A stretch of 64,000 bases of DNA, from positions 310,219 through 374,218 of the forward strand of contig PLCN01000002.1 in assembly GCA_003134785.1 (NCBI GenBank), in the 5' to 3' direction. The DNA comes from Spartobacteria bacterium. GTDB lineage: Bacteria; Verrucomicrobiota; Verrucomicrobiia; Chthoniobacterales; UBA10450. This document shows positions 1-64,000 of the stretch, piece by piece. Each line of letters opens with the position of its first letter. Position 1 is the first letter of the stretch. The translations under genes were made by a program, and so were the position numbers. A model generated the notes under the pieces. That model was given only the letters and a program-made list of their open reading frames with translations, did not search any database and had not been told where the DNA came from.

Positions 1-1069
1 GGAGCACCGGGTCGTGCACCGTGGCTTTCTCCGGCCCACGATTCCGGCGCTGCGCCGCTTCCATGGCCTCGAGCTCAGGGTTCTTGCCGGAAATGAGCGC
101 GGCTTCGTTCAAATGCGGCCGCGCATTCTCGAGCACGAACGGCATCATTCCCTTCTCGCGGCTTTGCTGAAAGACTTCGCGCTTTTCCGCGGCCGGCATC
201 TCCACCGGCACATCCGGTTTCAGCCCGTCCGGAAAAAGCGGACGTCCTTCGGGCAAGACGGCTTCACCCACCGCGATCCGCAGGATTTTTCCACTGGGAA
301 GTTTGAGGTCGGAATATTCCACTGCGCGTCCCGCCGTCGATTGCCCGATGATCAATGCCCTGTTGTAGAGTCGTACCGCTCCCGCGATCGCTTCCGCCGC
401 GCCGGCCGTGTCGCCGTCCGTCAGAAGGATAATCAATCCTTGATAGGATGGGTCGCGATCGGAAGTGAAAGTGCGTTCCTGCCGCGCCGTCGTTTTTCGA
501 AGCGAAAAGAGCGGTTTGCCCTTCGGACAAAAGCGCTTGGCGAACTCTGACGCCGTCGCAAAATCGTTCGTGGCTGGGCTGGCTCTCAGGTCGAGCACGA
601 GGGCGTCCACCTTCTTGGCTGCAAATGTTTGCAGGTTCGTATCGAGCGCGTCGAGGTCCGGCTTATCGAGCGCGCCCAGCCGCAGATAACCAATGTGGTC
701 GTCGAGGATCTCGCCGTAAAATGGCGACGCCAGCTCGGATGGCCCAGCCGTGGGAGCGGAGAGCAAAACTACGCCTCGGCCGAGACGCATAAGGATTCCT
801 TCGAAAGTCGCGCGACTCAGCTCGGTTTCGTTCAACGTTTCCGGTTTGATGTAATTCGTCTTGAGCAGTTGGATCGCTTCCTTCAAATCCGTGGAGTCCA
901 TCGAATCGACCAGGGACTTGGTCGTCGGCGTGGGTGAAGGTTGCGGCGTCGATGACGGAACCGGTGTCGGCGAAACGCTGGCGGACTTCGCCGGAGTTTG
1001 CGCGGACAAATTCTCCGCAGTACTCCAGGCGAGACAAACGCAAACAAATAGGGAAACGCGCCGGGACAT
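1..1069 (-). CDS. S41 (C-terminal processing protease)-like protein, probably inactive; partial, runs off left edge
   Basis: The reading frame is open from an ATG at 1069 to the window edge (356 codons visible). The ORF track omits it because no stop is inside the window. An N-terminal signal-like segment (about residues 1-24) precedes a Ser/Thr/Pro-rich linker (25-52) and a tail-specific-protease domain (roughly 115-285). In the family, the nucleophile lies in a G-S-A-S-A-S-E motif and the general base Lys about 25 residues later in T-F-G-K-G. Here the matching stretches read GDTAGAAEAIAG and STAGRAVE, so Ser becomes Thr221 and Lys becomes Arg248. I infer a non-catalytic or altered enzyme exported to the periplasm. 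The start overlaps the purD stop (TGATG), so the two are probably translationally coupled. Confidence 0.75.
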   Translation of the reverse strand, partial: MSRRVSLFVCVCLAWSTAENLSAQTPAKSASVSPTPVPSSTPQPSPTPTTKSLVDSMDSTDLKEAIQLLKTNYIKPETLNETELSRATFEGILMRLGRGVVLLSAPTAGPSELASPFYGEILDDHIGYLRLGALDKPDLDALDTNLQTFAAKKVDALVLDLRASPATNDFATASEFAKRFCPKGKPLFSLRKTTARQERTFTSDRDPSYQGLIILLTDGDTAGAAEAIAGAVRLYNRALIIGQSTAGRAVEYSDLKLPSGKILRIAVGEAVLPEGRPLFPDGLKPDVPVEMPAAEKREVFQQSREKGMMPFVLENARPHLNEAALISGKNPELEAMEAAQRRNRGPEKATVHDPVL

Positions 1070-2352
1070 CAGAGGCCCACGACCTTAGCCGCAACTGCGC
1101 CAAGAGCAATATCGCGCCGGTACTGGCACCCTTCGAAATCGATGTGCGAAACTGCTTCGTAGGCGAGCGTGCGCGCTGCCGCCACGGTCTCGCCGAGCGC
1201 GCTCACGGCAAGAACTCGACCGCCGGCGGTGACGATCTTTCCGTTTTCCCGACGCGTGCCCGCGTGAAAGATTTGAACGCCCTGAGCGCAGGCCGTCTCC
1301 AGGCCGGTAATTGGTTTTCCGGTTTCGTATTTATTCGGATAACCGCCGGATGCGAGCACTACGGTGACCGCGGCGCGATCATCCCATTCGATGGTCGCGC
1401 GATCCAGGGCGCCGTCGATGGTCGCCTCGAGAAGCTCGAGCAAATCGGATTTCAATCGTGGCAAAATCACCTGCGTCTCGGGATCGCCAAAGCGGCAGTT
1501 GAACTCGAGAACTCGCGGTCCCTTCGGCGTGATCATGAGACCGGGGAAGAGCAACCCGCGAAAGCGCACACCGCTTTCGTTCAAGCCCTTGAGCAAGGGA
1601 CGCATGACCTCGCGATCGAACTGTGCCTCGAGTTCGGGGCTGAAATTATTCGCGGGACTGAACGCGCCCATTCCTCCGGTATTTGGGCCCGTGTCGCCAT
1701 CGTAGGCGCGCTTGTGATCGCGAGCTGTCGCGAGCATCCGATAATTTTTTCCGTCCACCAGCGCATGGAGCGAGCATTCCGCGCCGGTCAGGCATTCTTC
1801 AATCAGGAGGCGCGCGCCCGCCTCGCCGAACCGCCGCTCGTTCATCATTGAATCGATGGCGGCTCGCGCTGCCAACGCATCCTGCGCAATGATCACGCCC
1901 TTACCCAGCGCCAGACCATCAGCCTTGATCACGACGGGAAATCGCGACTCGTTCACGAAGGCAAATGCCGCCTCGATCTTTTCGAAAGCCGCGCCGCGCG
2001 CCGTCGGGATCTTGTTTTTCCGCATCAATTCCTTGGCGAAGATCTTCGAGGATTCGAGACGCGCGGCGGATTTTGAGGGACCGAAAACGCGCAATCCTTC
2101 GGCCTCGAAAAGATCCGCGATGCCGGCCGCCAGTGGATCATCCGGTCCAACCACCGTCATTCCGATTCCGTTTTCTTTGGCGAAGCGGACCAGCGCAGGC
2201 AAATCGTTCGTTTGAATAACGACATTTTCTCCTATCTCAGCTGTGCCCGCATTGCCGGGTGCGCAAAAAATCCGCTCGACCGCGGACGATTGCTTCAGCT
2301 TCCAGGCGAGGGCGTGTTCCCGCCCTCCGCTGCCAACGACGAGAATTTTCAC
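1069..2352 (-). CDS. purD: Phosphoribosylamine--glycine ligase (GAR synthetase)
   Basis: This cytosolic ATP-grasp enzyme joins glycine to 5-phosphoribosylamine in step 2 of de novo purine synthesis. The 427-residue length matches the family. The N-terminal GSGGREHALAWKL motif is diagnostic. The ATP-grasp core is visible as ADGLALGKGV (about 150), the TARDHKRAYDGDTGPNTGGMG segment (about 210-230) and EFNCRFGDPETQ (about 290). No key motif is missing. Its stop overlaps the start of the downstream S41-like gene by one base. No other pur gene is adjacent. Confidence 0.97.
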   Translation of the reverse strand: MKILVVGSGGREHALAWKLKQSSAVERIFCAPGNAGTAEIGENVVIQTNDLPALVRFAKENGIGMTVVGPDDPLAAGIADLFEAEGLRVFGPSKSAARLESSKIFAKELMRKNKIPTARGAAFEKIEAAFAFVNESRFPVVIKADGLALGKGVIIAQDALAARAAIDSMMNERRFGEAGARLLIEECLTGAECSLHALVDGKNYRMLATARDHKRAYDGDTGPNTGGMGAFSPANNFSPELEAQFDREVMRPLLKGLNESGVRFRGLLFPGLMITPKGPRVLEFNCRFGDPETQVILPRLKSDLLELLEATIDGALDRATIEWDDRAAVTVVLASGGYPNKYETGKPITGLETACAQGVQIFHAGTRRENGKIVTAGGRVLAVSALGETVAAARTLAYEAVSHIDFEGCQYRRDIALGAVAAKVVGL

Positions 2353-2444
2353 AGGAGTTTTTTGTCTCGATGAGACATGTGGGACGGAATCGTCCTAGCG
2401 AAATCGGACGAACGCAAGGCGCCTCTGGAACGGACGTCGCGCTA

Positions 2445-2557
2445 CCCTGTAGCCGCCGCCCTGCCTGCCACGCCGAAGCAAAGCGAAGGTGGGTGGGGCG
2501 GCGTGGTTTGGGCGTCGAAGCTCTTTCCGCGCTTCGCACAGCGAAGCGGCTACAGGG
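2445..2557. repeat. Imperfect palindromic intergenic repeat, copy 1
   Basis: This lies in the 300-base gap between the divergent purD and HxlR-type genes. Its ends are a perfect 12-bp inverted repeat, ccctgtagccgc at 2445-2456 and gcggctacaggg at 2546-2557. Inside are cctgcctgccacgccgaagc and gaaggtgggtgggg. A related element with the same internal words lies at 22941-23013, so this is a dispersed element rather than a single-gene terminator. The remainder of the gap shows no gene. Confidence 0.7.
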
Positions 2558-2652
2558 CGTTGGGCCAGCATAACTTCAACTGCAGGTTATACCGTCCTTT
2601 CAGTTCGTCACTCTCCGCTTGCGCCGCGCCTGATTGATCCTACAGGTGGCTG

Positions 2653-3027
2653 GTGAAATCTTCCGCGCCGTCAGTTTTGAAAGCGCAGTGCCCTTCACGC
2701 ATCGTGCTGGACCGAATCGCGGATAAATGGACTGCGCTTATCATTCAGGTCCTGGCCAACGGAACGCAGCGTTATGCGGCGCTGCAACGCGAGATCGGCG
2801 GCATTTCGCAAAAGATGCTCACGCAAACGCTGCGCAGCCTCGAGCGCGACGGCCTGGTCCTGCGTAAAGTTCATCCAGTCGTGCCGCCGAAAGTCGAATA
2901 TTCGCTCACCCGCCTCGGCCGAACGTTGATCGACCCTCTGCACACGCTTTGCCGCTGGTCGGAAAGACATCTCCCTGAGCTGCAAGAAAACCGCAATCGC
3001 GCGCGTTCCGCCGCACTTTCGACCTAA
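2653..3027 (+). CDS. HxlR-family winged-helix transcriptional regulator
   Basis: A 124-residue protein with the HxlR layout: an N-terminal Cys-Pro (QCPSRIVLDRIADKW, Cys13), a winged helix with LQREIGGISQKMLTQTLRSLE as recognition region, and the wing (VEYSLTRLGRTL). Family members often sense electrophiles or aldehydes through the N-terminal Cys and control a neighbouring oxidoreductase. The alcohol dehydrogenase 33 bases downstream on the same strand fits this, so it is the likely target (inference). The stop codon lies inside CCTAACGAG, a copy of the recurrent motif described separately. Confidence 0.88.
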   Translation: MKSSAPSVLKAQCPSRIVLDRIADKWTALIIQVLANGTQRYAALQREIGGISQKMLTQTLRSLERDGLVLRKVHPVVPPKVEYSLTRLGRTLIDPLHTLCRWSERHLPELQENRNRARSAALST

Positions 3028-3060
3028 CGAGTCGAACTCTTCTTTAGGCTCATTTCCGCC

Positions 3061-4068
3061 ATGCGCGCGATGGTCTTGGAGCGGCAAAAACCGGTAAGTG
3101 AATCGCCACTTGTCTTGCGCGAGATCGACGAACCGCAAGCTGGCGCGGACGAAGTGCGAGTACGGGTGAGCGCATGCGCCGTCTGTCGCACCGACATTCA
3201 TATCGTCGAGGGCGATTTGGCGTTGCATAAGACTTCGGTGATCCCTGGCCACCAGGTCGTGGGCCGAATCGATCAGGTCGGAGAAAGCGCTGCTCAATTT
3301 CGGGTTGGGCAGCGGATTGGTATCGCTTGGTTGCGTCATGTGGACGGCACCTGCCGGTTTTGCCAGCGCGGGCGCGAGAACCTCTGTCCCGGCTCGCGCT
3401 ACACCGGATACGACGTTGATGGCGGATACGCCGAGTACGCGGTGGCGCCGCAAGATTTCGCTTACGAATTGCCCGAGGGTTTCGACGACGAACACGTTTC
3501 GCCGTTGCTCTGCGGCGGCTTGATCGGATATCGCGCGCTCGAGCGGGCCGAAGTGCCGGAGAAGGGCCGATTGCTCCTCGTTGGGTTCGGCAGCTCAGCG
3601 CACATCGTCATTCAGATCGCGCTTCGCAGGGGTCACGAAGTCCATGTCGTGACGCGGAACGAAAATCACATCCGCCAGGCGAAAGAACTTGGCGCGGCTT
3701 GGGCCGGAAACGATTTTCGCGATCTCCCCGGCAAAATGGATTCGGCGATTCTCTTCGCTCCCTCCGGCCGCCTCGTCCCGCCGATTCTGGAAGCTCTCGA
3801 TCGCGGAGGAATTTGCTCAATCGCCGGCATCCACCTCAGCGACGTGCCCGGCCTCAACTACGATCGGCACCTTTACCAGGAGCGCGAGTTGCGCAGCGTC
3901 ACCTCCAACACCCGCGCCGACGCTCGCGCTCTTTTCGCCGAAGCGAGCGCGGCTGGTCTTCGACTGCACACGGCCTCCTATCCATTGCAGGATGCGAACC
4001 GCGCCCTCGCGGACATGAAGCAGAGCAACGTCGATGGAACTCCAGTTCTGATCGTCGATGAGAACTGA
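3061..4068 (+). CDS. Zinc-dependent medium-chain alcohol dehydrogenase (AdhA-like)
   Basis: A 335-residue cytosolic MDR-family dehydrogenase that would interconvert alcohols and aldehydes or ketones with NAD(P). Catalytic zinc ligands are visible: Cys in CAVCRTDIH and the GHQVVGRI segment with its conserved His. The structural-zinc loop reads DGTCRFCQRGRENLC, so the first of the usual four Cys is Asp. Such substitutions exist in active thermostable relatives, so activity is still likely. The nucleotide-binding region is around VGFGSSAHIVIQIA (about 172). It follows the HxlR gene with a short spacer, and the two probably form one unit. The natural substrate is unknown. Confidence 0.9.
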   Translation: MRAMVLERQKPVSESPLVLREIDEPQAGADEVRVRVSACAVCRTDIHIVEGDLALHKTSVIPGHQVVGRIDQVGESAAQFRVGQRIGIAWLRHVDGTCRFCQRGRENLCPGSRYTGYDVDGGYAEYAVAPQDFAYELPEGFDDEHVSPLLCGGLIGYRALERAEVPEKGRLLLVGFGSSAHIVIQIALRRGHEVHVVTRNENHIRQAKELGAAWAGNDFRDLPGKMDSAILFAPSGRLVPPILEALDRGGICSIAGIHLSDVPGLNYDRHLYQERELRSVTSNTRADARALFAEASAAGLRLHTASYPLQDANRALADMKQSNVDGTPVLIVDEN

Positions 4069-4133
4069 CGCGCGATCGCTTTTCAACCATGGTAGCATCG
4101 TTGCCAGACGACTTTGACTGCGTACCCTGCCGC

Positions 4134-4781
4134 ATGAAACGATCTTTGTTTTGCATTTCGCTCGGCGTTGCCGCAATCGGAACGCTTTTCATCTCTGCCG
4201 CCCGCGCCGAGGACAACGCGATGGAAGCGCTCAAAAAAGCGCAGAAGGCCCAGCTCGAGGCGCCGGCTTCCCGCATGAAAATGATTTCGACGGATGCCGA
4301 CAACAGAGTCAGCACCATGACGTTGGAGTTTGTGAAGCCCGACATGATGCATTGGAGGATGGAGGAGAACAGCCAGGTGAAGATGGAGATGTGGTCGGAC
4401 GGAAAGAAAACCTTCGTGCGGCACGGTCCGGCTGGTGAAATCAAAGAGGCGCCGCTCAGCATGAGCGCCATGCTCGCGCAGGCGCGCGAATCGGCCGCAG
4501 TAGAAAAATTGATCGCGATGGCCAAAGAATTGGCGTTCGTCGGACATGAGAACGTGAACGGAACGCCGGCGTCCGTTTACACCTTCAAGACTGAAATGAT
4601 GGGCCTGAACTCGGCGACGAAGCTCTGGATTTCCGACGTCGATAATCGCCCGCTGAAATCCGAGGGCGAGACCCATGGCGAAATCAAGATCGGCGCCGGA
4701 CCTGGGCGCACGACCAATAAGAAATCGGTCACGACCTACGAATACGATCCGTCGATCAAGATAATCGTGCCGGCGAATTAA
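4134..4781 (+). CDS. Secreted LolA/DUF2092-like protein
   Basis: I chose the ATG at 4134 over the track start at 4089. It gives a clean signal peptide (MKRSLFCISLGVAAIGTLFISAARA) and leaves 215 residues. The mature part, with alternating hydrophobic strands (STMTLEFVKPDMMHW, VKMEMWSDGKKTFV, ATKLWISDVDNRPLKSE), resembles the LolA/LppX half-barrel seen in outer-membrane lipoprotein-sorting proteins and DUF2092. These proteins carry lipids or lipoproteins in the periplasm, but the exact cargo cannot be told. Its end overlaps the convergent trpC end by four bases. Confidence 0.7.
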   Translation: MKRSLFCISLGVAAIGTLFISAARAEDNAMEALKKAQKAQLEAPASRMKMISTDADNRVSTMTLEFVKPDMMHWRMEENSQVKMEMWSDGKKTFVRHGPAGEIKEAPLSMSAMLAQARESAAVEKLIAMAKELAFVGHENVNGTPASVYTFKTEMMGLNSATKLWISDVDNRPLKSEGETHGEIKIGAGPGRTTNKKSVTTYEYDPSIKIIVPAN

Positions 4782-5557
4782 GAACCGTTTAACGTAGTCG
4801 GCAGGTTGATCGTCCCACTCTGTGCGCGCATCAACGCTTCGCCGATCAAAACCGCGTCCACGCCGCAGGCCTTGATCCGCGCCAAATCTTCCGCGGTCCT
4901 GATTCCGCTTTCGCTCACGAGGACAATTCCAGGCGGAACTTCCTCGCTCAGTTTTTCAGTCACGCTCAAATCGATCTCGAACGTGGCGAGATCGCGATTA
5001 TTGAGACCGATGATTTTCGCGCTGGTTTCGAGCGCGCGATCCAGTTCGGCCAGCGTGTGCACCTCGACCAGCGCATCGAGCTGATAAGTCTCGACCGCTT
5101 GGAGCAAACCGACGAGTTGCTCCTGCGCGAGCGCTGCCACGATCAGGAGGATCGCATCCGCGCCCGCTGCGGCCGATTCCGCGATTTGGATTTCATCGAG
5201 AATGAAATCCTTCCGCAGCAGCGGTTGGGTCACCGCTGCCCGGATCGGTGCCAGATAGTTGAGATGGCCCTGGAAAAATTTCTCATCCGTTAAAACGGAA
5301 ATCGCATCGACGCCGGCGCGCGCGTAATTCCCGGCAATTTCGAGCGGATCGAATGACTCAACGATCACACCAGCGGAAGGCGACGCCTTTTTGATTTCGG
5401 CGATGAGCGCGACCTGATTGGGACCTCGCTGAAGCGCGGCGGCGAAACCGCGAAAATCATTTCGGCCCAGCGCTGCCTTGCGCAATTCATCGCGCCGCGG
5501 ACGCAACTGTTCTATCTCGGAACGCTTCACGCCCAGTATTTCCTCCAGCCGATTCAT
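4778..5557 (-). CDS. trpC: Indole-3-glycerol phosphate synthase
   Basis: This cytosolic TIM-barrel enzyme closes the indole ring in tryptophan synthesis. The 259-residue length is normal. Diagnostic motifs are EIKKASPSAGVI (about 53-64, catalytic Lys), the LRKDFI strand (about 117), NNRDLATFEIDL (about 180) and VSESGIRTAEDL (about 212). No other trp gene is nearby, so the pathway is dispersed in this genome. It converges on the LolA-like gene with a four-base overlap at the 3' ends. Confidence 0.96.
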   Translation of the reverse strand: MNRLEEILGVKRSEIEQLRPRRDELRKAALGRNDFRGFAAALQRGPNQVALIAEIKKASPSAGVIVESFDPLEIAGNYARAGVDAISVLTDEKFFQGHLNYLAPIRAAVTQPLLRKDFILDEIQIAESAAAGADAILLIVAALAQEQLVGLLQAVETYQLDALVEVHTLAELDRALETSAKIIGLNNRDLATFEIDLSVTEKLSEEVPPGIVLVSESGIRTAEDLARIKACGVDAVLIGEALMRAQSGTINLPTTLNGS

Positions 5558-5670
5558 AGCCGATGCGCATCTCTAGCAGATGGCGTCGTCGATTCCATCG
5601 AATCCCTCCATCATCTTCAACGGTTCGCCTGTGCTCGGGCCGCTAGCGCGCGACCAGGCGCACAACGTGA

Positions 5671-5737
5671 TCTTCGAAGGCGAATCTTGTCTTGTCTTGT
5701 CTTGTCTTGTCTCCGATGCCCGATTCTCCTTCGAAGA
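5671..5737. repeat. TCTTG pentanucleotide tandem repeat inside a 16-bp inverted repeat
   Basis: About five tandem TCTTG units (5685-5712) are flanked by tcttcgaaggcgaatc (5671-5686) and gattctccttcgaaga (5722-5737). These flanks are inverted repeats with one mismatch. The tract is the type that can change length by slipped-strand pairing. It sits between trpC and the CPBP remnant. I see no intact ORF that it would switch, although short ORFs cross it in several frames. Confidence 0.75.
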
Positions 5738-5848
5738 CCCGGCAGCTTCGGTCCCGCCATTGGTTCGCCCATCTCTTGCGCGAATGGACGCTCGAAAGCG
5801 TCGGCCCAATCCCACCACCGCTCGTTAGATCACAGCCGGCCCGGTGGG

Positions 5849-6010
5849 ATGGATTCAATCGCTTACGCGATCGCGGTGTTGTCGGTGGGCCGGATCATAT
5901 TCGGGATTGTCTGGGCGCGAACGAAAAATCTTTACGCAGTGATGGCCATTCACGCGGCGACCGATCTTCTGCCGAACTTCGCCCAGTTCGTGAAGACTTG
6001 GGGAATCTAA
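5849..6010 (+). pseudogene. C-terminal remnant of a CPBP-family (CAAX) membrane protease
   Basis: The frame encodes IIFGIVWARTKNLYAVMAIH and AATDLLPNFAQF, closely parallel to the C-terminus of the complete CPBP protease in this window at 26153-27103 (GILFGVIWARTRNLFAA, HAAGDLLPNLPAF). The N-terminal three quarters, including the EExxxR active site, is absent. I therefore call a truncated remnant. The upstream stretch 5558-5848 holds only the TCTTG repeat and no gene I can support. Confidence 0.7.
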
Positions 6011-6069
6011 ATCATTTAGCGAGCTAGCGACTAAATGACTTGGCGATGGGCGAGGTTTCACGCCTCGCG

Positions 6070-6306
6070 TTAATCGCGACGTTTCTTCCTCCAGGCGGAC
6101 GTGGTAGCGAGCCCGCCGAGAACGACCAGGCCCGCTCCAAGAGTCAGCCAGATCCATGCGATCTCCGGGACCGATCTCATTAATTCCGCCCCGCCGAGCA
6201 AGAGACTCAAAAGGCCGAGCTCAGCAACGGTGATTCCAATACCGATAACTGCTTCGGGTGAGATCGAAGGGGCGCCGGCTTGAGGTGATTTCTCGGAGTC
6301 GTTCAT
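6070..6306 (-). CDS. Small hypothetical membrane protein
   Basis: I use the internal ATG at 6306, which gives 78 residues (MNDSEKSPQAGAPSISPEAV...). The protein has two hydrophobic segments, IGIGITVAELGLLSLLLGGA and IAWIWLTLGAGLVVLGGL, and ends with a basic KKRRD tail typical of the cytoplasmic side. I recognise no family. The track start at 6345 would add 13 residues ending in a second Met and is less likely. Confidence 0.5.
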   Translation of the reverse strand: MNDSEKSPQAGAPSISPEAVIGIGITVAELGLLSLLLGGAELMRSVPEIAWIWLTLGAGLVVLGGLATTSAWRKKRRD

Positions 6307-6375
6307 GATGAGACGGAGGATAACTGCGACCGGCCGGAGCGGCAAATGGCTGAGCGAATGATGCGAGAACCTGGC

Positions 6376-6522
6376 CTAACGACCCAGATCCTGAAACTTC
6401 GGCGCTTCATTTGTGGTGACGCCGACGGTCGTCGTCGTGGTGGCGCAGCCGCTGAGGAAAGTGAGGCCAAGAACGAGAAGCACGGCCGGGAGGACTGACG
6501 CGCGACGAGTGACGAAGGCCAT
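6376..6522 (-). CDS. Small putative lipoprotein (48 aa)
   Basis: The ATG at 6522 starts a 48-residue protein with a short basic start, a hydrophobic core (VLPAVLLVLGLTFLSG) and a lipobox ending LSGC. It would be lipidated and membrane-anchored, leaving about 24 residues rich in Thr and Val. Entericidin-like small lipoproteins look similar, but I cannot assign a family. The TAG stop lies inside GGTCGTTAGGCC, a copy of the recurrent 9-mer. Confidence 0.55.
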   Translation of the reverse strand: MAFVTRRASVLPAVLLVLGLTFLSGCATTTTTVGVTTNEAPKFQDLGR

Positions 6523-6601
6523 AAAGCAGTGTGGACGGCTCCGCGAAAAAAGCGAACGCCGCAGACCGCAGGGGCGAATCAGCGGTGTGAAGCACGCATT
6601 G

Positions 6602-6745
6602 ATGTTTATCGCGATTGTTCTAGTGATCATTTGGGTGGTTGCCCGAGTTACGCTCGCAGTCACGTCTGTTGCGCTCCACCTCCTCTGGATCGTGGCCATT
6701 ATCCTGGCGGTCATCTGGTTGATCGGACGGTTGAAAGGTCCTTGA
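6602..6745 (+). CDS. Small two-helix membrane protein, Lmo0937/DUF5670-like
   Basis: This 47-residue protein (MFIAIVLVIIWVVARVTLAV... WIVAIILAVIWLIGRLKGP) has two transmembrane helices and a basic tail. It matches the layout of the tiny Lmo0937/DUF5670 membrane proteins common in soil bacteria and often linked to stress. The upstream GTG at 6587 (VKHAL) could be the start instead. It precedes the pseudokinase gene by 143 bases on the same strand. Confidence 0.6.
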   Translation: MFIAIVLVIIWVVARVTLAVTSVALHLLWIVAIILAVIWLIGRLKGP

Positions 6746-6888
6746 TGCGATTCCGAAATCAGCTCCGGGGGAGCGAAGAAAATCTTGTGAATTTTTTCCC
6801 GCGAGCGAAGTCTAATTCTATCGAGCCGGACACCCGCCGCCGCGGTGCGGTTCGAATCCAATAACGGGAGTTCGTCGGGCCATTCCAT

Positions 6889-8667
6889 ATGGAAAACAAA
6901 ATCTTTCTCGGTCAGTACCGCGTCGCCGCTGCGGAAATCGAGCTGGAGGGAGAATTGCGTGACGCGCCTTTGGCTTATGAGGGCGAGGAGATCGATTCGG
7001 GAAGAAAAGTGATCGTCGAGCTAATCCCGGCGGCGGCGCTCAAGCCGGCCGTCCGCGAACGGCTCGAAGCCGAGGTGGCGGCGGCGAAGAAGCTGAATCA
7101 TATCAACATCCCCGCGCTCTATGATTTCGGAGTTGAGGACGATCACCTGGTTTACGTCACCGAGGATTTTGACGGGACCCTGGCCGAGGAATGGGTCAAT
7201 ACGCACGGACCCATGCCGGTTAGCGCGGTTTTGTGCATCGCTTCGCAGGTCGTGAGCGCGCTCGGCGCTGCGGCGGTGCAACGCATCAATCATCACGCGA
7301 TCAATCCCACCAACCTCGTCCTCGTTCCCGGCCAGACGGCCGAAGGCGAATGGCCGCTGGTGAAGATGCTGCACTTCGTTGGGGTGGTTCCGAAATCTTG
7401 CGACGCGGATGAAGCCGTTGCGGCTTTCGACAAGTCTTCGCATTACGCGAGCCCGGAACAGCTTCGGCGCGGCTCCCTCGATTTCCGCTCGGAGATCTAT
7501 TCGCTTGGCTGCACGATGTGGTTTTTGCTCACCGGCGCGCCGCCACTGGCCGCCGCGAACAGCGCGCTCGCGGTGCCGCCGGCCAAGCTGGCCGAGAAAT
7601 TGAGCAGTGTCCCGAAGGCGGTCCGGCGTTTGCTCGCGCAAATGCTTGCCGCAAATCCAAAGGATCGCCCGAACAATCCGCTCGCCTTTTATCGCGAAAT
7701 CCAAGCTTGCCGTGCTCAGGTGGAACGACGCGAGACGATGGCTCGCCGGTTTGGAGTGGCCACCATCTCAACCACGCCGGTTGGAGCGCCGGAGCGCCGT
7801 CGTCATCCGATGAGGGCGCTCGCTTTTGCGGCGTTGCTGCTCGCCACCTCCGCGCTGACCGCCGCGGTTTTGTCAGGATACCTCAAGCATCGCCGGGTGG
7901 TGCGGGCAGAAGAACCGATCGGCATTCCGATCGGAGTTCCAGATGCCGCTGCTTCCGCGCCGCCCGTGAACACGACCGCGGCGAATGTGATCGTGCCGGA
8001 TCCGACGAAATCGGACGCAACGATCGAAGACGCGAACGAGAAAGAGCCTGCGACAGTGAGCAGCTCGAAGGAGAAGATCGCACCGCTTCCTACCGCGAAT
8101 GACTCCGCCGAAGTTGCTTCCACAAATCAAGTTGCGCCTGCACCCGTGCAGCCGACCGCTCCACCCAACACGGAACCCGATCCGTCCACGCCCGTTGTGA
8201 CAACCAATACGACGCCGGCTGCTACCGAGACCGACTCTTCTGCTCTCGCTGCAGCCAACAAGGTTGAGCCACCACCAACGCAGCCGGAATCACCTCGCAC
8301 GGAAGCGAAGATCGCTGTCGAGAAAAGCGCATCGGAAAAAACCGTCATGCATGAGGTGCGACGCGCGGAGCCCGCCGAACCGGAAGTTAGACGTGCGGAG
8401 CCGGCGCCTCCAGAAGACGGTCCTGCGAAAACTACCGCCTCGAAAGCGCGCGCGAAAAAGAATGAGCGCGATGCGAAACCGAAAAGAAACGCCGATCAGG
8501 ATCTTTACGTGTCGACCACCGCGCCGAACTTTGAAGATAGGCTGCCGCCGTTGCCGCCAGGCTCCGCCCGCGCGCGATTTGTCGGCATAATGCCCGACGG
8601 CAGATGGATGCTCGTGTTGCCTTCCCACAAAGTGATCCTCGTGCCGCCACCGCCTCCGAGGCCCTGA
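6889..8667 (+). CDS. Membrane-anchored Ser/Thr kinase-like protein, predicted pseudokinase
   Basis: The 592-residue protein has a kinase fold at 1-285, one transmembrane helix (about 308-328, LAFAALLLATSALTAAVLSG), a long Pro/Thr/Ala-rich region (about 330-540) and a conserved-looking end (PDGRWMLVLPSHKVILV). The kinase scaffold is clear: KKLNHINIPALYDFG, HYASPEQLRRG and RSEIYSLGCTMWFLLTG. The catalytic residues are replaced. The VAIK lysine is Glu44 (VIVEL), the HRDxKPxN loop is HHAINPTN (135-142) and the DFG position reads MLHFVG. It therefore probably binds partners or a ligand and does not phosphorylate. The architecture is like bacterial PknB-type receptors but with the enzyme function lost. 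Confidence 0.85.
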   Translation: MENKIFLGQYRVAAAEIELEGELRDAPLAYEGEEIDSGRKVIVELIPAAALKPAVRERLEAEVAAAKKLNHINIPALYDFGVEDDHLVYVTEDFDGTLAEEWVNTHGPMPVSAVLCIASQVVSALGAAAVQRINHHAINPTNLVLVPGQTAEGEWPLVKMLHFVGVVPKSCDADEAVAAFDKSSHYASPEQLRRGSLDFRSEIYSLGCTMWFLLTGAPPLAAANSALAVPPAKLAEKLSSVPKAVRRLLAQMLAANPKDRPNNPLAFYREIQACRAQVERRETMARRFGVATISTTPVGAPERRRHPMRALAFAALLLATSALTAAVLSGYLKHRRVVRAEEPIGIPIGVPDAAASAPPVNTTAANVIVPDPTKSDATIEDANEKEPATVSSSKEKIAPLPTANDSAEVASTNQVAPAPVQPTAPPNTEPDPSTPVVTTNTTPAATETDSSALAAANKVEPPPTQPESPRTEAKIAVEKSASEKTVMHEVRRAEPAEPEVRRAEPAPPEDGPAKTTASKARAKKNERDAKPKRNADQDLYVSTTAPNFEDRLPPLPPGSARARFVGIMPDGRWMLVLPSHKVILVPPPPPRP

Positions 8668-8718
8668 GGCGACTCTCATTGGAAACAACCTCCGTGCCCC
8701 AAACTGCACCCCGCGCTC

Positions 8719-11700
8719 TCAGTGAAAGAGATGGAAGTCAGCTGGAAGCAGGGCCTGAGTGATTTGATCGTCAGGATCGTCAGGATCGGCTGGTCGATTC
8801 GCGATTCGTCCCGAACCGAGTGGCGTGTCGTTCACGGCAACCTTCGCCGGCGGCGGAGCAATCGGCGGCTGACCTTTTGCCTTGAGGGCATCGTTTAGCG
8901 CCGGCAAATCCTTCGCGAGAAGTTGCTCGAACTCCTTTGTCACATCGTCCAGTTCCTTCCGCAGCGCGTCGGTGCGGGCAATCTGGTAATCCCCCGGTTT
9001 GCCTTCATAGCTTAGGATCGCGCCATAAAGTTGGTCGGTATGTTCGCGCAGCCGTTCTTCGCCTGTGATCGCGCCGCCCTCGGTCGTGGCCACGATTTTC
9101 TTGCGCACGGCATCTACCTTCGCGTCGAAATCCGAGATCGTTTTGCGTAACGCATCGCCTTCCGGCAGCGCGCCGCCGCCCTTGGCCAAGCTTGCGCGCA
9201 GCATGAGAATGCGATCCATCACCGCGCTCTCATCGCCAAACAACGCGTGCACTTTCATCGCCGCGTCGAACTGCGCTTTGCGATCCGCTTCGTTGAATTT
9301 CACCCGGCGATCGAGCCCGATCGTGAGTTTCGTTTCGGAAACTTTTCCGGCTTTCGTCATCCGAACCGTGTAAACGCCCGGCAAAAAACGTGGGCCTCGG
9401 GTGCCGGCGAAGGCAAGCTGCGCCGCGGGCGGAACCCGGGGCGGTTTCGCGTGCATGCTCCAGGTGACGCGATTCAATCCGGGACGTTTGCTCGCGGGCA
9501 GGTCGTCCACTACTCGCCCCGATGCATCCAGCACTTCGATCTTGAGTTTGCCGAAGAGATGACGGGAGCGCTGATAGTAAGTGATGACTGCGGCGTCCGG
9601 CGGATTGTCTCCAGTAAAGGTGGCCGCGCCCTCGGGCCACCCTCCGTTGGCCTCGATCCGCTGCTGCACCGGGCGCGCCGAAACGAAGCTGGCTTCCTGG
9701 GTCAGCAAATCAGCCGTGAGCGCGCGCAAGGGCGTGATGTCATCGATGATCCAGATGCCGCGTCCGTGAGTGGCCAGAACGAGATCGTTCTCCCGCGGAT
9801 GAATTGCGAGATCGCGCACGGCCACGGCCGGAAAGCGACCGCCCTTGAATTGCGCCCAGGCTTTGCCGCCATCGATGGAAACGAAGAGCCCGAACTCCGT
9901 GCCGAGGAATAATAGATTTGGCCTAACGAGATCTTCCTTGATGACGTGGGCGTATCCGCGCACGCCCTTGACCTCTTGCGCGGTGACGAGCGGCGTCCAG
10001 GTTTTGCCGTAGTCCGCGGTGCGAAAAACATAAGGCGCAAGATCGCCGAAAGTATGGCGATCGAATGCGGCGTAGGCCGTGCCCGCATCGAAGTTGCCCG
10101 CCTGGACCCAGCTGACCCAGGAATTTTTCGGCAGGCCCGGGACCTTATCGACGACGTTGCTCCAGTTCTTCCCGCCATCGCGCGTGACCTGAACGTTGCC
10201 GTCATCCGTGCCAACCCAGATGACTTGCTTGTCTTTGGGCGACTCGCTGATCGAGTAAATCGTCGTGTGCATTTCAGCCGCCGAGTTGTCGATGGTGACA
10301 CCGCCGGATTGCTCCTGCCGCTGCTTCTGCGGATCGTTCGTGCTCAAATCCGGCGAAATGCGGTCCCAGGTCTGGCCGTGATCGCGCGAGCGAAAGAGAA
10401 ACTGCGCGCCGATGTAGACGGTGCCTTTTTCCGTGGGAGACAACGCGATCGGCGTGTTCCAATTCCAGCGCAGCTTCTCCTTGTAGTTCGCCTTCGGCTG
10501 GATGTCGCGCGCCTCATGCGTGTAGCGATTCACGCGGCCGACATTTCCGCCCTGCGCTTCGGCATACAGATAGTCGGGATCGGCGGGATCGGAAAACATC
10601 CAGAACCCGTCGCCGCCGAACATGTTTTCCCACTGCGAATTGGCGATGCCGCCGGGATATTGCGACTGGCCGACCCAGGAACTGTTGTCCTGCAAACCAC
10701 CGTAAACTCGGAACGGATCGTTGTCGTCGAGACTGACGTGATAAAATTGAGAGACGGGAAGGTTCTCGCCCTTCCACCATTTGCTGCCGCCGTTATACGA
10801 ATACCACATCCCGCCGTCGTCCCCGGAGGCGACGGTCTGCGGATTGGTCGGGTCGATCCAGACATCGTGCAGATCGCCGTGCGCTCCCTGGAAACCGCCC
10901 ACCACCGTGAAACTCTTGCCCGCGTCTTCGCTCAGGATCAACGGACCGTCGGTCTTGAAAACGCGATCCGGATTTTTCGGATCGACGATCAGGTTCGCAA
11001 AGTAGAACGGACGCCAGACCATCCAATTGCTTTTGTCGCGCTTGTCCCATGTCGCGCCGCCGTCGTCGGAAACAAAGAGCGCGCTGTCAGTGGATTCGAC
11101 AAAGCAGTAAACGCGTTTCGCGTTCGACGGCGCGATCGCGATCGCGAGACGCCCGTATGGCTTCTTCGGAAATCCTTTGCTGTTCTCGGGCGTAACTTCC
11201 GTCCAGGTCGCCCCGGCGTCGGCCGTGCGGAATAATCCGCTGCCGGAAGGTTTATCGGGACCGTCGCCGCCGGAGCGGAACTCCCAGCCTTTGCGCCGGA
11301 AATCCCACATGGCCGCGAACATCTTGTTCGGATCGGTCGGATCGACCGCGATCGCCGACGCGCCTGTGGAGAGATTCGCTCCCTTCAAAATAAGATTCCA
11401 GGTCTTGCCGCCGTCCGCTGTTTTGTAGAGACCACGATCCGGCGAATCGCTCCAAAGCGCGCCCGGCACCGCGGCGAAAACCGTGTCGCTGCTCGTGGGA
11501 CTGACGACGATTTTCGCGACGCGCTCGGAGTTCGGCAGCCCGGCGGAATTCCAGGTCTCGCCGCCGTCGATGGATTTGTAGATTCCATTCCCGACCGAAA
11601 CGCTGTTGCGCGTCCACGATTCGCCCGTGCCGACCCAAACATTCTTTGAGTTCTTGGGATCGAGCGCGATCGCGCCGATCGATTGCACCGGTTGTTCGTC

Positions 11701-11958
11701 GAAAACCGGCTTGTAACGCGTGCCGCCATCTTCCGATTTCCAAACGCCGCCGCTGGCCGCGCCGACGAAGAGCGTAATTTTGCCGGATGGTTCGCGTGAG
11801 GCCGCGATGGCGGAAATGCGTCCGCTCATGGTGGCTGAGCCAATGTTGCGCGCTCCGAGACCGGAGATGGTGGAAGAATTATACGGCGCTTGTTGAGCGC
11901 CAATGGCCACGCCAGCGCAACCGAGCGCGGTGAAAAGAATGAAATTTGGAAAACGCAT
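8719..11958 (-). CDS. Large secreted BNR/VPS10-like beta-propeller protein
   Basis: This 1079-residue protein has a signal peptide (MRFPNFILFTALGCAGVAIGA) and many Asp-box/BNR-type units such as SEDGGTRYKPV, SIDGGETWNSA, TADGGKTWNLIL, SDDGGATWDKR and TRDGGKNWSNV. These mark sialidase/sortilin-type beta-propellers (about residues 40-740). The remainder contains an Ig-like segment (LDASGRVVDDLPAS) and a helical C-terminus. Such proteins are abundant in Acidobacteriota and Verrucomicrobiota and are annotated as glycosyl hydrolase or VPS10-domain proteins, usually without proven activity. It follows the LolA-like gene by five bases, which suggests one operon. Confidence 0.85.
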   Translation of the reverse strand: MRFPNFILFTALGCAGVAIGAQQAPYNSSTISGLGARNIGSATMSGRISAIAASREPSGKITLFVGAASGGVWKSEDGGTRYKPVFDEQPVQSIGAIALDPKNSKNVWVGTGESWTRNSVSVGNGIYKSIDGGETWNSAGLPNSERVAKIVVSPTSSDTVFAAVPGALWSDSPDRGLYKTADGGKTWNLILKGANLSTGASAIAVDPTDPNKMFAAMWDFRRKGWEFRSGGDGPDKPSGSGLFRTADAGATWTEVTPENSKGFPKKPYGRLAIAIAPSNAKRVYCFVESTDSALFVSDDGGATWDKRDKSNWMVWRPFYFANLIVDPKNPDRVFKTDGPLILSEDAGKSFTVVGGFQGAHGDLHDVWIDPTNPQTVASGDDGGMWYSYNGGSKWWKGENLPVSQFYHVSLDDNDPFRVYGGLQDNSSWVGQSQYPGGIANSQWENMFGGDGFWMFSDPADPDYLYAEAQGGNVGRVNRYTHEARDIQPKANYKEKLRWNWNTPIALSPTEKGTVYIGAQFLFRSRDHGQTWDRISPDLSTNDPQKQRQEQSGGVTIDNSAAEMHTTIYSISESPKDKQVIWVGTDDGNVQVTRDGGKNWSNVVDKVPGLPKNSWVSWVQAGNFDAGTAYAAFDRHTFGDLAPYVFRTADYGKTWTPLVTAQEVKGVRGYAHVIKEDLVRPNLLFLGTEFGLFVSIDGGKAWAQFKGGRFPAVAVRDLAIHPRENDLVLATHGRGIWIIDDITPLRALTADLLTQEASFVSARPVQQRIEANGGWPEGAATFTGDNPPDAAVITYYQRSRHLFGKLKIEVLDASGRVVDDLPASKRPGLNRVTWSMHAKPPRVPPAAQLAFAGTRGPRFLPGVYTVRMTKAGKVSETKLTIGLDRRVKFNEADRKAQFDAAMKVHALFGDESAVMDRILMLRASLAKGGGALPEGDALRKTISDFDAKVDAVRKKIVATTEGGAITGEERLREHTDQLYGAILSYEGKPGDYQIARTDALRKELDDVTKEFEQLLAKDLPALNDALKAKGQPPIAPPPAKVAVNDTPLGSGRIANRPADPDDPDDQITQALLPADFHLFH

Positions 11959-11963
11959 AAAAC

Positions 11964-12719
11964 TTATTTCGAAACGGTTGCTGGAAAATTGAAGACCGAG
12001 TCATCAACCGGAACGTTGACCTCGGCTTTCTCGAGAATGATTTTTTGTTTGTCGGTCGATCCCTTGGGGCCGGCCTCGATCGAGAACGGGAAAAAGACGC
12101 CGCCGATTTTTTCGTAATCGCCGAGATCGGTTTCCACTTCCACCTGCGCGCCCTGCTCGATCCGCTGGGTCACGATCCGAATCTCGAGAAAGTAATCCGG
12201 ATCAAGATAGACGTAGCTCACGTCGCCATTCTTCCGCACGACCTTCAACTTATGCGCCAGCGTGCCGTCGACATCTTCGGGACCGAGATACTCAACGGTG
12301 CTTCCCTTGGCCTGCCAATCCACCAGCGGTCCATCGATCTCGGCGTCTTCCACCAGCGACTTCGCGTCGTCCGCGGACATTTTCTCGGGATCTTTGCGTC
12401 CGCCGAACGGAGAAATTTTCCAGCCTTCTGTCCCGTTGTAAGCCTGCACCAGGGTCATCCCTTGGAGACTCGCTTCCGTCCGTATCTCGCCTGGTATTTT
12501 TTTTGTTTGGACGTAAGCCAACTCGAGCTGGCCCTGGTTGACGAGCATCTTGCCCTGAAAGCGGATCGACTTCACGGCGCGCAACGCGTCGGCGCCTCCT
12601 TTGGCCTCGATGTTTTTCGCCACCAAAGCATCGACGGTGAATGATTTTAGTTCCTGCGCGCTCAGGACCGGCGCGACCAACGAGAACGCCAGAAGAAAAA
12701 AGACAAAACGTTTTTCCAT
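11964..12719 (-). CDS. Secreted LolA-like (lipoprotein-sorting fold) protein
   Basis: The ATG at 12719 gives a signal peptide (MEKRFVFFLLAFSLVAPVLSA) and 251 residues in all. The mature part starts with VDALVAKNIEAKGGADALRAV, a sequence type common at the start of outer-membrane lipoprotein-sorting-like proteins. The strand pattern then includes GTEGWKISPFGG, VSYVYLDPDYFLEIRI and GGVFFPFSIEA. It probably binds lipid or peptide in the periplasm. It lies five bases upstream of the BNR-repeat gene, so the two are probably co-expressed. Confidence 0.75.
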   Translation of the reverse strand: MEKRFVFFLLAFSLVAPVLSAQELKSFTVDALVAKNIEAKGGADALRAVKSIRFQGKMLVNQGQLELAYVQTKKIPGEIRTEASLQGMTLVQAYNGTEGWKISPFGGRKDPEKMSADDAKSLVEDAEIDGPLVDWQAKGSTVEYLGPEDVDGTLAHKLKVVRKNGDVSYVYLDPDYFLEIRIVTQRIEQGAQVEVETDLGDYEKIGGVFFPFSIEAGPKGSTDKQKIILEKAEVNVPVDDSVFNFPATVSK

Positions 12720-12862
12720 AAAGCTTGATCGAAAAATCGACGGCAATTTATTTTGCCGCCGGACGCGGAACCATGCCAGATGCGAACGTCCTCAGCAATC
12801 GCGACATTCTTACAAAAGCGAAAGCTTGAATCGGCCGGGCGGGCGCGTTAGTTCTCGCATAC

Positions 12863-13597
12863 GTGAACGGCCAGCCACCATCAGTCCCGCCTCCTCCTCC
12901 TCCAGCGCCCGTTCCACCGACGCAAGTTGTCGTCCTGCCGCCTCAAGGCATGGGTTGTTTTGCCAAGGGATGTCTCACGATTCTGATTCTGGGATTTCTG
13001 CTCATCGCGGGTGTCGTCGGAAGCGGCTGGTATGTTTTTACCAAGATGGTCAACAACCTGACTTCCACCGCGCCGTCGGATGTGCGGATGGAGCAGCCGA
13101 GCGATGCTCAATATCAGAACGCCGAAACCTTGCTCACCCGGCTGAACAACGCGACCGACGCGAACGAGGAGACTACGGTGGAATTCACCAGCGCGGATCT
13201 AAACGCGCTCATGGCGCGGGATGAAGATTTCAAGGAATTTCGAGGCCGGGCCCGTGTCGATATCGCCGACTCGATGATGACGATCTCATTGAGCGTGCCG
13301 CTCGATTTCTTTCGCTGGCGGAGGACGAGAGGGCGTTGGTTCAACGGCACCGCCCGTTTCAGTTTCGTCTATTCCTCGGGCCAATTTCGCGTCGAGCTCG
13401 AATCGGCTGAGGCGGGCGGCCACCGTCTGGCCGGGAAATTTCTGACCGACACCTTCATGTCATCCTTTAATGATGGCCTGAACGAGGGCTTCCAGGAAAA
13501 GCGGGGCGATTACGCCGGAGGAGAAAACTTCTGGCGGCACGTGAAAAGCATCTCGCTCTCAGGTGACAAGATGGTGGTGACGACTCAAGCGCGGTAG
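12863..13597 (+). CDS. Hypothetical single-pass membrane protein
   Basis: The GTG start gives 244 residues: a Pro-rich cytoplasmic segment (PPSVPPPPPPAPVPPTQ), one transmembrane helix (CLTILILGFLLIAGVVGSGW, about 37-57) and an external domain of about 180 residues. The latter contains VEFTSADLNALMARDEDF and DKMVVTTQAR. I recognise no named family. It is followed directly by a large palindromic repeat. Confidence 0.65.
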   Translation: MNGQPPSVPPPPPPAPVPPTQVVVLPPQGMGCFAKGCLTILILGFLLIAGVVGSGWYVFTKMVNNLTSTAPSDVRMEQPSDAQYQNAETLLTRLNNATDANEETTVEFTSADLNALMARDEDFKEFRGRARVDIADSMMTISLSVPLDFFRWRRTRGRWFNGTARFSFVYSSGQFRVELESAEAGGHRLAGKFLTDTFMSSFNDGLNEGFQEKRGDYAGGENFWRHVKSISLSGDKMVVTTQAR

Positions 13598-13607
13598 TTT
13601 TACGCCC

Positions 13608-13767
13608 CTGTCATCCCGAGCCGCGCAGACGGCGAGGGACCTCACAATTGCTCACCCGTTAGCTTGCGCCAAAAGCACAACGTCCATCGATTCGACGATG
13701 TGGGGCGCAAGCTAATCGGCACTTCGACTGTGAGGTCCCTCGCCGTCTGCGCGGCTCGGGATGACAG
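13608..13767. repeat. Perfect 39-bp inverted repeat with nested 12-bp palindrome
   Basis: The arms at 13608-13646 and 13729-13767 are exact reverse complements (ctgtcatcccgagccgcgca... / ...gggatgacag). A second inverted pair, ttagcttgcgcc (13659-13670) and ggcgcaagctaa (13704-13715), lies inside. The GTCATCCCGAGC...GAGGGACCTCAC word family is a known kind of dispersed extragenic palindrome in soil bacteria. Lying between convergent genes, it could also serve as a bidirectional terminator or attract REP-associated transposases. Confidence 0.9.
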
Positions 13768-13781
13768 CGCTTTGGTTGCGT

Positions 13782-14798
13782 CTACTTCGCGCGAGTTACG
13801 GCGCGTTCATTGATCTCGCGAAAAGCGCCTGCTGCGATTTCGAACGAGCGCAGGCGCGCGGCGTGATCGAAAATCTGCGCGGTGGCGATGACTTCGTCCG
13901 CTCCCGTTTCATCGAGCAACTCTTCCAGCCGGCGCTGCACCGTTTCCGGCGACCCGACCGCGGAGAATCGGGTCCGTTGTTCGACGGTACGCCGCTCGGC
14001 CGGACTCCAAAGCCCATCCATGCTCTCGACCGGCTGCGGAAGTTTTCCTGGATTCCCGCGAACCAGATTCAGGAACATCAACTGCGCTGAAGTCATCAGC
14101 CGGCGCGCTTCGGCATCGGTGTCCGCGGCGAAAATGCCAACGCCAATCATGACGTGTGGCCTAACGAGTGCATCCGAGGGCGTGAATTCGCGCCGGTAAA
14201 TCTCGAGCGCGGCGCGAAGATACTCCGGCGCGAAATGTGACGCGAAGGCGAAAGGAAGTCCGAGTTCCGCGGCGAGGCGTGCGCTGAAATCGCTCGAGCC
14301 GAGAAGATAAAGCGGAACGTTCAAGCCGGCGCCGGGAACCGCCACCACCGCCTGACCGGATGCGGCCGGACGGAAGTACGATTGCAGCTCAAGCACGTCC
14401 TGCGGAAAAGTGTCACCGCTGCTGCCGAGGTAACGGCGCAACGCCCGCGCAGTGAGCTGATCGCTGCCCGGCGCGCGGCCAAGACCGAGATCGATGCGGC
14501 CAGGGTAAAGCGATTCGAGCGTTCCGAACTGTTCGGCGATGACGAGCGGCGCGTGGTTCGGAAGCATAATGCCGCCGGCGCCGACACGAATGCTTTTTGT
14601 TTTGCCCGCGACATGACCGATGACGACCGAAGTGGCGGCACTGGCGATGCCCGGAAGATTGTGATGTTCGGCCAGCCAATAGCGATGATAACCCCACTCT
14701 TCTGCGTGCTGCGCGAGATCGACTGTGTTTCTGAAAGCGAGCTTGGCATCGCCGCCGTCGACGATGGGAGAAAGATCGAGAACGGAAGGAAGAATCAC
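13782..14798 (-). CDS. LLM-class flavin-dependent (luciferase-like) monooxygenase
   Basis: This 338-residue protein (GTG start) belongs to the bacterial luciferase-like TIM-barrel oxidoreductases that use reduced flavin. It shows the subgroup start [12 protein letters not shown], then [40 protein letters not shown] and [14 protein letters not shown], which are conserved in the MsnO8-type subgroup. The substrate cannot be predicted. It stands alone between two inverted repeats. Confidence 0.92.
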
Positions 14799-14800
14799 TC

Positions 14801-14874
14801 TTTAATGTAGAGGCGCTTGTGCCAAGCGCCTAGCCAATCGAACAGACGCTCGGCACAAGCGCCTCTACATTAAA
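14801..14874. repeat. Perfect 23-bp inverted repeat in the divergent promoter region
   Basis: The arms are tttaatgtagaggcgcttgt + gcc (14801-14823) and its exact complement at 14852-14874, with a 28-base loop. It sits just upstream of the oxidoreductase start and about 60 bases before the EamA start. This is another dispersed-palindrome type (GTAGAGGCGCTTGTGCC), or a large cruciform or regulatory site. Confidence 0.85.
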
Positions 14875-14931
14875 AGCCTTTCGATCACGAGTTGACGTGG
14901 CCGTGAAAGCAGTTGCAACCCGAATGACCTG

Positions 14932-15879
14932 ATGCGCTCCTATGCGATGCCGGAGCGGAGGAAATTCGCCGTCATCGCCGCCTTCGTGGCGCTGTGCGTG
15001 ATCTGGAGTTCGACCTGGCTCGCCATCAAGGTGGGCCTGCGCGATCTCCCGCCTATTTCGTTCGTCGCGATTCGGTTTGTCATTGCGGTCGTCGTGCTTC
15101 TGGCGATCTCCGTCGGCCGCGTCCGATTGCTGCCGGCTCGGCGCGAGGATTTCAAGCTGCTCGCCTACACCGGCGTGCTCATGTTCGCGGTAAACTACGC
15201 ACTGCTTTTCTGGGCGGAACTATATGTGTCGTCCGGTTTGTCGGCGGTGTTACAGGCGACCATTCCAATCTTCGGGATGGTCTTCGCGCATTTTCTTCTA
15301 CCCAGCGAACCTCTCCGGTGGCAACGCGTCGTCGGGGCTGTCCTCGCCATCGGCGGCGTTGCGGTCATCTGTTCGCGGCTGCTCGATTTCGGAGGACTCC
15401 TCGCGTTTTGGGGCGGAGTCGCGATCGTCTTCGGCGCAGCGGGCGCGGCATTCTCGAACGTGCTGCTGAAAAAACGCGCGCTCCAACTCGCGCCGGCCAT
15501 GATCGCCGCCTGGCAGATGATCTTCGGCGTGATCCCATTACTTGTGACCGGGTTCATCGTCGACGGAAATCCGTTGCATTTGCACTGGACGAAGACCGCC
15601 GTCTTCTGCCTGTTCTATCTTGCGGTGCCGGGATCGGCGCTCGCATTTCTGCTTCTCTATTGGCTACTGCCGCGGATGTCGGTCACGAATCTGCAAACCA
15701 TCTCGCTCATCACGCCGCCCGGCGCCGTGGCGTTCGGTTGGTTGCTTGGGGGCGAAACATTCCCGCTCTGGTCGCTCGCGGGTGGCGTGCTGGTGCTCGC
15801 GGGCGTCTGGATGATTTTCCGAAGGGTCCAACCCGCCGAGCTTCACGACGAGTGCGAGACAGCGGTCCCGCAGGGTTAA
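14932..15879 (+). CDS. EamA-family (DMT superfamily) membrane transporter
   Basis: This 315-residue protein has about ten hydrophobic segments in two EamA repeats. The first repeat opens with FVALCVIWSSTWLAIKVGL and PPISFVAIRF, and the second includes AFWGGVAIVFGAAGAAFSNVLLKKRA and PGAVAFGWLLGGETFPLWSLAGGVLVLAGVW. The family exports small metabolites such as amino acids. The second ATG at 14947 (MPERRKFAV) is an equally good start. Confidence 0.9.
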   Translation: MRSYAMPERRKFAVIAAFVALCVIWSSTWLAIKVGLRDLPPISFVAIRFVIAVVVLLAISVGRVRLLPARREDFKLLAYTGVLMFAVNYALLFWAELYVSSGLSAVLQATIPIFGMVFAHFLLPSEPLRWQRVVGAVLAIGGVAVICSRLLDFGGLLAFWGGVAIVFGAAGAAFSNVLLKKRALQLAPAMIAAWQMIFGVIPLLVTGFIVDGNPLHLHWTKTAVFCLFYLAVPGSALAFLLLYWLLPRMSVTNLQTISLITPPGAVAFGWLLGGETFPLWSLAGGVLVLAGVWMIFRRVQPAELHDECETAVPQG

Positions 15880-15881
15880 GA

Positions 15882-15967
15882 CCTGCTCCTGATCTTACTC
15901 ATGATCATCTCCGAGCCGGCGCGGAGAAGGAAAAGATCAGGATTAGGATCAAGATCATGAGCAGGAG
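15882..15967. terminator. Inverted repeats between EamA gene and thyA, terminator-like
   Basis: The words tgctcctgatctt and aaagatcagga, and tcatgatc with gatcatga, form overlapping inverted pairs in the 160-base gap. They may act as a terminator of the transporter gene. There is no clear U-run, so the call is tentative. Confidence 0.35.
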
Positions 15968-16042
15968 TAGAAGCGCGGTCCCCTTGCTACATCAAAATGA
16001 TAAATTGAATCGGCCTCTTTGAAGCGTTTATCTCAGAGACGC

Positions 16043-16837
16043 ATGCGCCAATACCACGATCTGCTTCGGCTTGTGCTCGAACACGGACAGCCGCGCATGG
16101 ACCGAACCGGCACGGGAACACTCTCCGTTTTCGGTGCGCAAACGCGGTTAGATTTGCGCGAAAGATTTCCGCTGCTCACCACCAAGAAGCTGCATCTCAA
16201 GTCGATCATCTACGAGTTGCTCTGGTTCCTGCGCGGCGACACGAACGTCCGCTATCTGAATGAACACGGCGTCACGATCTGGGATGAGTGGGCCGACGAA
16301 AAAGGAAATCTCGGCCGCATCTACGGCGCGCAATGGACCGACTGGCACCGCGCCGATGGAGCGGTCGTCAACCAGATCGACGCCGTCATTGATGAGATCA
16401 AAAAAAATCCCGCGAGCCGGCGCCTCATCGTGAGCGCATGGAATGTCGCCGAGCTGGACCAGATGGCACTCGCTCCCTGCCACGTGCTCTTTCAATTCTA
16501 CGTTCAGGACGGCGAGCTGAGCTGTCAGCTTTATCAACGCAGCGCCGATCTTTTTCTCGGCGTTCCGTTCAACATCGCTTCCTACGCCCTGCTCACATTG
16601 ATGGTCGCGCAGGTCTGCGATCTGCGGCCCGGCGAATTCGTCCACACCTTCGGCGATCTGCACCTTTACCGAAACCATCTCGACCAGGCACGCGAGCAAC
16701 TCACTCGCGAGTTTCGTCCGCTCCCGCGCATGCAGCTGAATCCCGCGGTGAAAGATATTCACGATTTCCGATTCGAGGATTTCATTCTCACCGAATACGA
16801 TCCGCATCCGGCGATCAAAGCGCCGATCTCGATATGA
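16043..16837 (+). CDS. thyA: Thymidylate synthase
   Basis: This cytosolic enzyme methylates dUMP to dTMP using methylene-tetrahydrofolate. The ATG at 16043 ([15 protein letters not shown]) gives 264 residues, the typical length. The TTG at 16019 offered by the track would add eight residues. Diagnostic motifs are [12 protein letters not shown], the catalytic-Cys segment [10 protein letters not shown], the folate/dUMP motif [16 protein letters not shown] and the LHLYRNH end. No dihydrofolate reductase gene follows. The stop overlaps the ATG of a methyltransferase remnant (ATGA). Confidence 0.96.
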
Positions 16838-16970
16838 AACTCTCGCTTCCCGCGGTTCTTGGGCTGACCTATTTCTTGTCGGAATTGGTTCTCGCCTTCA
16901 CCCGACGATCGAGCGCCAAGACCGTGTCGAAAGACGCCAATTCGCTTCGAGTTCTCTGGGTCGCCCCCAG
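16834..16970 (+). pseudogene. N-terminal fragment of an isoprenylcysteine-methyltransferase-like membrane protein
   Basis: An ATG overlapping the thyA stop begins [20 protein letters not shown] followed by AFTRRS and NSLRVLWVA, the recognisable start of ICMT/NnrU-type membrane methyltransferases. After about 45 codons the similarity ends and the frame runs into the tail of the opposite-strand VOC gene. All catalytic parts are missing. An intact ICMT-like gene exists at 24096-24686, but its N-terminus differs. I infer a deletion that removed most of this gene. Confidence 0.6.
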
Positions 16971-16984
16971 AGATTCGCGAGAAA

Positions 16985-17397
16985 CTAACGACGCCTGGAC
17001 TTCTTCTTCGTCGCTCGAGCGGTGGTCCGTTTCGTCGCGCGTTTCGCCAAGCTCATCGGCTCCGGCCTCGCGTGACGCGGCTGATAGACGCCGAGTTTCC
17101 ACCACCGGGTAGCGTGAATTGCGAGAGCAAGCCCCAGCCTTGATCGTCCACCGGCCCGCAAGCGATGCCGTTCTTCTTCATCTGCGCGACGAACACTTCG
17201 ATGTCGTCACACATCAGATAAAACTCGTGCTGATCATTCTTATCGGATGGGTGGATAGCGACTTCCGCCGGCGGCAATCCGAAGATCAGCCATCCATGGC
17301 CAACGTCGACCTTGGTCAACTTGAGGATATCCCGCAGGAAAGCGCGGTCGGCCTCCGGATTCCTGCTGTAAATGATTGAATGGGCTCCGGAGATCAT
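16985..17397 (-). pseudogene. VOC-family (glyoxalase/bleomycin resistance fold) protein with a frameshift near the C-terminus
   Basis: The 114-residue track ORF (17053-17397) has a normal VOC fold: SIIYSRNPEADRAFLRDILKL, HGWLIFGLPPAEVAIHPS, HEFYLMCDDIEVFVAQMK and GLLSQFTLPGGG. The final strand should read like KLGVYQPRH. That sequence is present one base out of frame, continuing HARPEPMSLAKRAT to a Lys/Arg-rich end with a stop at 16985. One A appears to be missing from the run at 17095-17097. This is either a real frameshift or a homopolymer error. Restored, the protein would be 137 residues. Confidence 0.7.
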
Positions 17398-17428
17398 GGC
17401 GAAGTTTCATGAAAGATAGCCCTGGCGT

Positions 17429-17869
17429 CTACCCCGATCGCGCGACAAAAATTCCTTCGAACTCAGCCGCGGCTTGGCCTTCTTCCACTACGTTTACGTG
17501 AAGGGTGATCCGTGCCTTGCCCTTCTCGGAAAATTGAGTTCGAAACGCGGTCCATTCATCCGCGCCGGGCCGCCGACAAATCGCGACGATCTTCTCGCGC
17601 ACGGGCCGCAGAAATCGAATCGAGCTCTCGGCGACAACCACGTGGACTGCCGGGTCGCCGCGCAGCTCAAGCCAGAGCAACCCGTAAGCAGCCAGGGTGG
17701 CCACCGCGTTGATGCTTCCGCCGAAGGCCGTGCCCAGATGATTCGAGTTCAGCGCGACTGGCGCGTCGATCACGAATCCATTTTCATCGTGGGCCGCCAC
17801 CCGCACGCCCATCGCGCGGGTGATCGGGATTTGCTCGTGAAGATATTTCTCCGCCTCGGAGGTTGTCAT
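17429..17869 (-). CDS. YiiD_C-type hotdog thioesterase
   Basis: This 146-residue protein has the hotdog-fold layout of the thioesterase domain found at the C-terminus of YiiD: IPITRAMGVRVAAHDENGFVIDAPVALNSNHLGTAFGGSINAVATLAAYGLL. The NxNHxGTAFGGS segment is its signature. It would hydrolyse an acyl-CoA or related thioester in the cytosol, but the substrate is unknown. It lies 21 bases downstream of the MetX-like hydrolase start-side neighbour's stop-side region on the opposite order, that is, the hydrolase gene ends at 17891 just upstream in the same direction. Confidence 0.85.
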   Translation of the reverse strand: MTTSEAEKYLHEQIPITRAMGVRVAAHDENGFVIDAPVALNSNHLGTAFGGSINAVATLAAYGLLWLELRGDPAVHVVVAESSIRFLRPVREKIVAICRRPGADEWTAFRTQFSEKGKARITLHVNVVEEGQAAAEFEGIFVARSG

Positions 17870-17890
17870 CCTGAGCGTCAGTCCAAGAAT

Positions 17891-18967
17891 TTATTTCCCA
17901 GATTGCTTCAGCAACGCTTCGAGTTCGCCCTTCCACAACGCCGCGATGGTGTGGCTCCCGTGCCCGCGTGTCTTGTCGCTCAGCGGAATCACGACCGCGC
18001 GTCCCTTCGCTACGCGTTTGATTTCGCGCTCGAGGATTCCCAACTCGGGCGGATTGATCAGATCGTCGGCTGAATTCACCGCGACGAGAGGCGCACGGAT
18101 TTTCTCCAGCCCCGGACCCGGATCGTAATCGTGCGATGCCTCGACCGCGTAGAGCATGTCGTTCGCGTCGCCGGTTTTGAAATAATCCGCGACGAATTTA
18201 TCGAGCGCCTCATCGGTTTTCGCGAGCGTCGGGGACTCCTTCTGCCGCAGCACCGGATTACTGCTCATGAACCAAAGCATCTGGGCAGCCGTGCGAAGAC
18301 TTTGCGGTTGCGCGGAATAATCGCCGCCCCGCCATTCCGGATCGTTCCGGATCGCGTCGGTCACCATCCGGCGCCATGCGCGATTGCGTCCGGATATCTG
18401 GGTCGGCAAACTCGCCAGCGGCATCAGTGCATCCATGAAATCCGGATGCGCTTCGCCCCAGAGCCAGGTGTGCATTCCCCCCATCGATGTGCCCATTACC
18501 AGCCGGGCGTGGTTCACGCCGAGCCCATCGGTCAGCAGGCGGAATTGCGCCTCAACCATGTCCACATAGCCGTAGCGCGGAAACTTCGCGTGCATCCCAT
18601 CGCTCGGCTTGCTCGATTTCCCGTGCCCGATTCCATCCGGTAGCACGATGAAAAACTTTGCGGCATCGAGCGGCTGGCCCGCGCCGAAAAGTTCGCCCGC
18701 GAACTCCGGCCGGATAAATTGCGCGCCGCTGCCAGTGGTCCCGTGCGTGATCAGCACCGCGTTGCGCACCGTGCCCTTTTCGTCCTTCACCGCTTTCCCG
18801 ATCGTCCGGTAATGGATCTTCAACTCCGGCAACGTCTCGCCCGAAGTGAATTTGAAATCGTGAATGACGTAATCGCCCTCCGTCGGCGCGGGATACTCAG
18901 CCGCGTGCAACCCGCCCGGCAGCGCAATAAGCAAAGCGAAAGCAAAACCTCGGATCATCGAATTCAT
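17891..18967 (-). CDS. Secreted MetX-like alpha/beta hydrolase
   Basis: The ATG at 18967 gives a signal peptide (MNSMIRGFAFALLIALPGGLHA) and 358 residues. The protein resembles homoserine O-acetyltransferase-type alpha/beta hydrolases, including NAVLITHGTTGSG, the nucleophile elbow MGTSMGGMHTW, VNSADDLINPPE (acid) and RGHGSHTI (His). Export and missing cytosolic-pathway neighbours argue against methionine biosynthesis. A secreted esterase is more likely. The stop is 21 bases before the thioesterase start, so the two may be co-transcribed. Confidence 0.85.
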   Translation of the reverse strand: MNSMIRGFAFALLIALPGGLHAAEYPAPTEGDYVIHDFKFTSGETLPELKIHYRTIGKAVKDEKGTVRNAVLITHGTTGSGAQFIRPEFAGELFGAGQPLDAAKFFIVLPDGIGHGKSSKPSDGMHAKFPRYGYVDMVEAQFRLLTDGLGVNHARLVMGTSMGGMHTWLWGEAHPDFMDALMPLASLPTQISGRNRAWRRMVTDAIRNDPEWRGGDYSAQPQSLRTAAQMLWFMSSNPVLRQKESPTLAKTDEALDKFVADYFKTGDANDMLYAVEASHDYDPGPGLEKIRAPLVAVNSADDLINPPELGILEREIKRVAKGRAVVIPLSDKTRGHGSHTIAALWKGELEALLKQSGK

Positions 18968-19030
18968 GGCCTGAATATTAGGGGCATTTTGCGTCGATCG
19001 CGAGTCACTTGAGAACCGATCGTGCTTGAT

Positions 19031-19122
19031 GACCGCGGATGACGCGGATTTCGCGGATTGATTTGGCCGCTTGAAAAGCGCCATCCCTGATCTTCATCCG
19101 GATCATCCGCGCCATCCGCGGT
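19031..19122. repeat. Inverted repeat of the CCGCGGATG family
   Basis: gaccgcggatgacgcggat (19031-19049) and atccgcgccatccgcggt (19105-19122) are imperfect inverted repeats in the 171-base gap between two same-strand genes. The element belongs to the same general family as the CCACGGAT repeat at 40015-40090. Confidence 0.65.
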
Positions 19123-19138
19123 TCAAAGTCCCTCCGAT

Positions 19139-19588
19139 TCACCAATCGATAGTGGCGTTGCCGGAAGGATCGAGCGTCACGTTGCGGCCGAGCAATCGAA
19201 CGAAGAGAAAGTTCGCCTCCGTATCGCGTTCCACCTGGCCGTAAACGACGATCTCGGCCGGCGATTTGAAATCGATCGGGAGCGACTTGAAAGAAGGGAG
19301 GTCCTTCTTCTCGATCATCACCCGCAGGAAAGGGAACTTCTCTTTTTCCGCTGGGCGGTAATGCCAGATCGAGCTTTCGTACCAATTCGCTTTTCGATGG
19401 CTGATCCGATTGCTCCGATAGTTGATCCGCACGCCAATGACTTTCCCAACCTGTGAGCTCTGGATTTTTTGCAGCGCGGGAATGTCGTAGGTCTGAACGT
19501 TGCGCCACTGCGCGGCATCGAAGCGCTGTCCGCAATAAGCGCTGCTAATGGCGACGAAACTAGCGATCAGGACAAGGATCTTTTTCAT
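19139..19588 (-). CDS. Hypothetical secreted protein
   Basis: The 149-residue protein has a signal peptide (MKKILVLIASFVAISSAYCG) and a small beta-rich domain (GKVIGVRINYRSNRISHRKANWYESSIWHY ... AEIVVYGQVERDTEANFLFVRLLGRNV). The pattern GxVxxxxxANFLFVRLLG resembles an OB-like or nucleic-acid-binding-like barrel, but I cannot name a family. It is read in the same direction as the hydrolase downstream. Confidence 0.6.
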   Translation of the reverse strand: MKKILVLIASFVAISSAYCGQRFDAAQWRNVQTYDIPALQKIQSSQVGKVIGVRINYRSNRISHRKANWYESSIWHYRPAEKEKFPFLRVMIEKKDLPSFKSLPIDFKSPAEIVVYGQVERDTEANFLFVRLLGRNVTLDPSGNATIDW

Positions 19589-19643
19589 GTGATGCGTTTG
19601 GTTGGTTTGCTTTCGTTATTCGATGTGCGGAATCATCAGGAAA

Positions 19644-22091
19644 TCACTCATAGCGAAGGGCGATCATCGGATTCACACGGATCGCGCGCCAGGCGGGCAG
19701 AAGACAAGCGACCAGCGCGATGCTGATCATTAGAAGAGCGACTTCAAAATAAGTCGTCGGATTTGCCGGGCTCACGCCGAAAAACAGGCTGGAAAGAAAA
19801 CGGCTGAGCGCCACGCCCGCGGCCACACCAATGAGTACGCCGAGCGCCACCATCCGAAAACCTTCACTCAGCACCATGCCCAAGACGTCCTTCGTTTGCG
19901 CGCCCAGCGCCATGCGAATCCCGATCTCGTGCGTGCGCTGGCTCACGAGCGAAGAAAGCACGCCGAAGAGTCCGATGGAAGCGAGCACTAGCGCGAGCCC
20001 GGCAAAAACGGTCATGACGAACGATTCGAATCGGCGCTGGCTCGTGTCTTCTTCGAGCACCTGTTCCATCGTTCGCACTTCGAAGACCGGAAGATTTTTG
20101 TCGATCGACCAAATCTGGTTCTTCACGCTCGCGATCAACGCCTCCGGGTCGGCATTCCCGCGCACCGCGAGAGTGAGCTGCGTGTAGTCGAGCATCGGCT
20201 TCGTAATCTCCGGGCGTGTGTGGCTTTCCAATGACTGTTGGTGGGTGTCCGCGACGACACCGATCACAGTCGAGACAACTGGCGTCGCATCGGCTTTCGA
20301 CGGCACACTGCGAAGATGTTGGCCCACCGCGTCTTCGTTAGGCCAAAGATGTTTCGCCAACGCTTGATTGATCACCATGACCGGTTGTTTGTTCGCGAGT
20401 TCTTCAGCGGTGAAGTTGCGGCCGGCGATGAGACGTATTCCGACAGTCTCGAAATAGGTGGGCGTGAAAATTCCGCGCATGTCCGCCGTCGGCTCGCTCC
20501 CGCGCGCGGGTGGGGGCTGGCCTTCAATCGCGAATCGCGTCATGCGCAGGCGCGTCAGCGGCAGGCCATCCGAAAAGCTCGCGCTCTTCACCCCGGGCAG
20601 CGCCGAGACTTTCTCAAACGCCTGCCGGCAAAACGCGGCGATCTGGGTGTCGTTCGCGTAACGGGAGGCCGGCATGCTGAACTTCATCGTAAGCAAATGG
20701 TCCGCGCGAAATCCGGGATCGACCTTCAAGACCGCGAGCAAGCTCTTCATCATGAACCCGGCGCCAACGAGCAGCACGCAGGCCAGCGCGACTTCTGCCA
20801 CCACGAGCACGCGCCGCGTGCGACTGGAGGACGAGCCCGATTGCGCACCGCGACTCTGATTGAGGATCGCGCTCACGTCGGTGCGCGCGGCTTGCAGCGC
20901 GGGCACAATGCCGAAGAGAACGCCAGCGCCGATCGAAAGAAGCGTTGCGAAAACGAGCACGGCCAGGTTGAGATGAATGTCCTCCGGCCGATTGATCGCC
21001 GCCGGCTTCAGAGCCACGAGTAACTTGATTCCAAAATGCGTGAGTCCGAGGCCGAGCATTGCGCCGGCGCCGCTCAATAACAAACTCTCCGCGAGCAATT
21101 GTGAGACGAGCCTGACGCGACCCGCGCCGAGCGCTTTGCGGATCGCCATTTCTTTTTGCCGCGCCGCCGCGCGCGTCAGCATCAGATTGGCAACGTTCGC
21201 GCAACCAATCAGCAAAACGAAACCGACCGCAGCCAGCATGACGAATAAATTGCGGCGCAGATCCTGTCCGAGGTTCTCCACGTAAACCGGGAAGACGTTC
21301 ACGCCGAAGCCGGTGTTCTGGGTTGGATCCTTTTCAGCCGTGCGCTGGCCGATGGCGTCCATCTCCGCGCGCGCCTGCTCGAGCGAGACATTGTCCCGCA
21401 GCCGGCCGTAAACCTGCATCTTGCGGCGATTCGCTTCGACTGAGTTCTGCGTCGCGGAAGAATCGTACGGCACCCAGAGCTTGGGCGAATGCTGGTCCGA
21501 TCCTTCGCGCGCCGCGGGCAGATGAAATTCCGGCGGGAGCACGCCGATGAGTGTGTAGACGATATCGTTCAGCGTGAGCGTCTGGCCCAGAGCGCCTCGC
21601 TCGCCGCCGAAATGACTTTTGAAAAAAGAGTCGGTCAGAACGACGACATGACCTGGATCGGTCGCGGCCGGATTAAAACTCGTTCCGATTCGCGGCCTCA
21701 CGCCGAAAAGCGCAAAGATATTCGCGGAAGCACGCGCGCCTTCGATCCGTTCCGGCTCCGGTCCGCTCGTAAGATTGAAGTTCGCGTCCTCGAATCCGCC
21801 GACCGCTTCGAATTGTGTCGCCTGCCGGACCCACTCGAGGAAATTCGTGTAGGCGACTGGCACTCGGTCTCCGATGGGCGCGCCGAGCGCCGGATTCTTT
21901 TCCCAAATCATGACGACGCGGTCTGGATCTCGGAGCGGAAGCGACCTGAGCAAGACGGCATCGACCACACTGAAGACGGCCGCATTCGCGCCAATTCCCA
22001 AGGCGAGGACGGCGATAACGGTGAGCGCGAATCCCGGCGATCTGCGCAACATGCGCAAACCGAATCGGAGGTCCGCCAGGAAAATTCTCAT
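19644..22091 (-). CDS. ADOP-type ABC transporter permease (MacB/FtsX family), no ATPase
   Basis: The 815-residue protein contains two fused MacB-type units. Each has an N-terminal membrane helix, a periplasmic MacB_PCD domain (from about 28 and 430) and a three-helix FtsX domain (around GCANVANLMLTRAAARQKEMAIRKALGAGRVRLV, and again near HEIGIRMALGAQTKDVLGMVL). It ends with the family signature IRVNPMIALRYE. This is the acidobacterial duplicated orphan permease pattern, where no ATPase gene is adjacent. Export of peptides or lipids is suspected. The gene contains WPNED encoded by a copy of the recurrent 9-mer. Confidence 0.92.
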   Translation of the reverse strand: MRIFLADLRFGLRMLRRSPGFALTVIAVLALGIGANAAVFSVVDAVLLRSLPLRDPDRVVMIWEKNPALGAPIGDRVPVAYTNFLEWVRQATQFEAVGGFEDANFNLTSGPEPERIEGARASANIFALFGVRPRIGTSFNPAATDPGHVVVLTDSFFKSHFGGERGALGQTLTLNDIVYTLIGVLPPEFHLPAAREGSDQHSPKLWVPYDSSATQNSVEANRRKMQVYGRLRDNVSLEQARAEMDAIGQRTAEKDPTQNTGFGVNVFPVYVENLGQDLRRNLFVMLAAVGFVLLIGCANVANLMLTRAAARQKEMAIRKALGAGRVRLVSQLLAESLLLSGAGAMLGLGLTHFGIKLLVALKPAAINRPEDIHLNLAVLVFATLLSIGAGVLFGIVPALQAARTDVSAILNQSRGAQSGSSSSRTRRVLVVAEVALACVLLVGAGFMMKSLLAVLKVDPGFRADHLLTMKFSMPASRYANDTQIAAFCRQAFEKVSALPGVKSASFSDGLPLTRLRMTRFAIEGQPPPARGSEPTADMRGIFTPTYFETVGIRLIAGRNFTAEELANKQPVMVINQALAKHLWPNEDAVGQHLRSVPSKADATPVVSTVIGVVADTHQQSLESHTRPEITKPMLDYTQLTLAVRGNADPEALIASVKNQIWSIDKNLPVFEVRTMEQVLEEDTSQRRFESFVMTVFAGLALVLASIGLFGVLSSLVSQRTHEIGIRMALGAQTKDVLGMVLSEGFRMVALGVLIGVAAGVALSRFLSSLFFGVSPANPTTYFEVALLMISIALVACLLPAWRAIRVNPMIALRYE

Positions 22092-22149
22092 CGTCTCAGA
22101 GTGGACAGCGCCCGACTAAAAAATCGAGAACCTGTTTATTCGGCTTTGC

Positions 22150-22800
22150 CTAACGATGCCCCCGAGGCCCGAATCCCTGGGTTGGCCGCCAAGAGGGCGC
22201 GTTTGGATTCCGACGAGGCAATATTCCGTCCTCGCTTGTGTTAGGTCCCACTCCGTCTGGGCGTCGATGGTTTGTCGCCATGAAAACGCCACGGTGAGGT
22301 GTCGATCGGCGTCGATTCGCAAAGCGGCGAGGATTGGAAAACACGATTATCTGCGCAGGCTGTGAGTATACTACGATCTGGCTAGGCTGAGCGTATGGGA
22401 CGGTCTGCGGCGAAGTCAGATCGTCGGATTGAGTTACCGCCGGCTCTTGATCCGCTTCCGCATAGGTTGGCGAATCTGCGGTGATGGATCCGTCCTCACG
22501 ATCGGAATCCGCGTAAGGCTGAGTAGCGATCTCCTGATCGTCCTCTTGCGCCGTTGGAACCGGTTGCTCATCTGCCAGCGCGACCCGTTCACGATCGACG
22601 CGGTAATTTATGGGGTGAGGACGTTGATTTCTCGGCTTGGATACGGATGCAACGGTCGCGAAAGGGACCACAGAGCCTTCCTCCATTTCTGTTGCGGTGT
22701 CCCCTGCGGTGGATGGGAAACGGGAATATATCAGCCAGGACATGAGCCCGATCAAAATGGCCAATTCCACCGCAATAACATTCGCAACTTTCAGGTTCAT
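22150..22800 (-). CDS. Hypothetical single-pass membrane protein with acidic low-complexity region
   Basis: The 216-residue protein starts with one transmembrane helix (VIAVELAILIGLMSWLIYSRF), followed by an acidic stretch (DEQPVPTAQEDDQEIA), paired Gln-rich beta-like units (YAQPSQIVVYSQPAQIIVFS) and a basic, Arg/Pro-rich tail. No family is recognised. The TAG stop lies inside a copy of the recurrent 9-mer (22148-22156). It is transcribed toward the ADOP gene, with a 58-base gap. Confidence 0.6.
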   Translation of the reverse strand: MNLKVANVIAVELAILIGLMSWLIYSRFPSTAGDTATEMEEGSVVPFATVASVSKPRNQRPHPINYRVDRERVALADEQPVPTAQEDDQEIATQPYADSDREDGSITADSPTYAEADQEPAVTQSDDLTSPQTVPYAQPSQIVVYSQPAQIIVFSNPRRFANRRRSTPHRGVFMATNHRRPDGVGPNTSEDGILPRRNPNAPSWRPTQGFGPRGHR

Positions 22801-22940
22801 TTCGCCAAACCCCCTTCAAGTGACAATAAAAGATGACGGAAACCAAAGCGAATTATTCCTTCAATCCTCCGAAGATCTTGTCCGTAACCTCAGGCGCAAC
22901 AATTTCAAAAATTTTTGAAACGAGTCTACGGCGAGTCCAG

Positions 22941-23013
22941 CTGTAAGCCCCGTTCCTGCCTGCCACGGCGAAGCCTCGCGAAGGCGGGTGGGACGCGCGC
23001 GCGACGGCTACAG
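22941..23013. repeat. Palindromic intergenic repeat, copy 2
   Basis: The element (ctgtaagcc...cctgcctgccacggcgaagc...gaaggcgggtggg...ggctacag) shares its internal words and outer inverted ends with 2445-2557. It is shorter and the outer stem is less perfect. It lies between two same-strand hypothetical genes. Confidence 0.65.
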
Positions 23014-23020
23014 GAGCAAT

Positions 23021-23530
23021 CTAAGTCTCGCTCGGTTGCGGCGGCAGAAGAATCATTCGAGCAAATTGCAAAGCGCCGATGGTCACTTGAAATATGATGG
23101 CGGCGTAGAAGAACCAGAAAACGCCTGGGACCAGAAGATTGTAAACCTGCAAGAGTCCGACCGCCGTGCCGGCGCTGCCGACCAGATAAAAAAGATAGCG
23201 ATAGGTCCCCAGTTCCTTGATTGCCGTCGGCCCTAGTTCTAATAAGCGTCGCCGGGTCACAAAACCGAAAGGAAAACTCAATAGGAGCCAGAACCCGCTA
23301 CCCCAACGCCAGATGGAAAGCGGCGCCGGTTTTATCGTCAGCAGAAGCATGCCGAACAAGCAAGCGAAGAGCGGGACCATGGCGCTGCCCAGTAAGAGCC
23401 ACAGGCGATACCTATCCAGGGGCGACCATTCGTGGAGCGACCGGCTGCGAAACGCCACCACCACTCCGGCAAATCCGGCCAGTGCCACCGCGATCTGGGC
23501 GGCGGTCGACAAGGCTTCACCTGGTTCCAT
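23021..23530 (-). CDS. Hypothetical polytopic membrane protein
   Basis: The only ATG near the 5' end, at 23530, gives 169 residues (MEPGEALSTAAQIAVALAGFAGVVVAFRSR). The track start at 23566 is a TTG. There are about five hydrophobic helices. Proteins beginning with this AAQIxVxLAGFxGVVVAF segment are widespread but have no known function. Confidence 0.65.
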   Translation of the reverse strand: MEPGEALSTAAQIAVALAGFAGVVVAFRSRSLHEWSPLDRYRLWLLLGSAMVPLFACLFGMLLLTIKPAPLSIWRWGSGFWLLLSFPFGFVTRRRLLELGPTAIKELGTYRYLFYLVGSAGTAVGLLQVYNLLVPGVFWFFYAAIIFQVTIGALQFARMILLPPQPSET

Positions 23531-23633
23531 TGCTTTGATTAGATACGATTCAGGCAACGCGAACAAACACGAAGTTTGGCAGCCAAGGCGTTGAGGGTTG
23601 AAGGTTGAGAGCTGAGAGATTTATAAAGCGGGG

Positions 23634-23993
23634 ATGTTTAACTTCGAGAAGCTTGATGTCTGGCACGAGGCGATTCAATTCGCCGACCTGGTTTACGAAC
23701 TAACACGCGGCTTTCCGCAGGATGAACGCTTCGGCCTAACCAACCAGATGCGTCGTGCTGCGGTTTCGGTTTCCTCCAACCTCGCTGAGGGAAGCTCGCG
23801 GGGCTCTCGTCCGGATTTTTCGCGTTTTGTCGAGATCGCGACCGGTTCGCTGTTTGAAGTTGTTTCTCAAGCGACCGTGTCGCGGCGGCAGGGTTTGTTG
23901 AACGACGATGAACATCAGCGGATATACGCGGCGGCCGAAAAACAGAGCCGAATGCTCAGTGGGCTGCGGAAATCGTTGAGGGTTGAGAGCTGA
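23634..23993 (+). CDS. Four-helix-bundle protein (S23 rRNA intervening-sequence family), copy 1
   Basis: This 119-residue protein belongs to the family first seen in 23S rRNA intervening sequences and related to the Avd accessory protein of diversity-generating retroelements. Signatures are FEKLDVWHEAIQFADLVYEL, DERFGLTNQMRRAAVSVSSNLAEGSSR and SLFEVVSQ. It is a basic pentameric bundle in known relatives and probably binds nucleic acid. About 95 percent of the first 114 positions match copy 2 (24740-25096). It is not within an rRNA gene, and no reverse transcriptase is near. Confidence 0.9.
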   Translation: MFNFEKLDVWHEAIQFADLVYELTRGFPQDERFGLTNQMRRAAVSVSSNLAEGSSRGSRPDFSRFVEIATGSLFEVVSQATVSRRQGLLNDDEHQRIYAAAEKQSRMLSGLRKSLRVES

Positions 23994-24095
23994 GAGAAAA
24001 GGATGATTTGAACGTTCAACACTCAACTGAGGACTCTCAGCGTGCCGGGGATGAACCCTCAACACTCAACCACGAACCCAAAACCTCTACTCGAC

Positions 24096-24686
24096 ATGTC
24101 CCGCTTCATGCCAAGCCCTTCCTTGCTGGCCGATATCATTCCCGCGTGTTGGATATTATTTTCCGTAATTTGGCTGCTGGCCGCGGCATCGACCAAGCGT
24201 TCCATCTATCGTGAAAGCGGTGCGCAACGGCTGCGTTACTGGATATTGCTGGTGCTAGCTTATCTTCTTTTGACCAGGGGCCACCGATTGCCCTATCCAT
24301 TTAATGTCCGCATTGTCCCGGCCACGGAGACCGTGGAGTGGATGGCCGGGATTCTATGCATCGCAGGTCTCGCGTTCTGCGTTTGGGCGAGAGCTACTCT
24401 TGGGCGCAACTGGAGTGGCACCATCACGTTGAAAGAAGGACACGAACTCATTGAACGCGGTCCGTATCGTTTCGTTCGTCATCCGATTTACACCGGACTA
24501 CTGGCCATGTTTCTCGCGACTGCTATCGCGTTCGGGTATCTGGGCGGGATCGTCGCCGTCATCCTCGCGTTCGCAAGCTTTTGGATAAAGTTAAGCGAAG
24601 AAGAAAGGCTTATGCTCCAACAATTCCCGGATCAGTATCAGTCTTATCAGCAACGCGTGAAGCGCATCATTCCTTTCGTGCTCTAG
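24096..24686 (+). CDS. Isoprenylcysteine carboxyl methyltransferase-like membrane protein
   Basis: The ATG at 24096 (MSRFMPSPSLLADIIPACW) follows the repeat and gives 196 residues. It has four to five transmembrane helices and the ICMT signature: ATLGRNWSGTITLKEGHELIERGPYRFVRHPIYTGLLA, then LSEEERLMLQQFPDQYQSYQQRVKRIIPFVL. The family methylates diverse substrates with SAM at the membrane. Bacterial members have unknown targets. It is enclosed by the duplicated four-helix-bundle genes. Confidence 0.88.
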   Translation: MSRFMPSPSLLADIIPACWILFSVIWLLAAASTKRSIYRESGAQRLRYWILLVLAYLLLTRGHRLPYPFNVRIVPATETVEWMAGILCIAGLAFCVWARATLGRNWSGTITLKEGHELIERGPYRFVRHPIYTGLLAMFLATAIAFGYLGGIVAVILAFASFWIKLSEEERLMLQQFPDQYQSYQQRVKRIIPFVL

Positions 24687-24739
24687 TCGAACCGGTTGAG
24701 TGTTGAAGGTTTGAGGGATGAGGGGTTTATAAAAGTGGG

Positions 24740-25096
24740 ATGTTTAACTTCGAAAAGCTTGATGTCTGGCAGGAGGCGATTCAATTCGCCGACCTGGTTT
24801 ACGAACTAACACGCGGCTTCCCGCACGATGAACGCTTCGGCTTATCAAACCAGATGCGTCGCGCCGCTGTTTCGGTTTCCTCCAACCTCGCTGAGGGAAG
24901 CTCACGAGGCTCTCGTCCAGATTTCTCGCGTTTTGTCGAGATCGCCACCGGTTCACTATTTGAAGTTGTTTCTCAGGCGACCGTATCGCGACGGCAAGGT
25001 TTATTAAATGATGATGAACATGAGCGGATATACGGGGCGGCCGAAAAACAGAGCCGAATGCTCAGTGGATTGCGGAAGTCGTTGAGCGAAGGTTGA
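24740..25096 (+). CDS. Four-helix-bundle protein (S23 family), copy 2
   Basis: The 118-residue protein differs from copy 1 at about five of the first 114 positions (for example H11Q, Q29H, T36S) and at its last residues. The 5' flanks of the two genes are also alike (tttataaa...ggatgtttaacttcga). The close similarity implies a recent duplication or repeated insertion. Downstream is a strong hairpin of TTGAG words. Confidence 0.9.
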   Translation: MFNFEKLDVWQEAIQFADLVYELTRGFPHDERFGLSNQMRRAAVSVSSNLAEGSSRGSRPDFSRFVEIATGSLFEVVSQATVSRRQGLLNDDEHERIYGAAEKQSRMLSGLRKSLSEG

Positions 25097-25104
25097 GCGT
25101 CGAT

Positions 25105-25157
25105 GGTTGAGAGTTGAGAGAAAGAGCGAGTTGATCGTAAACTCTCAACTCTCAACC
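25105..25157. repeat. Perfect 16-bp inverted repeat downstream of four-helix copy 2
   Basis: ggttgagagttgagag (25105-25120) pairs exactly with ctctcaactctcaacc (25142-25157) across a 21-base loop. It is a strong hairpin that could end transcription or define the end of a mobile unit. Confidence 0.85.
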
Positions 25158-25180
25158 AAGAACCCTCAACCAATGCACTT

Positions 25181-25726
25181 ATGAACGAACCCTCCGTCAC
25201 AGCTCAGCCCGTCGCGCCGCTTCCCTCCGACAACCTCGCCCGCAGCCTCAAGGTCGCGCGGCCCGATACCGACGAAAGCCTGCCTCACATCGGACTCGTC
25301 GGAGACACCTACACCATCCTCCTCTCGGGCGCCGACACGGACGGCCGTTATTGCCTCATCGATATGCACATCCCGCCTGGGGGCGGTCCGCCGCCGCATC
25401 GGCACGACTTCGAGGAATCCTTCACCGTCCTGGAAGGCGAGATCGAAGCCACCTTCCGCGGAGAAAAATCGATCGTGCACGCAGGTCAAACCGTGAGCAT
25501 CCCGGCCAACGCGCCGCATTCCTTCACCAACGCGTCCGGGGCCGCGGCCCGACTCCTCTGCATCTGTGCGCCGGCCGGCCAGGAAGAGTTCTTCGCGCAG
25601 GTCGGCGTCACCGCGCCCACTCGCAGATCCACTCCGCCGAAGCTTAACCAGGCGGAGCAAACGGAGTTAATAAGGAAAGCCCAGGAGTTAGCCCCCAAGT
25701 ATCGGACGGAGCTTCTGCCACCGTAG
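25181..25726 (+). CDS. Cupin-domain protein
   Basis: The 181-residue protein contains one cupin barrel. The first motif is GGGPPPHRHDFEESFTVLEGE (about 66-86), which supplies the two His and Glu metal ligands, and the second is PANAPHSFTN (about 108-117). Such single-domain cupins can be quercetinase-like dioxygenases, isomerases or ligand binders. The C-terminus is helical and charged. It begins 23 bases after the hairpin of the four-helix element. Confidence 0.85.
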   Translation: MNEPSVTAQPVAPLPSDNLARSLKVARPDTDESLPHIGLVGDTYTILLSGADTDGRYCLIDMHIPPGGGPPPHRHDFEESFTVLEGEIEATFRGEKSIVHAGQTVSIPANAPHSFTNASGAAARLLCICAPAGQEEFFAQVGVTAPTRRSTPPKLNQAEQTELIRKAQELAPKYRTELLPP

Positions 25727-25912
25727 CTGTCGTTCACGGAGAGGAAACGCGACCGGTCACCACTTGCTCTTCCGAGTGTTAAATGTTTAAAGACACGACC
25801 CCACGAGCTCCCCCCCACGAGCTCCCGACCCATCCCAATACGCCGCTTTCACTCCAGATAGTCCGCTACCGCGATCTCGCGACATCCACAGAAAGGATGC
25901 GGGGGAAAGCGA

Positions 25913-25948
25913 ATTGGGCACCGGAACCGAAAGTTCGCGGTGCCCAAT
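25913..25948. repeat. Inverted repeat in a 426-base gene-poor gap
   Basis: attgggcaccg (25913-25923) pairs with cggtgcccaat (25938-25948). The gap 25727-26152 also contains a direct repeat ccacgagctccc near 25801-25825. I see no gene in it; the ORFs listed there have no recognisable sequence. Confidence 0.6.
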
Positions 25949-26152
25949 CGTTAGTTCCCCCCAGAACTGCCCTCTGGATAAGGGATCGGGAATGCGCAAG
26001 GCAAGCAGAATCGCCATCAATAACGAATGCCCGCGACGGCGGCTTTGGCCTGTTGGAATTGCGATCTTAACCCGGTCTTCTCAGCGTCGTAGAGCAGGGC
26101 AGCGCGGGCTACGCCCGCGAACGTCCAAAATCCAACGTCCGACCTGCACGCC

Positions 26153-27103
26153 CTATCGCCAAAGGTCGATGAAAGCCGGCAAGTTCGGCAATAGATCGCC
26201 GGCCGCGTGCACGGCAATCGCAGCAAACAGATTTCGTGTTCGCGCCCAAATCACCCCGAACAGAATGCCGCTCGGTGCGACCACAACCACGGAATAAGCC
26301 AGCGCCGCTAGGGCCGAAGGATTAGCGCCGAGGCCTTCCACTTCGCCCCCATGACGGAAAATGAACCCGGGCGCGTGCGCCAGTCCAAAGGTTAGCGACA
26401 TCAGCGCAACGCCCGTTATCTCCGAGCGAAAAAATGCACTCAACCGTGATTGAACCAATGCACGAAAGAAAAACTCTTCCACCAATCCAGCCTCAATGGC
26501 CAGCCACACGAAACACACGGGTAAAGCTGGCAACAACTCGTGCGCTGGAAATTTCCCAGCGCGCACCGGCGCCACGGCCCCACCGAGGAAATACTGAAAG
26601 ACGATGAGAGCGCCGCTCAGCACCAACACAACCAGCCCGTGGCCACGGCCAAGTGCACGCAGGGCCGACAGACTGACCCCGTAGTTGGCCCAGCGATAAC
26701 CGAACAAAAAGCGAAAAATCAACCATGGCGCTACCACGAACACGGCCAGTTTCTTCGCCAGATTGACAAAGAAATGAATTCGCGGCGAGACGCTCCACCG
26801 AGCAGGAAGAAGCCCATCGATCCATTGCGGGCCGCCGATGAGATAGATCGAGAGAGCGATCACGATCGCGACCAGTACCAGCATTTCGCTCCTGCTCGAT
26901 CGGGTCGGTATTGCGAGCGGGACGGCGCGGCGCGTTGCTATCCATGCGAGCAGAGGAAACACCAAACCGACGATGACGAGCTCAACCAAGGCATCGGCGA
27001 AATTGAAATCCTTGTTCTGCGACAAAATCGCCAGCCCGGCCAAATAGAGCGCCGCAAATAGAGCGACGCCCGGATTAAAGATAAGGAGTCGAACCGTCTT
27101 CAT
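26153..27103 (-). CDS. CPBP-family intramembrane glutamic endopeptidase
   Basis: The ATG at 27103 gives 316 residues with about eight transmembrane helices. The Abi/CPBP active-site motifs are complete: VEEFFFRALVQSRL (EExxxR), FGLAHAPGF and HAAGDLLPNL. Such proteases include Rce1-type CAAX processing enzymes and bacteriocin-immunity proteins. No bacteriocin genes are near, so the role is unknown. A truncated relative lies at 5849-6010. Confidence 0.9.
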   Translation of the reverse strand: MKTVRLLIFNPGVALFAALYLAGLAILSQNKDFNFADALVELVIVGLVFPLLAWIATRRAVPLAIPTRSSRSEMLVLVAIVIALSIYLIGGPQWIDGLLPARWSVSPRIHFFVNLAKKLAVFVVAPWLIFRFLFGYRWANYGVSLSALRALGRGHGLVVLVLSGALIVFQYFLGGAVAPVRAGKFPAHELLPALPVCFVWLAIEAGLVEEFFFRALVQSRLSAFFRSEITGVALMSLTFGLAHAPGFIFRHGGEVEGLGANPSALAALAYSVVVVAPSGILFGVIWARTRNLFAAIAVHAAGDLLPNLPAFIDLWR

Positions 27104-27449
27104 ACTCTTTCCATTTGGATGCATTGCGGAGCACCTTTGGATTCAAGAACTTCGCGTCAACGCAGAGACGCCGGAATGTGTGCGCGATTTGTCAGCACGC
27201 TCGCTCCCATCGATGCGATCGGTGGACCGCAAAGCGAAGTCGCGTGCGCTATGTCTTTGCGCCCAGTCGGCTGTCGAAACTCTGAAGACCTAACGGATAG
27301 AGGTGAGCCACAGCCGTGGAAGCCGGGCGTGTGAAAGTACGAGTGTAAACGATTCAACGACGGCCAACGTAACAGAACGGCTCAAGGCTGTTGGCTCCAC
27401 TGAAGTGTTAAACCGCGCGGCGATCCGTTGGATGTTCGCCTCGCACTGC
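27104..27449. other. Intergenic stretch, no gene seen
   Basis: This gap lies between the divergently placed CPBP gene start and the end of the VOC gene. It holds a near-match of the recurrent motif (acctaacgg at 27288-27296). The listed ORFs are shadows or lack recognisable protein character. Confidence 0.5.
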
Positions 27450-27815
27450 TCACTCGAACCAGATCTCAATTTCGTAGCCATCCGGATCGGCGATGTAAGC
27501 GTAGGGGAGGCCGGGAGCGAACTCGCCACGACGGAGCAAGCGCCCTCCCGCGCGTTCGACCTCGGCGATGGCACGGTCGATGTCGTCGGGGTCCACGAGC
27601 CGAAAGCCGAAATGTGCGACGCCGCCACTGAGACCGGCGGTGGCGGGGTCCTCTGCGAAGGTGACGATGTCGTGCCTACCCGACGCCTGAGTGTGGACGA
27701 GTCCATCTCCGCGCCCGTACTCGCGCAGACCAAAGACCTGCTCGTAGAACCGCAGCGCGCGTCCCAGATCCCGGACGGCGAGATTGATGTGCGTAAGGCC
27801 GTAGGTCTGAACCAT
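27450..27815 (-). CDS. VOC-family (glyoxalase-like) protein
   Basis: The ATG at 27815 gives 121 residues (MVQTYGLTHINLAVRDLGRA), the normal length of a single two-module VOC protein. The signatures are LRFYEQVFGLREY, GVAHFGFRLVDPDDIDRAIAEVERAGG and PYAYIADPDGYEIEIWFE. Metal ligands are His9-like in THINLAV, His in VAHFGF and the Glu near the end. It may be a lactoylglutathione-lyase-like enzyme, dioxygenase or resistance protein. A TCTAACGAG motif variant lies at the 5' side. Confidence 0.88.
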   Translation of the reverse strand: MVQTYGLTHINLAVRDLGRALRFYEQVFGLREYGRGDGLVHTQASGRHDIVTFAEDPATAGLSGGVAHFGFRLVDPDDIDRAIAEVERAGGRLLRRGEFAPGLPYAYIADPDGYEIEIWFE

Positions 27816-27919
27816 TGTTACCTCGAAATTCTTTCGCGGTCTAACGAGATCAAGCTCAGCCACCGCTGACGAAACCGAGCTTTGCTGTGGACTTTAATGT
27901 TGAAACTGTCATGTGTTAA

Positions 27920-29325
27920 TTTTTCAAAGGGGGCAGCGGTTGGTTGGAGCGCTTAGATGACATGAGGGAGTTGTCGGGTGCGGGTTTGGGACCTACACCC
28001 GACAATATGAATAATACCATAAAGGTAGAGTCGTCCTCACTCGAGGAAACCCGCGGAGAGTTTAATCCCCGCGCCGTTGCGATCAAGCTTGGAATCGATG
28101 TGCACCAGGAGTTTTACGTGGTGGTTTGCCAGGAGGGAGGAGGCAACCCGAAGCCGGCGCAGCGCTTCAAGAAAGAAGCGTTCCTGAGCTGGGCGGCCAA
28201 GTTGAAGCAGAAGAGCGGGGCGGAGATCCACGCGGTCTACGAGGCGTGCGGGTTTGGGTTCGGCTTGCAGCCGCAACTGACGGCGCTGGGGATTGCGTGT
28301 TACGTGGTCTGTCCGCAGAAGTTGGATGAACGCAACCAGCGGGTGAAGACCGATGGGCGCGATGCCAAGGCGCTGTGCCTGAAATTGGATCGGCTGGTGG
28401 AAGGCAACCGCGAGGCATTGGCGCTGGTGCGGGTGCCGACTGAGGAAGAAGAACAACTGTGGGCCATCCACCGGCAGCGCGAGCAACTGGTCAGAGCGCG
28501 CAAACAGTTGGAAGCGCAGGGGCGCAGTCTGATGGTGAATCACGGGCTCGAGCCGGTGAAGAGCTGGTGGAAGCGGCGGACCTTTGCCGCGCTCTGCGTG
28601 CCGGAGTGGATGAAGCAGTTGTTGAGTAACTCGCAGCCGATTCTGCTGGCGCTGGAGGAAAAGATCCGCGCGCTCACCGTGCAACTCCAGGGGGCAGCCG
28701 CTCCAGGGCAACCGCGCGGACTTGGGGCCATGACCAGTGTGGTGATCGATCGGGAGATCGGAAGCTGGAACCGGTTTAACAATCGCCGCCAGGTGGGCAG
28801 CTACTTCGGTTTATGTCCCGGAGAGTACTCCAGCGGTCAGACCCGGGTCCAAAGCTGTGTGACCAAACACGGGAACCCGCGCTTGAGAGCGGCGCTGGTG
28901 GAACTGGCCGTGGATCTGTGGCGCCTCCGCACCGGCCGGCTCAACCCAGGGCAACTCGGGCTGACGGATTAAAACAAATGAGTTTGAGGGGAACAGAAAA
29001 AAAGGACCTTGCCTAACGAAACCTTAAGCTAAACCTAATATCCACTTTGGGATGTTGGCGTGTGCCCGTTACCTAACCTGATCGGCCTCACTGCCAGTTC
29101 GACGCTTTAGATTGGGCCACGCCTACGTTCCTCTTCCATCGATCGCATTGATCATATGGTCCGGCTACTGCCGTGACGGATAGGAGTAAGAGCCGCTGGA
29201 AACACAAAACCCAACGAGCCACAGGAAGAGGAGGCGTCTCCAAGATTAACTCAAACCACTTACCAACCCAAAACCAATGAACTAGAACGAACCCCATACC
29301 CTGCATCCACGCTTGACTTCCTATA
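27920..29325 (+). mobile_element. IS110-family insertion sequence (approximate limits)
   Basis: The transposase gene is preceded by a hairpin (ttgtcgggtg at 27971-27980 with cacccgacaa at about 27996-28005). It is followed by about 350 non-coding bases (28973-29325) of distinctly lower GC. IS110 elements have no terminal inverted repeats, so the ends are estimated. The transposase appears to carry an internal deletion. The 3' part contains one copy of the 9-mer (29011-29019). Confidence 0.6.
28007..28972 (+). CDS. IS110-family transposase with probable in-frame deletion
   Basis: The protein (321 residues from ATG 28007; 342 from the TTG at 27944) has the IS110 DEDD N-terminal domain (LGIDVHQEFYVV, YEACGFGFGLQPQL, VKTDGRDAKALCLKL). 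It also has the C-terminal Transposase_20 domain (GAMTSVVIDREIGSWNRFNNRRQVGSYFGLCPGEYSSG, VTKHGNPRLRAALVELA). The ending joins directly to VDLWRLRTGRLNPGQLGL. From memory, related elements carry roughly 40 more residues between these two segments, so I infer an in-frame deletion. It may be inactive. Confidence 0.85.
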   Translation: MNNTIKVESSSLEETRGEFNPRAVAIKLGIDVHQEFYVVVCQEGGGNPKPAQRFKKEAFLSWAAKLKQKSGAEIHAVYEACGFGFGLQPQLTALGIACYVVCPQKLDERNQRVKTDGRDAKALCLKLDRLVEGNREALALVRVPTEEEEQLWAIHRQREQLVRARKQLEAQGRSLMVNHGLEPVKSWWKRRTFAALCVPEWMKQLLSNSQPILLALEEKIRALTVQLQGAAAPGQPRGLGAMTSVVIDREIGSWNRFNNRRQVGSYFGLCPGEYSSGQTRVQSCVTKHGNPRLRAALVELAVDLWRLRTGRLNPGQLGLTD

Positions 29326-29331
29326 TAGGGG

Positions 29332-30657
29332 TTAGGTCTTTTTCATTCGAGCCAGGGCTTCCGCGAACAGACTCTGCACGTCCTCCAATCGGGTTGAAGG
29401 GTCGTTGTTGTAATCCATGAGTCGGTGATGATAATTGCGTCCCTCAGATCGTTCGTCCACGATTTGCCGCACCAACTCAAGCGCCGGGCGACGGTGGTGG
29501 AAACCGCCAGTCACCTCCGTGCTCGCTCGCTGGACCGCACAATAAATACTCCACTTTGTATCGGTCGGGGCGCACTTGCGAGTGTCGCTGCGGTTCCAAG
29601 CTGCTTCTGTAGAAAGGATGGCTGCGGCGCGCTGCACGATCTCGCGGTCCAAGTCATTCGGCGGAACGGGATGCGAAGTATCGATCTGGAAGCTCACCAC
29701 CCTAGCCCTAGCCGTGAATCCGGAGATTGGGAACCATCCGTATTCAGATCTCAGTACCCCCGATCCTTTGTCATATATCTCGAGTTCGAGAGGCCAGTTT
29801 GGAGAACCTGATTCCGTCATATCGCCTGCCCAGACTGTTGTCGGATTCCCGCTCTTGCGCCACACTCCGGTTGTGACCGCTTTGGCCGGCGCGATTGTCA
29901 GCTTCCGGTTTTCTCCGAAGAGAGATCCACACGAACCTTCCCATGATTTTTCGCCGGGATGGAACTCGCAAGCGGCAAGCGACTGAGGCGTACCGCCCGA
30001 GTCCGGCCGCGCCTGGTCTGCCCCGTCGATCAACAAGAATTCCTGCTGGAGGATGGCGTCACTAAGACCGGGATTCAGATTTTGGACGTAGGAACCTCTG
30101 GTGATGAGTTTGCGTCCAGAAGCCAGAATCCTGGGGCCGGGAACACGGCCGGCGTTGATCCCGTCGCGCAGTTCGGTGTCCCCATCAATGCCGGAGTGGC
30201 CGAGATTGCGCACCGTCGTGAAACCACTCTCCAAGTCTTCGCGAGCTGATTGCGCGCCCACTAGCACGCGTTTGCGTGGCGACTCGATGACGGCGAGCAA
30301 TATTCCCGGAGCGAACAGTCCGTTAAAATGGCGCTGCTGTTCCAGTTCCGGCGGCACAATGATGTCGAGAAATAAGTGGGTGTGACTGTCGATCAGTCCG
30401 GGCAGCAGCGTTGCGCTGCCCAGGTCGATTGTCTTGGCGCCTGCCGGCGGCTGTATCTGCGCGAGCGGACCGACTTCCTTGATCTTGCCGTTTTCAATCA
30501 GCACGCTGGCGGGCGAGAGCACATTTCCAGTGCGGGGATCAAGGAGGCGGCCAGCTTTAACTAGAGTTACAGGAGCGGACGGTTGGCCCGTGACGTGCCC
30601 GGCGGTAAGGATTGAGAACGCTAGTGCCAACAATAGGAAGGTTCGTATTTGATTCAT
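29332..30657 (-). CDS. Chimeric ORF: truncated amidohydrolase fused to an unrelated C-terminal domain
   Basis: Residues 1-217 have a signal peptide (MNQIRTFLLLALAFSILTAG) and the N-terminal part of a secreted imidazolonepropionase-like amidohydrolase: GRLLDPRTG, LLPGLIDSHTHLF (metal-binding His), GFTTVRNLGHSG and GPRILASGR. The barrel half with the remaining Lys/His/Asp ligands is missing. From about residue 218 the sequence changes to another protein (ACEFHPGEKSWEGSCGSLFG, GFHHRRPALELVRQIVDERS, HRLMDYNNDPSTRLEDVQSLF), which I do not recognise by function. The junction is near 30006. The amidohydrolase activity is almost surely lost. Its first 12 codons and upstream DNA are duplicated at 32133-32287. 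Confidence 0.7.
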   Translation of the reverse strand: MNQIRTFLLLALAFSILTAGHVTGQPSAPVTLVKAGRLLDPRTGNVLSPASVLIENGKIKEVGPLAQIQPPAGAKTIDLGSATLLPGLIDSHTHLFLDIIVPPELEQQRHFNGLFAPGILLAVIESPRKRVLVGAQSAREDLESGFTTVRNLGHSGIDGDTELRDGINAGRVPGPRILASGRKLITRGSYVQNLNPGLSDAILQQEFLLIDGADQARPDSGGTPQSLAACEFHPGEKSWEGSCGSLFGENRKLTIAPAKAVTTGVWRKSGNPTTVWAGDMTESGSPNWPLELEIYDKGSGVLRSEYGWFPISGFTARARVVSFQIDTSHPVPPNDLDREIVQRAAAILSTEAAWNRSDTRKCAPTDTKWSIYCAVQRASTEVTGGFHHRRPALELVRQIVDERSEGRNYHHRLMDYNNDPSTRLEDVQSLFAEALARMKKT

Positions 30658-30777
30658 TGTAGTTAGTCTCGTTAGGCGGAGTTATTCGAATGGGCCGCAT
30701 GGACGAACTCGCCAATAGCTTTGAATGTTGTCCAACGGGTTATCGTAAAAAAGGAAGTGAGCGCTCGACTGAATCTC
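30622..30777. repeat. 156-bp duplicated 5' segment, copy A
   Basis: This segment covers the first dozen codons of the chimeric amidohydrolase and its upstream DNA. It is nearly identical to 32133-32287. The shared part includes ccaacaataggaaggttcgt, the recurrent 9-mer in reverse (tcgttaggc, 30669-30677) and ggttatcgtaaaaaaggaag. Differences are few substitutions and a one-base indel. Confidence 0.9.
30682..30770 (-). pseudogene. Degenerate C-terminal fragment of an alpha/beta hydrolase, copy A
   Basis: The minus strand reads SSAHFLFYDNP, then departs from the frame that copy B keeps (VETFKAIGEFVHATHSN). A one-base insertion explains the change. The segment is a hydrolase 3' end carried along with the duplicated promoter region. 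Confidence 0.5.
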
Positions 30778-30833
30778 CGAGCGATTTTCGAGATTGATGA
30801 CAAAGTGTCCCTCCGAGCCTAGTACGCTCTTTA

Positions 30834-32168
30834 TCAACGCGCCGCATTTAGCTGCTTGAGTACATCCTGCACGCCGCTACGAATCTCGGCCCGCCGCTGC
30901 TCGGTATCGGACCACGACGACAGAGGCGCTTTGTGAGAATCAATCATGGCCAGTGCCTTTTCGGCGTACTGACGTGCCAGGTCTTTCTGTCCATCTTTCA
31001 AATAGGCATCGGCCAGGTTATAGTGCGCGTCCGCAGAGTCCGGATAAGCGAGAAGGTTGAGCTTGAAGATCTCGATCGCTGCGTTTATTTGCATCTTGGC
31101 CTCGCGCAACTGGCCAGCCTTCCTCTTCGACTCGCCTTCGCGCACATGGTCTTCGCCTATGATGTCGACGTTAACTTCCGGCAACAACTGCGCCTGGGGA
31201 TCTCTCCGCCGGGCTTCCATCAGTCGCTGCTTGATGCGCGCGACTCCTTCGGACGTCCAGAGTTGATTGAGGATTGCCGCAGATGCCAAGGCGTCCGCTG
31301 GTGCGTGCCCCGGCGTTTTAATCAGCGTGGTTATAAGCCAATCCACGATGATGCCGGACAGCTCCGGATGAACTTTGAACATGTCGGTTCCGTGGCCGCC
31401 CTTGGCGGAAACTTTGCTGGCATCGCTGGTTTCATACCATATCCAGGGCGCGTCTTGTGCAGCCGAATAGTGCACGAACTTCTTTCCCGGGCTGGAGGAG
31501 GTGATGTAGAGCCATTCCATCGCCTCGACCGTGGGAGGGTATTCGTCGTCGTCGGCCACGACGAACAGTCCGGGCAGTTGTGACGCCTCCCGCAGGAATT
31601 GCAGACCGTCTTGGAGGGTCTCTCCGGAAAGCAATACCAGCGATTTCACTTCAGCTGAGTGTCGACGCGCTACTTCGACGGAAGGAAGGACGCCGAACCA
31701 CCCGGCTCCTCCCACGCCGATGACATCGCGCTTCACGCCCGGCTGCGAAACCAAGTATTGAAACGCTGTGTCAACGTCGCTAGGCCACATCGTTTGTGCC
31801 TTTGCCTTCTCCGCGTCCGTCAGCTTCGTATAAGGCCCGCCGCTCTCGCCAAACCCGCGCATATCGAGTGTAAGCGTATTGATTCCAGCCGCAGCCAGTT
31901 GTCCGGCCAGATCATCCCAGGACTTACGCGTCCGGTTGATCTGATGCAGCAGCAGCACACCGGGACCTGGTTTGGCCGCTGCAAAGTAGCTTCCCTTCAG
32001 GATCGTCCCATCCGGAGCCTTTAGTTCGACTAGACGTCCAGCCGGTAGTTGCTGCGCCTGTGGCGCCGGAGTAGCGCTCGGCGTCGCGGTGCTCTTTGTT
32101 TCTTGTCCCAGGGCGCCGGCGGTGAAGATGGTTAGTGCCAACAATAGGAAGGTTCGTATTTGATTCAT
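30834..32168 (-). CDS. Secreted alpha/beta hydrolase with C-terminal TPR domain, nucleophile apparently lost
   Basis: The 444-residue protein has the same signal peptide start (MNQIRTFLLLAL) as the chimeric ORF downstream. A dienelactone-hydrolase-like alpha/beta domain spans about 45-290 (GVLLLHQINRTRKSWDDLA, NTLTLDMRGFGESGG). A two-to-three-unit TPR follows (about 345-425; SADAHYNLADAYLKDGQKDLARQYAEKAL). The elbow that should carry GxSxG reads GGAGWFG, with Gly156 where Ser is expected. The Asp (ADDDEYPP) and His (GGHGTDMF) are retained. Activity is doubtful unless another residue serves as nucleophile. Confidence 0.8.
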   Translation of the reverse strand: MNQIRTFLLLALTIFTAGALGQETKSTATPSATPAPQAQQLPAGRLVELKAPDGTILKGSYFAAAKPGPGVLLLHQINRTRKSWDDLAGQLAAAGINTLTLDMRGFGESGGPYTKLTDAEKAKAQTMWPSDVDTAFQYLVSQPGVKRDVIGVGGAGWFGVLPSVEVARRHSAEVKSLVLLSGETLQDGLQFLREASQLPGLFVVADDDEYPPTVEAMEWLYITSSSPGKKFVHYSAAQDAPWIWYETSDASKVSAKGGHGTDMFKVHPELSGIIVDWLITTLIKTPGHAPADALASAAILNQLWTSEGVARIKQRLMEARRRDPQAQLLPEVNVDIIGEDHVREGESKRKAGQLREAKMQINAAIEIFKLNLLAYPDSADAHYNLADAYLKDGQKDLARQYAEKALAMIDSHKAPLSSWSDTEQRRAEIRSGVQDVLKQLNAAR

Positions 32169-32287
32169 TGTAGTTAGTCTCGTTAGGCGGAGTTATTCGA
32201 ATGCGTCGCATGGACGAACTCGCCAATAGCTTTGAATGTCTCCACCGGGTTATCGTAAAAAAGGAAGTGAGCGCTCGACGGAATCTC
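32133..32287. repeat. 155-bp duplicated 5' segment, copy B
   Basis: This is the partner of 30622-30777. It carries the start of the TPR-hydrolase gene and its upstream region, including the 9-mer at 32180-32188. The two copies give different proteins the same signal peptide and presumably the same promoter. Confidence 0.9.
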
Positions 32288-32310
32288 AGTGAATGACCTG
32301 GATGGAACTT
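32183..32310 (-). pseudogene. C-terminal fragment of an alpha/beta hydrolase, copy B
   Basis: The frame ends EIPSSAHFLFYDNPVETFKA followed by IGEFV, a typical end of alpha/beta hydrolases (His of the triad in SAHF, then a last helix). The remaining 5' part of the gene is absent. Upstream sequence to 32442 shows no continuation. Confidence 0.55.
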
Positions 32311-32442
32311 GCCCGGAGCGTGGGCAAATAGGAGAGCGTGCGTTTTTCCCGGATAGCAATTGGGCCGCGATCTGGCTGTCGGTTTGAGCCACGAGACTGA
32401 CAGCTGATTAACAATGATGGCCTCCGACGGTCGCGCGCGGGG

Positions 32443-35160
32443 CTATTCATATCTGAGAGCGATGATAGGATCGACGCGCATGGCGCGGCGCGCCGGGACG
32501 TAACAGGCTACTAGAGCGACGCCCATAAGAAGGAGTGCAACTCCAGCGAAAGTAGGAGGATCGGTCGGCCTTACTCCGTAAAGGAGCCCGGCCATTAAGT
32601 GCGATACGATTAGCGCACCCACCAATCCAACCGCCGCGCCCGTAACAGCGAGGCGCACTCCCTGACCCATCACCAGGCGCATGACATCAACCCTCTCCGC
32701 ACCTAAAGCGAGTCGGATCCCAATCTCGTGAGTGCGCTCGCTGACGATGTACGAAATCACTCCGTAAATTCCAAGCCCGGCCAGCACCAGCGCGGTCAGC
32801 GCGAAGAGCGCGACGATTTCCATCAGGAATCGCCTCTGAGCAAGAGACGCGGAGACGGTGTCGTTCAGCATCTCGGCGCCGAAAACGGGAAGCGTTGGAT
32901 CGACCGATTGCACTTGCGTGCGCACCTGATCCAGAACCGCTGCGGCGTCCACGTTACCACGCAAAAATATCGCCAGATGGTGCGCGACGCGGCGCGACAC
33001 CGTCTGATACAGACTGGTATAAATTTCCGGAACTCTTGCGTTCTCCAGCGATTCGGTTCGAGCATCCGCGATAATGCCGACGACGGTGGCCCAGGAGGGA
33101 TCCGATGGAGAGAGCTTCAGATGTTTTCCCACCGGATCCTCGTTAGGCCAGTAAGTCTGCGCCATCGTCTCATTGATCACCGCGACCTCCGGCGCGTTTT
33201 CGTTGTCGAAGTCACTCAAGAGACGCCCGCGTAGCAGCGTCATGCCCAGCAAGTGAAAATATTCCGGCGTGACGACCGAAGCATCGACCAAAGGAGACCG
33301 GTCGGCGCCTGTCTCGCGGCCTTCCAGGATCAGCGGGACCGGCGGAGTTTGATTGTCTCGGTCATGTCCCAATGGAACCGCGCCGAAATCACCAATGGCC
33401 GCTTCTTCTACTCCGGGCAGCGCTCTGTTACGCCGCAGTATTTCGCGGACGAACGCCGCCTGCTGGGAAACCGTTGCGTAGAGGTCGGCCTTGGGATCAT
33501 TCGGATAAGGCAACCTCGTCCTGACTGTCATCACACTCTGTGGATTGAATCCCAGCCGCGCATTTAGTAAGTCCCAGAAGCTGCGCAGGAGAAGACTCGC
33601 AGTAATCATCAGGACCAACGAAAGGGCAAACTCCGTTACTACCAGTGCGCGCCGCGTGCGTGACTGTCGCCGCGACCCGGTAGAACTCCGCCCTTCCAGT
33701 TTGAGCGTATGAGTTAAGTCAAGCTGTGTCGCCTGCAACGCGGGAGCCAGACCGAAGATCACTCCGGCGCCGAGAGAGGCGCCGAGCGCGAAAAGCAAAA
33801 CAGGCCAGCTAATCGATAGGTCATTGAGCCGCGGCAGACTTTCTGGCACGAGTCGCGCGAGAAAGTCCTTCGTCAGAAAAAGAATCGTTAGGCCGGCTAT
33901 TCCGCCGAGCAGGGAAAGAACTAAACTCTCCGTTAACATCTGACGCGTTAATCGCTCCCGTCCGGCCCCGAGTGCCTGGCGAACGGCCATCTCCCGTCCT
34001 CTTGCGCTGGCGCGTGCGAGCAGAAGATTGGCCACGTTCACGCAGCCGATCAGCAACACCAATCCCACGGCGCCGAGTAGTAGAACCAACGGCTGGCGAA
34101 CATTGCCGACCACGATCTCCTTGAGCGGCAACAACCGCACTCTCCAACCGCTCTGCAGTGGGTAATCGGCGGGGAATTGTTTCTGCAACGATGCGACGAG
34201 CGCGTCTACCCGGCTTTGCGCCTCGGGAATCGTTAGTCCGGGCTTTAGACGGGCGATTGCGGTCGGAAGGTTCCGTCGGTTTCGCGGCGGGTGATCAGCC
34301 AATGGCGGGCCGTAAAAACTGGTAGCGGCCCAGATTTCAATATTGCGATCTCTGGTTGTTCCCCCTGGCGCCTGAAAACCCGGTGGCATGACGCCGATGA
34401 TTCGATACAAGTCGGTGTCCATTCGCACACTTTTGCCGAGGACATGCAGATCGCTCGCGAAGTCCCGCTTCCACATGGCGTCGCTGATGACGACTTCCTC
34501 CGTGAAACCGGGCCTATGATCCTCGGGATTGAAGGTGCGGCCCAACTGCGGTTTTACGCACAGCAGCGCAAAATAATCCGGTGCGACGATGAGCAAGCTG
34601 ACGCGCGCAGGTCGCGATGAGCCTGTAAGATTGTTGTCATCGTACCAGGTCGGCGATACGTATTCGAAAATTCCGGAATGCTGCAGGTCCTGCCATTCGG
34701 GCTCGGACATTCCCACATCCTGCGCGCCCACGCCCGGAAGATCATCCGCGATGCTAACCAGCTGTTCCGATTGTGGGTATGGCAGTGGGTGTAAAAGCGT
34801 GGCGTCGACGACACTGAAAATGGCCGTCGTCGCTCCAACGCCCAGTGCAATTGTCAGGATGACGATGGCTGTGAAGCCGGGAGATTTGCGTATCATCCGA
34901 AGGCTGTAACGAACGTCCTGGACGAGATTTTCGAGGAACAACATTCGTCTCTCTTCTCGAAACTGTTCTTTAACCGCCTCTACCGCACCGAACTTCAACA
35001 CCGCCTGGCGTCGCGCCTCGCCCGGCGACATCCCAGATCGAACATTTTCAGCGGTCTGCAGAGCGAGATGTTCCTCAATCTCGTCCTTCATTCGTTCGTC
35101 ATCTCGCCGCCTCGCCACCGTGTTGACCAGACGCATGAGGAACCGCCGCAGAGGTCTCAT
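32443..35160 (-). CDS. ADOP-type ABC transporter permease (MacB/FtsX family) with N-terminal prefix
   Basis: The ATG at 35160 gives 905 residues: an ADOP prefix (MRPLRRFLMRLVNTVARRRD, then DDERMKDEIEEHLALQ and GMSPGEARRQAVLKFG) followed by two MacB_PCD/FtsX units. The repeats show GCVNVANLLLARASARGREM and SERTHEIGIRLALGAERVDV, and the protein ends MRVDPIIALRYE. The start overlaps the PadR stop (ATGA), so the regulator and permease are translationally coupled. No ATPase is adjacent. It probably needs a shared ATPase or acts without one. It contains two copies of the 9-mer (33140 and 33885). Confidence 0.93.
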   Translation of the reverse strand: MRPLRRFLMRLVNTVARRRDDERMKDEIEEHLALQTAENVRSGMSPGEARRQAVLKFGAVEAVKEQFREERRMLFLENLVQDVRYSLRMIRKSPGFTAIVILTIALGVGATTAIFSVVDATLLHPLPYPQSEQLVSIADDLPGVGAQDVGMSEPEWQDLQHSGIFEYVSPTWYDDNNLTGSSRPARVSLLIVAPDYFALLCVKPQLGRTFNPEDHRPGFTEEVVISDAMWKRDFASDLHVLGKSVRMDTDLYRIIGVMPPGFQAPGGTTRDRNIEIWAATSFYGPPLADHPPRNRRNLPTAIARLKPGLTIPEAQSRVDALVASLQKQFPADYPLQSGWRVRLLPLKEIVVGNVRQPLVLLLGAVGLVLLIGCVNVANLLLARASARGREMAVRQALGAGRERLTRQMLTESLVLSLLGGIAGLTILFLTKDFLARLVPESLPRLNDLSISWPVLLFALGASLGAGVIFGLAPALQATQLDLTHTLKLEGRSSTGSRRQSRTRRALVVTEFALSLVLMITASLLLRSFWDLLNARLGFNPQSVMTVRTRLPYPNDPKADLYATVSQQAAFVREILRRNRALPGVEEAAIGDFGAVPLGHDRDNQTPPVPLILEGRETGADRSPLVDASVVTPEYFHLLGMTLLRGRLLSDFDNENAPEVAVINETMAQTYWPNEDPVGKHLKLSPSDPSWATVVGIIADARTESLENARVPEIYTSLYQTVSRRVAHHLAIFLRGNVDAAAVLDQVRTQVQSVDPTLPVFGAEMLNDTVSASLAQRRFLMEIVALFALTALVLAGLGIYGVISYIVSERTHEIGIRLALGAERVDVMRLVMGQGVRLAVTGAAVGLVGALIVSHLMAGLLYGVRPTDPPTFAGVALLLMGVALVACYVPARRAMRVDPIIALRYE

Positions 35161-35504
35161 GTCAGATCCTCCGCTTTCGCGTCGAAGAACCGACCGATGA
35201 TTGCGGCCGTTTGCTCCCAATCCCGTGTCTCCGCTCGCAGCTGTTTGCGTCCGGCGCGTGTCAGCCGATAGAAGCGTGCTCTGCGGTTATTCTCTGATGC
35301 ACCTAACTCCGACGCGATGGCACCTTCCTGTTCCAGCCTCAAGAGGACGGGATACAAAGTGCCTTGATTCACGGCCAGGACATCTCCGCTAATCTGCTCG
35401 ATCCGCCGGGCGATTCCGTAGCCGTGGACTGGTCCCATGACATCAAGAGTCTTGAGGACCATGAGCGCGAGCGTGCCTTGCAGAACTTCAGTTTTTTGTT
35501 TCAT
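35157..35504 (-). CDS. PadR-family transcriptional regulator
   Basis: The ATG at 35504 gives 115 residues (MKQKTEVLQGTLALMVLKTL). The PadR winged helix is evident in GPVHGYGIARRIEQISGDVLAVNQGTLYPVLLRLEQEGAI and ARFYRLTRAGRKQLRAET. PadR proteins usually repress the adjacent transporter until a ligand binds. Here the ADOP permease gene overlaps its stop by four bases, so this is the likely target. Confidence 0.93.
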   Translation of the reverse strand: MKQKTEVLQGTLALMVLKTLDVMGPVHGYGIARRIEQISGDVLAVNQGTLYPVLLRLEQEGAIASELGASENNRRARFYRLTRAGRKQLRAETRDWEQTAAIIGRFFDAKAEDLT

Positions 35505-35662
35505 AGCACCGACATTTTGGTTTCCAACAGGAAGAGTAGCACACGTTCTGTGGGAAAACAACAGGTCGCTTTTGCTATGCGGTCCCGTGGCCGTTTATCG
35601 GTTTTGAACTGGCCATCTTGTTGGCGTTGCGGCAGCGGTCATGGTGCTCGTATCGGTTCATT

Positions 35663-35689
35663 GCGGAATGCGGAATGCGGAATGCCGAA
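35663..35689. repeat. Tandem GCGGAAT heptamers
   Basis: Three to four heptamers (gcggaatgcggaatgcgg...) lie immediately upstream of an antitoxin-like gene scrap. The same heptamer run borders another gene scrap at 36864-36890. Confidence 0.85.
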
Positions 35690-35720
35690 CGAGCCAAACT
35701 GGGGCGGGGCAAGCCCGGCC

Positions 35721-35829
35721 GGAGGATTTGGATGATCTGGCGGTGATTGCGCGGCGGAAAAACGAGCCCACGATTCCGCTCGCAGAGATCATACGCCGCT
35801 TGAAGAGCCATGGCGTAATACGCCGTTGA
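35721..35829 (+). pseudogene. C-terminal scrap of an antitoxin-like protein
   Basis: The frame reads EDLDDLAVIARRKNEPTIPL, then AEIIRRLKSHGVIRR and a stop. This resembles the C-terminal toxin-binding end of Phd/RelB-type antitoxins. There is no start codon or DNA-binding part in frame, as the heptamer repeat interrupts the upstream region. Confidence 0.4.
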
Positions 35830-35898
35830 GTTCCGCCGCTCGGCGGCTCGCCACAATTTCCTTGCGCACATGGCACGCGCGCGGCTTAAGTGAACGAC

Positions 35899-36066
35899 AT
35901 GGTCGCGGTCATCGCCAGGCGCAATCCCTCACAAGTGAAAACCGAGCTGCGCGCGATGAAGAAGGCCGGCACCGAAATCAGCAAGTCGCCAGCCACGGCG
36001 CGCGCCTTCCTGCGCAAGAACGGCTTCATCACCAAAGCGAACAAGGTCAGTAAACACTACCGTTAG
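35899..36066 (+). CDS. Small basic protein, candidate antitoxin (55 aa; below ORF-track limit)
   Basis: The ATG at 35899 begins MVAVIARRNPSQVKTELRAM and ends FLRKNGFITKANKVSKHYR with a TAG at 36064-36066. The protein is strongly basic and helical. It lies eight bases upstream of the next gene, the spacing expected of a TA pair. I know no family name. The role as antitoxin rests only on its size, charge and position. The stop lies in accgttaggc, a near-match of the recurrent motif. Confidence 0.55.
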   Translation: MVAVIARRNPSQVKTELRAMKKAGTEISKSPATARAFLRKNGFITKANKVSKHYR

Positions 36067-36074
36067 GCCGGTCG

Positions 36075-36677
36075 ATGTTTGCGACCTCGTTTGTCCTCGG
36101 CTATCACGGCTGCGACATGGAGGTCGGCGAGCACATCCTGCGTAGCGATGACCATGTCGGCATCAGCAGCAACCGCTACGACTGGCTCGGTGCGGGAGCG
36201 TATTTTTGGGAAAACAGCCCAGAGCGTGCGCGCACATGGGCTGAGTTCCTGACGAAGCATCCGCCCGACCCCAAGCGGCGAATCTCCGAACCGTTTGTGA
36301 TCGGCGCGATTATTGATCTCGGGAACTGTCTCGATCTGACCGATGCCAGCTCGCTCGAGATCGTCCGCAGTGGCTATGATGAATTCCTGCGGGCTAACGC
36401 TATCGCGGGATCAGAGTTGCCGACGAATGAGCCAGCGCATGGGGACGACGGGGATCTCGTGAAACGGCACCTCGATTGTGCAGTGATTAATTTCGTTCAT
36501 CTGCTGAGGGAGCGCGAGCGTCTGAAACCATTCGATAGCGTGCGAGGTGTCTTCACGGAGGGTGGTCCCCTTTATCCCGGTGCGAACATCATGGCTAAAA
36601 CGCATGTGCAGGTTTGCGTTCGCGATCCAAAGGCAAGGATCAGAGGTTATTTTCGACCGCTGGCCGGCAGCTCCTAG
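36075..36677 (+). CDS. ADP-ribosyltransferase-like protein, candidate toxin
   Basis: The 200-residue protein begins FVLGYHGCDMEVGEHIL, followed by SSNRYDWLGAGAYFWENSPERARTWAEF. Later it has GAIIDLGNCLDLTDASSLEI, LDCAVINFVH, SVRGVFTEGGPLYPGANIMA and THVQVCVRDP. The YHG...S...YDWLGxGxYFWE pattern resembles the NAD-binding core of ADP-ribosyltransferase-like toxins (HYD1 type). This assignment is from memory of motif layout only. With the small basic gene just upstream it forms a plausible toxin-antitoxin operon in a scrambled accessory zone. Confidence 0.65.
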   Translation: MFATSFVLGYHGCDMEVGEHILRSDDHVGISSNRYDWLGAGAYFWENSPERARTWAEFLTKHPPDPKRRISEPFVIGAIIDLGNCLDLTDASSLEIVRSGYDEFLRANAIAGSELPTNEPAHGDDGDLVKRHLDCAVINFVHLLRERERLKPFDSVRGVFTEGGPLYPGANIMAKTHVQVCVRDPKARIRGYFRPLAGSS

Positions 36678-36721
36678 CTAGCCAGCGGTAAGGCTCACTC
36701 CCGCCCAAACGGGCAGTCGTC

Positions 36722-36865
36722 TTATTGAATGAACCGGATCGTCATGGGGTAGCGATAGAATTTTCCGTCGCTCGCCTCGATGGAGGCGATGATGGCGAAG
36801 ACAACGTTCAGGACCCAAAGGATGGCCAGGAAAACAAAGCCGACCAGGATCAGGCAAGAGAAGGC
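36722..36865 (-). pseudogene. C-terminal remnant of a DUF4870-like membrane protein
   Basis: The minus strand encodes LILVGFVFLAILWVLNVVFA followed by IIASIEASDGKFYRYPMTIRFIQ, matching the last helix and tail of DUF4870 proteins. The upstream part is replaced by the GCGGAAT heptamer run at 36864-36890. The gene was probably cut there. Confidence 0.6.
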
Positions 36866-36890
36866 GGAATGCGGATTGCGGAATGCGGAA
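36864..36890. repeat. Tandem GCGGAAT/GCGGATT heptamers
   Basis: The run gcggaatgcggattgcgg and gaatgcgg forms the breakpoint of the DUF4870 remnant and is related to the run at 35663-35689, 1.2 kb away. Confidence 0.85.
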
Positions 36891-36973
36891 AAAAGGGAGG
36901 GCAGCTTAGCTCGCGGGCGTCGTATCGGAATTCGAATATCTTGAAATTGACCTCCGAAGCGCGAGGGTGCGCG

Positions 36974-37267
36974 GTGAAGAAATCGAGCAAACTCCGCCGA
37001 GATTCTGTTTCGCCTTTTCGAGACAAGCTTTGGACCCTGTTCCAAGAATTAGCCAAGGGAATGGACGGCGCGGATGTCGTGATCGCCCTCAAGCAAGCGG
37101 GCGAAGAAATCTGGGCGGTGGGCATCGACGACACCTACAGCAGCATGAGTCACCAGGATGACGAGCCTCTCGGCAACGCTTTCGATATCACCTGGCTCAC
37201 CGTCGTCTGCATCAAGCTCAAAGAGATGAAGCAAGGAAAGAAGCCGAAGGTTCGCATCCACTCTTAG
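36974..37267 (+). CDS. Hypothetical cytosolic protein
   Basis: A GTG at 36974 (VKKSSKLRRDSVSPFRDKLW) gives 97 residues. The track ORF start at 36725 reads through the heptamer repeat and the remnant on the other strand. The body (GADVVIALKQAGEEIWAVGIDDTYSSMSHQDDEPLGNAFDITWL) appears to be a compact mixed fold. No family is recognised. Confidence 0.5.
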   Translation: MKKSSKLRRDSVSPFRDKLWTLFQELAKGMDGADVVIALKQAGEEIWAVGIDDTYSSMSHQDDEPLGNAFDITWLTVVCIKLKEMKQGKKPKVRIHS

Positions 37268-37313
37268 GGACGAAGATATTTCGCCTCGTGCCTTCTTTGC
37301 ACCGGCGACGCTG

Positions 37314-37760
37314 CTAATCTGGAATCTCGGCCTCGACCAGCTTCGCCACCAGGATGAGTGATTCTTGCCATCCGAGGTAGCAAGCCTCCGGTGGAATGGC
37401 CGCGGGCACTCCTTCCTGCACGATGCTCAACTCAGTGCCGCAGGAGACTTTGCTCAGATTAATCGTCGTCCGCATTTCCCCGGGCAAGTTTGGGTCGTCA
37501 AACTTGTCGGTGTGGCGGATGCGTTCGTGAGGCGTCAGTTCGAGATATTCCCCGCCAAAGGAATGACTCGCGCCGGTGGTGAAGTTAGTAAACGACATTT
37601 TGAAGGTGCCGCCGACTTTCGCCTCCAGGTGGTGGACCTTGCCGGTGAATCCGTTCGGAGGAAGCCATTTGGCCATGGCGTCCGCATCAAGGAACGCGCG
37701 GTAGACTCTCTCAGGTGTAGCACGGATGACGCGATGAAGCCGGATGGTATTCGTGGACAT
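37314..37760 (-). CDS. SRPBCC/AHSA1-domain protein
   Basis: The ATG at 37760 (MSTNTIRLHRVIRATPERVY) gives 148 residues. It has the activator-of-Hsp90-like (AHSA1) helix-grip fold: FLDADAMAKWLPPNGFTGKVHHLEAKVGGTFKMSF, GGEYLELTPHERIRHTDKF and LGWQESLILVAKLVEAEIP. Such proteins bind hydrophobic ligands. It is divergent from the YcaQ-like gene. Confidence 0.9.
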   Translation of the reverse strand: MSTNTIRLHRVIRATPERVYRAFLDADAMAKWLPPNGFTGKVHHLEAKVGGTFKMSFTNFTTGASHSFGGEYLELTPHERIRHTDKFDDPNLPGEMRTTINLSKVSCGTELSIVQEGVPAAIPPEACYLGWQESLILVAKLVEAEIPD

Positions 37761-37944
37761 GATGATTACTCCCTTCGTTTCGGACTGCATGCAACTTCCC
37801 TAAGCCAGGCTGGGCGGGTTGTTAGGCCTCTCACACAACGGGCACAACGGAACACGACGGAAAAACGTTGCAAACCTTTGTGATCGTTGGAGACCGTTGT
37901 GCGAGATTTCGGAAGTGGCGAAGGTGCGGGGAAAAGCGTGAAGG

Positions 37945-39087
37945 ATGAAAAAAAGGAAACGCACGATCGGTTCGGTGTCGGCTCTGACGCTGGATGATTT
38001 GCGGCGGTTTGCGGTGGCTCGCTCGCTCTTTGCGCCGACGACTCTGCGGCGGGCGATTGCGCGAATGGGCTTTGTGCAGGCGGATCCGATTCGGGCGCCG
38101 GCCCGGGCGCAGGATCTGATTCTGCGCCAGCGGGTGAAGGGTTATCGGGCGGGCGATCTGGAACGGCACTATGAGTCGCTCGGAATTGAGGAGGATTTCT
38201 TTACCACCTACGGTTTTGTAACCAGAGAGGTGCAGGCTTTGATGCATCCGCGGCCGGATCTGCAAGTACCGGCGGAGGGGAATCAGCGGTCGTCGGCGGC
38301 GCAGCGGAAGAAGGCGCAATTGCTTCTGGAATTCGTCGAGGAGCGCGGCGCAGTGCATCCGCGTGAGGTGGAGGAGCATTTCGCGCACGGGACGGTGCGG
38401 AACTACTGGGGCGGCTCATCGCTCGCGACCACGCAAATGCTCGGAGTGATGCATTACCGTGGACTCCTCCGCGTGGCGCGACGCGAAAAGGGCATCCGGA
38501 TTTATCGCACTCATCGGCATGAAGCAGAACCGAGGGATGAAGCGGTGCGCCGGGCGCGGATCGATGCGCTGGTGGATGTGGCGGTGAACATTTATGCGCC
38601 GCTGCCGGGCGCGAGTCTGTCGTACTACGTGCGCCGGTTGCGCTACGCGGTGCCGCAATGGCAGGAAGAAATGACCGCGGCTTTACGACGGGCGCGCGAG
38701 CGGCTGGCGCACGCCCGAATCGAAGGCGTGGATTGGTATTGGCCTAACGAGGAGAACCCGCGGCGTGCGGAGGCGTCGGAAACAGTGCGATTGCTTGCGC
38801 CATTCGATCCGGTAGTGCACGATCGGAGCCGCTTCGAGTTGTTCTGGGGCTGGGTTTACCGCTTCGAGGCTTATACGCCGGCGCCGAAACGGAAGCTCGG
38901 TTACTACGCGCTCCCGTTGCTCTGGCGCGAGCGCGTGATCGGCTGGGGCAATCTCGCGGTGAAGAATGGTAACCTAACGAGTAATCTGGGCTATGTGGCA
39001 GGGAGGCCGCCGCGCGATCGCGCTTTCAAACGCGAACTCGAAGCGGAGCTGGAACGGATGCGGATCTTTCTCGGCGCGAAGGCTTAA
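37945..39087 (+). CDS. YcaQ/AlkX-type winged-helix DNA-binding protein (HTH_42)
   Basis: The 380-residue protein matches the HTH_42 family, whose E. coli member YcaQ is a DNA glycosylase that unhooks interstrand crosslinks. Features are LTLDDLRRFAVARSLFA, GFVQADPIRAPARAQDLILRQR (a QxD motif at the family's catalytic position) and the winged-helix units (GAVHPREVEEHF, TQMLGVMHYRGLLRVARRE). It also has LLAPFDPVVHDRSRFELFWGW and the Tyr-rich segment RFEAYTPAPKRKLGYYALPLLW near the end. It probably acts in DNA repair. It contains two motif copies, WPNE and NLTS, in two frames. Confidence 0.88.
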   Translation: MKKRKRTIGSVSALTLDDLRRFAVARSLFAPTTLRRAIARMGFVQADPIRAPARAQDLILRQRVKGYRAGDLERHYESLGIEEDFFTTYGFVTREVQALMHPRPDLQVPAEGNQRSSAAQRKKAQLLLEFVEERGAVHPREVEEHFAHGTVRNYWGGSSLATTQMLGVMHYRGLLRVARREKGIRIYRTHRHEAEPRDEAVRRARIDALVDVAVNIYAPLPGASLSYYVRRLRYAVPQWQEEMTAALRRARERLAHARIEGVDWYWPNEENPRRAEASETVRLLAPFDPVVHDRSRFELFWGWVYRFEAYTPAPKRKLGYYALPLLWRERVIGWGNLAVKNGNLTSNLGYVAGRPPRDRAFKRELEAELERMRIFLGAKA

Positions 39088-39158
39088 CGGCGAAGCGGAG
39101 TTCAGACGCGCCGCGGATGGGCTGAGCCAGGACCTGGCCGCGTTTTGTGATCAGGATT

Positions 39159-39224
39159 CAAGGAGCGGCGGTTTACAAATCGCCGGCCTAGAACCGACGG
39201 CGGACTGGAGACCGCCGCTCCTTG
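39159..39224. repeat. AAGGAGCGGCGGT inverted repeat
   Basis: caaggagcggcggt (39159-39172) and accgccgctccttg (39211-39224) are exact inverted repeats in the 221-base gap before the Pao-like operon. Related elements lie at 58137-58194 and, partly, at 43590-43613. Confidence 0.85.
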
Positions 39225-39308
39225 GAAAAGAAATTTCTTTTGAAAAATCCTGTGTAATTTTTCTTTCACCGCATCCGTCATCGGGACGAGCGGCGATGAT
39301 CAAAGGGT

Positions 39309-40001
39309 ATGAACGAAGACTCGGATGGGCTCGATCCAAGCAATATGCCAGACATCGATCCGGCCGGCGGGCTCGATGACCTTCTGATTTTTGGCAACCC
39401 GGAAACGCGCCGACGCTTTTTGAAGCAGATGGCGGGGACGGGCGCTGCGATCACTTTGGGTCCGGCCCTCATGCGGATGGGATCGGCGCAGGCGGCGGGA
39501 GCTGCTTCGACCACGCTCGGCGGCGCGCCTGCGGGGACGGTGCCGGTTCATCTCAAGATCAACGGAACGGATCATGCGCTCGACCTCGATCCTCGCGTCA
39601 CGCTGCTCGACGCGCTCCGGGAGCGGTTGCAGCTGACGGGCTCCAAGAAAGGCTGCGATCATGGCCAGTGTGGGGCGTGCACGGTGCTGGTGAACGGGCG
39701 CCGCATTAATTCGTGCCTCAGCTTCGCGATCGCACACGACGGCGATGAGATCACGACTATCGAAGGTCTTGCGAACGGCGACGAACTCCATCCGGTGCAG
39801 GCGGCGTTCCTGGAGCACGATGGATTCCAGTGCGGCTATTGCACGCCGGGGCAAATCTGCTCCGCGGTGGCGTGTATAAAGGAAGGCCACACAAAGACGG
39901 ACGATGAAATTCGCGAATGGATGAGCGGCAATCTTTGCCGTTGCGGCGCATATCCGAATATCGTCGACGCCATCAAGGACGCGCGCGGCAAGAGCTCGTG
40001 A
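39309..40001 (+). CDS. Periplasmic aldehyde oxidoreductase, [2Fe-2S] subunit (PaoA-like)
   Basis: The 230-residue protein has a Tat signal (RRRFLKQMAGTGAAITLGPAL, about 36-56), then a plant-type ferredoxin domain (KKGCDHGQCGACTVLVNGRRINSCLSFA, about 115-142). A second [2Fe-2S] helical domain follows (CGYCTPGQICSAVACIKE, and GNLCRCGAYPNIV). This is the electron-transfer subunit of a molybdenum hydroxylase. It starts the PaoABC-like series, and the Tat signal means the whole complex is exported folded to the periplasm. Confidence 0.92.
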   Translation: MNEDSDGLDPSNMPDIDPAGGLDDLLIFGNPETRRRFLKQMAGTGAAITLGPALMRMGSAQAAGAASTTLGGAPAGTVPVHLKINGTDHALDLDPRVTLLDALRERLQLTGSKKGCDHGQCGACTVLVNGRRINSCLSFAIAHDGDEITTIEGLANGDELHPVQAAFLEHDGFQCGYCTPGQICSAVACIKEGHTKTDDEIREWMSGNLCRCGAYPNIVDAIKDARGKSS

Positions 40002-40014
40002 GGGAAGAATGAGG

Positions 40015-40090
40015 AGCCACGGATTAACACTGATGAAACACGGATTTCAAAGATTTTTTATCCGTGGCTATCCGTGTTCATCCGTGGCCA
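40015..40090. repeat. CCACGGAT inverted repeat inside the Pao-like operon
   Basis: gccacggattaacactgatg with aaacacggat (40015-40046) and atccgtggct / atccgtgttcatccgtggcc (about 40060-40090) are complementary, so the whole 110-base gap can fold into a hairpin. This is a common dispersed repeat in soil bacteria. It could reduce read-through to the next subunit gene. Confidence 0.75.
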
Positions 40091-40112
40091 AGAATAATTC
40101 TGCTTCGCTCGC

Positions 40113-41111
40113 ATGAACCCGTTTACCTACATAAAGGCGCGGGACGCCTCCCAGGCGGTCAGTGGCATCGCCGCGAAACCGCAAACGAAGTTTCTCGGCG
40201 GCGGCACCAATCTGATCGACTTGATGAAGATGGGCGTGGAGACGCCGGCGCAATTGATCGACATCACGCGTCTGCCGCTGACGCAGGTGGAGGAATTGCC
40301 GGGCGGCAAAGGTGTCCGGATCGGCGCGCTCGCGCGGAATTCCGATGTGGCGGAACACTCGCTCATTCAGCAGCGCTACCCGGTGCTGAGCCAGGCTTTC
40401 CTCGCGGGCGCGAGCCCACAGTTACGCAACATGGCCACTGTCGGCGGCAATCTTTTGCAGCGGACGCGCTGTTATTATTTCTACGACCCGGCGTTTCCGA
40501 AGTGCAACAAACGGAATCCGGGAAGCGGTTGCGGTGCGCTCGAAGGCTATAACCGCATCCACGCGATTCTCGGGCAGAGCGACCAGTGCATCGCGACGAA
40601 TCCGAGCGACATGAATGTCGCGCTGGCGGCGCTCGATGCGGTCGTTCGCGTGCAGGGACCGAAAGGCGAACGCGAAATTCCAATTGCCGATTTTCATCGG
40701 CTGCCGGGCAGCACGCCAAACATTGAGACCAATCTTCAACCTGACGAACTCATCACCGCGATCGATTTGCCCGCGATTCCGTTCGCGGCGCGATCGCATT
40801 ATTTGAAAGTGCGCGATCGCGCGAGCTATGCGTTCGCGATTGTGAGCGTGGCGGCAGCGCTCGAGCTTGGCGCGGACAGGAAAATCACGGCCGCGCGCAT
40901 TGCGCTCGGCGGGGTTGCGCACAAACCGTGGCGTGCGCAAAAAGCCGAAAAGGAACTGATCGGCAAAACTGCCGACGAAAAAACTTTTCGCGCGGCCGCA
41001 GAAGCGGAACTGGCGGCGGCGAAAGGGTACAAGCACAACTCATTCAAGATCGAGCTGGCAAAGCGCAGCATTGTTCGTGCGCTCAGTACCCTAACGGCAA
41101 TGGCGTCATGA
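40113..41111 (+). CDS. Periplasmic aldehyde oxidoreductase, FAD subunit (PaoB-like)
   Basis: The 332-residue protein has a CO-dehydrogenase-type FAD-binding domain (FLGGGTNLIDLMKMGVETPAQLIDI; GASPQLRNMATVGGNLLQRTRC). The insert CYYFYDPAFPKCNKRNPGSGCGA with a later DQCIATNPSD supplies Cys residues like those that bind the extra [4Fe-4S] cluster of E. coli PaoB. The C-terminal CO_deh_flav_C domain is complete. It carries no signal, as expected for a subunit exported with PaoA. Confidence 0.92.
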   Translation: MNPFTYIKARDASQAVSGIAAKPQTKFLGGGTNLIDLMKMGVETPAQLIDITRLPLTQVEELPGGKGVRIGALARNSDVAEHSLIQQRYPVLSQAFLAGASPQLRNMATVGGNLLQRTRCYYFYDPAFPKCNKRNPGSGCGALEGYNRIHAILGQSDQCIATNPSDMNVALAALDAVVRVQGPKGEREIPIADFHRLPGSTPNIETNLQPDELITAIDLPAIPFAARSHYLKVRDRASYAFAIVSVAAALELGADRKITAARIALGGVAHKPWRAQKAEKELIGKTADEKTFRAAAEAELAAAKGYKHNSFKIELAKRSIVRALSTLTAMAS

Positions 41112-41137
41112 GTACGATTGGCGCGGAGCACATTGAG

Positions 41138-41271
41138 GGGGAGCGCAGGCTGCCGGCCTGCAGTTTGCGGCAGCTTGCCGCAAACATCCGAGACGAGTCC
41201 ACACTAAGGGCGTGGCGAAGATTCCGTCCGGCAAGCTGCCGGACGGTGCAGGCTGGCAGCCTGCGCTCCCC
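41138..41271. repeat. 25-bp inverted repeat between PaoB-like and PaoC-like genes
   Basis: The arms at 41138-41162 and 41247-41271 (ggggagcgcaggctgccggc / ...cagcctgcgctcccc) are inverted repeats with one mismatch. Shorter inner pairs (cggcagcttgccg, ccggcaagctgccgg) add further stems. The track start at 41212 falls inside this element and is not credible. Confidence 0.85.
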
Positions 41272-41292
41272 AAAGCAGAGCGCGACACGGTT

Positions 41293-43527
41293 ATGAGTGC
41301 AACGATTGGACCTGCAAGAAGCCGAGTAGACGGGCGGCTGAAAGTAACCGGCGCGGCGAAATACTCGGTCGAGTTTGAAGTGCCGGAGTGCGCATACGGC
41401 TGGACGGTGGAAAGCAATATCGCGAAAGGGAAAATCACCGCGATCGATGCGAAGGCAGCGCAAGGAGCGCCCGGCGTGCTGGCGGTGTTGACGCACCTGA
41501 ACACGCCAAAGTTCAAGAGCGCGCCGAAGAAAGAAGGGGGCGGCGGTGGCAGCGGGATTCGCAATGAAGAACGTTTTCCGCTGAACGACGACGAGGTGCA
41601 TTACGCCGGGCAGTATGTTGCACTGGTCGTGGCGAAGACGATCGAGCAGGCGCGGCATGCCGCTTCGCTGGTCCTCGTGAGCTATGCGCCGGAGGAGCCG
41701 CTGCTCACGATGGAAGCCGCCGAGCACAAGGCGGAGAAGCCGAAGAAAAACAATGACGAGCATGTGCAGATCAAGAAGGGCGATGTCGAGGCCGCGTTGA
41801 AGGACGCGAGTCTGGTCAAGATCGAGCAGACCTACATCACGCCGACGGAGACGCATAACCCGATCGAGATGTCGGGCACGATCGCGGTGTGGGAGGGCGA
41901 CCAGAAGCTCACGCTCTATGACGCGACGCAGTTTGTGAAAGGCGTGCAGAATATATTGGCGCACGCCTTCGGACTCGAGCTCGAGAATGTGCGGATCATC
42001 TGTCCGTTCGTGGGCGGGGCGTTTGGCTGCAAAGGCGCGGTCTGGATGCACGTGCTGCTGGCGGCGATGGGCGCGAAGGTTGCCGGCGTTCCGGTCAAGA
42101 TGCACGTCACGCGCCGGAACATGTTTGTCGGCGCCGGCCATCGCACGCCGACACGCCAGACTCTCTCGCTCGCCGCGACGCGTGACGGAAAGCTGCAAGC
42201 GATCCAACATGTGAGCGAGACACTCACTTCAACCGTTGGCCAGTTCACGGAATCGTGCGGCGCGCGTTCGACGGGTGTGATGTACGAGAGCCCGGCGATC
42301 CGGGTGGAGGAAACGGTTTTTCCGGTGAATGTCTCAACGCCCACCTTCATGCGCGCACCGGGCGAATGTCCCGGAACGTACGCGCTCGAGTGCGCGCTCG
42401 ACGAGCTGGCCATCGCCTTGAAGATCGATCCGGTCGCATTGCGGCTGGCGAATCACGCGGACAATCATCCGATTAAAAACGTTCCGTTCAGCGCGAAGCA
42501 CCTCAAGGAGGCGTATCAGCTCGGCGCGGAAAAGTTTGGCTGGGCGAAACGCAATCCCGAGCCGCGCTCGATGCGTGACGGCGATCTTCTCGTCGGGTGG
42601 GGCATGGCGACGGCCACGTATCCCGCGCACAAGATGAGCGCGGCGGCAAAGGTGCAGTTGCGGGCGAACAACACCGCGACGGTGCAATGCGCCACGCACG
42701 ATCTTGGGACCGGCGCATACACCGCCTTCACCCAAATTTCCTCTGAGCAATTAGGGCTGCCTTTCGAGAATATTACTTTCGAGCTCGGGAAATCCGATTT
42801 TCCATTTGGACCAGTCGCGGGCGGTTCGAATTCCACCGGCACAGTCGGCACCGCGATTCATGAAGTCGCCGGTCTTCTGCACAAAGCTCTCGCGGAACTC
42901 GCGGTGAAGGATTCCAAATCGCCGCTCTTCAATTTGAAGACGGACGACATCGCGATGGTCGCGCCGGGGCGAATCGGATTGAAAAACGACACGACGAAAT
43001 CCGATGCCTACGCCGACATCCTCAAGCGCGCCGGCAAAGATTCGCTCGAAGTGCAGAGCGAACAAAAGCCGCCGGAAGAAAACAAGAAGCTGGCCTTCCA
43101 ATCCTGGGGCGCGCATTTCTGCGAAGTGAAAATCGATCCCCTTCTGCCGCGGGTGCAGGTGACGCGCGTGGTGAGCGTGATGAATTGCGGGCGCATCGTC
43201 AGTGCGAAAACTGCGCGCAGTCAAATCATGGGCGGCGTGGTCATGGGCATCGGCATGGCGTTGACGGAAGAGACTTCCTACGACCCGGGAACCGGATTGC
43301 CGGTAACGCGGAACCTGGCCGATTACCACGTGCCGACGAACGCGGATGTACCGGAGATCGACGTCGCGTTCGTGGGCGAACCCGATTTCGCGTTCAACCC
43401 GATCGGCGCGCGCGGGATGGGCGAGATCGGAATCACCGGCATCGCCGCCGCGATCGCGAACGCTGTTTACCACGCCACCGGCAAACGGATTCGCGATTTG
43501 CCCATTACGCAGGACAAGTTGATTTGA
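41293..43527 (+). CDS. Periplasmic aldehyde oxidoreductase, molybdopterin subunit (PaoC-like)
   Basis: The ATG at 41293 (MSATIGPARSRVDGRLKVTG) gives 744 residues. It has the Ald_Xan_dh_C domain (KVTGAAKYSVEFEVPECAYG) and the large MoCoBD domain with CPFVGGAFGCKGA and FMRAPGECPGTYALE. Also present are DLGTGAYTAFTQI and the active-site Glu near the end (GARGMGEIGITGIAAAIANAVYHATGKR). It should oxidise aldehydes in the periplasm. The substrate range is unknown. It is the third gene of the PaoABC-like unit. Confidence 0.92.
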   Translation: MSATIGPARSRVDGRLKVTGAAKYSVEFEVPECAYGWTVESNIAKGKITAIDAKAAQGAPGVLAVLTHLNTPKFKSAPKKEGGGGGSGIRNEERFPLNDDEVHYAGQYVALVVAKTIEQARHAASLVLVSYAPEEPLLTMEAAEHKAEKPKKNNDEHVQIKKGDVEAALKDASLVKIEQTYITPTETHNPIEMSGTIAVWEGDQKLTLYDATQFVKGVQNILAHAFGLELENVRIICPFVGGAFGCKGAVWMHVLLAAMGAKVAGVPVKMHVTRRNMFVGAGHRTPTRQTLSLAATRDGKLQAIQHVSETLTSTVGQFTESCGARSTGVMYESPAIRVEETVFPVNVSTPTFMRAPGECPGTYALECALDELAIALKIDPVALRLANHADNHPIKNVPFSAKHLKEAYQLGAEKFGWAKRNPEPRSMRDGDLLVGWGMATATYPAHKMSAAAKVQLRANNTATVQCATHDLGTGAYTAFTQISSEQLGLPFENITFELGKSDFPFGPVAGGSNSTGTVGTAIHEVAGLLHKALAELAVKDSKSPLFNLKTDDIAMVAPGRIGLKNDTTKSDAYADILKRAGKDSLEVQSEQKPPEENKKLAFQSWGAHFCEVKIDPLLPRVQVTRVVSVMNCGRIVSAKTARSQIMGGVVMGIGMALTEETSYDPGTGLPVTRNLADYHVPTNADVPEIDVAFVGEPDFAFNPIGARGMGEIGITGIAAAIANAVYHATGKRIRDLPITQDKLI

Positions 43528-43623
43528 AATCAAAGAAGGGCCTACTCCGAGAGGTCCGCAACTGTGTGTTTTAAGTCCTAATCACGATTTCGAAATCGCC
43601 GCTCTTTGAGGCGACACAATCAT

Positions 43624-44097
43624 ATGAGCGAAATTGGCCTGACGGTGAATGCCAGGAAGCGCGTTGTGAATGTTGATGACGACATGCCGCTCGTTTGGAT
43701 TTTACGGGACACGCTGGCATTGACCGGGACAAAGTTTGGCTGCGGTGTCGGTGTCTGTGGTTCCTGCACCGTGCTGGAAAATGGGAAGGCAGTCCGCTCC
43801 TGCCAGATTCCTGCGAGCGAAGCGAAGGAACGCGCTTTTGTAACGATAGAAGGGCTCTCACTCGATGCGAGTCATCCGTGTCAGCGCGCATGGCTCGAGG
43901 AAGACGTCGCGCAATGCGGCTTCTGCCAGCCGGGAATGATCCTGACGGCGTGCGGACTTTTGCGCGATCATCCAAATCCGACTGACGAAGAAATCAATAC
44001 CGTGATGTCGGATTCCGTGTGCCGATGCGGAACCTACCCGCGCATGCGCAAGGCGATCCGGCGGGCAGCGGCGTTGTTACGGGAGCAGAAACGATGA
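43624..44097 (+). CDS. [2Fe-2S] subunit of an IorA-type molybdenum hydroxylase
   Basis: The ATG at 43624 gives 157 residues. Motifs are FGCGVGVCGSCTVLENGKAVRSCQIPAS (first cluster) and QCGFCQPGMILTACGLL with DSVCRCGTYPRMRKAIRRAA (second cluster). The short single protein resembles the small subunit of isoquinoline 1-oxidoreductase (IorA) or related aldehyde dehydrogenases. Its TGA overlaps the start of the large subunit (ATGA). It has no signal peptide and would be exported with the Tat-carrying partner. Confidence 0.92.
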   Translation: MSEIGLTVNARKRVVNVDDDMPLVWILRDTLALTGTKFGCGVGVCGSCTVLENGKAVRSCQIPASEAKERAFVTIEGLSLDASHPCQRAWLEEDVAQCGFCQPGMILTACGLLRDHPNPTDEEINTVMSDSVCRCGTYPRMRKAIRRAAALLREQKR

Positions 44098-46262
44098 TCG
44101 CTTCGCGCCGAGCGTTTCTGAAAACTGCCGTTCTCGGCAGCGCATCTCTCGTGATCGGCTTCGACGGCTCCGGGCTGCTCTACGCCGTGGAAGCAAAACC
44201 AGGGACCCAGTTCCAACCAAACAACTGGGTCCGCATCGATCTCGACGGCTCCGTCACGTTAACGATTGGAAAATCGGAGATGGGTCAGGGAGTTCGGACT
44301 TCACTCGCCATGATTTTGGCCGAGGAGTTGGAAGCCGATTGGACGCGCATCAAGCTAGCGCAGGCGTCCCCCAGCGCGGTCTTCGACGACCTCGGTACGG
44401 GTGGCAGTGACAGTATGCGAGATGGCTGGAGAACGTTGCGCAAAGCAGGAGCGGCCGCGCGGGAGATGCTGGCTACCGCTGCGGCGGCGCGATGGAAAGT
44501 CGATCGTGCCAGCTGCGCAGCATCGAACGGTGCCATCGTTCATTTGCCAACCAATCGACGATTTGATTACGGCGCGCTGGTTACCGATGCCGGTAAACTG
44601 CCGTTGCCGAAAGAGCCGTCGCTCAAAAATGCAGCCGACTTCAAGATCGTGGGCCAGCGGACGCCGCGCATCGACGGCCGGGACATCGTGAGTGGGAAAG
44701 CGCTCTACGGCATCGACGCAAAGATTCCCGGAATGTTGCACGCCTCCCTCGAACGGCCCCCGTTCGAGGGGGCGAAACCGAAACGAATGCAGGAAGAGAA
44801 AGCACGTGCCATCCGAGGCGTTCGTACGATCGCCAAGACCTCACGCGGAATTGCGGTCGTCGGCGACACGACGTGGGCCGCAATCAAAGGCCGGACGGCT
44901 CTCGCCGTCGAGTGGGATGATCCACCCGCCGGGGCCTTCGATTCCGAAGCTCATGAGAAGCTGCTCGAAGCCGCATCACGCGAGCGGGGCTTTATCACAC
45001 GGACTGAAAAACCGCCGCCCGCCACTGGTGCTGTCGCGAAAACAATCGAAGCGACTTACCACTATCCATTCTATGCGCACGCGCCGGTCGAGACGATGAA
45101 CTGCGTCGCGGATGTGCGCGGCGATCGCTGCACGATCTGGGTGGGGACGCAGGCGCCTAACAAGTTGCAGAAACAAGTCGCGGAGCTGCTCCATACCACA
45201 CCCGAAAAGGTCGAAGTGAATCTCACCCTGATTGGCGGCGGCTTTGGACGGCGGCTCGCCGTGGAATATGCCTTGGAAGCAGCAGAAATTTCGCGCGTTG
45301 CGAAGGCGCCGGTCCAACTCCTTTGGTCGCGGCCCGACGACATGAAGCATGGCCATTTCCAGGCCGCTTCCGTGCATCACCTCGCGGGAGGCTTCGACGC
45401 GCAAGGTGCGCCGATCTCGTGGCGGCACACTAAGGCGGGCTCGTTTCACAACATCTCTCCGCTCGACCCGAAGGAAGTCCATGACGCTGCCTGGTATCAG
45501 GATTGGTCGTGGGGCACTTACGACGTGCCCTACGCATTTCCGGACATAGAGACCGCGTACGTGACGGTCGATTTGCCGGTGAAACATGGGCCCTGGCGCG
45601 CGGTCTTCGCGCCCTCGAGCGTGTTCGCGCGCGAAGCGTTCATCGACGAGATGGCGCACGTGCACGGCACCGATCCGCTGGCATTCCGCCTCGATCTTCT
45701 GAGAGGCGCTGACATCGTCAAAGCAGGCACGACCACTATTGATCGTCGGCGTTTGCGCCGTGTGCTGGAGGTTGTGCGGGACAAGTCCAGTTGGGGCTCG
45801 CCGCTCCCCCAGGGCCACGGCCGCGGTGTGGCCTGCAACGCTTACTTCGGCCACACTTACATAGCCTATGTCGTCGATCTCGGTGTCGATCACGATGGAA
45901 AAGTACGCGTCGAGCGAGTCGTTGCAGCCGTCGATTGTGGAATCGTGGTGAACCCAATTGGCGTCGAACAACAGATCGAGGGTGGAATAATCTGGGGCAT
46001 CTCCTCTGCTCTCGGTGGTGAAATCACTTTCCGCGGCGGCGTTGCGCAACAAGGCACCTATGCTGATTTCGCCGTGGCACGCATGCGCGACACACCTGCG
46101 GTCGAAGTGCATATTCTACCGAGCGATGCGTCCGAACCATTTGGGATGGGCGAACCGCCGGTGCCGCCCATTGTGCCGGCAATTACCAACGCTGTTTTTG
46201 CTGCGACCGGAAAACGGATTCGGCGTTTGCCAATTCGACCAGAAGAGTTGAAAGCCGTCTGA
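44094..46262 (+). CDS. Molybdopterin subunit of an IorB-type molybdenum hydroxylase
   Basis: The ATG at 44094 gives 722 residues with a Tat-type signal (MIASRRAFLKTAVLGSASL). The protein has the IorB/xanthine-dehydrogenase large-subunit layout: NNWVRIDLDGSVTLTIGKSEMGQG, LIGGGFGRRLAVEYALEA, GPWRAVFAPSSVFAREAF and, at the end, EPFGMGEPPVPPIVPAITNAV with the catalytic Glu. It is the partner of the preceding gene (four-base overlap). Substrates could be N-heteroaromatics or aldehydes. Confidence 0.92.
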   Translation: MIASRRAFLKTAVLGSASLVIGFDGSGLLYAVEAKPGTQFQPNNWVRIDLDGSVTLTIGKSEMGQGVRTSLAMILAEELEADWTRIKLAQASPSAVFDDLGTGGSDSMRDGWRTLRKAGAAAREMLATAAAARWKVDRASCAASNGAIVHLPTNRRFDYGALVTDAGKLPLPKEPSLKNAADFKIVGQRTPRIDGRDIVSGKALYGIDAKIPGMLHASLERPPFEGAKPKRMQEEKARAIRGVRTIAKTSRGIAVVGDTTWAAIKGRTALAVEWDDPPAGAFDSEAHEKLLEAASRERGFITRTEKPPPATGAVAKTIEATYHYPFYAHAPVETMNCVADVRGDRCTIWVGTQAPNKLQKQVAELLHTTPEKVEVNLTLIGGGFGRRLAVEYALEAAEISRVAKAPVQLLWSRPDDMKHGHFQAASVHHLAGGFDAQGAPISWRHTKAGSFHNISPLDPKEVHDAAWYQDWSWGTYDVPYAFPDIETAYVTVDLPVKHGPWRAVFAPSSVFAREAFIDEMAHVHGTDPLAFRLDLLRGADIVKAGTTTIDRRRLRRVLEVVRDKSSWGSPLPQGHGRGVACNAYFGHTYIAYVVDLGVDHDGKVRVERVVAAVDCGIVVNPIGVEQQIEGGIIWGISSALGGEITFRGGVAQQGTYADFAVARMRDTPAVEVHILPSDASEPFGMGEPPVPPIVPAITNAVFAATGKRIRRLPIRPEELKAV

Positions 46263-46272
46263 GGCCTAACGA

Positions 46273-47208
46273 ATGAAAGAGATAGTCGACATTATTCGCG
46301 CATTTCAAAGCCATCGCGGTCGGTCGCTCGCCCTGGCCACTCTGGTGCGCGCGCAAGGATCCAGTTATCGCCGGCCCGGCGCGCACATGCTCGTTTGCCC
46401 GGATGGCACCACGGTCGGCTCTCTCAGCGGCGGATGTCTCGAGGAGGAAGTTGCGCGGCGTGCCTTTGAGGTGATTCAAACGGGCGCGCCTTCGCTGATG
46501 AGCTTCGACACGCGTCTTCGTTTTGGTTGCAACGGCGCGATCGAGGTTTTCGTGGAAGTCGGGCGCGCGAGTTTTTTCTCCCAGCTGGCGGAACATTTTG
46601 CGGCGCGTCGCAATTGTCGCGCGATGACTGTTTTCTCGGGAGTCGTCGGCCAGCTCGGCACGCGGATGCTGGGAGTGGGGGAAGAACCGCTCACGGAGGC
46701 GTTCGTGCAGGAGATCAAGGCTCCAATTCAACTTCTGATTTTCGGCGACGGTCCGGACAGCATTCCCGTGCGCTCTTTCGCGCAAACCTTGGGCTGGAGC
46801 GTAATCGACATCGATCAAGCGTCCGATCTCCCGACGCGAGCCGACGAGCGGACCGCTGCCGTCGTCAAGTCACATAATTACGGACGAGATTTCGCGGCCC
46901 TGCGCCATCTGCTCCAGCTTGATCTTCGTTATGTCGGGCTTCTCGGTCCACGCAAGCGCCGCGATCAGCTTCTAGGCGCGCTCCTCGACGATGGCGTCTC
47001 GCTCGATTCCGAACTTTTTGCTCCGGCTGGCCTCGATCTCGGCGCGGAAACACCGGAGGAGATCGCGCTCGCCCTCATCGCGGAAATTCAAACGGTGTTC
47101 GCTGACGCGAGCGGTGAATCACTGCGCGATCGGAAGGCGCCGATCCACGGATGGAATGTCGCCCGCGCTCACACGCAAGTGGCGAAATGCGAAGCGTTGG
47201 CGCGATAA
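46273..47208 (+). CDS. XdhC/CoxI-family molybdenum-cofactor maturation protein
   Basis: The 311-residue protein has the N-terminal XdhC/CoxI domain (LATLVRAQGSSYRRPGAHMLVCPDGTTVGSLSGGCLEEEVARRA; RLRFGCNGAIEVFVE). A C-terminal Rossmann domain follows (LLIFGDGPDSIPVRSFAQTLGW; LRYVGLLGPRKRRDQLL; ALALIAEIQTVF). XdhC binds and sulfurates the Mo cofactor for insertion into hydroxylases, here most likely for the two upstream enzymes. It starts ten bases after the IorB-like stop, and GCCTAACGA lies in that gap. Confidence 0.92.
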   Translation: MKEIVDIIRAFQSHRGRSLALATLVRAQGSSYRRPGAHMLVCPDGTTVGSLSGGCLEEEVARRAFEVIQTGAPSLMSFDTRLRFGCNGAIEVFVEVGRASFFSQLAEHFAARRNCRAMTVFSGVVGQLGTRMLGVGEEPLTEAFVQEIKAPIQLLIFGDGPDSIPVRSFAQTLGWSVIDIDQASDLPTRADERTAAVVKSHNYGRDFAALRHLLQLDLRYVGLLGPRKRRDQLLGALLDDGVSLDSELFAPAGLDLGAETPEEIALALIAEIQTVFADASGESLRDRKAPIHGWNVARAHTQVAKCEALAR

Positions 47209-47774
47209 TCCTCGCGGCCGGCGGATCGTCCCGGTTCGGGCAGCCAAAGCAACTGTTGCCATTTCGTGAAGAGAGTTTGGTTCGGCGCGCTGTCCGCGCC
47301 GCGGCTGAAGCCGGTTGCGGACGTATCGCCGTCGTCGCCGGCGAACAGCGTGATCTAATCGAAGTGGAATTGCGTGACACGGCGGCGTTCGTGATTCACA
47401 ACCCCCACTGGCAGCGAGGAGTCGGCACTTCCATTCGGAGCGGTTTGCAGCATTTGCGCAACGCGCAGCCGAAAGTGGACGCCGTCATTGTGCTGGCGTG
47501 CGATCAACCTTTCGTCGATGCGCGAATAATTTCCGCGCTGATCACCATGCGGGACGACTCCGGCAAATCGATCGTGGCGTCTCGTTACGCGAAGACGCTC
47601 GGCGTGCCGGCGCTTTTCGATCGCTCCTGTTTCGAAGCGTTGCTTGCATTGCCGGATGAGTCGGGTGCGAAAGCGCTGATCGAATCCCGCGCCGGCGACG
47701 TAGCTGAAATCGAATTCGAACAAGGCGCGATCGATATCGATACGCCGGACGATTTTGTGCGCCTAACGAGCTAA
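47187..47774 (+). CDS. Molybdenum cofactor cytidylyltransferase (MocA-like)
   Basis: The ATG at 47187 gives 195 residues and overlaps the xdhC end by 22 bases. The NTP-transferase signature is complete: GAIILAAGGSSRFGQPKQLLPF, RAAAEAGCGRIAVVAG, HNPHWQRGVGTSIRSGLQ and VIVLACDQPFVDARII, then DIDTPDDF. MocA makes the MCD form of the Mo cofactor needed by xanthine-oxidase-family enzymes, matching the cluster. It ends the 8.5-kb Mo-hydroxylase series. Confidence 0.92.
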   Translation: MRSVGAIILAAGGSSRFGQPKQLLPFREESLVRRAVRAAAEAGCGRIAVVAGEQRDLIEVELRDTAAFVIHNPHWQRGVGTSIRSGLQHLRNAQPKVDAVIVLACDQPFVDARIISALITMRDDSGKSIVASRYAKTLGVPALFDRSCFEALLALPDESGAKALIESRAGDVAEIEFEQGAIDIDTPDDFVRLTS

Positions 47775-47799
47775 GAAGTCGATACCGCGGTAAAGATCC

Positions 47800-50256
47800 C
47801 TACCTGGCAACATCGGGCGGTGGAGCGCTCGCTCCATCTTCAGTTTTCTCCAACGCATTGGCCAGCACTTCATCCACGTTTTGGACTGGGATGAATTTGA
47901 TTTTCTCTTTTGCCTCCTGAGGAATGTCGACCAAATCTTTCTCGTTTAGTTTCGGGAACAGGACCGTGGTAATGCCCGCGCGCATCGCGCCGAGACTCTT
48001 CTCTTTTAACCCCCCGATCGGAAGGACTAGACCGCGCAAAGTCACTTCGCCCGTCATCGCGACATCGGCCCGCACCGACCTATTGCTGAAGAGCGAGGCG
48101 AGCGCCGTGAACATCGCGATGCCGGCGGATGGACCATCCTTCGGCACAGCGCCCGCCGGCACATGGACGTGAATGTCGCTCTCGCGAAAATCTTCCGATT
48201 TCACGCCGATCGACTCGGCCCGGCTGCGCACCAGACTGAACGCAGCCTGCACTGATTCCTTCATTACTTCGCCGATCTGCCCGGTGAGAGTGATGTTCCC
48301 TTTCCCGGGATAACGGGTCGCTTCGATCAGCAGAATCTCGCCGCCAAAAGGAGTGTAGGCGAGACCGGTGACCACGCCGGGCGCGCTGGTCGTGAGCGCG
48401 CGCTCGCGAATGTATTTTACCGGTCCGAGCATTTCCGTCACGAGCTCGGGTGTGACGGTGACGTGTTCCGTCTTCCCACGCGCCACTCTCGCCGCTACGC
48501 CGCGGCAAACCGCGCCGATCTGCCGCTCGAGTTCGCGCACGCCGGCTTCGTGGGTGTAGTCGTTCACCACGAGCCGCAACGCTTCCTCGGTCCACTCGCA
48601 TTGCTGCGGCTTGAGTCCGTTCTCTTCCAGCTGCCGCCTAACGAGATATTTTTTCGCGATCTGAAGTTTCTCGCTCTCGGTGTAACCGGGCAGTGAAATT
48701 ATTTCCATTCGATCGCGCAGCGGACCGGGAATGCCGTCGATGTAATTCGCGGTCGCGATGAAAATCACCTGTGACAGATCGAATGGGATATCGAGATAGC
48801 GATCGACGAAAGCGTTGTTCTGGCGCGGGTCGAGCACTTCGAGCAGCGCGCTGGCCGGGTCGCCGCGGAAATCCGTTCCGACCTTGTCGATCTCGTCGAG
48901 CATCATGACCGGATTGCGCGTCCCGGCGCGACGCATTTCCTGAATGATCCGCCCCGGCATCGAGCCGATGTAGGTGCGGCGATGACCGCGAATCTCCGCT
49001 TCGTCGCGAATGCCGCCGAGGCTCATCCGCGAAAACTTTCGGCCGAGCGCATCGGCAATCGATTGTCCGAGACTCGTTTTGCCGACCCCCGGCGGGCCGA
49101 GAAAACAAAGGATCGGCCCCTGGCCTAACGGATTCAGTTTCCGCACGGCGAGATATTCGATCAGCCGCCGCTTCACTTTCTCGAGGTCGTAATGATCGCG
49201 ATCGAGAATCTCCTGCGCCTTATCGAGATCGAGATTATCCTCGCCGAACTTCGACCACGGAAGCTCCGCGATTGTCTCGACGTAGCTGACAATGACCGAG
49301 TATTCCGGACTGGCTGGCGGAATGATTTCGAGACGCTTCAATTCGCGCTCGGCTTGCGCCAGCACATCGGCCGGCGGTTTGGATTCTTCCAGCCGGACGC
49401 GAAGTTGCGCGATCTGCTCATCCGCGCCGGTGTCGCCGCCTTCACCCAGCTCACGCTGGATCGCTTTCAATTGGCCGCGCAAATAGGCCTTGCGCTGCGC
49501 GTCGCCGAATTGCGATTGAACGTCCTGCTGCAAACGCTGTTGAATCTGCGCGATCTCGAGCTGGGCCGAGATGTTGATCTGCACGGAACGCACGCGTTTG
49601 CGCAGGTCGAACTCCTCCAAAATCGCCTGCTTCTGGGCGACGTCGATGTTCAGGTTCGGCGCGAGAAAATCCGCGAGCTGTCCGGGATCGTCGATACTGC
49701 GGACTAGCGTGGCGGCCTGCTCCGGCGCATCCGGTGTCAGGTCGAGCAGACGCGCCGCGCTGTCGCGCAGATTCTGAAATTCCGCCTGCCATTCCTTGTC
49801 GTTAGGCGGCGAAATGGATTCCGGGAGATGGACTTCGGCGCGCAGAAATGGATCCGTCGCCACGATCTTGCGCAGAGTGAAGCGCTGGATCCCCTGCACG
49901 ATCATGACGACGCGATCGTCGGCCTGCCGGAGGAGTTTCAACACCAGGGCCGCGGTGCCGACGCTGTATAAATCCTGCGGCTCGGGATTTTCCTTCGCGT
50001 CATCCTTCTGAGTGAGAAGACCGATCACTTTTGAGCGCGGCAAAGTTTCATCCAGCAGCTTAATCGACGCCGGCCGGCTAACGGTGAGTGGCAGGACCGT
50101 GCCCGGGAAAACCACGAATCCGCGGACCGGGAGAATCGAAAGCTCTTCCGGGATTTTGGGCGTCGTTTCCTCGCCCAGGCCGATGGACGCCGGACCCGAT
50201 CGCGCCGGCGGAGTGCTGCTTTCCGATTGCAGTGCTTCGATTTGTCCTTCGCTCAT
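47800..50256 (-). CDS. lon: ATP-dependent protease Lon
   Basis: The 818-residue protein has the Lon layout: N-terminal LON substrate-binding domain ([20 protein letters not shown], about 40-60), a coiled region, and the AAA+ module with Walker A ([15 protein letters not shown]) and Walker B ([10 protein letters not shown]). The protease domain has the Ser in [15 protein letters not shown] and the Lys in [13 protein letters not shown]. It degrades misfolded and regulatory proteins in the cytosol. Its start overlaps the stop of the hsp20 gene (ATGA), so the chaperone and protease are coupled. It contains motif copies encoding LVRRQ and PPND. Confidence 0.97.
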
Positions 50257-50660
50257 TTTTTCAAAGGCAAATAAATCCAGAGCAAACCGTTTTCCTGCTC
50301 GGCAGACGCGCGATCGGCGTCGACTTCGGCCGGCAACGATACCTCGCGCTCGAATGGTCCGTAATCGATTTCGAGCGCAAGCAATTGGAGAGCGCGCCCT
50401 TCGCCATGGTTCGGCTCCGGCACCTCTCGCGTGCCGCGGATGATGACTTGCCGCGGCTCGACGGTCAGATCGATCTTCGATTTCTCAATTCCGGCGAGAT
50501 CGACACAAATCCGGATTGCCGTCTCACAACGAAAGGCATTGATCGCCGGTTGCCACTTTGCCGGCGCGACCCGCGAAAACTGCACCCGGCTGAGCTGGTA
50601 GCTGACATCCCCCAGCGTACCATGCAGCCAGCGTAATTTGATGTTTCGAATCGAGTTCAT
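50253..50660 (-). CDS. Small heat-shock protein (Hsp20/alpha-crystallin family)
   Basis: The ATG at 50660 (MNSIRNIKLRWLHGTLGDVSYQ) gives 135 residues. The alpha-crystallin domain is visible: AIRICVDLAGIEKSKIDLTVEPRQVIIRGTREV, LQLLALEIDYGPFEREVSLPAEVD and the end [12 protein letters not shown]. It holds unfolded proteins in the cytosol. Its stop overlaps the lon start, and they clearly form one operon. A sigma-32-like promoter may lie just upstream. Confidence 0.92.
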   Translation of the reverse strand: MNSIRNIKLRWLHGTLGDVSYQLSRVQFSRVAPAKWQPAINAFRCETAIRICVDLAGIEKSKIDLTVEPRQVIIRGTREVPEPNHGEGRALQLLALEIDYGPFEREVSLPAEVDADRASAEQENGLLWIYLPLKK

Positions 50661-50672
50661 GCTTCGAGTTGT

Positions 50673-50699
50673 GTCTGGGTACTTTACGGCGCGTTCAAC
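50673..50699 (-). promoter_or_regulatory. Possible heat-shock (sigma-32-like) promoter of hsp20-lon
   Basis: The minus strand upstream of the hsp20 start reads gttgaa (50699-50694), 14 bases, then cccagac (50679-50673). This resembles the CTTGAA-N13/14-CCCCAT heat-shock promoter. The match is partial and the -10 box would be only 12 bases from the start codon, so it is tentative. Confidence 0.25.
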
Positions 50700-50867
50700 T
50701 CTCGGCAATAAACGCAGCCCTTCCGCGATCGGCGAACAGCGCAGGGCGACATGGAGTGATGGAACTAATTACTCCTGATTTCGATCCATTACTCCATTCC
50801 GTCCTCGCCCTTTTCGGACCGCGTTGGTGATTTCATTGCGATGCGGTTGGCCTTACGTTCGAAATCG

Positions 50868-51977
50868 ATGAAGGCAATTCTCTTCGCTCTCCTGCTGTTC
50901 CCGCCGATGAGCCTCCGGGCCGCGAACGAAAGCGCTTCGCCGAAGTTCGACGCCGCGGCCGCGGAACGATTCGCGCGCCTGGCACTCGCCTGCGTGGACA
51001 AGGAATATCCGAACAAGATCAGCCACGTGCTGAACAGCGACGCCGACGTTGCGCCGCCGCGTAAACTCACGCCCGCGTTTTACGGATGCTACGACTGGCA
51101 TTCGTCGGTGCATGGTCATTGGCTGCTGGCTCGGCTCGCGCGCACATTTCCGGAAGCGCCGTTTGCCAAGCCGGCGCGGGAAGCGCTGCGGAAAAGCCTG
51201 ACCGCCGAGAATCTAAAACAGGAGGCGGCCTATCTTCGCGAAACGGGCCGATCGAATTTCGAGCGGCCGTATGGATTGGCCTGGCTGCTCCAGTTGATCG
51301 CCGAACTCCACGAATGGGATGACCCGCAAGCGCGAGAGATGTTGGCGAACTTGCGTCCGCTCGAAGAGGCCGCGCTCGAGCGACTGAAGGTGTGGTTGCC
51401 GAAGCTCTCCCATCCCGTGCGCATCGGCGAGCATGCGCAGACTGCGTTCGCTCTCGGCCTCATGCTTGATTACGCCCGCTCGATTGGGAACGAAGGGTTT
51501 GCCAAGCTCCTTATCGAGCAGGCGAGGAAGTTCTATCTCGCCGACAAGGATTGTCCGATGGCCTACGAACCGTCCGGTGAGGATTTCCTTTCACCATGTC
51601 TCGCTGAAGCAGACGTGATGCGCCGGGTGCTGGCGCCGGCTGAGTTCGCCACTTGGTTGCACAAGTTCATGCCTCAAATTCCCAAGACGGCGAACGTGGA
51701 ATGGCTGCCCGTCACGGTTTCGCCGGATCCCAGCGACCCCAAACTCGCGCATCTGGACGGTTTGAACTTGAGTCGTGCGTGGATGCTTGAGGGCATCATC
51801 TCCGCTCTCCCGGCCGGCGATGCGCGCCGGACCGCTCTGGTTGCGGCGGCTGAGGCGCATCGCCACGCCGGATTAGCGGCGGTGACTGGTGCGCACTACG
51901 AAGGCGGACACTGGCTTGGCAGTTTCGCCGTTTATCTCGTCACGGCGCGCGGCGTCCAACAGGAAAAGTCGAAGTAG
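50868..51977 (+). CDS. DUF2891-family secreted protein
   Basis: The ATG at 50868 gives a signal peptide (MKAILFALLLFPPMSLRAA) and 369 residues. The family start (AERFARLALACVDKEYPNKISHVLNSDADVAPPRKLTPAFYGCYDWHSSVHGHWLLARLAR) is well conserved, as are RPYGLAWLLQLIAELHEW, RIGEHAQTAFALGLMLDYA and EYNSPCL-like EDFLSPCLAEADVMRRVL. The layout suggests an alpha/alpha toroid, possibly acting on sugars or acting as a binding protein. No function is established. Confidence 0.88.
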   Translation: MKAILFALLLFPPMSLRAANESASPKFDAAAAERFARLALACVDKEYPNKISHVLNSDADVAPPRKLTPAFYGCYDWHSSVHGHWLLARLARTFPEAPFAKPAREALRKSLTAENLKQEAAYLRETGRSNFERPYGLAWLLQLIAELHEWDDPQAREMLANLRPLEEAALERLKVWLPKLSHPVRIGEHAQTAFALGLMLDYARSIGNEGFAKLLIEQARKFYLADKDCPMAYEPSGEDFLSPCLAEADVMRRVLAPAEFATWLHKFMPQIPKTANVEWLPVTVSPDPSDPKLAHLDGLNLSRAWMLEGIISALPAGDARRTALVAAAEAHRHAGLAAVTGAHYEGGHWLGSFAVYLVTARGVQQEKSK

Positions 51978-52018
51978 AGTTCAACCCGGACGACTTCCCG
52001 ATAATCGTCGCGATTCTG

Positions 52019-52102
52019 TTAGACTATCGGCGAAGGAATAAGCCAGCACACGAGCACCGTAAAGAGGACGGTCAGGGTAAGAATAAGGGCGAGTCTATTC
52101 AT
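52019..52102 (-). CDS. Possible 27-residue membrane peptide
   Basis: In the 319-base gap 51978-52296 the minus strand encodes MNRLALILTLTVLFTVLVCW with LIPSPIV and a stop. It looks like a single-span peptide. There is no clear ribosome site, so it is only a candidate. No other feature is seen in the gap. Confidence 0.3.
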   Translation of the reverse strand: MNRLALILTLTVLFTVLVCWLIPSPIV

Positions 52103-52296
52103 AATGATTTAGGCAGGATTGCGGTTTGTTTTGTCACAGGGTCGTTCCAGTAAATATAGTATTTCTCATAAATGAGTCGCATCGGTCAATGGAATTGTTA
52201 TGCCAAGCCTAATTTTTTGTTGTTCGCCTCCCGCCTTGTCGGCGTACTCACTGTTTACAATTCACCGCTTTCTGACTGCGCAGACTAGGACAACAC

Positions 52297-53217
52297 TTGG
52301 TTGAAGTGGTTCATATTTTCGACACCCGTCAGCTAGACACGACAGGAATCATCGCCGCCACAGCGCTGGAGACTGATGATGGACTCGCGCTTTTCGATAC
52401 TGGCCCGGAATCGACTTTCTTGAACGTGGCCGCGGAACTCCGCGAAAACGGTTTCTCCCTCAAAGATGTGCGGCACGTGTTTCTGAGTCATATCCACTTC
52501 GACCACGCGGGCGCCGCCTGGCGCTTCGCAGGAAGTGGCGCGACGATCTACGTCCATCCTCGAGGAGCGCCGCATCTCATCGATCCGACGAGGCTGGTCG
52601 ACTCGGCAACGCGCATCTACGGCGCCGAAATGGAGAGGCTTTGGGGTCGAGTTGCGCCGATCCCCGCGGAAAAGGTCAAAGTCCTGCAGGACATGGATGT
52701 CGTCCGCGTCGGCCAGTTTGAAGTGCGCGCAATCGCTACTCCGGGGCACGCCACCCATCATCATGTTTACCAATGGGACGAGAATGTTTTCGGCGGCGAC
52801 GTGGCGGGAGTGCGAATCGACGGAGGTCCACCGGTTCCGCCATTCGTTCCGCCGGAGTTGGACATCGAGTCGTGGCAACAATCGATCGAAAAGATTCGCA
52901 TGATGAATCCGGCGCGCCTTTACCTGCCTCATTTCGGGCTAATCGAAGGCTCCATTTCAGCGCATCTCGATGCGTTGGAAGAACGCATCCGTCGCTGGGC
53001 CCTTTGGTTCCGGGATCGCATTCGGGCCGGGCGGGACGAAGCGCACTTGATCCCCGCGTTCGCTGGATACCTTGCCGAAGAACTGCGCGCGGGCGGCGCG
53101 ACGGAAGAACTGATCCGCGACTACGAATGCGCTGATCCAAGTTTCATGGCGGTTAGCGGAGCAATGCGCTATTGGCGCAAGCATCATCCGGAAGAAATAA
53201 GCGGAGACAATTCGTAG
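52297..53217 (+). CDS. MBL-fold metallo-hydrolase
   Basis: The 306-residue protein (TTG start; a GTG lies a few codons later) has the metallo-beta-lactamase fold: FLSHIHFDHAGAAW (HxHxDH), the TPGHATHHHVYQW His and the GDVAG Asp, then YLPHFG with a late His. The C-terminal extension (about 230-306) is helical. It probably hydrolyses an ester, lactone or thioester. The substrate is unknown and the neighbours do not help. Confidence 0.85.
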   Translation: MVEVVHIFDTRQLDTTGIIAATALETDDGLALFDTGPESTFLNVAAELRENGFSLKDVRHVFLSHIHFDHAGAAWRFAGSGATIYVHPRGAPHLIDPTRLVDSATRIYGAEMERLWGRVAPIPAEKVKVLQDMDVVRVGQFEVRAIATPGHATHHHVYQWDENVFGGDVAGVRIDGGPPVPPFVPPELDIESWQQSIEKIRMMNPARLYLPHFGLIEGSISAHLDALEERIRRWALWFRDRIRAGRDEAHLIPAFAGYLAEELRAGGATEELIRDYECADPSFMAVSGAMRYWRKHHPEEISGDNS

Positions 53218-53238
53218 AGCGGGTTGCCTTCGTCTGCC

Positions 53239-54015
53239 TCATTGCACGTTGGCTCCCGGTCGCCAGCCGTGCTCTTGCCAGAATGCGCGCACGGCGTCGG
53301 GGCTGCCACGAAATATGTTCCGTTCTGCGTTCCTGATGTTAGCTACGCTCTTTGGATAAGCGGAGCGCGGGAGATCACAAACTCCGTCGCCGGTATACTG
53401 CCACATGGTCCAATGGCCCCACGGCGCGATGCTCCGCGGCTCGTAATGATAGTTGGCCACCCAAAGCCAGCACCGGGCCAGCACCTGTTTGTGAATTGTG
53501 CTCACTCCGGTGCTGTTGATGATCCCCCGGATCCGGTACTCACCGGAGTAAAGCCCTGGATAAACTCCCGTCCGCTCACGGATCCGCTCGACAAATGCCA
53601 CGGCTTGATCGATTCGCATCGTGCCGCCCGGGTAATGCCCGTTCTTCTCGAAATCGAGCACCAGCAAAATTTCATTCGGCCGGCCGGTTCCTTCGGCGCG
53701 ACGCCACGCTGATTCGACCGCGCTCAAAAAGTGATCAGCCTGTCGAACCGGATCGGTAGCATTGGCATAATGATAAGCGCCCCAGAGCAAACCCGCCCGG
53801 ACCGCCGCTCCTTGTCTCGAGCTGTATTTTTCATCCACGACGAACCGCGGATAAGTCGCCTCATGCAGCACGCCGACGGTGCCTTCAGCTTTCATCTGGC
53901 CAAAGTCGGGCTGCATCAGATCGTAATGGGAAAGATTGACCACGCTGATGCCGGCGAAGGCAGAAAGCTGCGGCGCCAGGAGCGCCAACAAAACGCGAAG
54001 GAAAAAGAATTTCAT
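53239..54015 (-). CDS. Secreted GH25-like lysozyme
   Basis: The ATG at 54015 gives a signal peptide (MKFFFLRVLLALLAPQLSAFAG) and 258 residues. The GH25 barrel shows AGISVVNLSHYDLMQPDFGQMKAEG, GLLWGAYHYANATDPVRQADHFLSAV, LVLDFEKNGH (acidic catalytic residues), YSGEYRIRG and WGHWTMWQYTGDG. It should cut the glycan strands of peptidoglycan in the envelope or outside. It may serve cell-wall turnover or predation. Confidence 0.88.
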   Translation of the reverse strand: MKFFFLRVLLALLAPQLSAFAGISVVNLSHYDLMQPDFGQMKAEGTVGVLHEATYPRFVVDEKYSSRQGAAVRAGLLWGAYHYANATDPVRQADHFLSAVESAWRRAEGTGRPNEILLVLDFEKNGHYPGGTMRIDQAVAFVERIRERTGVYPGLYSGEYRIRGIINSTGVSTIHKQVLARCWLWVANYHYEPRSIAPWGHWTMWQYTGDGVCDLPRSAYPKSVANIRNAERNIFRGSPDAVRAFWQEHGWRPGANVQ

Positions 54016-54154
54016 CGCGCGGACGATAGCCGCACGGCATCTCACGCACAAAGTAAAACAAGGCCTTTCGATGTGAACTGCCAAACGCGCGCCGTTCCGA
54101 TAGCTCCTATCGGCAATGGCGGATAACACGTGACCGCGAAGCGGGACGCTCGGC

Positions 54155-54577
54155 TCAATCGCCCTTTACCTGAGCGATCCAGTCGTCCCGGCGCGCTTTC
54201 CAGCTTTCATCGACGGCCTGCCATCTAACGTTTTGTTCGAACTCTAAGAGGAGATTTGCAGCTTCTCTCCGAGTGGTGGCGGCTTTGCAATCGTTCACCC
54301 AGCCGCTTCTCCTTGTTCTCCAGGCACTGTCTACCGCTTTCCATTTCACATGCGCTTCCAGTTTCAATAATTGTTGGGCCACACATTCGGGATCGTCGCA
54401 GGCAGCGGTAGTTGCGACCCAATTGGATCTTAGTTGTCTCCAAGCGCCATCCACGGCGCTCCAGTTGATATGGGATTCAAGCTCCACCAATTGTTTTCCC
54501 AACGGAACTGCCACAGCTGCGTTTGCTTTCAAGACAACTGCTGCGACGACGATGATCAAGGTTGCCAATTTTCTCAT
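54155..54577 (-). CDS. Secreted protein of three W..VD..W repeats
   Basis: The 140-residue protein has a signal peptide (MRKLATLIIVVAAVVLKANAAVA) and three units of about 38 residues: LVELESHINWSAVDGAWRQL, LLKLEAHVKWKAVDSAWRTR and LLEFEQNVRWQAVDESWKAR. The units are separated by Cys-bearing stretches (CDDPECVAQQ, DCKAATTRR). The pattern is consistent with three helical hairpins. I recognise no family. Confidence 0.65.
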   Translation of the reverse strand: MRKLATLIIVVAAVVLKANAAVAVPLGKQLVELESHINWSAVDGAWRQLRSNWVATTAACDDPECVAQQLLKLEAHVKWKAVDSAWRTRRSGWVNDCKAATTRREAANLLLEFEQNVRWQAVDESWKARRDDWIAQVKGD

Positions 54578-54702
54578 TCGTTTTGTATTTGGATTTATGG
54601 GGATCCCTTAGCTCAACAAGAAATAACAAGATTCGAATTTCTCCGCGAGAAATCATTTTGTTGTCGTTAGGCGGGCAGGTCGTCTCCAAACTTCGCGCCG
54701 GG

Positions 54703-55242
54703 CTATGCCCGCGGCGCAGCGTTCTTCGCCGCCTCGGAAATCATCTTCTTGAACGCTTCGGTCGATGCTTTCACGACAGCCTCAGGTCCCGTCATTTTGA
54801 TATACACGTCGCCGTCCGCGCTTTCGAGAATCGCACCGCAGAGCGCGTAGCCGGTCATCGGGGTCGTCGGACCGCCGGGCATGCCGCTGCTGAAAGTTCC
54901 CTCAGTCGAGGCAAAGGTGATCTTTACGGACCCGGCCTGGATGGTTTCAGTTTTCCGTTTGTCCTCGCTGCCGGGGAATTGACCGAACCAACGCGCGACA
55001 TTATCGGACGCTGTGCCACCCTGGCCGCCGCCAAATTGAAAGAACGTCACCTCCGCTTTGGCAGATCCTTCCCCGATTTCGAGCTGCGCTTTGCGCATCG
55101 GGGACGAGGGCGTCACTTTTTTCCAGCCACCGGGAACCGCGAAGGTGAATGGCCCTACCTTGACTGGCTCCGAGGGCTGCTCGGCCGGAGCGGCGGTCGC
55201 GGCCAGCAGAAAAAAACCGAAGACGGCGAATGCTTTTCTCAT
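54703..55242 (-). CDS. Hypothetical secreted protein
   Basis: The 179-residue protein has a signal peptide (MRKAFAVFGFFLLAATAAPA) and a beta-rich domain starting VKVGPFTFAVPGGWKKVTPSSPMRKAQLEIG. The F-x-x-P-x-x-W start is like PsbP/DcrB-type folds, which are small lipid-or protein-binding domains. I cannot assign a function. The short gap to the neighbour on its 3' side contains one 9-mer (54664-54672). Confidence 0.65.
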   Translation of the reverse strand: MRKAFAVFGFFLLAATAAPAEQPSEPVKVGPFTFAVPGGWKKVTPSSPMRKAQLEIGEGSAKAEVTFFQFGGGQGGTASDNVARWFGQFPGSEDKRKTETIQAGSVKITFASTEGTFSSGMPGGPTTPMTGYALCGAILESADGDVYIKMTGPEAVVKASTEAFKKMISEAAKNAAPRA

Positions 55243-55335
55243 AAGGAGGAATAATAGTGCGACTTCGCTCGACCTGACAAGACTCCGCTCGACATCGCCT
55301 CCAAAGACGCGCTACATTACGGCCCCTCCAATTTT

Positions 55336-57084
55336 ATGCACTTGCGATTCCTCATTCCCGCGATCGGCCTGCTTCTGAGTGACGCGTGCTTCGCGCAATC
55401 CGATCTGCCGGCGGCCGATTCGAGCGCGCTCGATTTCAAGCAATGGGGTTTGCTCGCGATCCAGGATGGCGGGCGGCGCAAACCGATCGATACCTTTGCC
55501 CATGAGACGCTGATCAAAATCACAGGGCGCTCGAGTTACACCGACACCCGTGGCCGGAACTGGCAGGCGAATGATTTCGTTCTCTCGGCCTTGCTCGACA
55601 CCCACAAATGGAAGGACGAGCCGATGGTCCTAGTGTCGTTAGGCCAATTGATTGAGAAGCTTGGTCTCGACAAAACGCAGCGGCGCTTTTCCTTTTCGCA
55701 ATTGACGGCGCTGCCGGAGTTGAACCGCCTCGCGAGCGAAGCGCACGCGCTGCGAAAGGCCGAGAAACCGCTCGATCGTGTCCAGAGTGAAGTGATGAGT
55801 GTGAGCGAACGCCTGGCGCTTTTCGCGCACTTGATGGACGGGAGTGTGTTTCTCCTTGTGCCGGCCGCGGAGAAAACCACCGATGCCTGGGTCGTACCGC
55901 CCGAATACGCCCGCTACTACCAGGAAGCGCAGTTCAGCGCACCGATGACGCAGTTGCAAACGCTCGCGAACGCCTACATGAAGGCCGACAATTTCCAGTT
56001 CAACCGCGCCGCCAATCAACTGCGTGATGGCTTGCGCGGCCTGAGTCCGAAGATCTACCCGGAGGAATCACAGCTGCGGCTCGAATATTTTTATAACTAC
56101 TGGGATGGCTTCTATCGCGCCGCCTGGTCTTACGGAATCGCGCTGCTTTTGCTCGCCCTCGCACACGTTCGCCGCGCTCCCCCGGTAGCCGCTTCGCTGC
56201 GTGAAGCGTCCCGAAAGGGCGGCCTCCTTCAAACCATCGGCATCGTCATAGCAATCATCGGTCTGCTCTTCCACGCGAGCGGCATCGCCATGCGTTGCCT
56301 GATCGCCGGCCGGCCGCCGGTGACGAATATGTATGAATCCATCATCTGGGTTTCGTTCGCGGTCTCGTTTTTCGGAATGATCTTTTTCGCGCGCTATCGG
56401 ACTCCGGTCTACCTGCTCGCCGCGCTGCCGGTCTCGCTCGTCGCGCTTCTGCTCGTGCACCAAATGCCGATCGCCATGCCCTCGAGCATCGATCCGCTCG
56501 TGCCGGTCTTGCGCGATAACTTCTGGCTCACCATCCACGTCCTCACCATCACGCTGAGCTATGCGGCCTTCGCGCTCGCCATGGGGTTCGGGCACATCCT
56601 GCTTTACCGTTACGCGCGCAACCCGGTCTCCGCGCGGGCGGATCAGCCGATGCATTTCTGGCTTTACCGGGTGCTCCAGCTAGGTGTTATTCTTCTCGCG
56701 GCCGGAACGATCCTCGGCGGCGTTTGGGCCAACTATTCCTGGGGCCGCTTCTGGGGCTGGGACCCGAAAGAGACTTGGGCCCTCATCGCCCTGCTTTGTT
56801 ACATCCTTACTTTGCACGGTCGTCTCGCCGGTTGGTGGACGCAATTTGGTTTGGTGGTAGCCAGCGTGGTTTGTTTCCTGGCCGTGTTAATGGCGTGGTA
56901 TGGCGTCAATTTTGTTCTGGGCAAAGGCTTGCATAGCTATGGCTTCGGTCTCGGCGGCGAGACCTATGTCGTCACCTTCGTTATCGCCGATCTGTTATTC
57001 GTCGGCTTTGCCTGCTGGCGTTATAAGAGCAGTAGGAAACTTGGAGCCAGTCAAAGTATCCCGAGTGAACCGGTAGCGGTTTAG
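55336..57084 (+). CDS. CcsA/ResC-type cytochrome c biogenesis protein with long N-terminal periplasmic domain
   Basis: The 582-residue protein has a signal-like start (MHLRFLIPAIGLLLSDACFA), a soluble N-terminal part (about 20-255) and a CcsA membrane domain (about 260-560). The heme-handling segment GVWANYSWGRFWGWDPKETWALIAL (WGxxWxWD) and the His residues in LLHVLTITLSYA-like and LHGRLAGWW segments are present. CcsA passes heme to apocytochrome c with ResB/CcsB. No ResB gene is adjacent. A degraded copy of its 3' part lies at 58213-58398. It contains a 9-mer encoding SLGQ. Confidence 0.88.
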   Translation: MHLRFLIPAIGLLLSDACFAQSDLPAADSSALDFKQWGLLAIQDGGRRKPIDTFAHETLIKITGRSSYTDTRGRNWQANDFVLSALLDTHKWKDEPMVLVSLGQLIEKLGLDKTQRRFSFSQLTALPELNRLASEAHALRKAEKPLDRVQSEVMSVSERLALFAHLMDGSVFLLVPAAEKTTDAWVVPPEYARYYQEAQFSAPMTQLQTLANAYMKADNFQFNRAANQLRDGLRGLSPKIYPEESQLRLEYFYNYWDGFYRAAWSYGIALLLLALAHVRRAPPVAASLREASRKGGLLQTIGIVIAIIGLLFHASGIAMRCLIAGRPPVTNMYESIIWVSFAVSFFGMIFFARYRTPVYLLAALPVSLVALLLVHQMPIAMPSSIDPLVPVLRDNFWLTIHVLTITLSYAAFALAMGFGHILLYRYARNPVSARADQPMHFWLYRVLQLGVILLAAGTILGGVWANYSWGRFWGWDPKETWALIALLCYILTLHGRLAGWWTQFGLVVASVVCFLAVLMAWYGVNFVLGKGLHSYGFGLGGETYVVTFVIADLLFVGFACWRYKSSRKLGASQSIPSEPVAV

Positions 57085-57195
57085 TTCTGGCGCTCATCCC
57101 CCATTTGAACCGCAAGGATTGCCCAACCTAGACTGATAGAAGCTTCACTTTCAAAGAGACACGTTCGTCCCATTCTCGTTTGCTACTTCCCCACC

Positions 57196-57671
57196 ATGAA
57201 TTACGTGGTTGTATATGATGTCGGATAAAGCTGGTATCGCCATTGGTGGTTTCCGGGCGGAGGTCTGCTGTTATTCGCCGTTGCGCTATTCATGTTTCCT
57301 TTCCGCCACAAGGTGCGCTCGCGTTTCCAACGCGGGCTGATCATTCTGAGTCCCGTATTTACAGCTATTTGGACGTTTGTCACATTAGGTCTTGTCGCGA
57401 CTGACTATTTCTTTCTCGCGTCCGATCTGCGCAATGGCAGGTGCGAAGTGGTCGAGGGCATTGTGACGCAGTTTGAGCCTTGGAGCGACATAAGCAAAAA
57501 AGATGAGACATTCGTTGTAAATGGCCATCGTTTCCACTATTCCGACTTCACTATCACAGCTTCAACAACACGAAGAAGTATGGCGGCCCCATTCACGAGG
57601 GGCTGCAGGTTCGCATCCATTACAGCGGGAACAAAATCGCAAGGCTTGAGATCGCTAACCCACAAAAGTAG
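57196..57671 (+). pseudogene. Hypothetical membrane protein, broken by one nonsense codon and one frameshift
   Basis: An ATG at 57196 begins MNYVVVYDVG, followed by an in-frame TAA (57226-57228). The same frame continues SWYRHWWFPGGGLLLFAVAL, a hydrophobic protein, to HRFHYSDFTITA. Near 57560 the sequence continues one frame over as NNTKKYGGPIHEGLQVRIHY with SGNKIARLEIANPQK and a stop at 57669-57671. Both parts fit one parent protein. Two lesions make a true pseudogene likely. Confidence 0.7.
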
Positions 57672-57702
57672 CCTATCTCTTTAGGCGACGTTTCGACTAC
57701 CT

Positions 57703-58116
57703 ATGGCTCTGTTCGTCCTGGTCTTTCTGGTTGTCGCGCTGATTCTTATTGGCATTGGGATTGTTGTGGGGCTCTTCCTTTGTTGCGTGGCGGCGATCCT
57801 AGTAGCCGTGGGGGTCGTCTCTTCTTCCATCGTGCTTGGACTCCTTCGTCGTAGCTCGGCGTTGGGCGTGCGGGTGTTCTTACTTCAATGCGGCGTTCTG
57901 GCCGGGTTGCCCGCGGGAATTCTTTGCGCCTGGCTCGTGCAATCCCTCTTCGAACCTTACGGTAACTCCCGGCTGGTGTTTCTTTACGGGGCGCTCGGCG
58001 GCGCGCTTGGTGGCGTTATCATCGCACTGCTGGTGGATTTGATCTTGCGCCGGCTGCGCGGTTGGGCTGCTACGAAGCTTATATCCGTTACACACGGTAG
58101 ACCCGCCATTCATTAA
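57703..58116 (+). CDS. Hypothetical integral membrane protein
   Basis: The 137-residue protein is almost entirely hydrophobic, with three to four helices: VLVFLVVALILIGIGIVVGLFLCCVAAILVAVGVV, VFLLQCGVLAGLPAGILCAWLV and LYGALGGALGGVIIALLVDLIL. No family is recognised. It lies 31 bases after the preceding pseudogene. Confidence 0.6.
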   Translation: MALFVLVFLVVALILIGIGIVVGLFLCCVAAILVAVGVVSSSIVLGLLRRSSALGVRVFLLQCGVLAGLPAGILCAWLVQSLFEPYGNSRLVFLYGALGGALGGVIIALLVDLILRRLRGWAATKLISVTHGRPAIH

Positions 58117-58136
58117 CGCCGAACGAAGACGCCTAA

Positions 58137-58194
58137 CCAAGGAGCGGCAGTTTACAAACCGCCGTGGGCGATTTCGGAAATCGCCCTTCCTTGG
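58137..58194. repeat. AAGGAGCGG-family palindromic repeat
   Basis: ccaaggagcggcagtttaca starts the element, which closes at ...cttccttgg. An inner pair gggcgatttc / gaaatcgccc (58166-58186) forms a stem. It is related to the repeats at 39159-39224 and 43590-43613. A variant of the recurrent motif (gcctaacca) precedes it. Confidence 0.75.
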
Positions 58195-58212
58195 GAACTC
58201 ATTCCTTTTCCG

Positions 58213-58398
58213 TATCAAGTCTCGGCGCGCGCCGATCAGCCGATACCCTTTTGGCTTATCGGGTCCTTCAACCTTCTCGCGGCCGGCACAGATTCTCGGC
58301 GGCGTCTGGGCGATCGGCGGCGAAACCTATGTCGTCAGCTTTGGCATCGCTGATTTACTCTTCGTCGCCTTGCCATCTGGCGTTACCGCAGGACGAAA
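58213..58398 (+). pseudogene. Decayed second copy of the CcsA gene 3' region
   Basis: gccgatcagccgata (58231-), tctcgcggccggcaca, ctcggcggcgtctgggc, ggcggcgaaacctatgtcgt and tctggcgttac align in order with the intact gene (cggatcagccgatgc, tctcgcggccggaacg, ctcggcggcgtttgggcc, ggcggcgagacctatgtcgt, tggcgttataag). The WGRFWGWD part is deleted and no frame remains open. The copy lies 1.1 kb after the parent. Confidence 0.75.
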
Positions 58399-58529
58399 TG
58401 ACTGCATCCACCGATGTCCCCCACTGGTGTCCCCGCCGAACGCGTCGCGGCCGTGCGCGCGTCAATCTTCGCGATGGCGCCGGCTATCATCGACCGGGTT
58501 TTTCTCGCCCTGCGCTACGCGAGCTTGGT

Positions 58530-59402
58530 CTAGGGCACGCGACTGACGCTGGGCCACCACGCATTTTTCATCACCAGAGTTTGGCCCGACCCGTCCGTTT
58601 TCAGACGGTAAATTCCGATTTTGTTATTGTCCTCCGAAGCCACTTTACAAACCAACTCCTCATCATTCAGCCATTGCGGCTGCGATGCGAAAAACCCCTT
58701 GGCGATCGGGACGGGCTTGGCGGTATCCTTCTCCAAATCGAGTACGTAAGTGGTATATGCAGTGCCATTGGCGGTGTCGAAGACCAGTCTTCGAGTGTCT
58801 GGTGAAAGGTCCAGGCGGCTTGAGCTGGTCATGGTGGCTCCGCCGGTCATCTTCCGGATATCCCATTCTTTCATCAGCTTCCCATTTAGCGAGAACTGAT
58901 AGAGATAGGACATGTCCTGACTAAAAAAAGAGGCGTCGTCTGGCCCCCAGCAATACGAGTACAAGGTCGAACTGTGTCCCCGAAACGCCCTGGAAGAGCG
59001 AACGTCAGCGCCATCACTTTTCATGATCATGAGGTCCCGGATGCCCCCGGCAGAGGCACTAAAAGAGATCTGGTCCCCATGATGCGACCAGACCGGTCCG
59101 GAGCAATTTCTGCCTGGGACGTCTTTAAAGATCGTGGTCTTGCCGGTAACCAGGTTGGTGGCTGCGATGTGGGTTTCTGGAGTTTCGCTTACGATGGTGA
59201 ACGCCAGCCAGGTCCCGTCCGGCGACACTTCGGGACCTGACCAGTTGCTGGGAAATCGCCTGGCCTTGGTGCCATCGAGATTGGCGATCCACATCGCGTT
59301 TTTGTCCTCCGTGCCCAGAAAAGCGATTTTCTGTTGTCCGGCCGATGCGAAGGTCGGCATGGCCATGCAAATAAGAAGACAGCTCGCAGTGATTTTCACC
59401 AC
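58530..59402 (-). CDS. Secreted TolB-like WD40/PD40 repeat protein
   Basis: The 290-residue protein has a signal peptide (MVKITASCLLICMAMPTFASA) and repeated TolB-type strands: GTEDKNAMWIANLDGTKARRF, GPEVSPDGTWLAFTI, GPVWSHHGDQISFSAS and LDLSPDTRRLVFDTAN. A periplasmic beta-propeller is likely. It may be a binding protein, not an enzyme. Confidence 0.82.
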   Translation of the reverse strand: MVKITASCLLICMAMPTFASAGQQKIAFLGTEDKNAMWIANLDGTKARRFPSNWSGPEVSPDGTWLAFTIVSETPETHIAATNLVTGKTTIFKDVPGRNCSGPVWSHHGDQISFSASAGGIRDLMIMKSDGADVRSSRAFRGHSSTLYSYCWGPDDASFFSQDMSYLYQFSLNGKLMKEWDIRKMTGGATMTSSSRLDLSPDTRRLVFDTANGTAYTTYVLDLEKDTAKPVPIAKGFFASQPQWLNDEELVCKVASEDNNKIGIYRLKTDGSGQTLVMKNAWWPSVSRVP

Positions 59403-59608
59403 GTTCGCATCATCTATTCAACCGGCGGTCTTAAGAAAGCGAAATATTCGGGAACCCGTCGCTGATCTGCCCTTCGTGGCCTTCTCCATCTGGCAGCACG
59501 AAAGCACCGCGACAACCCCGTTCAGTTACGGGACGGGACCGTCTGGCCGCAACAGACGGCCAACCAAACCTTCCAGCGTAAAATAATATGACCGGGGGCG
59601 CGGCGTCC

Positions 59609-60721
59609 CTACCTTGCATCCAGCTTACTTAACGCAAGAGCATAAGCGCCGATGCTGACAGCCTGACTGGTGCCAAGCCGGGAAAGACCAACACCGATGC
59701 GCGGAGACGCATCGTAGCTTGCGACGCGCGCGCTGCCCGGCACCGTGACCTCGCGACTGGTCGGTTGTAGAAATGTCCTCAGCTCCTCCGCATCTTCCAG
59801 GTTGAATGCTTTAGGGATCAGGCGACGCACGCCATTTTCGTTCGAGCTCGGATAGCTGCTGTTTAGCTCTGCCATCAACGCGCGCGAAAAAAGCGGCCAG
59901 GCGCCAGACAAACCACCGCCGACTACCGCCAGCCCGTCCACGATGGTCAAAGCCTGGCCCATCGCGTCACCCACCACCTCGCCCAATTGACGAAACGCTT
60001 CTAGAGCCGCGGCCTTGTCGCCCGGCTGTTCGCCCTGGCCAATCGCGAAGATAACTCTAGGCTCAGGCGATTCCTCTAGCGGAATCTTCGCCTTCTCCGC
60101 GTAGAAGCGGCGCACGCCACGAATCCCCGCGACCTCCTCGACTCTGGTTTGCGGATTGAGCTTGTTCCGCAGTAACCAGATCTCAGCACCTAACGAGTTG
60201 TCACCCAGGAATAACTCGCCCTTCCGCACGATGCCACCGCCGAAGCCGGTTCCCAGAGTTACTCCAAACAGGTTATGGTATCGCTTCGGGTTACCGGCGT
60301 TGTCCAGCAGGCTGTTCACGTAAGGAAGAAAACCGGCGATAGCTTCGCCGTACACGAACAGGTCGCCGTCGTTATTGATGAAGACCGGAAGACCGAAGCG
60401 TTCTTCCAGCATGGGTCCGAGCGCCACGCCGCCGCGAAAGCAAGGCAGATGCTGCAGGTCGCCGATGACGCCATTGGGGTAATCGGCCGGGCCCGGAAAG
60501 GAGAAGCTGATCGCGACCGGAGGCGCTGCACAACGTTCTTTGGTTGTATTGAAGCCTTCGACAATGGTAGCAAGACAGCGCTCCAGATCGTCACCGAAGG
60601 AAGGCAGCACAACTGTCTCGACGATGGGTTGGTTACCTTGGGTCGCGGAGAAACGAAAATTCGTTCCGCCTCCGTCGAGCGTCAGGACGATTCGTGAATC
60701 GTGCGAGTAATCAGCGGCCAC
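59609..60721 (-). CDS. ROK-family sugar kinase-like protein
   Basis: The 370-residue protein has the ROK/hexokinase-like fold: phosphate-1 motif LTLDGGGTNFRFSA, FPGPADYPNGVIGDLQHLPCF, VFINNDGDLFVYGEA and adenosine-binding GVTLGTGFGGGIVRKGELF. The catalytic Asp is in NNDGD. It probably phosphorylates a monosaccharide released by the linked GH92 enzyme, most likely mannose (inference). It follows the transporter gene by four bases. It contains an ACCTAACGAG motif copy encoding NSLGA. Confidence 0.85.
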   Translation of the reverse strand: MAADYSHDSRIVLTLDGGGTNFRFSATQGNQPIVETVVLPSFGDDLERCLATIVEGFNTTKERCAAPPVAISFSFPGPADYPNGVIGDLQHLPCFRGGVALGPMLEERFGLPVFINNDGDLFVYGEAIAGFLPYVNSLLDNAGNPKRYHNLFGVTLGTGFGGGIVRKGELFLGDNSLGAEIWLLRNKLNPQTRVEEVAGIRGVRRFYAEKAKIPLEESPEPRVIFAIGQGEQPGDKAAALEAFRQLGEVVGDAMGQALTIVDGLAVVGGGLSGAWPLFSRALMAELNSSYPSSNENGVRRLIPKAFNLEDAEELRTFLQPTSREVTVPGSARVASYDASPRIGVGLSRLGTSQAVSIGAYALALSKLDAR

Positions 60722-60725
60722 AGCG

Positions 60726-62152
60726 TTATCCCGAGGCCGAAAAGTGCCGCCCGATTTTATGGCCCTTCCAGCCGTAAAAGGCGACGTAGGCGTAAGCGAT
60801 GACTGGGATGATGTAAGATACCTGGAGGTTCCAACGGTCGGCTATGTATCCTTGAAGCGGAGGAAGAATAGCGCCGCCGAGTATGGCCATGACAAGGAGA
60901 GACGACGCCTGGCTCTTGTAGATGCCAACACCTTCGATCGCGAGCGAGAAGGTGTTGGACCAACCTATGGAAGTAAAGAGTCCCGCGCCGACTACGCACC
61001 ACATCGCCAGCTTCCCGCCGGCGATAATCGCGGTCACCAGCAACGCGACGACCGTCAGGGAGAAAATCGTGAGCGTGCGAGCGGCCAATGACTTTCCAAA
61101 TTGAAACAAGATCCAACAAAGCGCGACGAATGGCAGATACATCGGGACAAGCGCCCAGCCTCGAAGCGCGCCGAGGAGCATGCAGGCGGCGATCGGAATC
61201 GCGCTGAGTAACAGTCGCTTCTTTCCCGGCGCCATATCGCTCAATTCGACTGCGCCCATGAAGCGTCCGATCAGCATGCCTCCCCAGAAGAGCGAGACAT
61301 AGCCGCTGGCTTCCAGTTGAGTCAGACCCGCGATGGTCGCCTGGCCAAGAAAACTGATGATCGAACTCCCGATGGAGACCTCGCCGCCGACGTAAAGAAA
61401 GATGGCGACGACCCCAGAGCCACGTGAGGATACTTGAGGGCGGCAAAGCCGGCCTCGATTTTTCCTTCTCCGATCTGCGGGAGATGAGCGAAGAAAAAGA
61501 TCGCGGCGAGGAGGGCGAAGACAAGACAGAAGGCCAGGTAAGGCATCTTAACCGAATCCGCTCCGTGCACGCCGGTCCGGGCGAAGTATTGAAAGATGAG
61601 GTAACCGCCCACCCACGGTCCGAGAGTGGTGCCTAACGAATTGAAGGCCTGTGCCAGGTTCAAGCGGCTCGAGGCGGTGCGTTCCGGCCCGAGGATGGTG
61701 ACATAGGGGTTGGCCGCGATCTGCAACATGGCGAAGCCCAAACCAACTACGAACAGAGCCGCAAGAAAGAGCGGGTAGGAGAGAGACGATGCCGCCGGCC
61801 AGAAGAGAGCGCTGCCGGCGGCCGAGATCAGAAGCCCGATGACCACGCCGTTCTTGTAGCCCAGGCGCGCGATGGGGTCACCGATCACGACCGAGATGGC
61901 AAAGTAGAGAAGCGAGCCGATAAAGTAAGCGCCGAAAAAGGCGAACTGCACCAGCATGGCGTGGAAATAGTCGAGCGTGAACGCGTCTTTGAAACGGGGA
62001 ATGAGGATGTCGTTAAAGACCGTCATGAATCCCCACATGAAAAAGAGGACGGTCATGATCGCGAACGGGCCGCGATAGGTCTGGCCGTTGCTTGCTCGGG
62101 TCGTAGGTGCTTCGTGCATCTTTACTGCGGAATTTGTGGCTTCGTGCCCCAT
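60726..62152 (-). pseudogene. FucP-like sugar:H+ symporter (MFS) with a single-base frameshift
   Basis: The track splits the gene into 61322-62152 and 60726-61277. The first part has the FucP start (GPFAIMTVLFFMWGFMTVFNDILIPRFKDAF) and runs to ALKYPHVALG. In another frame the natural continuation VVAIFLYVGGEVSIGSSIIS follows, then GYVSLFWGGMLIGRFMGAVE through to KIGRHFSASG. One G is missing from the run at 61412-61415. Restored it would be 475 residues with 12 helices, a fucose/mannose-type permease. The lesion may be a sequencing error. Start may be 62152 or the second Met at 62119, which would avoid most overlap with the GH92 end. Confidence 0.8.
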
Positions 62153-64000
62153 TGGCTTGGAGATGGACCCATGGTGAAGACCAGCGTGCCACCCTTTGTT
62201 ACTTCCGCGAAAGGAAGAAAGGGGTTATCGAGCTTCTGGCCGTTCACTTCGACCGACTGAACGTAAATGTTTTCGGGCGAAAGGTTGTTCGCCGTCATCG
62301 CAAACGTCTTTCCATTCGAAAGATGCAGCACCGCCTTCTTCAACTGCGGAGCACCGATGACATAGTAATCGCTGGCGGGACAAACGGGATAGAACCCCAG
62401 GCAAGTAAAGATATACCAGGCGGACATCTGGCCGCAGTCGTCATTGCCGCTCAAGGAGTTTGGCTTGTTGCCGTACTGGGTCGTCACTACCTCGTGCAAA
62501 CGCTCGGCCGCCTTCCAAGGCTGACCGGCATAGGAGTAAAGATAGATCACATGATGGCTTGGTTCGTTGCCATGCCAGTATTCGCCGATCCTGCCCTGAA
62601 TATCGGAAACGCCTTTGCTTTGGTCCGCCTCCTTGAAGGTAAACAATTCGTCCAGCTTCCGGGCGAATGGCTCTTTGCCCCCCATGAGCGCCATCAGTCC
62701 GGGCACGTCGTGCGGGACATACCAGGAATACTGCCAGCTTGTTCCCTCGGTAAAGTCATTGACTCCAGCAGTCTCATCATAGAAATGGGGGTTGAAGGGC
62801 GAATGCCACTTGCCTTGGGAATCCTTGCCTCGCATCAGGCCTACTGACGGATCGAACAAGTTCTTGTAGCTGGCCGCGCGCTTCGAGAAGGAAGCGAAGT
62901 CCTCCCGCTTGCCCAGAGCTTTCGCCATCCGCGCGATGCAGTAATCGTCGTAGGCATATTCCAAGGTTTTGGAGACCGATTCGTTTTCCTGGTCGAACGG
63001 AACCCAGCCCAATTTGGCGTAGGTGGCCACGCCGTCATAATGCGGATTCATCGCTGTGGTCTTGATCGCGTTGTAAGCGCGGTCGCGATCGAACCCTTTC
63101 ACGCCTTTCAGGTAGGCATCGACGATGACCGGCACCGCGTGGTATCCCACCATGCACCAAGTCTCATTGGCCTGGAGCGACCAGATCGGAAGCATGTGCT
63201 CCACGCTTTGGTCGTAATGAGCCAGCATCGAGTTGATCATGTCCGCTTCGCGCGGCGCTTGAACCAAGGCGAAGAGGGGGTGCGTCGCCCGATAAGTGTC
63301 CCAAAGCGAGAAGACAGTGTAGTTAGTGAAGCCTTTGGTGTGATGAATGTTCTGGTCCAGGCCTCGATATTCGCCACTGACGTCCTGATAAAGGTTCGGC
63401 GCGAGGAACGCGTGGTAGAGCGAGGTATAGAAAGTCTCCTTCTCCTCCCGCGATCCGTCGATCTCGATCCGTCCAAGCTCATTCTCCCATTTCGCCCGCG
63501 TCGCGTTCCGGACCTTCTCGAAATTCCAGTCAGGAATCTCCGCGTCCAGATTCTTCAAAGCATTCTCGGCGCTAATAGCGGAGACCGCCACTTTGATCAC
63601 AATGGCCTGTTTTTCCCCGGTCTTGTAGTGGGCGAGAAATTGCAAGTTGGTTCCGCTAGCTTCCTTCTCACTGCGGAATCGATAGGTATTGTAAACAACC
63701 GGCTTGCCGTCGCTCATGATCTCGGCCCTTTCGAAGGGCTTTGAATAACGCGCCGCAAAGTAAAGGTAACGCTCCCTGGCCCACCCATTCACGAGATGGA
63801 ATCCGGTCACGGTGGAGTTATCCTCGACGCGAACGTGGGACCAGACGACCTTCCATTTCTTGCCGGTCAGGACATGACTGAGATCAGTGAGGATCGAGGC
63901 GTTGTCACTCGCGAGGAAGGTCATCCGCATCATACCCGCCCGTTCCCCTGCGGTAAGCTCGACGGTGACGCCGGATTTTTGCAGCTTCACTTTGTAATAG
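62122..64000 (-). CDS. GH92-family alpha-mannosidase, partial (5' end beyond right edge)
   Basis: About 626 residues of a GH92 exo-alpha-mannosidase are visible and the frame stays open to the window edge. The catalytic-domain motifs are GFTNYTVFSLWDTYRATHPL, the general-acid region GEYWHGNEPSHHVIYLYSYAG, GNDDCGQMSAWYIFTCLGFYPVCPASDYYVIGAP and FAMTANNLSPENIYVQSVEVNGQ. GH92 enzymes are Ca-dependent and trim mannose from N-glycans and mannans. The N-terminal domain, and any signal peptide, is outside. The stop overlaps the start of the transporter gene. Confidence 0.93.
   Translation of the reverse strand, partial: YYKVKLQKSGVTVELTAGERAGMMRMTFLASDNASILTDLSHVLTGKKWKVVWSHVRVEDNSTVTGFHLVNGWARERYLYFAARYSKPFERAEIMSDGKPVVYNTYRFRSEKEASGTNLQFLAHYKTGEKQAIVIKVAVSAISAENALKNLDAEIPDWNFEKVRNATRAKWENELGRIEIDGSREEKETFYTSLYHAFLAPNLYQDVSGEYRGLDQNIHHTKGFTNYTVFSLWDTYRATHPLFALVQAPREADMINSMLAHYDQSVEHMLPIWSLQANETWCMVGYHAVPVIVDAYLKGVKGFDRDRAYNAIKTTAMNPHYDGVATYAKLGWVPFDQENESVSKTLEYAYDDYCIARMAKALGKREDFASFSKRAASYKNLFDPSVGLMRGKDSQGKWHSPFNPHFYDETAGVNDFTEGTSWQYSWYVPHDVPGLMALMGGKEPFARKLDELFTFKEADQSKGVSDIQGRIGEYWHGNEPSHHVIYLYSYAGQPWKAAERLHEVVTTQYGNKPNSLSGNDDCGQMSAWYIFTCLGFYPVCPASDYYVIGAPQLKKAVLHLSNGKTFAMTANNLSPENIYVQSVEVNGQKLDNPFLPFAEVTKGGTLVFTMGPSPSQWGTKPQIPQ

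Follow-up and report, generated by a model that had tools for sequence, protein, structure and literature searches.

How did two neighboring genes whose products belong to different families come to begin with nearly the same DNA? In the window (the whole stretch of 64,000 nt that was analyzed, from an uncultured verrucomicrobial soil bacterium), two minus-strand segments, one upstream of and into gene A (copy 1, 156 nt) and the other at the start of gene B (copy 2, 155 nt), were 96.15% identical over 156 columns (E 1.6e-69), far beyond what chance would give. They differ by five substitutions and one indel, with the extra base in copy 1, and align as direct repeats of 114 and 47 nt at 96% identity with the indel between them and a spacing of 1510/1511. 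Each copy contains the 3'-terminal part of an alpha/beta hydrolase gene that has been lost (X), a leader, and codons 1 to 12, so that both genes begin with MNQIRTFLLLAL. Beyond codon 12 there was no similarity, and the mature proteins were assigned to different families by Pfam and gave no mutual blastp match. The initial annotation had pointed out the two near-identical segments, the first dozen codons shared by two different genes, and the one-base insertion, and all of this was confirmed. The features of the locus are listed in Table 1.

Table 1. Features of the A-B locus and its flanks, with positions in the window
Feature	Position	Strand	Basis
attC site	27288..27413	-	Model R1, 48.5 bits, E 2.3e-11
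Glyoxalase cassette gene with an attC site on either side	27450..27863	-	ORF start as listed overlaps upstream attC
attC site	27839..27961	-	Model R1, 58.4 bits, E 3.5e-14
IS110-family transposase between DUF6197 region and attC	27944..28972	+	Pfam
Gene A, mosaic open reading frame, 441 aa	29332..30657	-	
DUF6197 region, codons 218-441 of A	29332..30006	-	80-81% identity to G002 cassette gene
Amidohydrolase N-terminal half, codons 13-217 of A	30007..30621	-	Profile stops at 84/345; relatives full-length
Copy 1, graft: same segment as copy 2, upstream of and into gene A	30622..30777	-	Repeat alignment
Gene B, secreted alpha/beta hydrolase and TPR protein, 444 aa	30834..32168	-	Pfam; full-length B in relatives
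Copy 2, donor: tail of X, leader, codons 1-12 of B	32133..32287	-	Repeat alignment; 89% to G006 B leader
Remnant of X in two frames, frameshift at ~32288	32207..32348	-	Match to intact X
MacB/FtsX-type permease, upstream of B (in G004 upstream of A)	32443..35220	-	
PadR-family regulator	35157..35561	-	

The direction of copying was read from relatives. The B homologue of genome G006 starts with MKRIRTFLLVALTTFTAGALGQET, and its leader and signal peptide are 89% identical in DNA to copy 2. Two of the positions at which the copies differ lie within the stretch shared with G006, and at both of them the G006 base is present in copy 2 but not in copy 1. Full-length relatives of A have signal peptides of their own, namely, MNKLSILFAGLLVALFSTGH in G004 (where A starts with MNKLSILFAG), MNVSLIFSFAVGIF in G010 (MNVSLIFSF), and MRKLFTLLATLFFALF in PMSQ01000048.1 (MRKLFTLLA). 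Since the relatives of B keep the leader and signal peptide and full-length relatives of A have others, we conclude that the segment was copied from B to A; judged by these comparisons, gene B is its native owner. The ancestral gene order, which the initial annotation had proposed to settle by alignment to relatives, is FtsX-A-B in G004 and A-B in G006 and G010, whereas B precedes A in the window, and the B unit of the window is now flanked on both sides by the 155-nt direct repeats. The graft joint lies in frame between codons 12 and 13 of A, inside the signal peptide. The pair thus has a near-identical start with nonhomologous remainders as well as a donor and a recipient identifiable from relatives, as in a chimeric gene formed by partial duplication.

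The identity of X was established only through its intact form, since Pfam and PDB searches with the 34- to 69-aa fragment found nothing; among 83 genomes of the family, X had no close relative. In PMSQ01000048.1, gene A is followed by an intact alpha/beta hydrolase of 278 aa (Pfam Abhydrolase_1/6) with VIEIPNADHFLFYDEP near its C terminus, and the window fragment EIPSSAHFLFYDNP matches this C terminus. Upstream, the remnant in copy 2 continues in another frame (REKRTLSYLPTL versus SENRHLSYLPQL in the intact protein). It is frameshifted and its 5' end is cut off near the FtsX stop codon, while its last codons enter what was originally the spacer between A and B, as preserved in G006. This is the lost hydrolase whose 3' end the initial annotation had recognized in each copy. 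At positions 32287-32291, where the repeat has its 5' edge, 4 nt are inserted in comparison with intact X. This insertion puts the remnant in the donor copy out of frame and is perhaps a break scar.

Gene A has a second joint. Its amidohydrolase half (PF01979), 68 to 73% identical to the G004 and G010 proteins, covers profile positions 1-84 of 345, whereas the proteins of G004 and PMSQ01000048.1 match positions 1-345. The metal-dependent catalytic domain is therefore incomplete, and the catalytic C-terminal half is absent. At codon ~217/218 the amidohydrolase passes in frame into the DUF6197 region. Among the 213 genomes of the order, a DUF6197 gene of this kind was present only in G002 and in the genome of the window, and it was fused only in the window. 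To judge from these alignments, gene A is one open frame from three unrelated sources: the B leader, an amidohydrolase half, and a DUF6197 cassette gene. At the level of sequence, the comparisons show which three sources were joined, that the junctions are in frame, and that the copying went from B to A.

The third source was traced to integrons. In G002, the DUF6197 gene has its own signal peptide and a stop codon that shares bases with the R'' box of an attC site. It lies in a 13-kb cassette array (C54:14000-27000, locus L052) with 15 attC sites of 123 to 133 nt, and since an attC site within this run directly follows the gene at its 3' end, we regard it as an integron cassette. The array also holds many short secreted or unknown proteins. 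A covariance model (R1) was built from the G002 attC sites and searched over the window and the genome. It detected two attC sites in the window, 426 nt apart and in one orientation, and more than 20 further sites in the same genome, on contigs C3, C4, C9, C10, C22, and C23. Directly after the DUF6197 region of the window the model found no attC site; the DUF6197 stop codon there lies within an R''-like heptamer, ACCTAAC. Integron integrase matches were located on other contigs, the best of them (C10:4543-5484) with an internal TGA, and none was found on the contig of the window (C25).

Our preferred explanation, to which we assign a probability of about 0.8, is that gene A is a mosaic that arose by successive illegitimate rearrangements, a B leader graft and a cassette fusion. 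A stretch of ~155 nt with the decayed tail of X, the leader, and 12 codons of B would have been copied in frame onto the neighboring amidohydrolase gene, altering the n-region and half of the h-region of A while a signal peptide was retained. Separately, the amidohydrolase would have lost its catalytic C-terminal half, and codon ~217 would have been connected, with the frame kept, to the sequence for the mature part of a DUF6197 protein, the gene for which probably came from the adjacent attC array. Since A lies upstream of B in relatives and downstream of it in the window, the change requires a minimum of one duplication plus two deletions, unless template switching took place; we infer that the copying occurred either by local tandem duplication with deletions or by template switching. 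The likely product would be a DUF6197 protein that is exported and has an inactive amidohydrolase part as a spacer; its translation would start at the initiation region of B within a PadR-FtsX-B-A gene string. The protein is predicted to be made and exported, and it may have a function. If the repeats recombine with each other, B could be deleted or amplified as a 1.51-kb unit.

According to the initial annotation, a duplication had given a new promoter and a new export signal to another coding region. This stands for the translation start of B and the N-terminal half of its signal peptide, which were indeed placed on a second coding region, but not for the promoter: a scan for the sigma-70 consensus, limited to this promoter type, found no match in either copy. 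Furthermore, A begins 6 nt past the FtsX stop codon in G004 and is followed by B there, so that A and B are probably members of an operon. The export signal was not new either, because full-length relatives of A, as well as the DUF6197 gene of G002, have signal peptides. As A had a signal peptide before the graft, its export signal was replaced, not gained. The moved unit is a translation start with an export signal, and no sigma-70 promoter was detected in the segment. The proposed recipient exists, but instead of one gene it is a shortened amidohydrolase that continues, in the same frame, into an integron cassette gene.

Gene A could be an open pseudogene, a product of decay in which a chance deletion brought two damaged genes into one frame and the leader duplication is without functional significance. 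This alternative, which concerns function and not origin and overlaps with the main explanation, is rated at somewhat less than even odds. The catalytic C-terminal half is gone, the locus is rich in remnants (X in two frames, a broken attC site, the IS110 element), and the graft is too recent to show selection. On the other hand, 441 codons have stayed open across two in-frame junctions, the signal peptide is kept, and the DUF6197 part shares 81% identity with its G002 counterpart, at a dN/dS of 0.18. The corresponding value for the amidohydrolase half versus G004 was 0.22; both averages mostly reflect the time before the rearrangement, because the repeat copies differ by only ~4% and silent differences to the relatives amount to 34 to 51% (34 to 48% for the relatives of B). 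The purifying-selection signal in both halves may thus predate the fusion entirely. The same comparison indicates that the leader graft is young.

The mosaic origin of gene A could also be one recent case of a wider pattern, in which the leader and signal-peptide module of B was repeatedly copied onto unrelated neighbors; this reading would extend the preferred explanation and does not compete with it. In PMSQ01000048.1, a DinB gene near B has a leader and signal peptide 84% identical to those of B in G036 (E 4e-15), in a match of 70 nt that takes in the ribosome-binding region, and the leaders of a formylglycine-generating-type protein gene (QHQU01000111.1) and an alpha/beta hydrolase gene (G028) are 76% identical over 105 nt (E 1.5e-14). 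Among 200 ORFs of such loci, all of which were chosen because they contain B, each of the nine DNA matches that span a start codon without homologous mature parts paired bearers of the module. In addition, across 388 genomes of the phylum, a match of >40 nt to the module was obtained only in the window's own B, and the genome of the window contains no further copies. However, signal peptides of similar composition can converge, the cases are few and come from loci picked for B, and direction and timing are established for the window alone. For this last reason we propose only as a hypothesis, and as less likely than not, that in soil Verrucomicrobia and Acidobacteria the ribosome-binding-site region and signal peptide of the alpha/beta hydrolase-TPR gene were copied repeatedly to unrelated neighbors (an amidohydrolase, DinB, a formylglycine-generating-type enzyme, and an alpha/beta hydrolase). 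If true, the module would be a local donor of export tags, even for integron cassette proteins, which could leave the cytoplasm in this way.

The fusion was seen in one genome, a draft assembly in 25 contigs, and a mosaic might be created by joining reads at a short repeat. We consider such an artifact very improbable, as the copies differ at six positions and have different flanks, the junction between the amidohydrolase and DUF6197 parts is 600 nt away from the repeat, and the contig is 582 kb long. Ordinary paralogy of A and B over their full length, the result that according to the initial annotation would speak against its reading, could account for the common upstream sequence and first 12 codons but is virtually excluded by the different families, the lack of similarity after codon 12, and the other leaders of full-length A relatives.

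The mosaic reading of gene A has parallels in chimeric genes that arise by partial (5') duplication and in a Schistosoma japonicum gene family with a common promoter and signal sequence (PMC3434034). There, as here, the duplicated unit comprises the core upstream region and the signal sequence, and the mature parts behind it are unrelated. In S. japonicum, a eukaryote, the duplicons are scattered and repetitive elements lie at their source (PMC3434034), whereas the window contains one local bacterial copy; 1.5 kb separate the donor from the recipient, and the latter is in turn fused to a cassette gene. In our literature search, we found no direct precedent for the exchange of signal peptides between unrelated bacterial genes or for integron cassette fusion proteins, which does not prove that none exists. 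In the present case, the donor, recipient, direction, and junctions of a leader and signal-peptide graft are all readable, and the divergence of ~4% dates this bacterial event. Because related leaders also occur on other unrelated neighbors of B, it can be tested whether bacterial export signals are passed on as units of their own.

Clusters of attC sites without an integron integrase are known as CALIN (IntegronFinder 2.0, PMC9024848). Positions 27288-27961 correspond to this description and form a small chromosomal cluster, with two attC sites of one orientation beside cassette-type genes and no integrase found on the contig. Unlike in a CALIN, the DUF6197 cassette gene is fused into a noncassette gene by a junction inside the reading frame, not at the attC crossover point. 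By becoming part of a chromosomal gene, a cassette gene would thus have escaped from the integron system.

Two other possible connections of the B leader were considered and discarded. A stretch in it, GCCTAACGAGA, is similar to the terminus of the attC sites nearby; an origin of the leader from attC was rejected because model R1 gave only 5 bits. Matches of 28 to 30 nt to the leader in G017, G025, and contig C47 of G006 lie inside chorismate synthase genes and were judged to be due to chance. They concern 30 nt of the leader (positions 32179-32208), which are 90 to 97% identical to the antisense of the sequence for the chorismate synthase motif DSLGGVIEC in G006, G017, and G025.

In two sequences from genomes assigned to Acidobacteria, JAIQEU010000008.1 (locus L099) and PMSQ01000048.1 (locus L101), a DinB domain precedes B in one fused protein, and the signal peptide differs. 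Finally, IS1111/IS110 elements that target attC sites are known (PMC11187229 and references therein). The IS110-family element of the window adjoins an attC R'' box. The flanks of the element (27944-29050) are this R'' box on one side and TTTCGTTAGGC on the other; the latter resembles an attC R' end, and it is possible that the element was inserted into an attC site.
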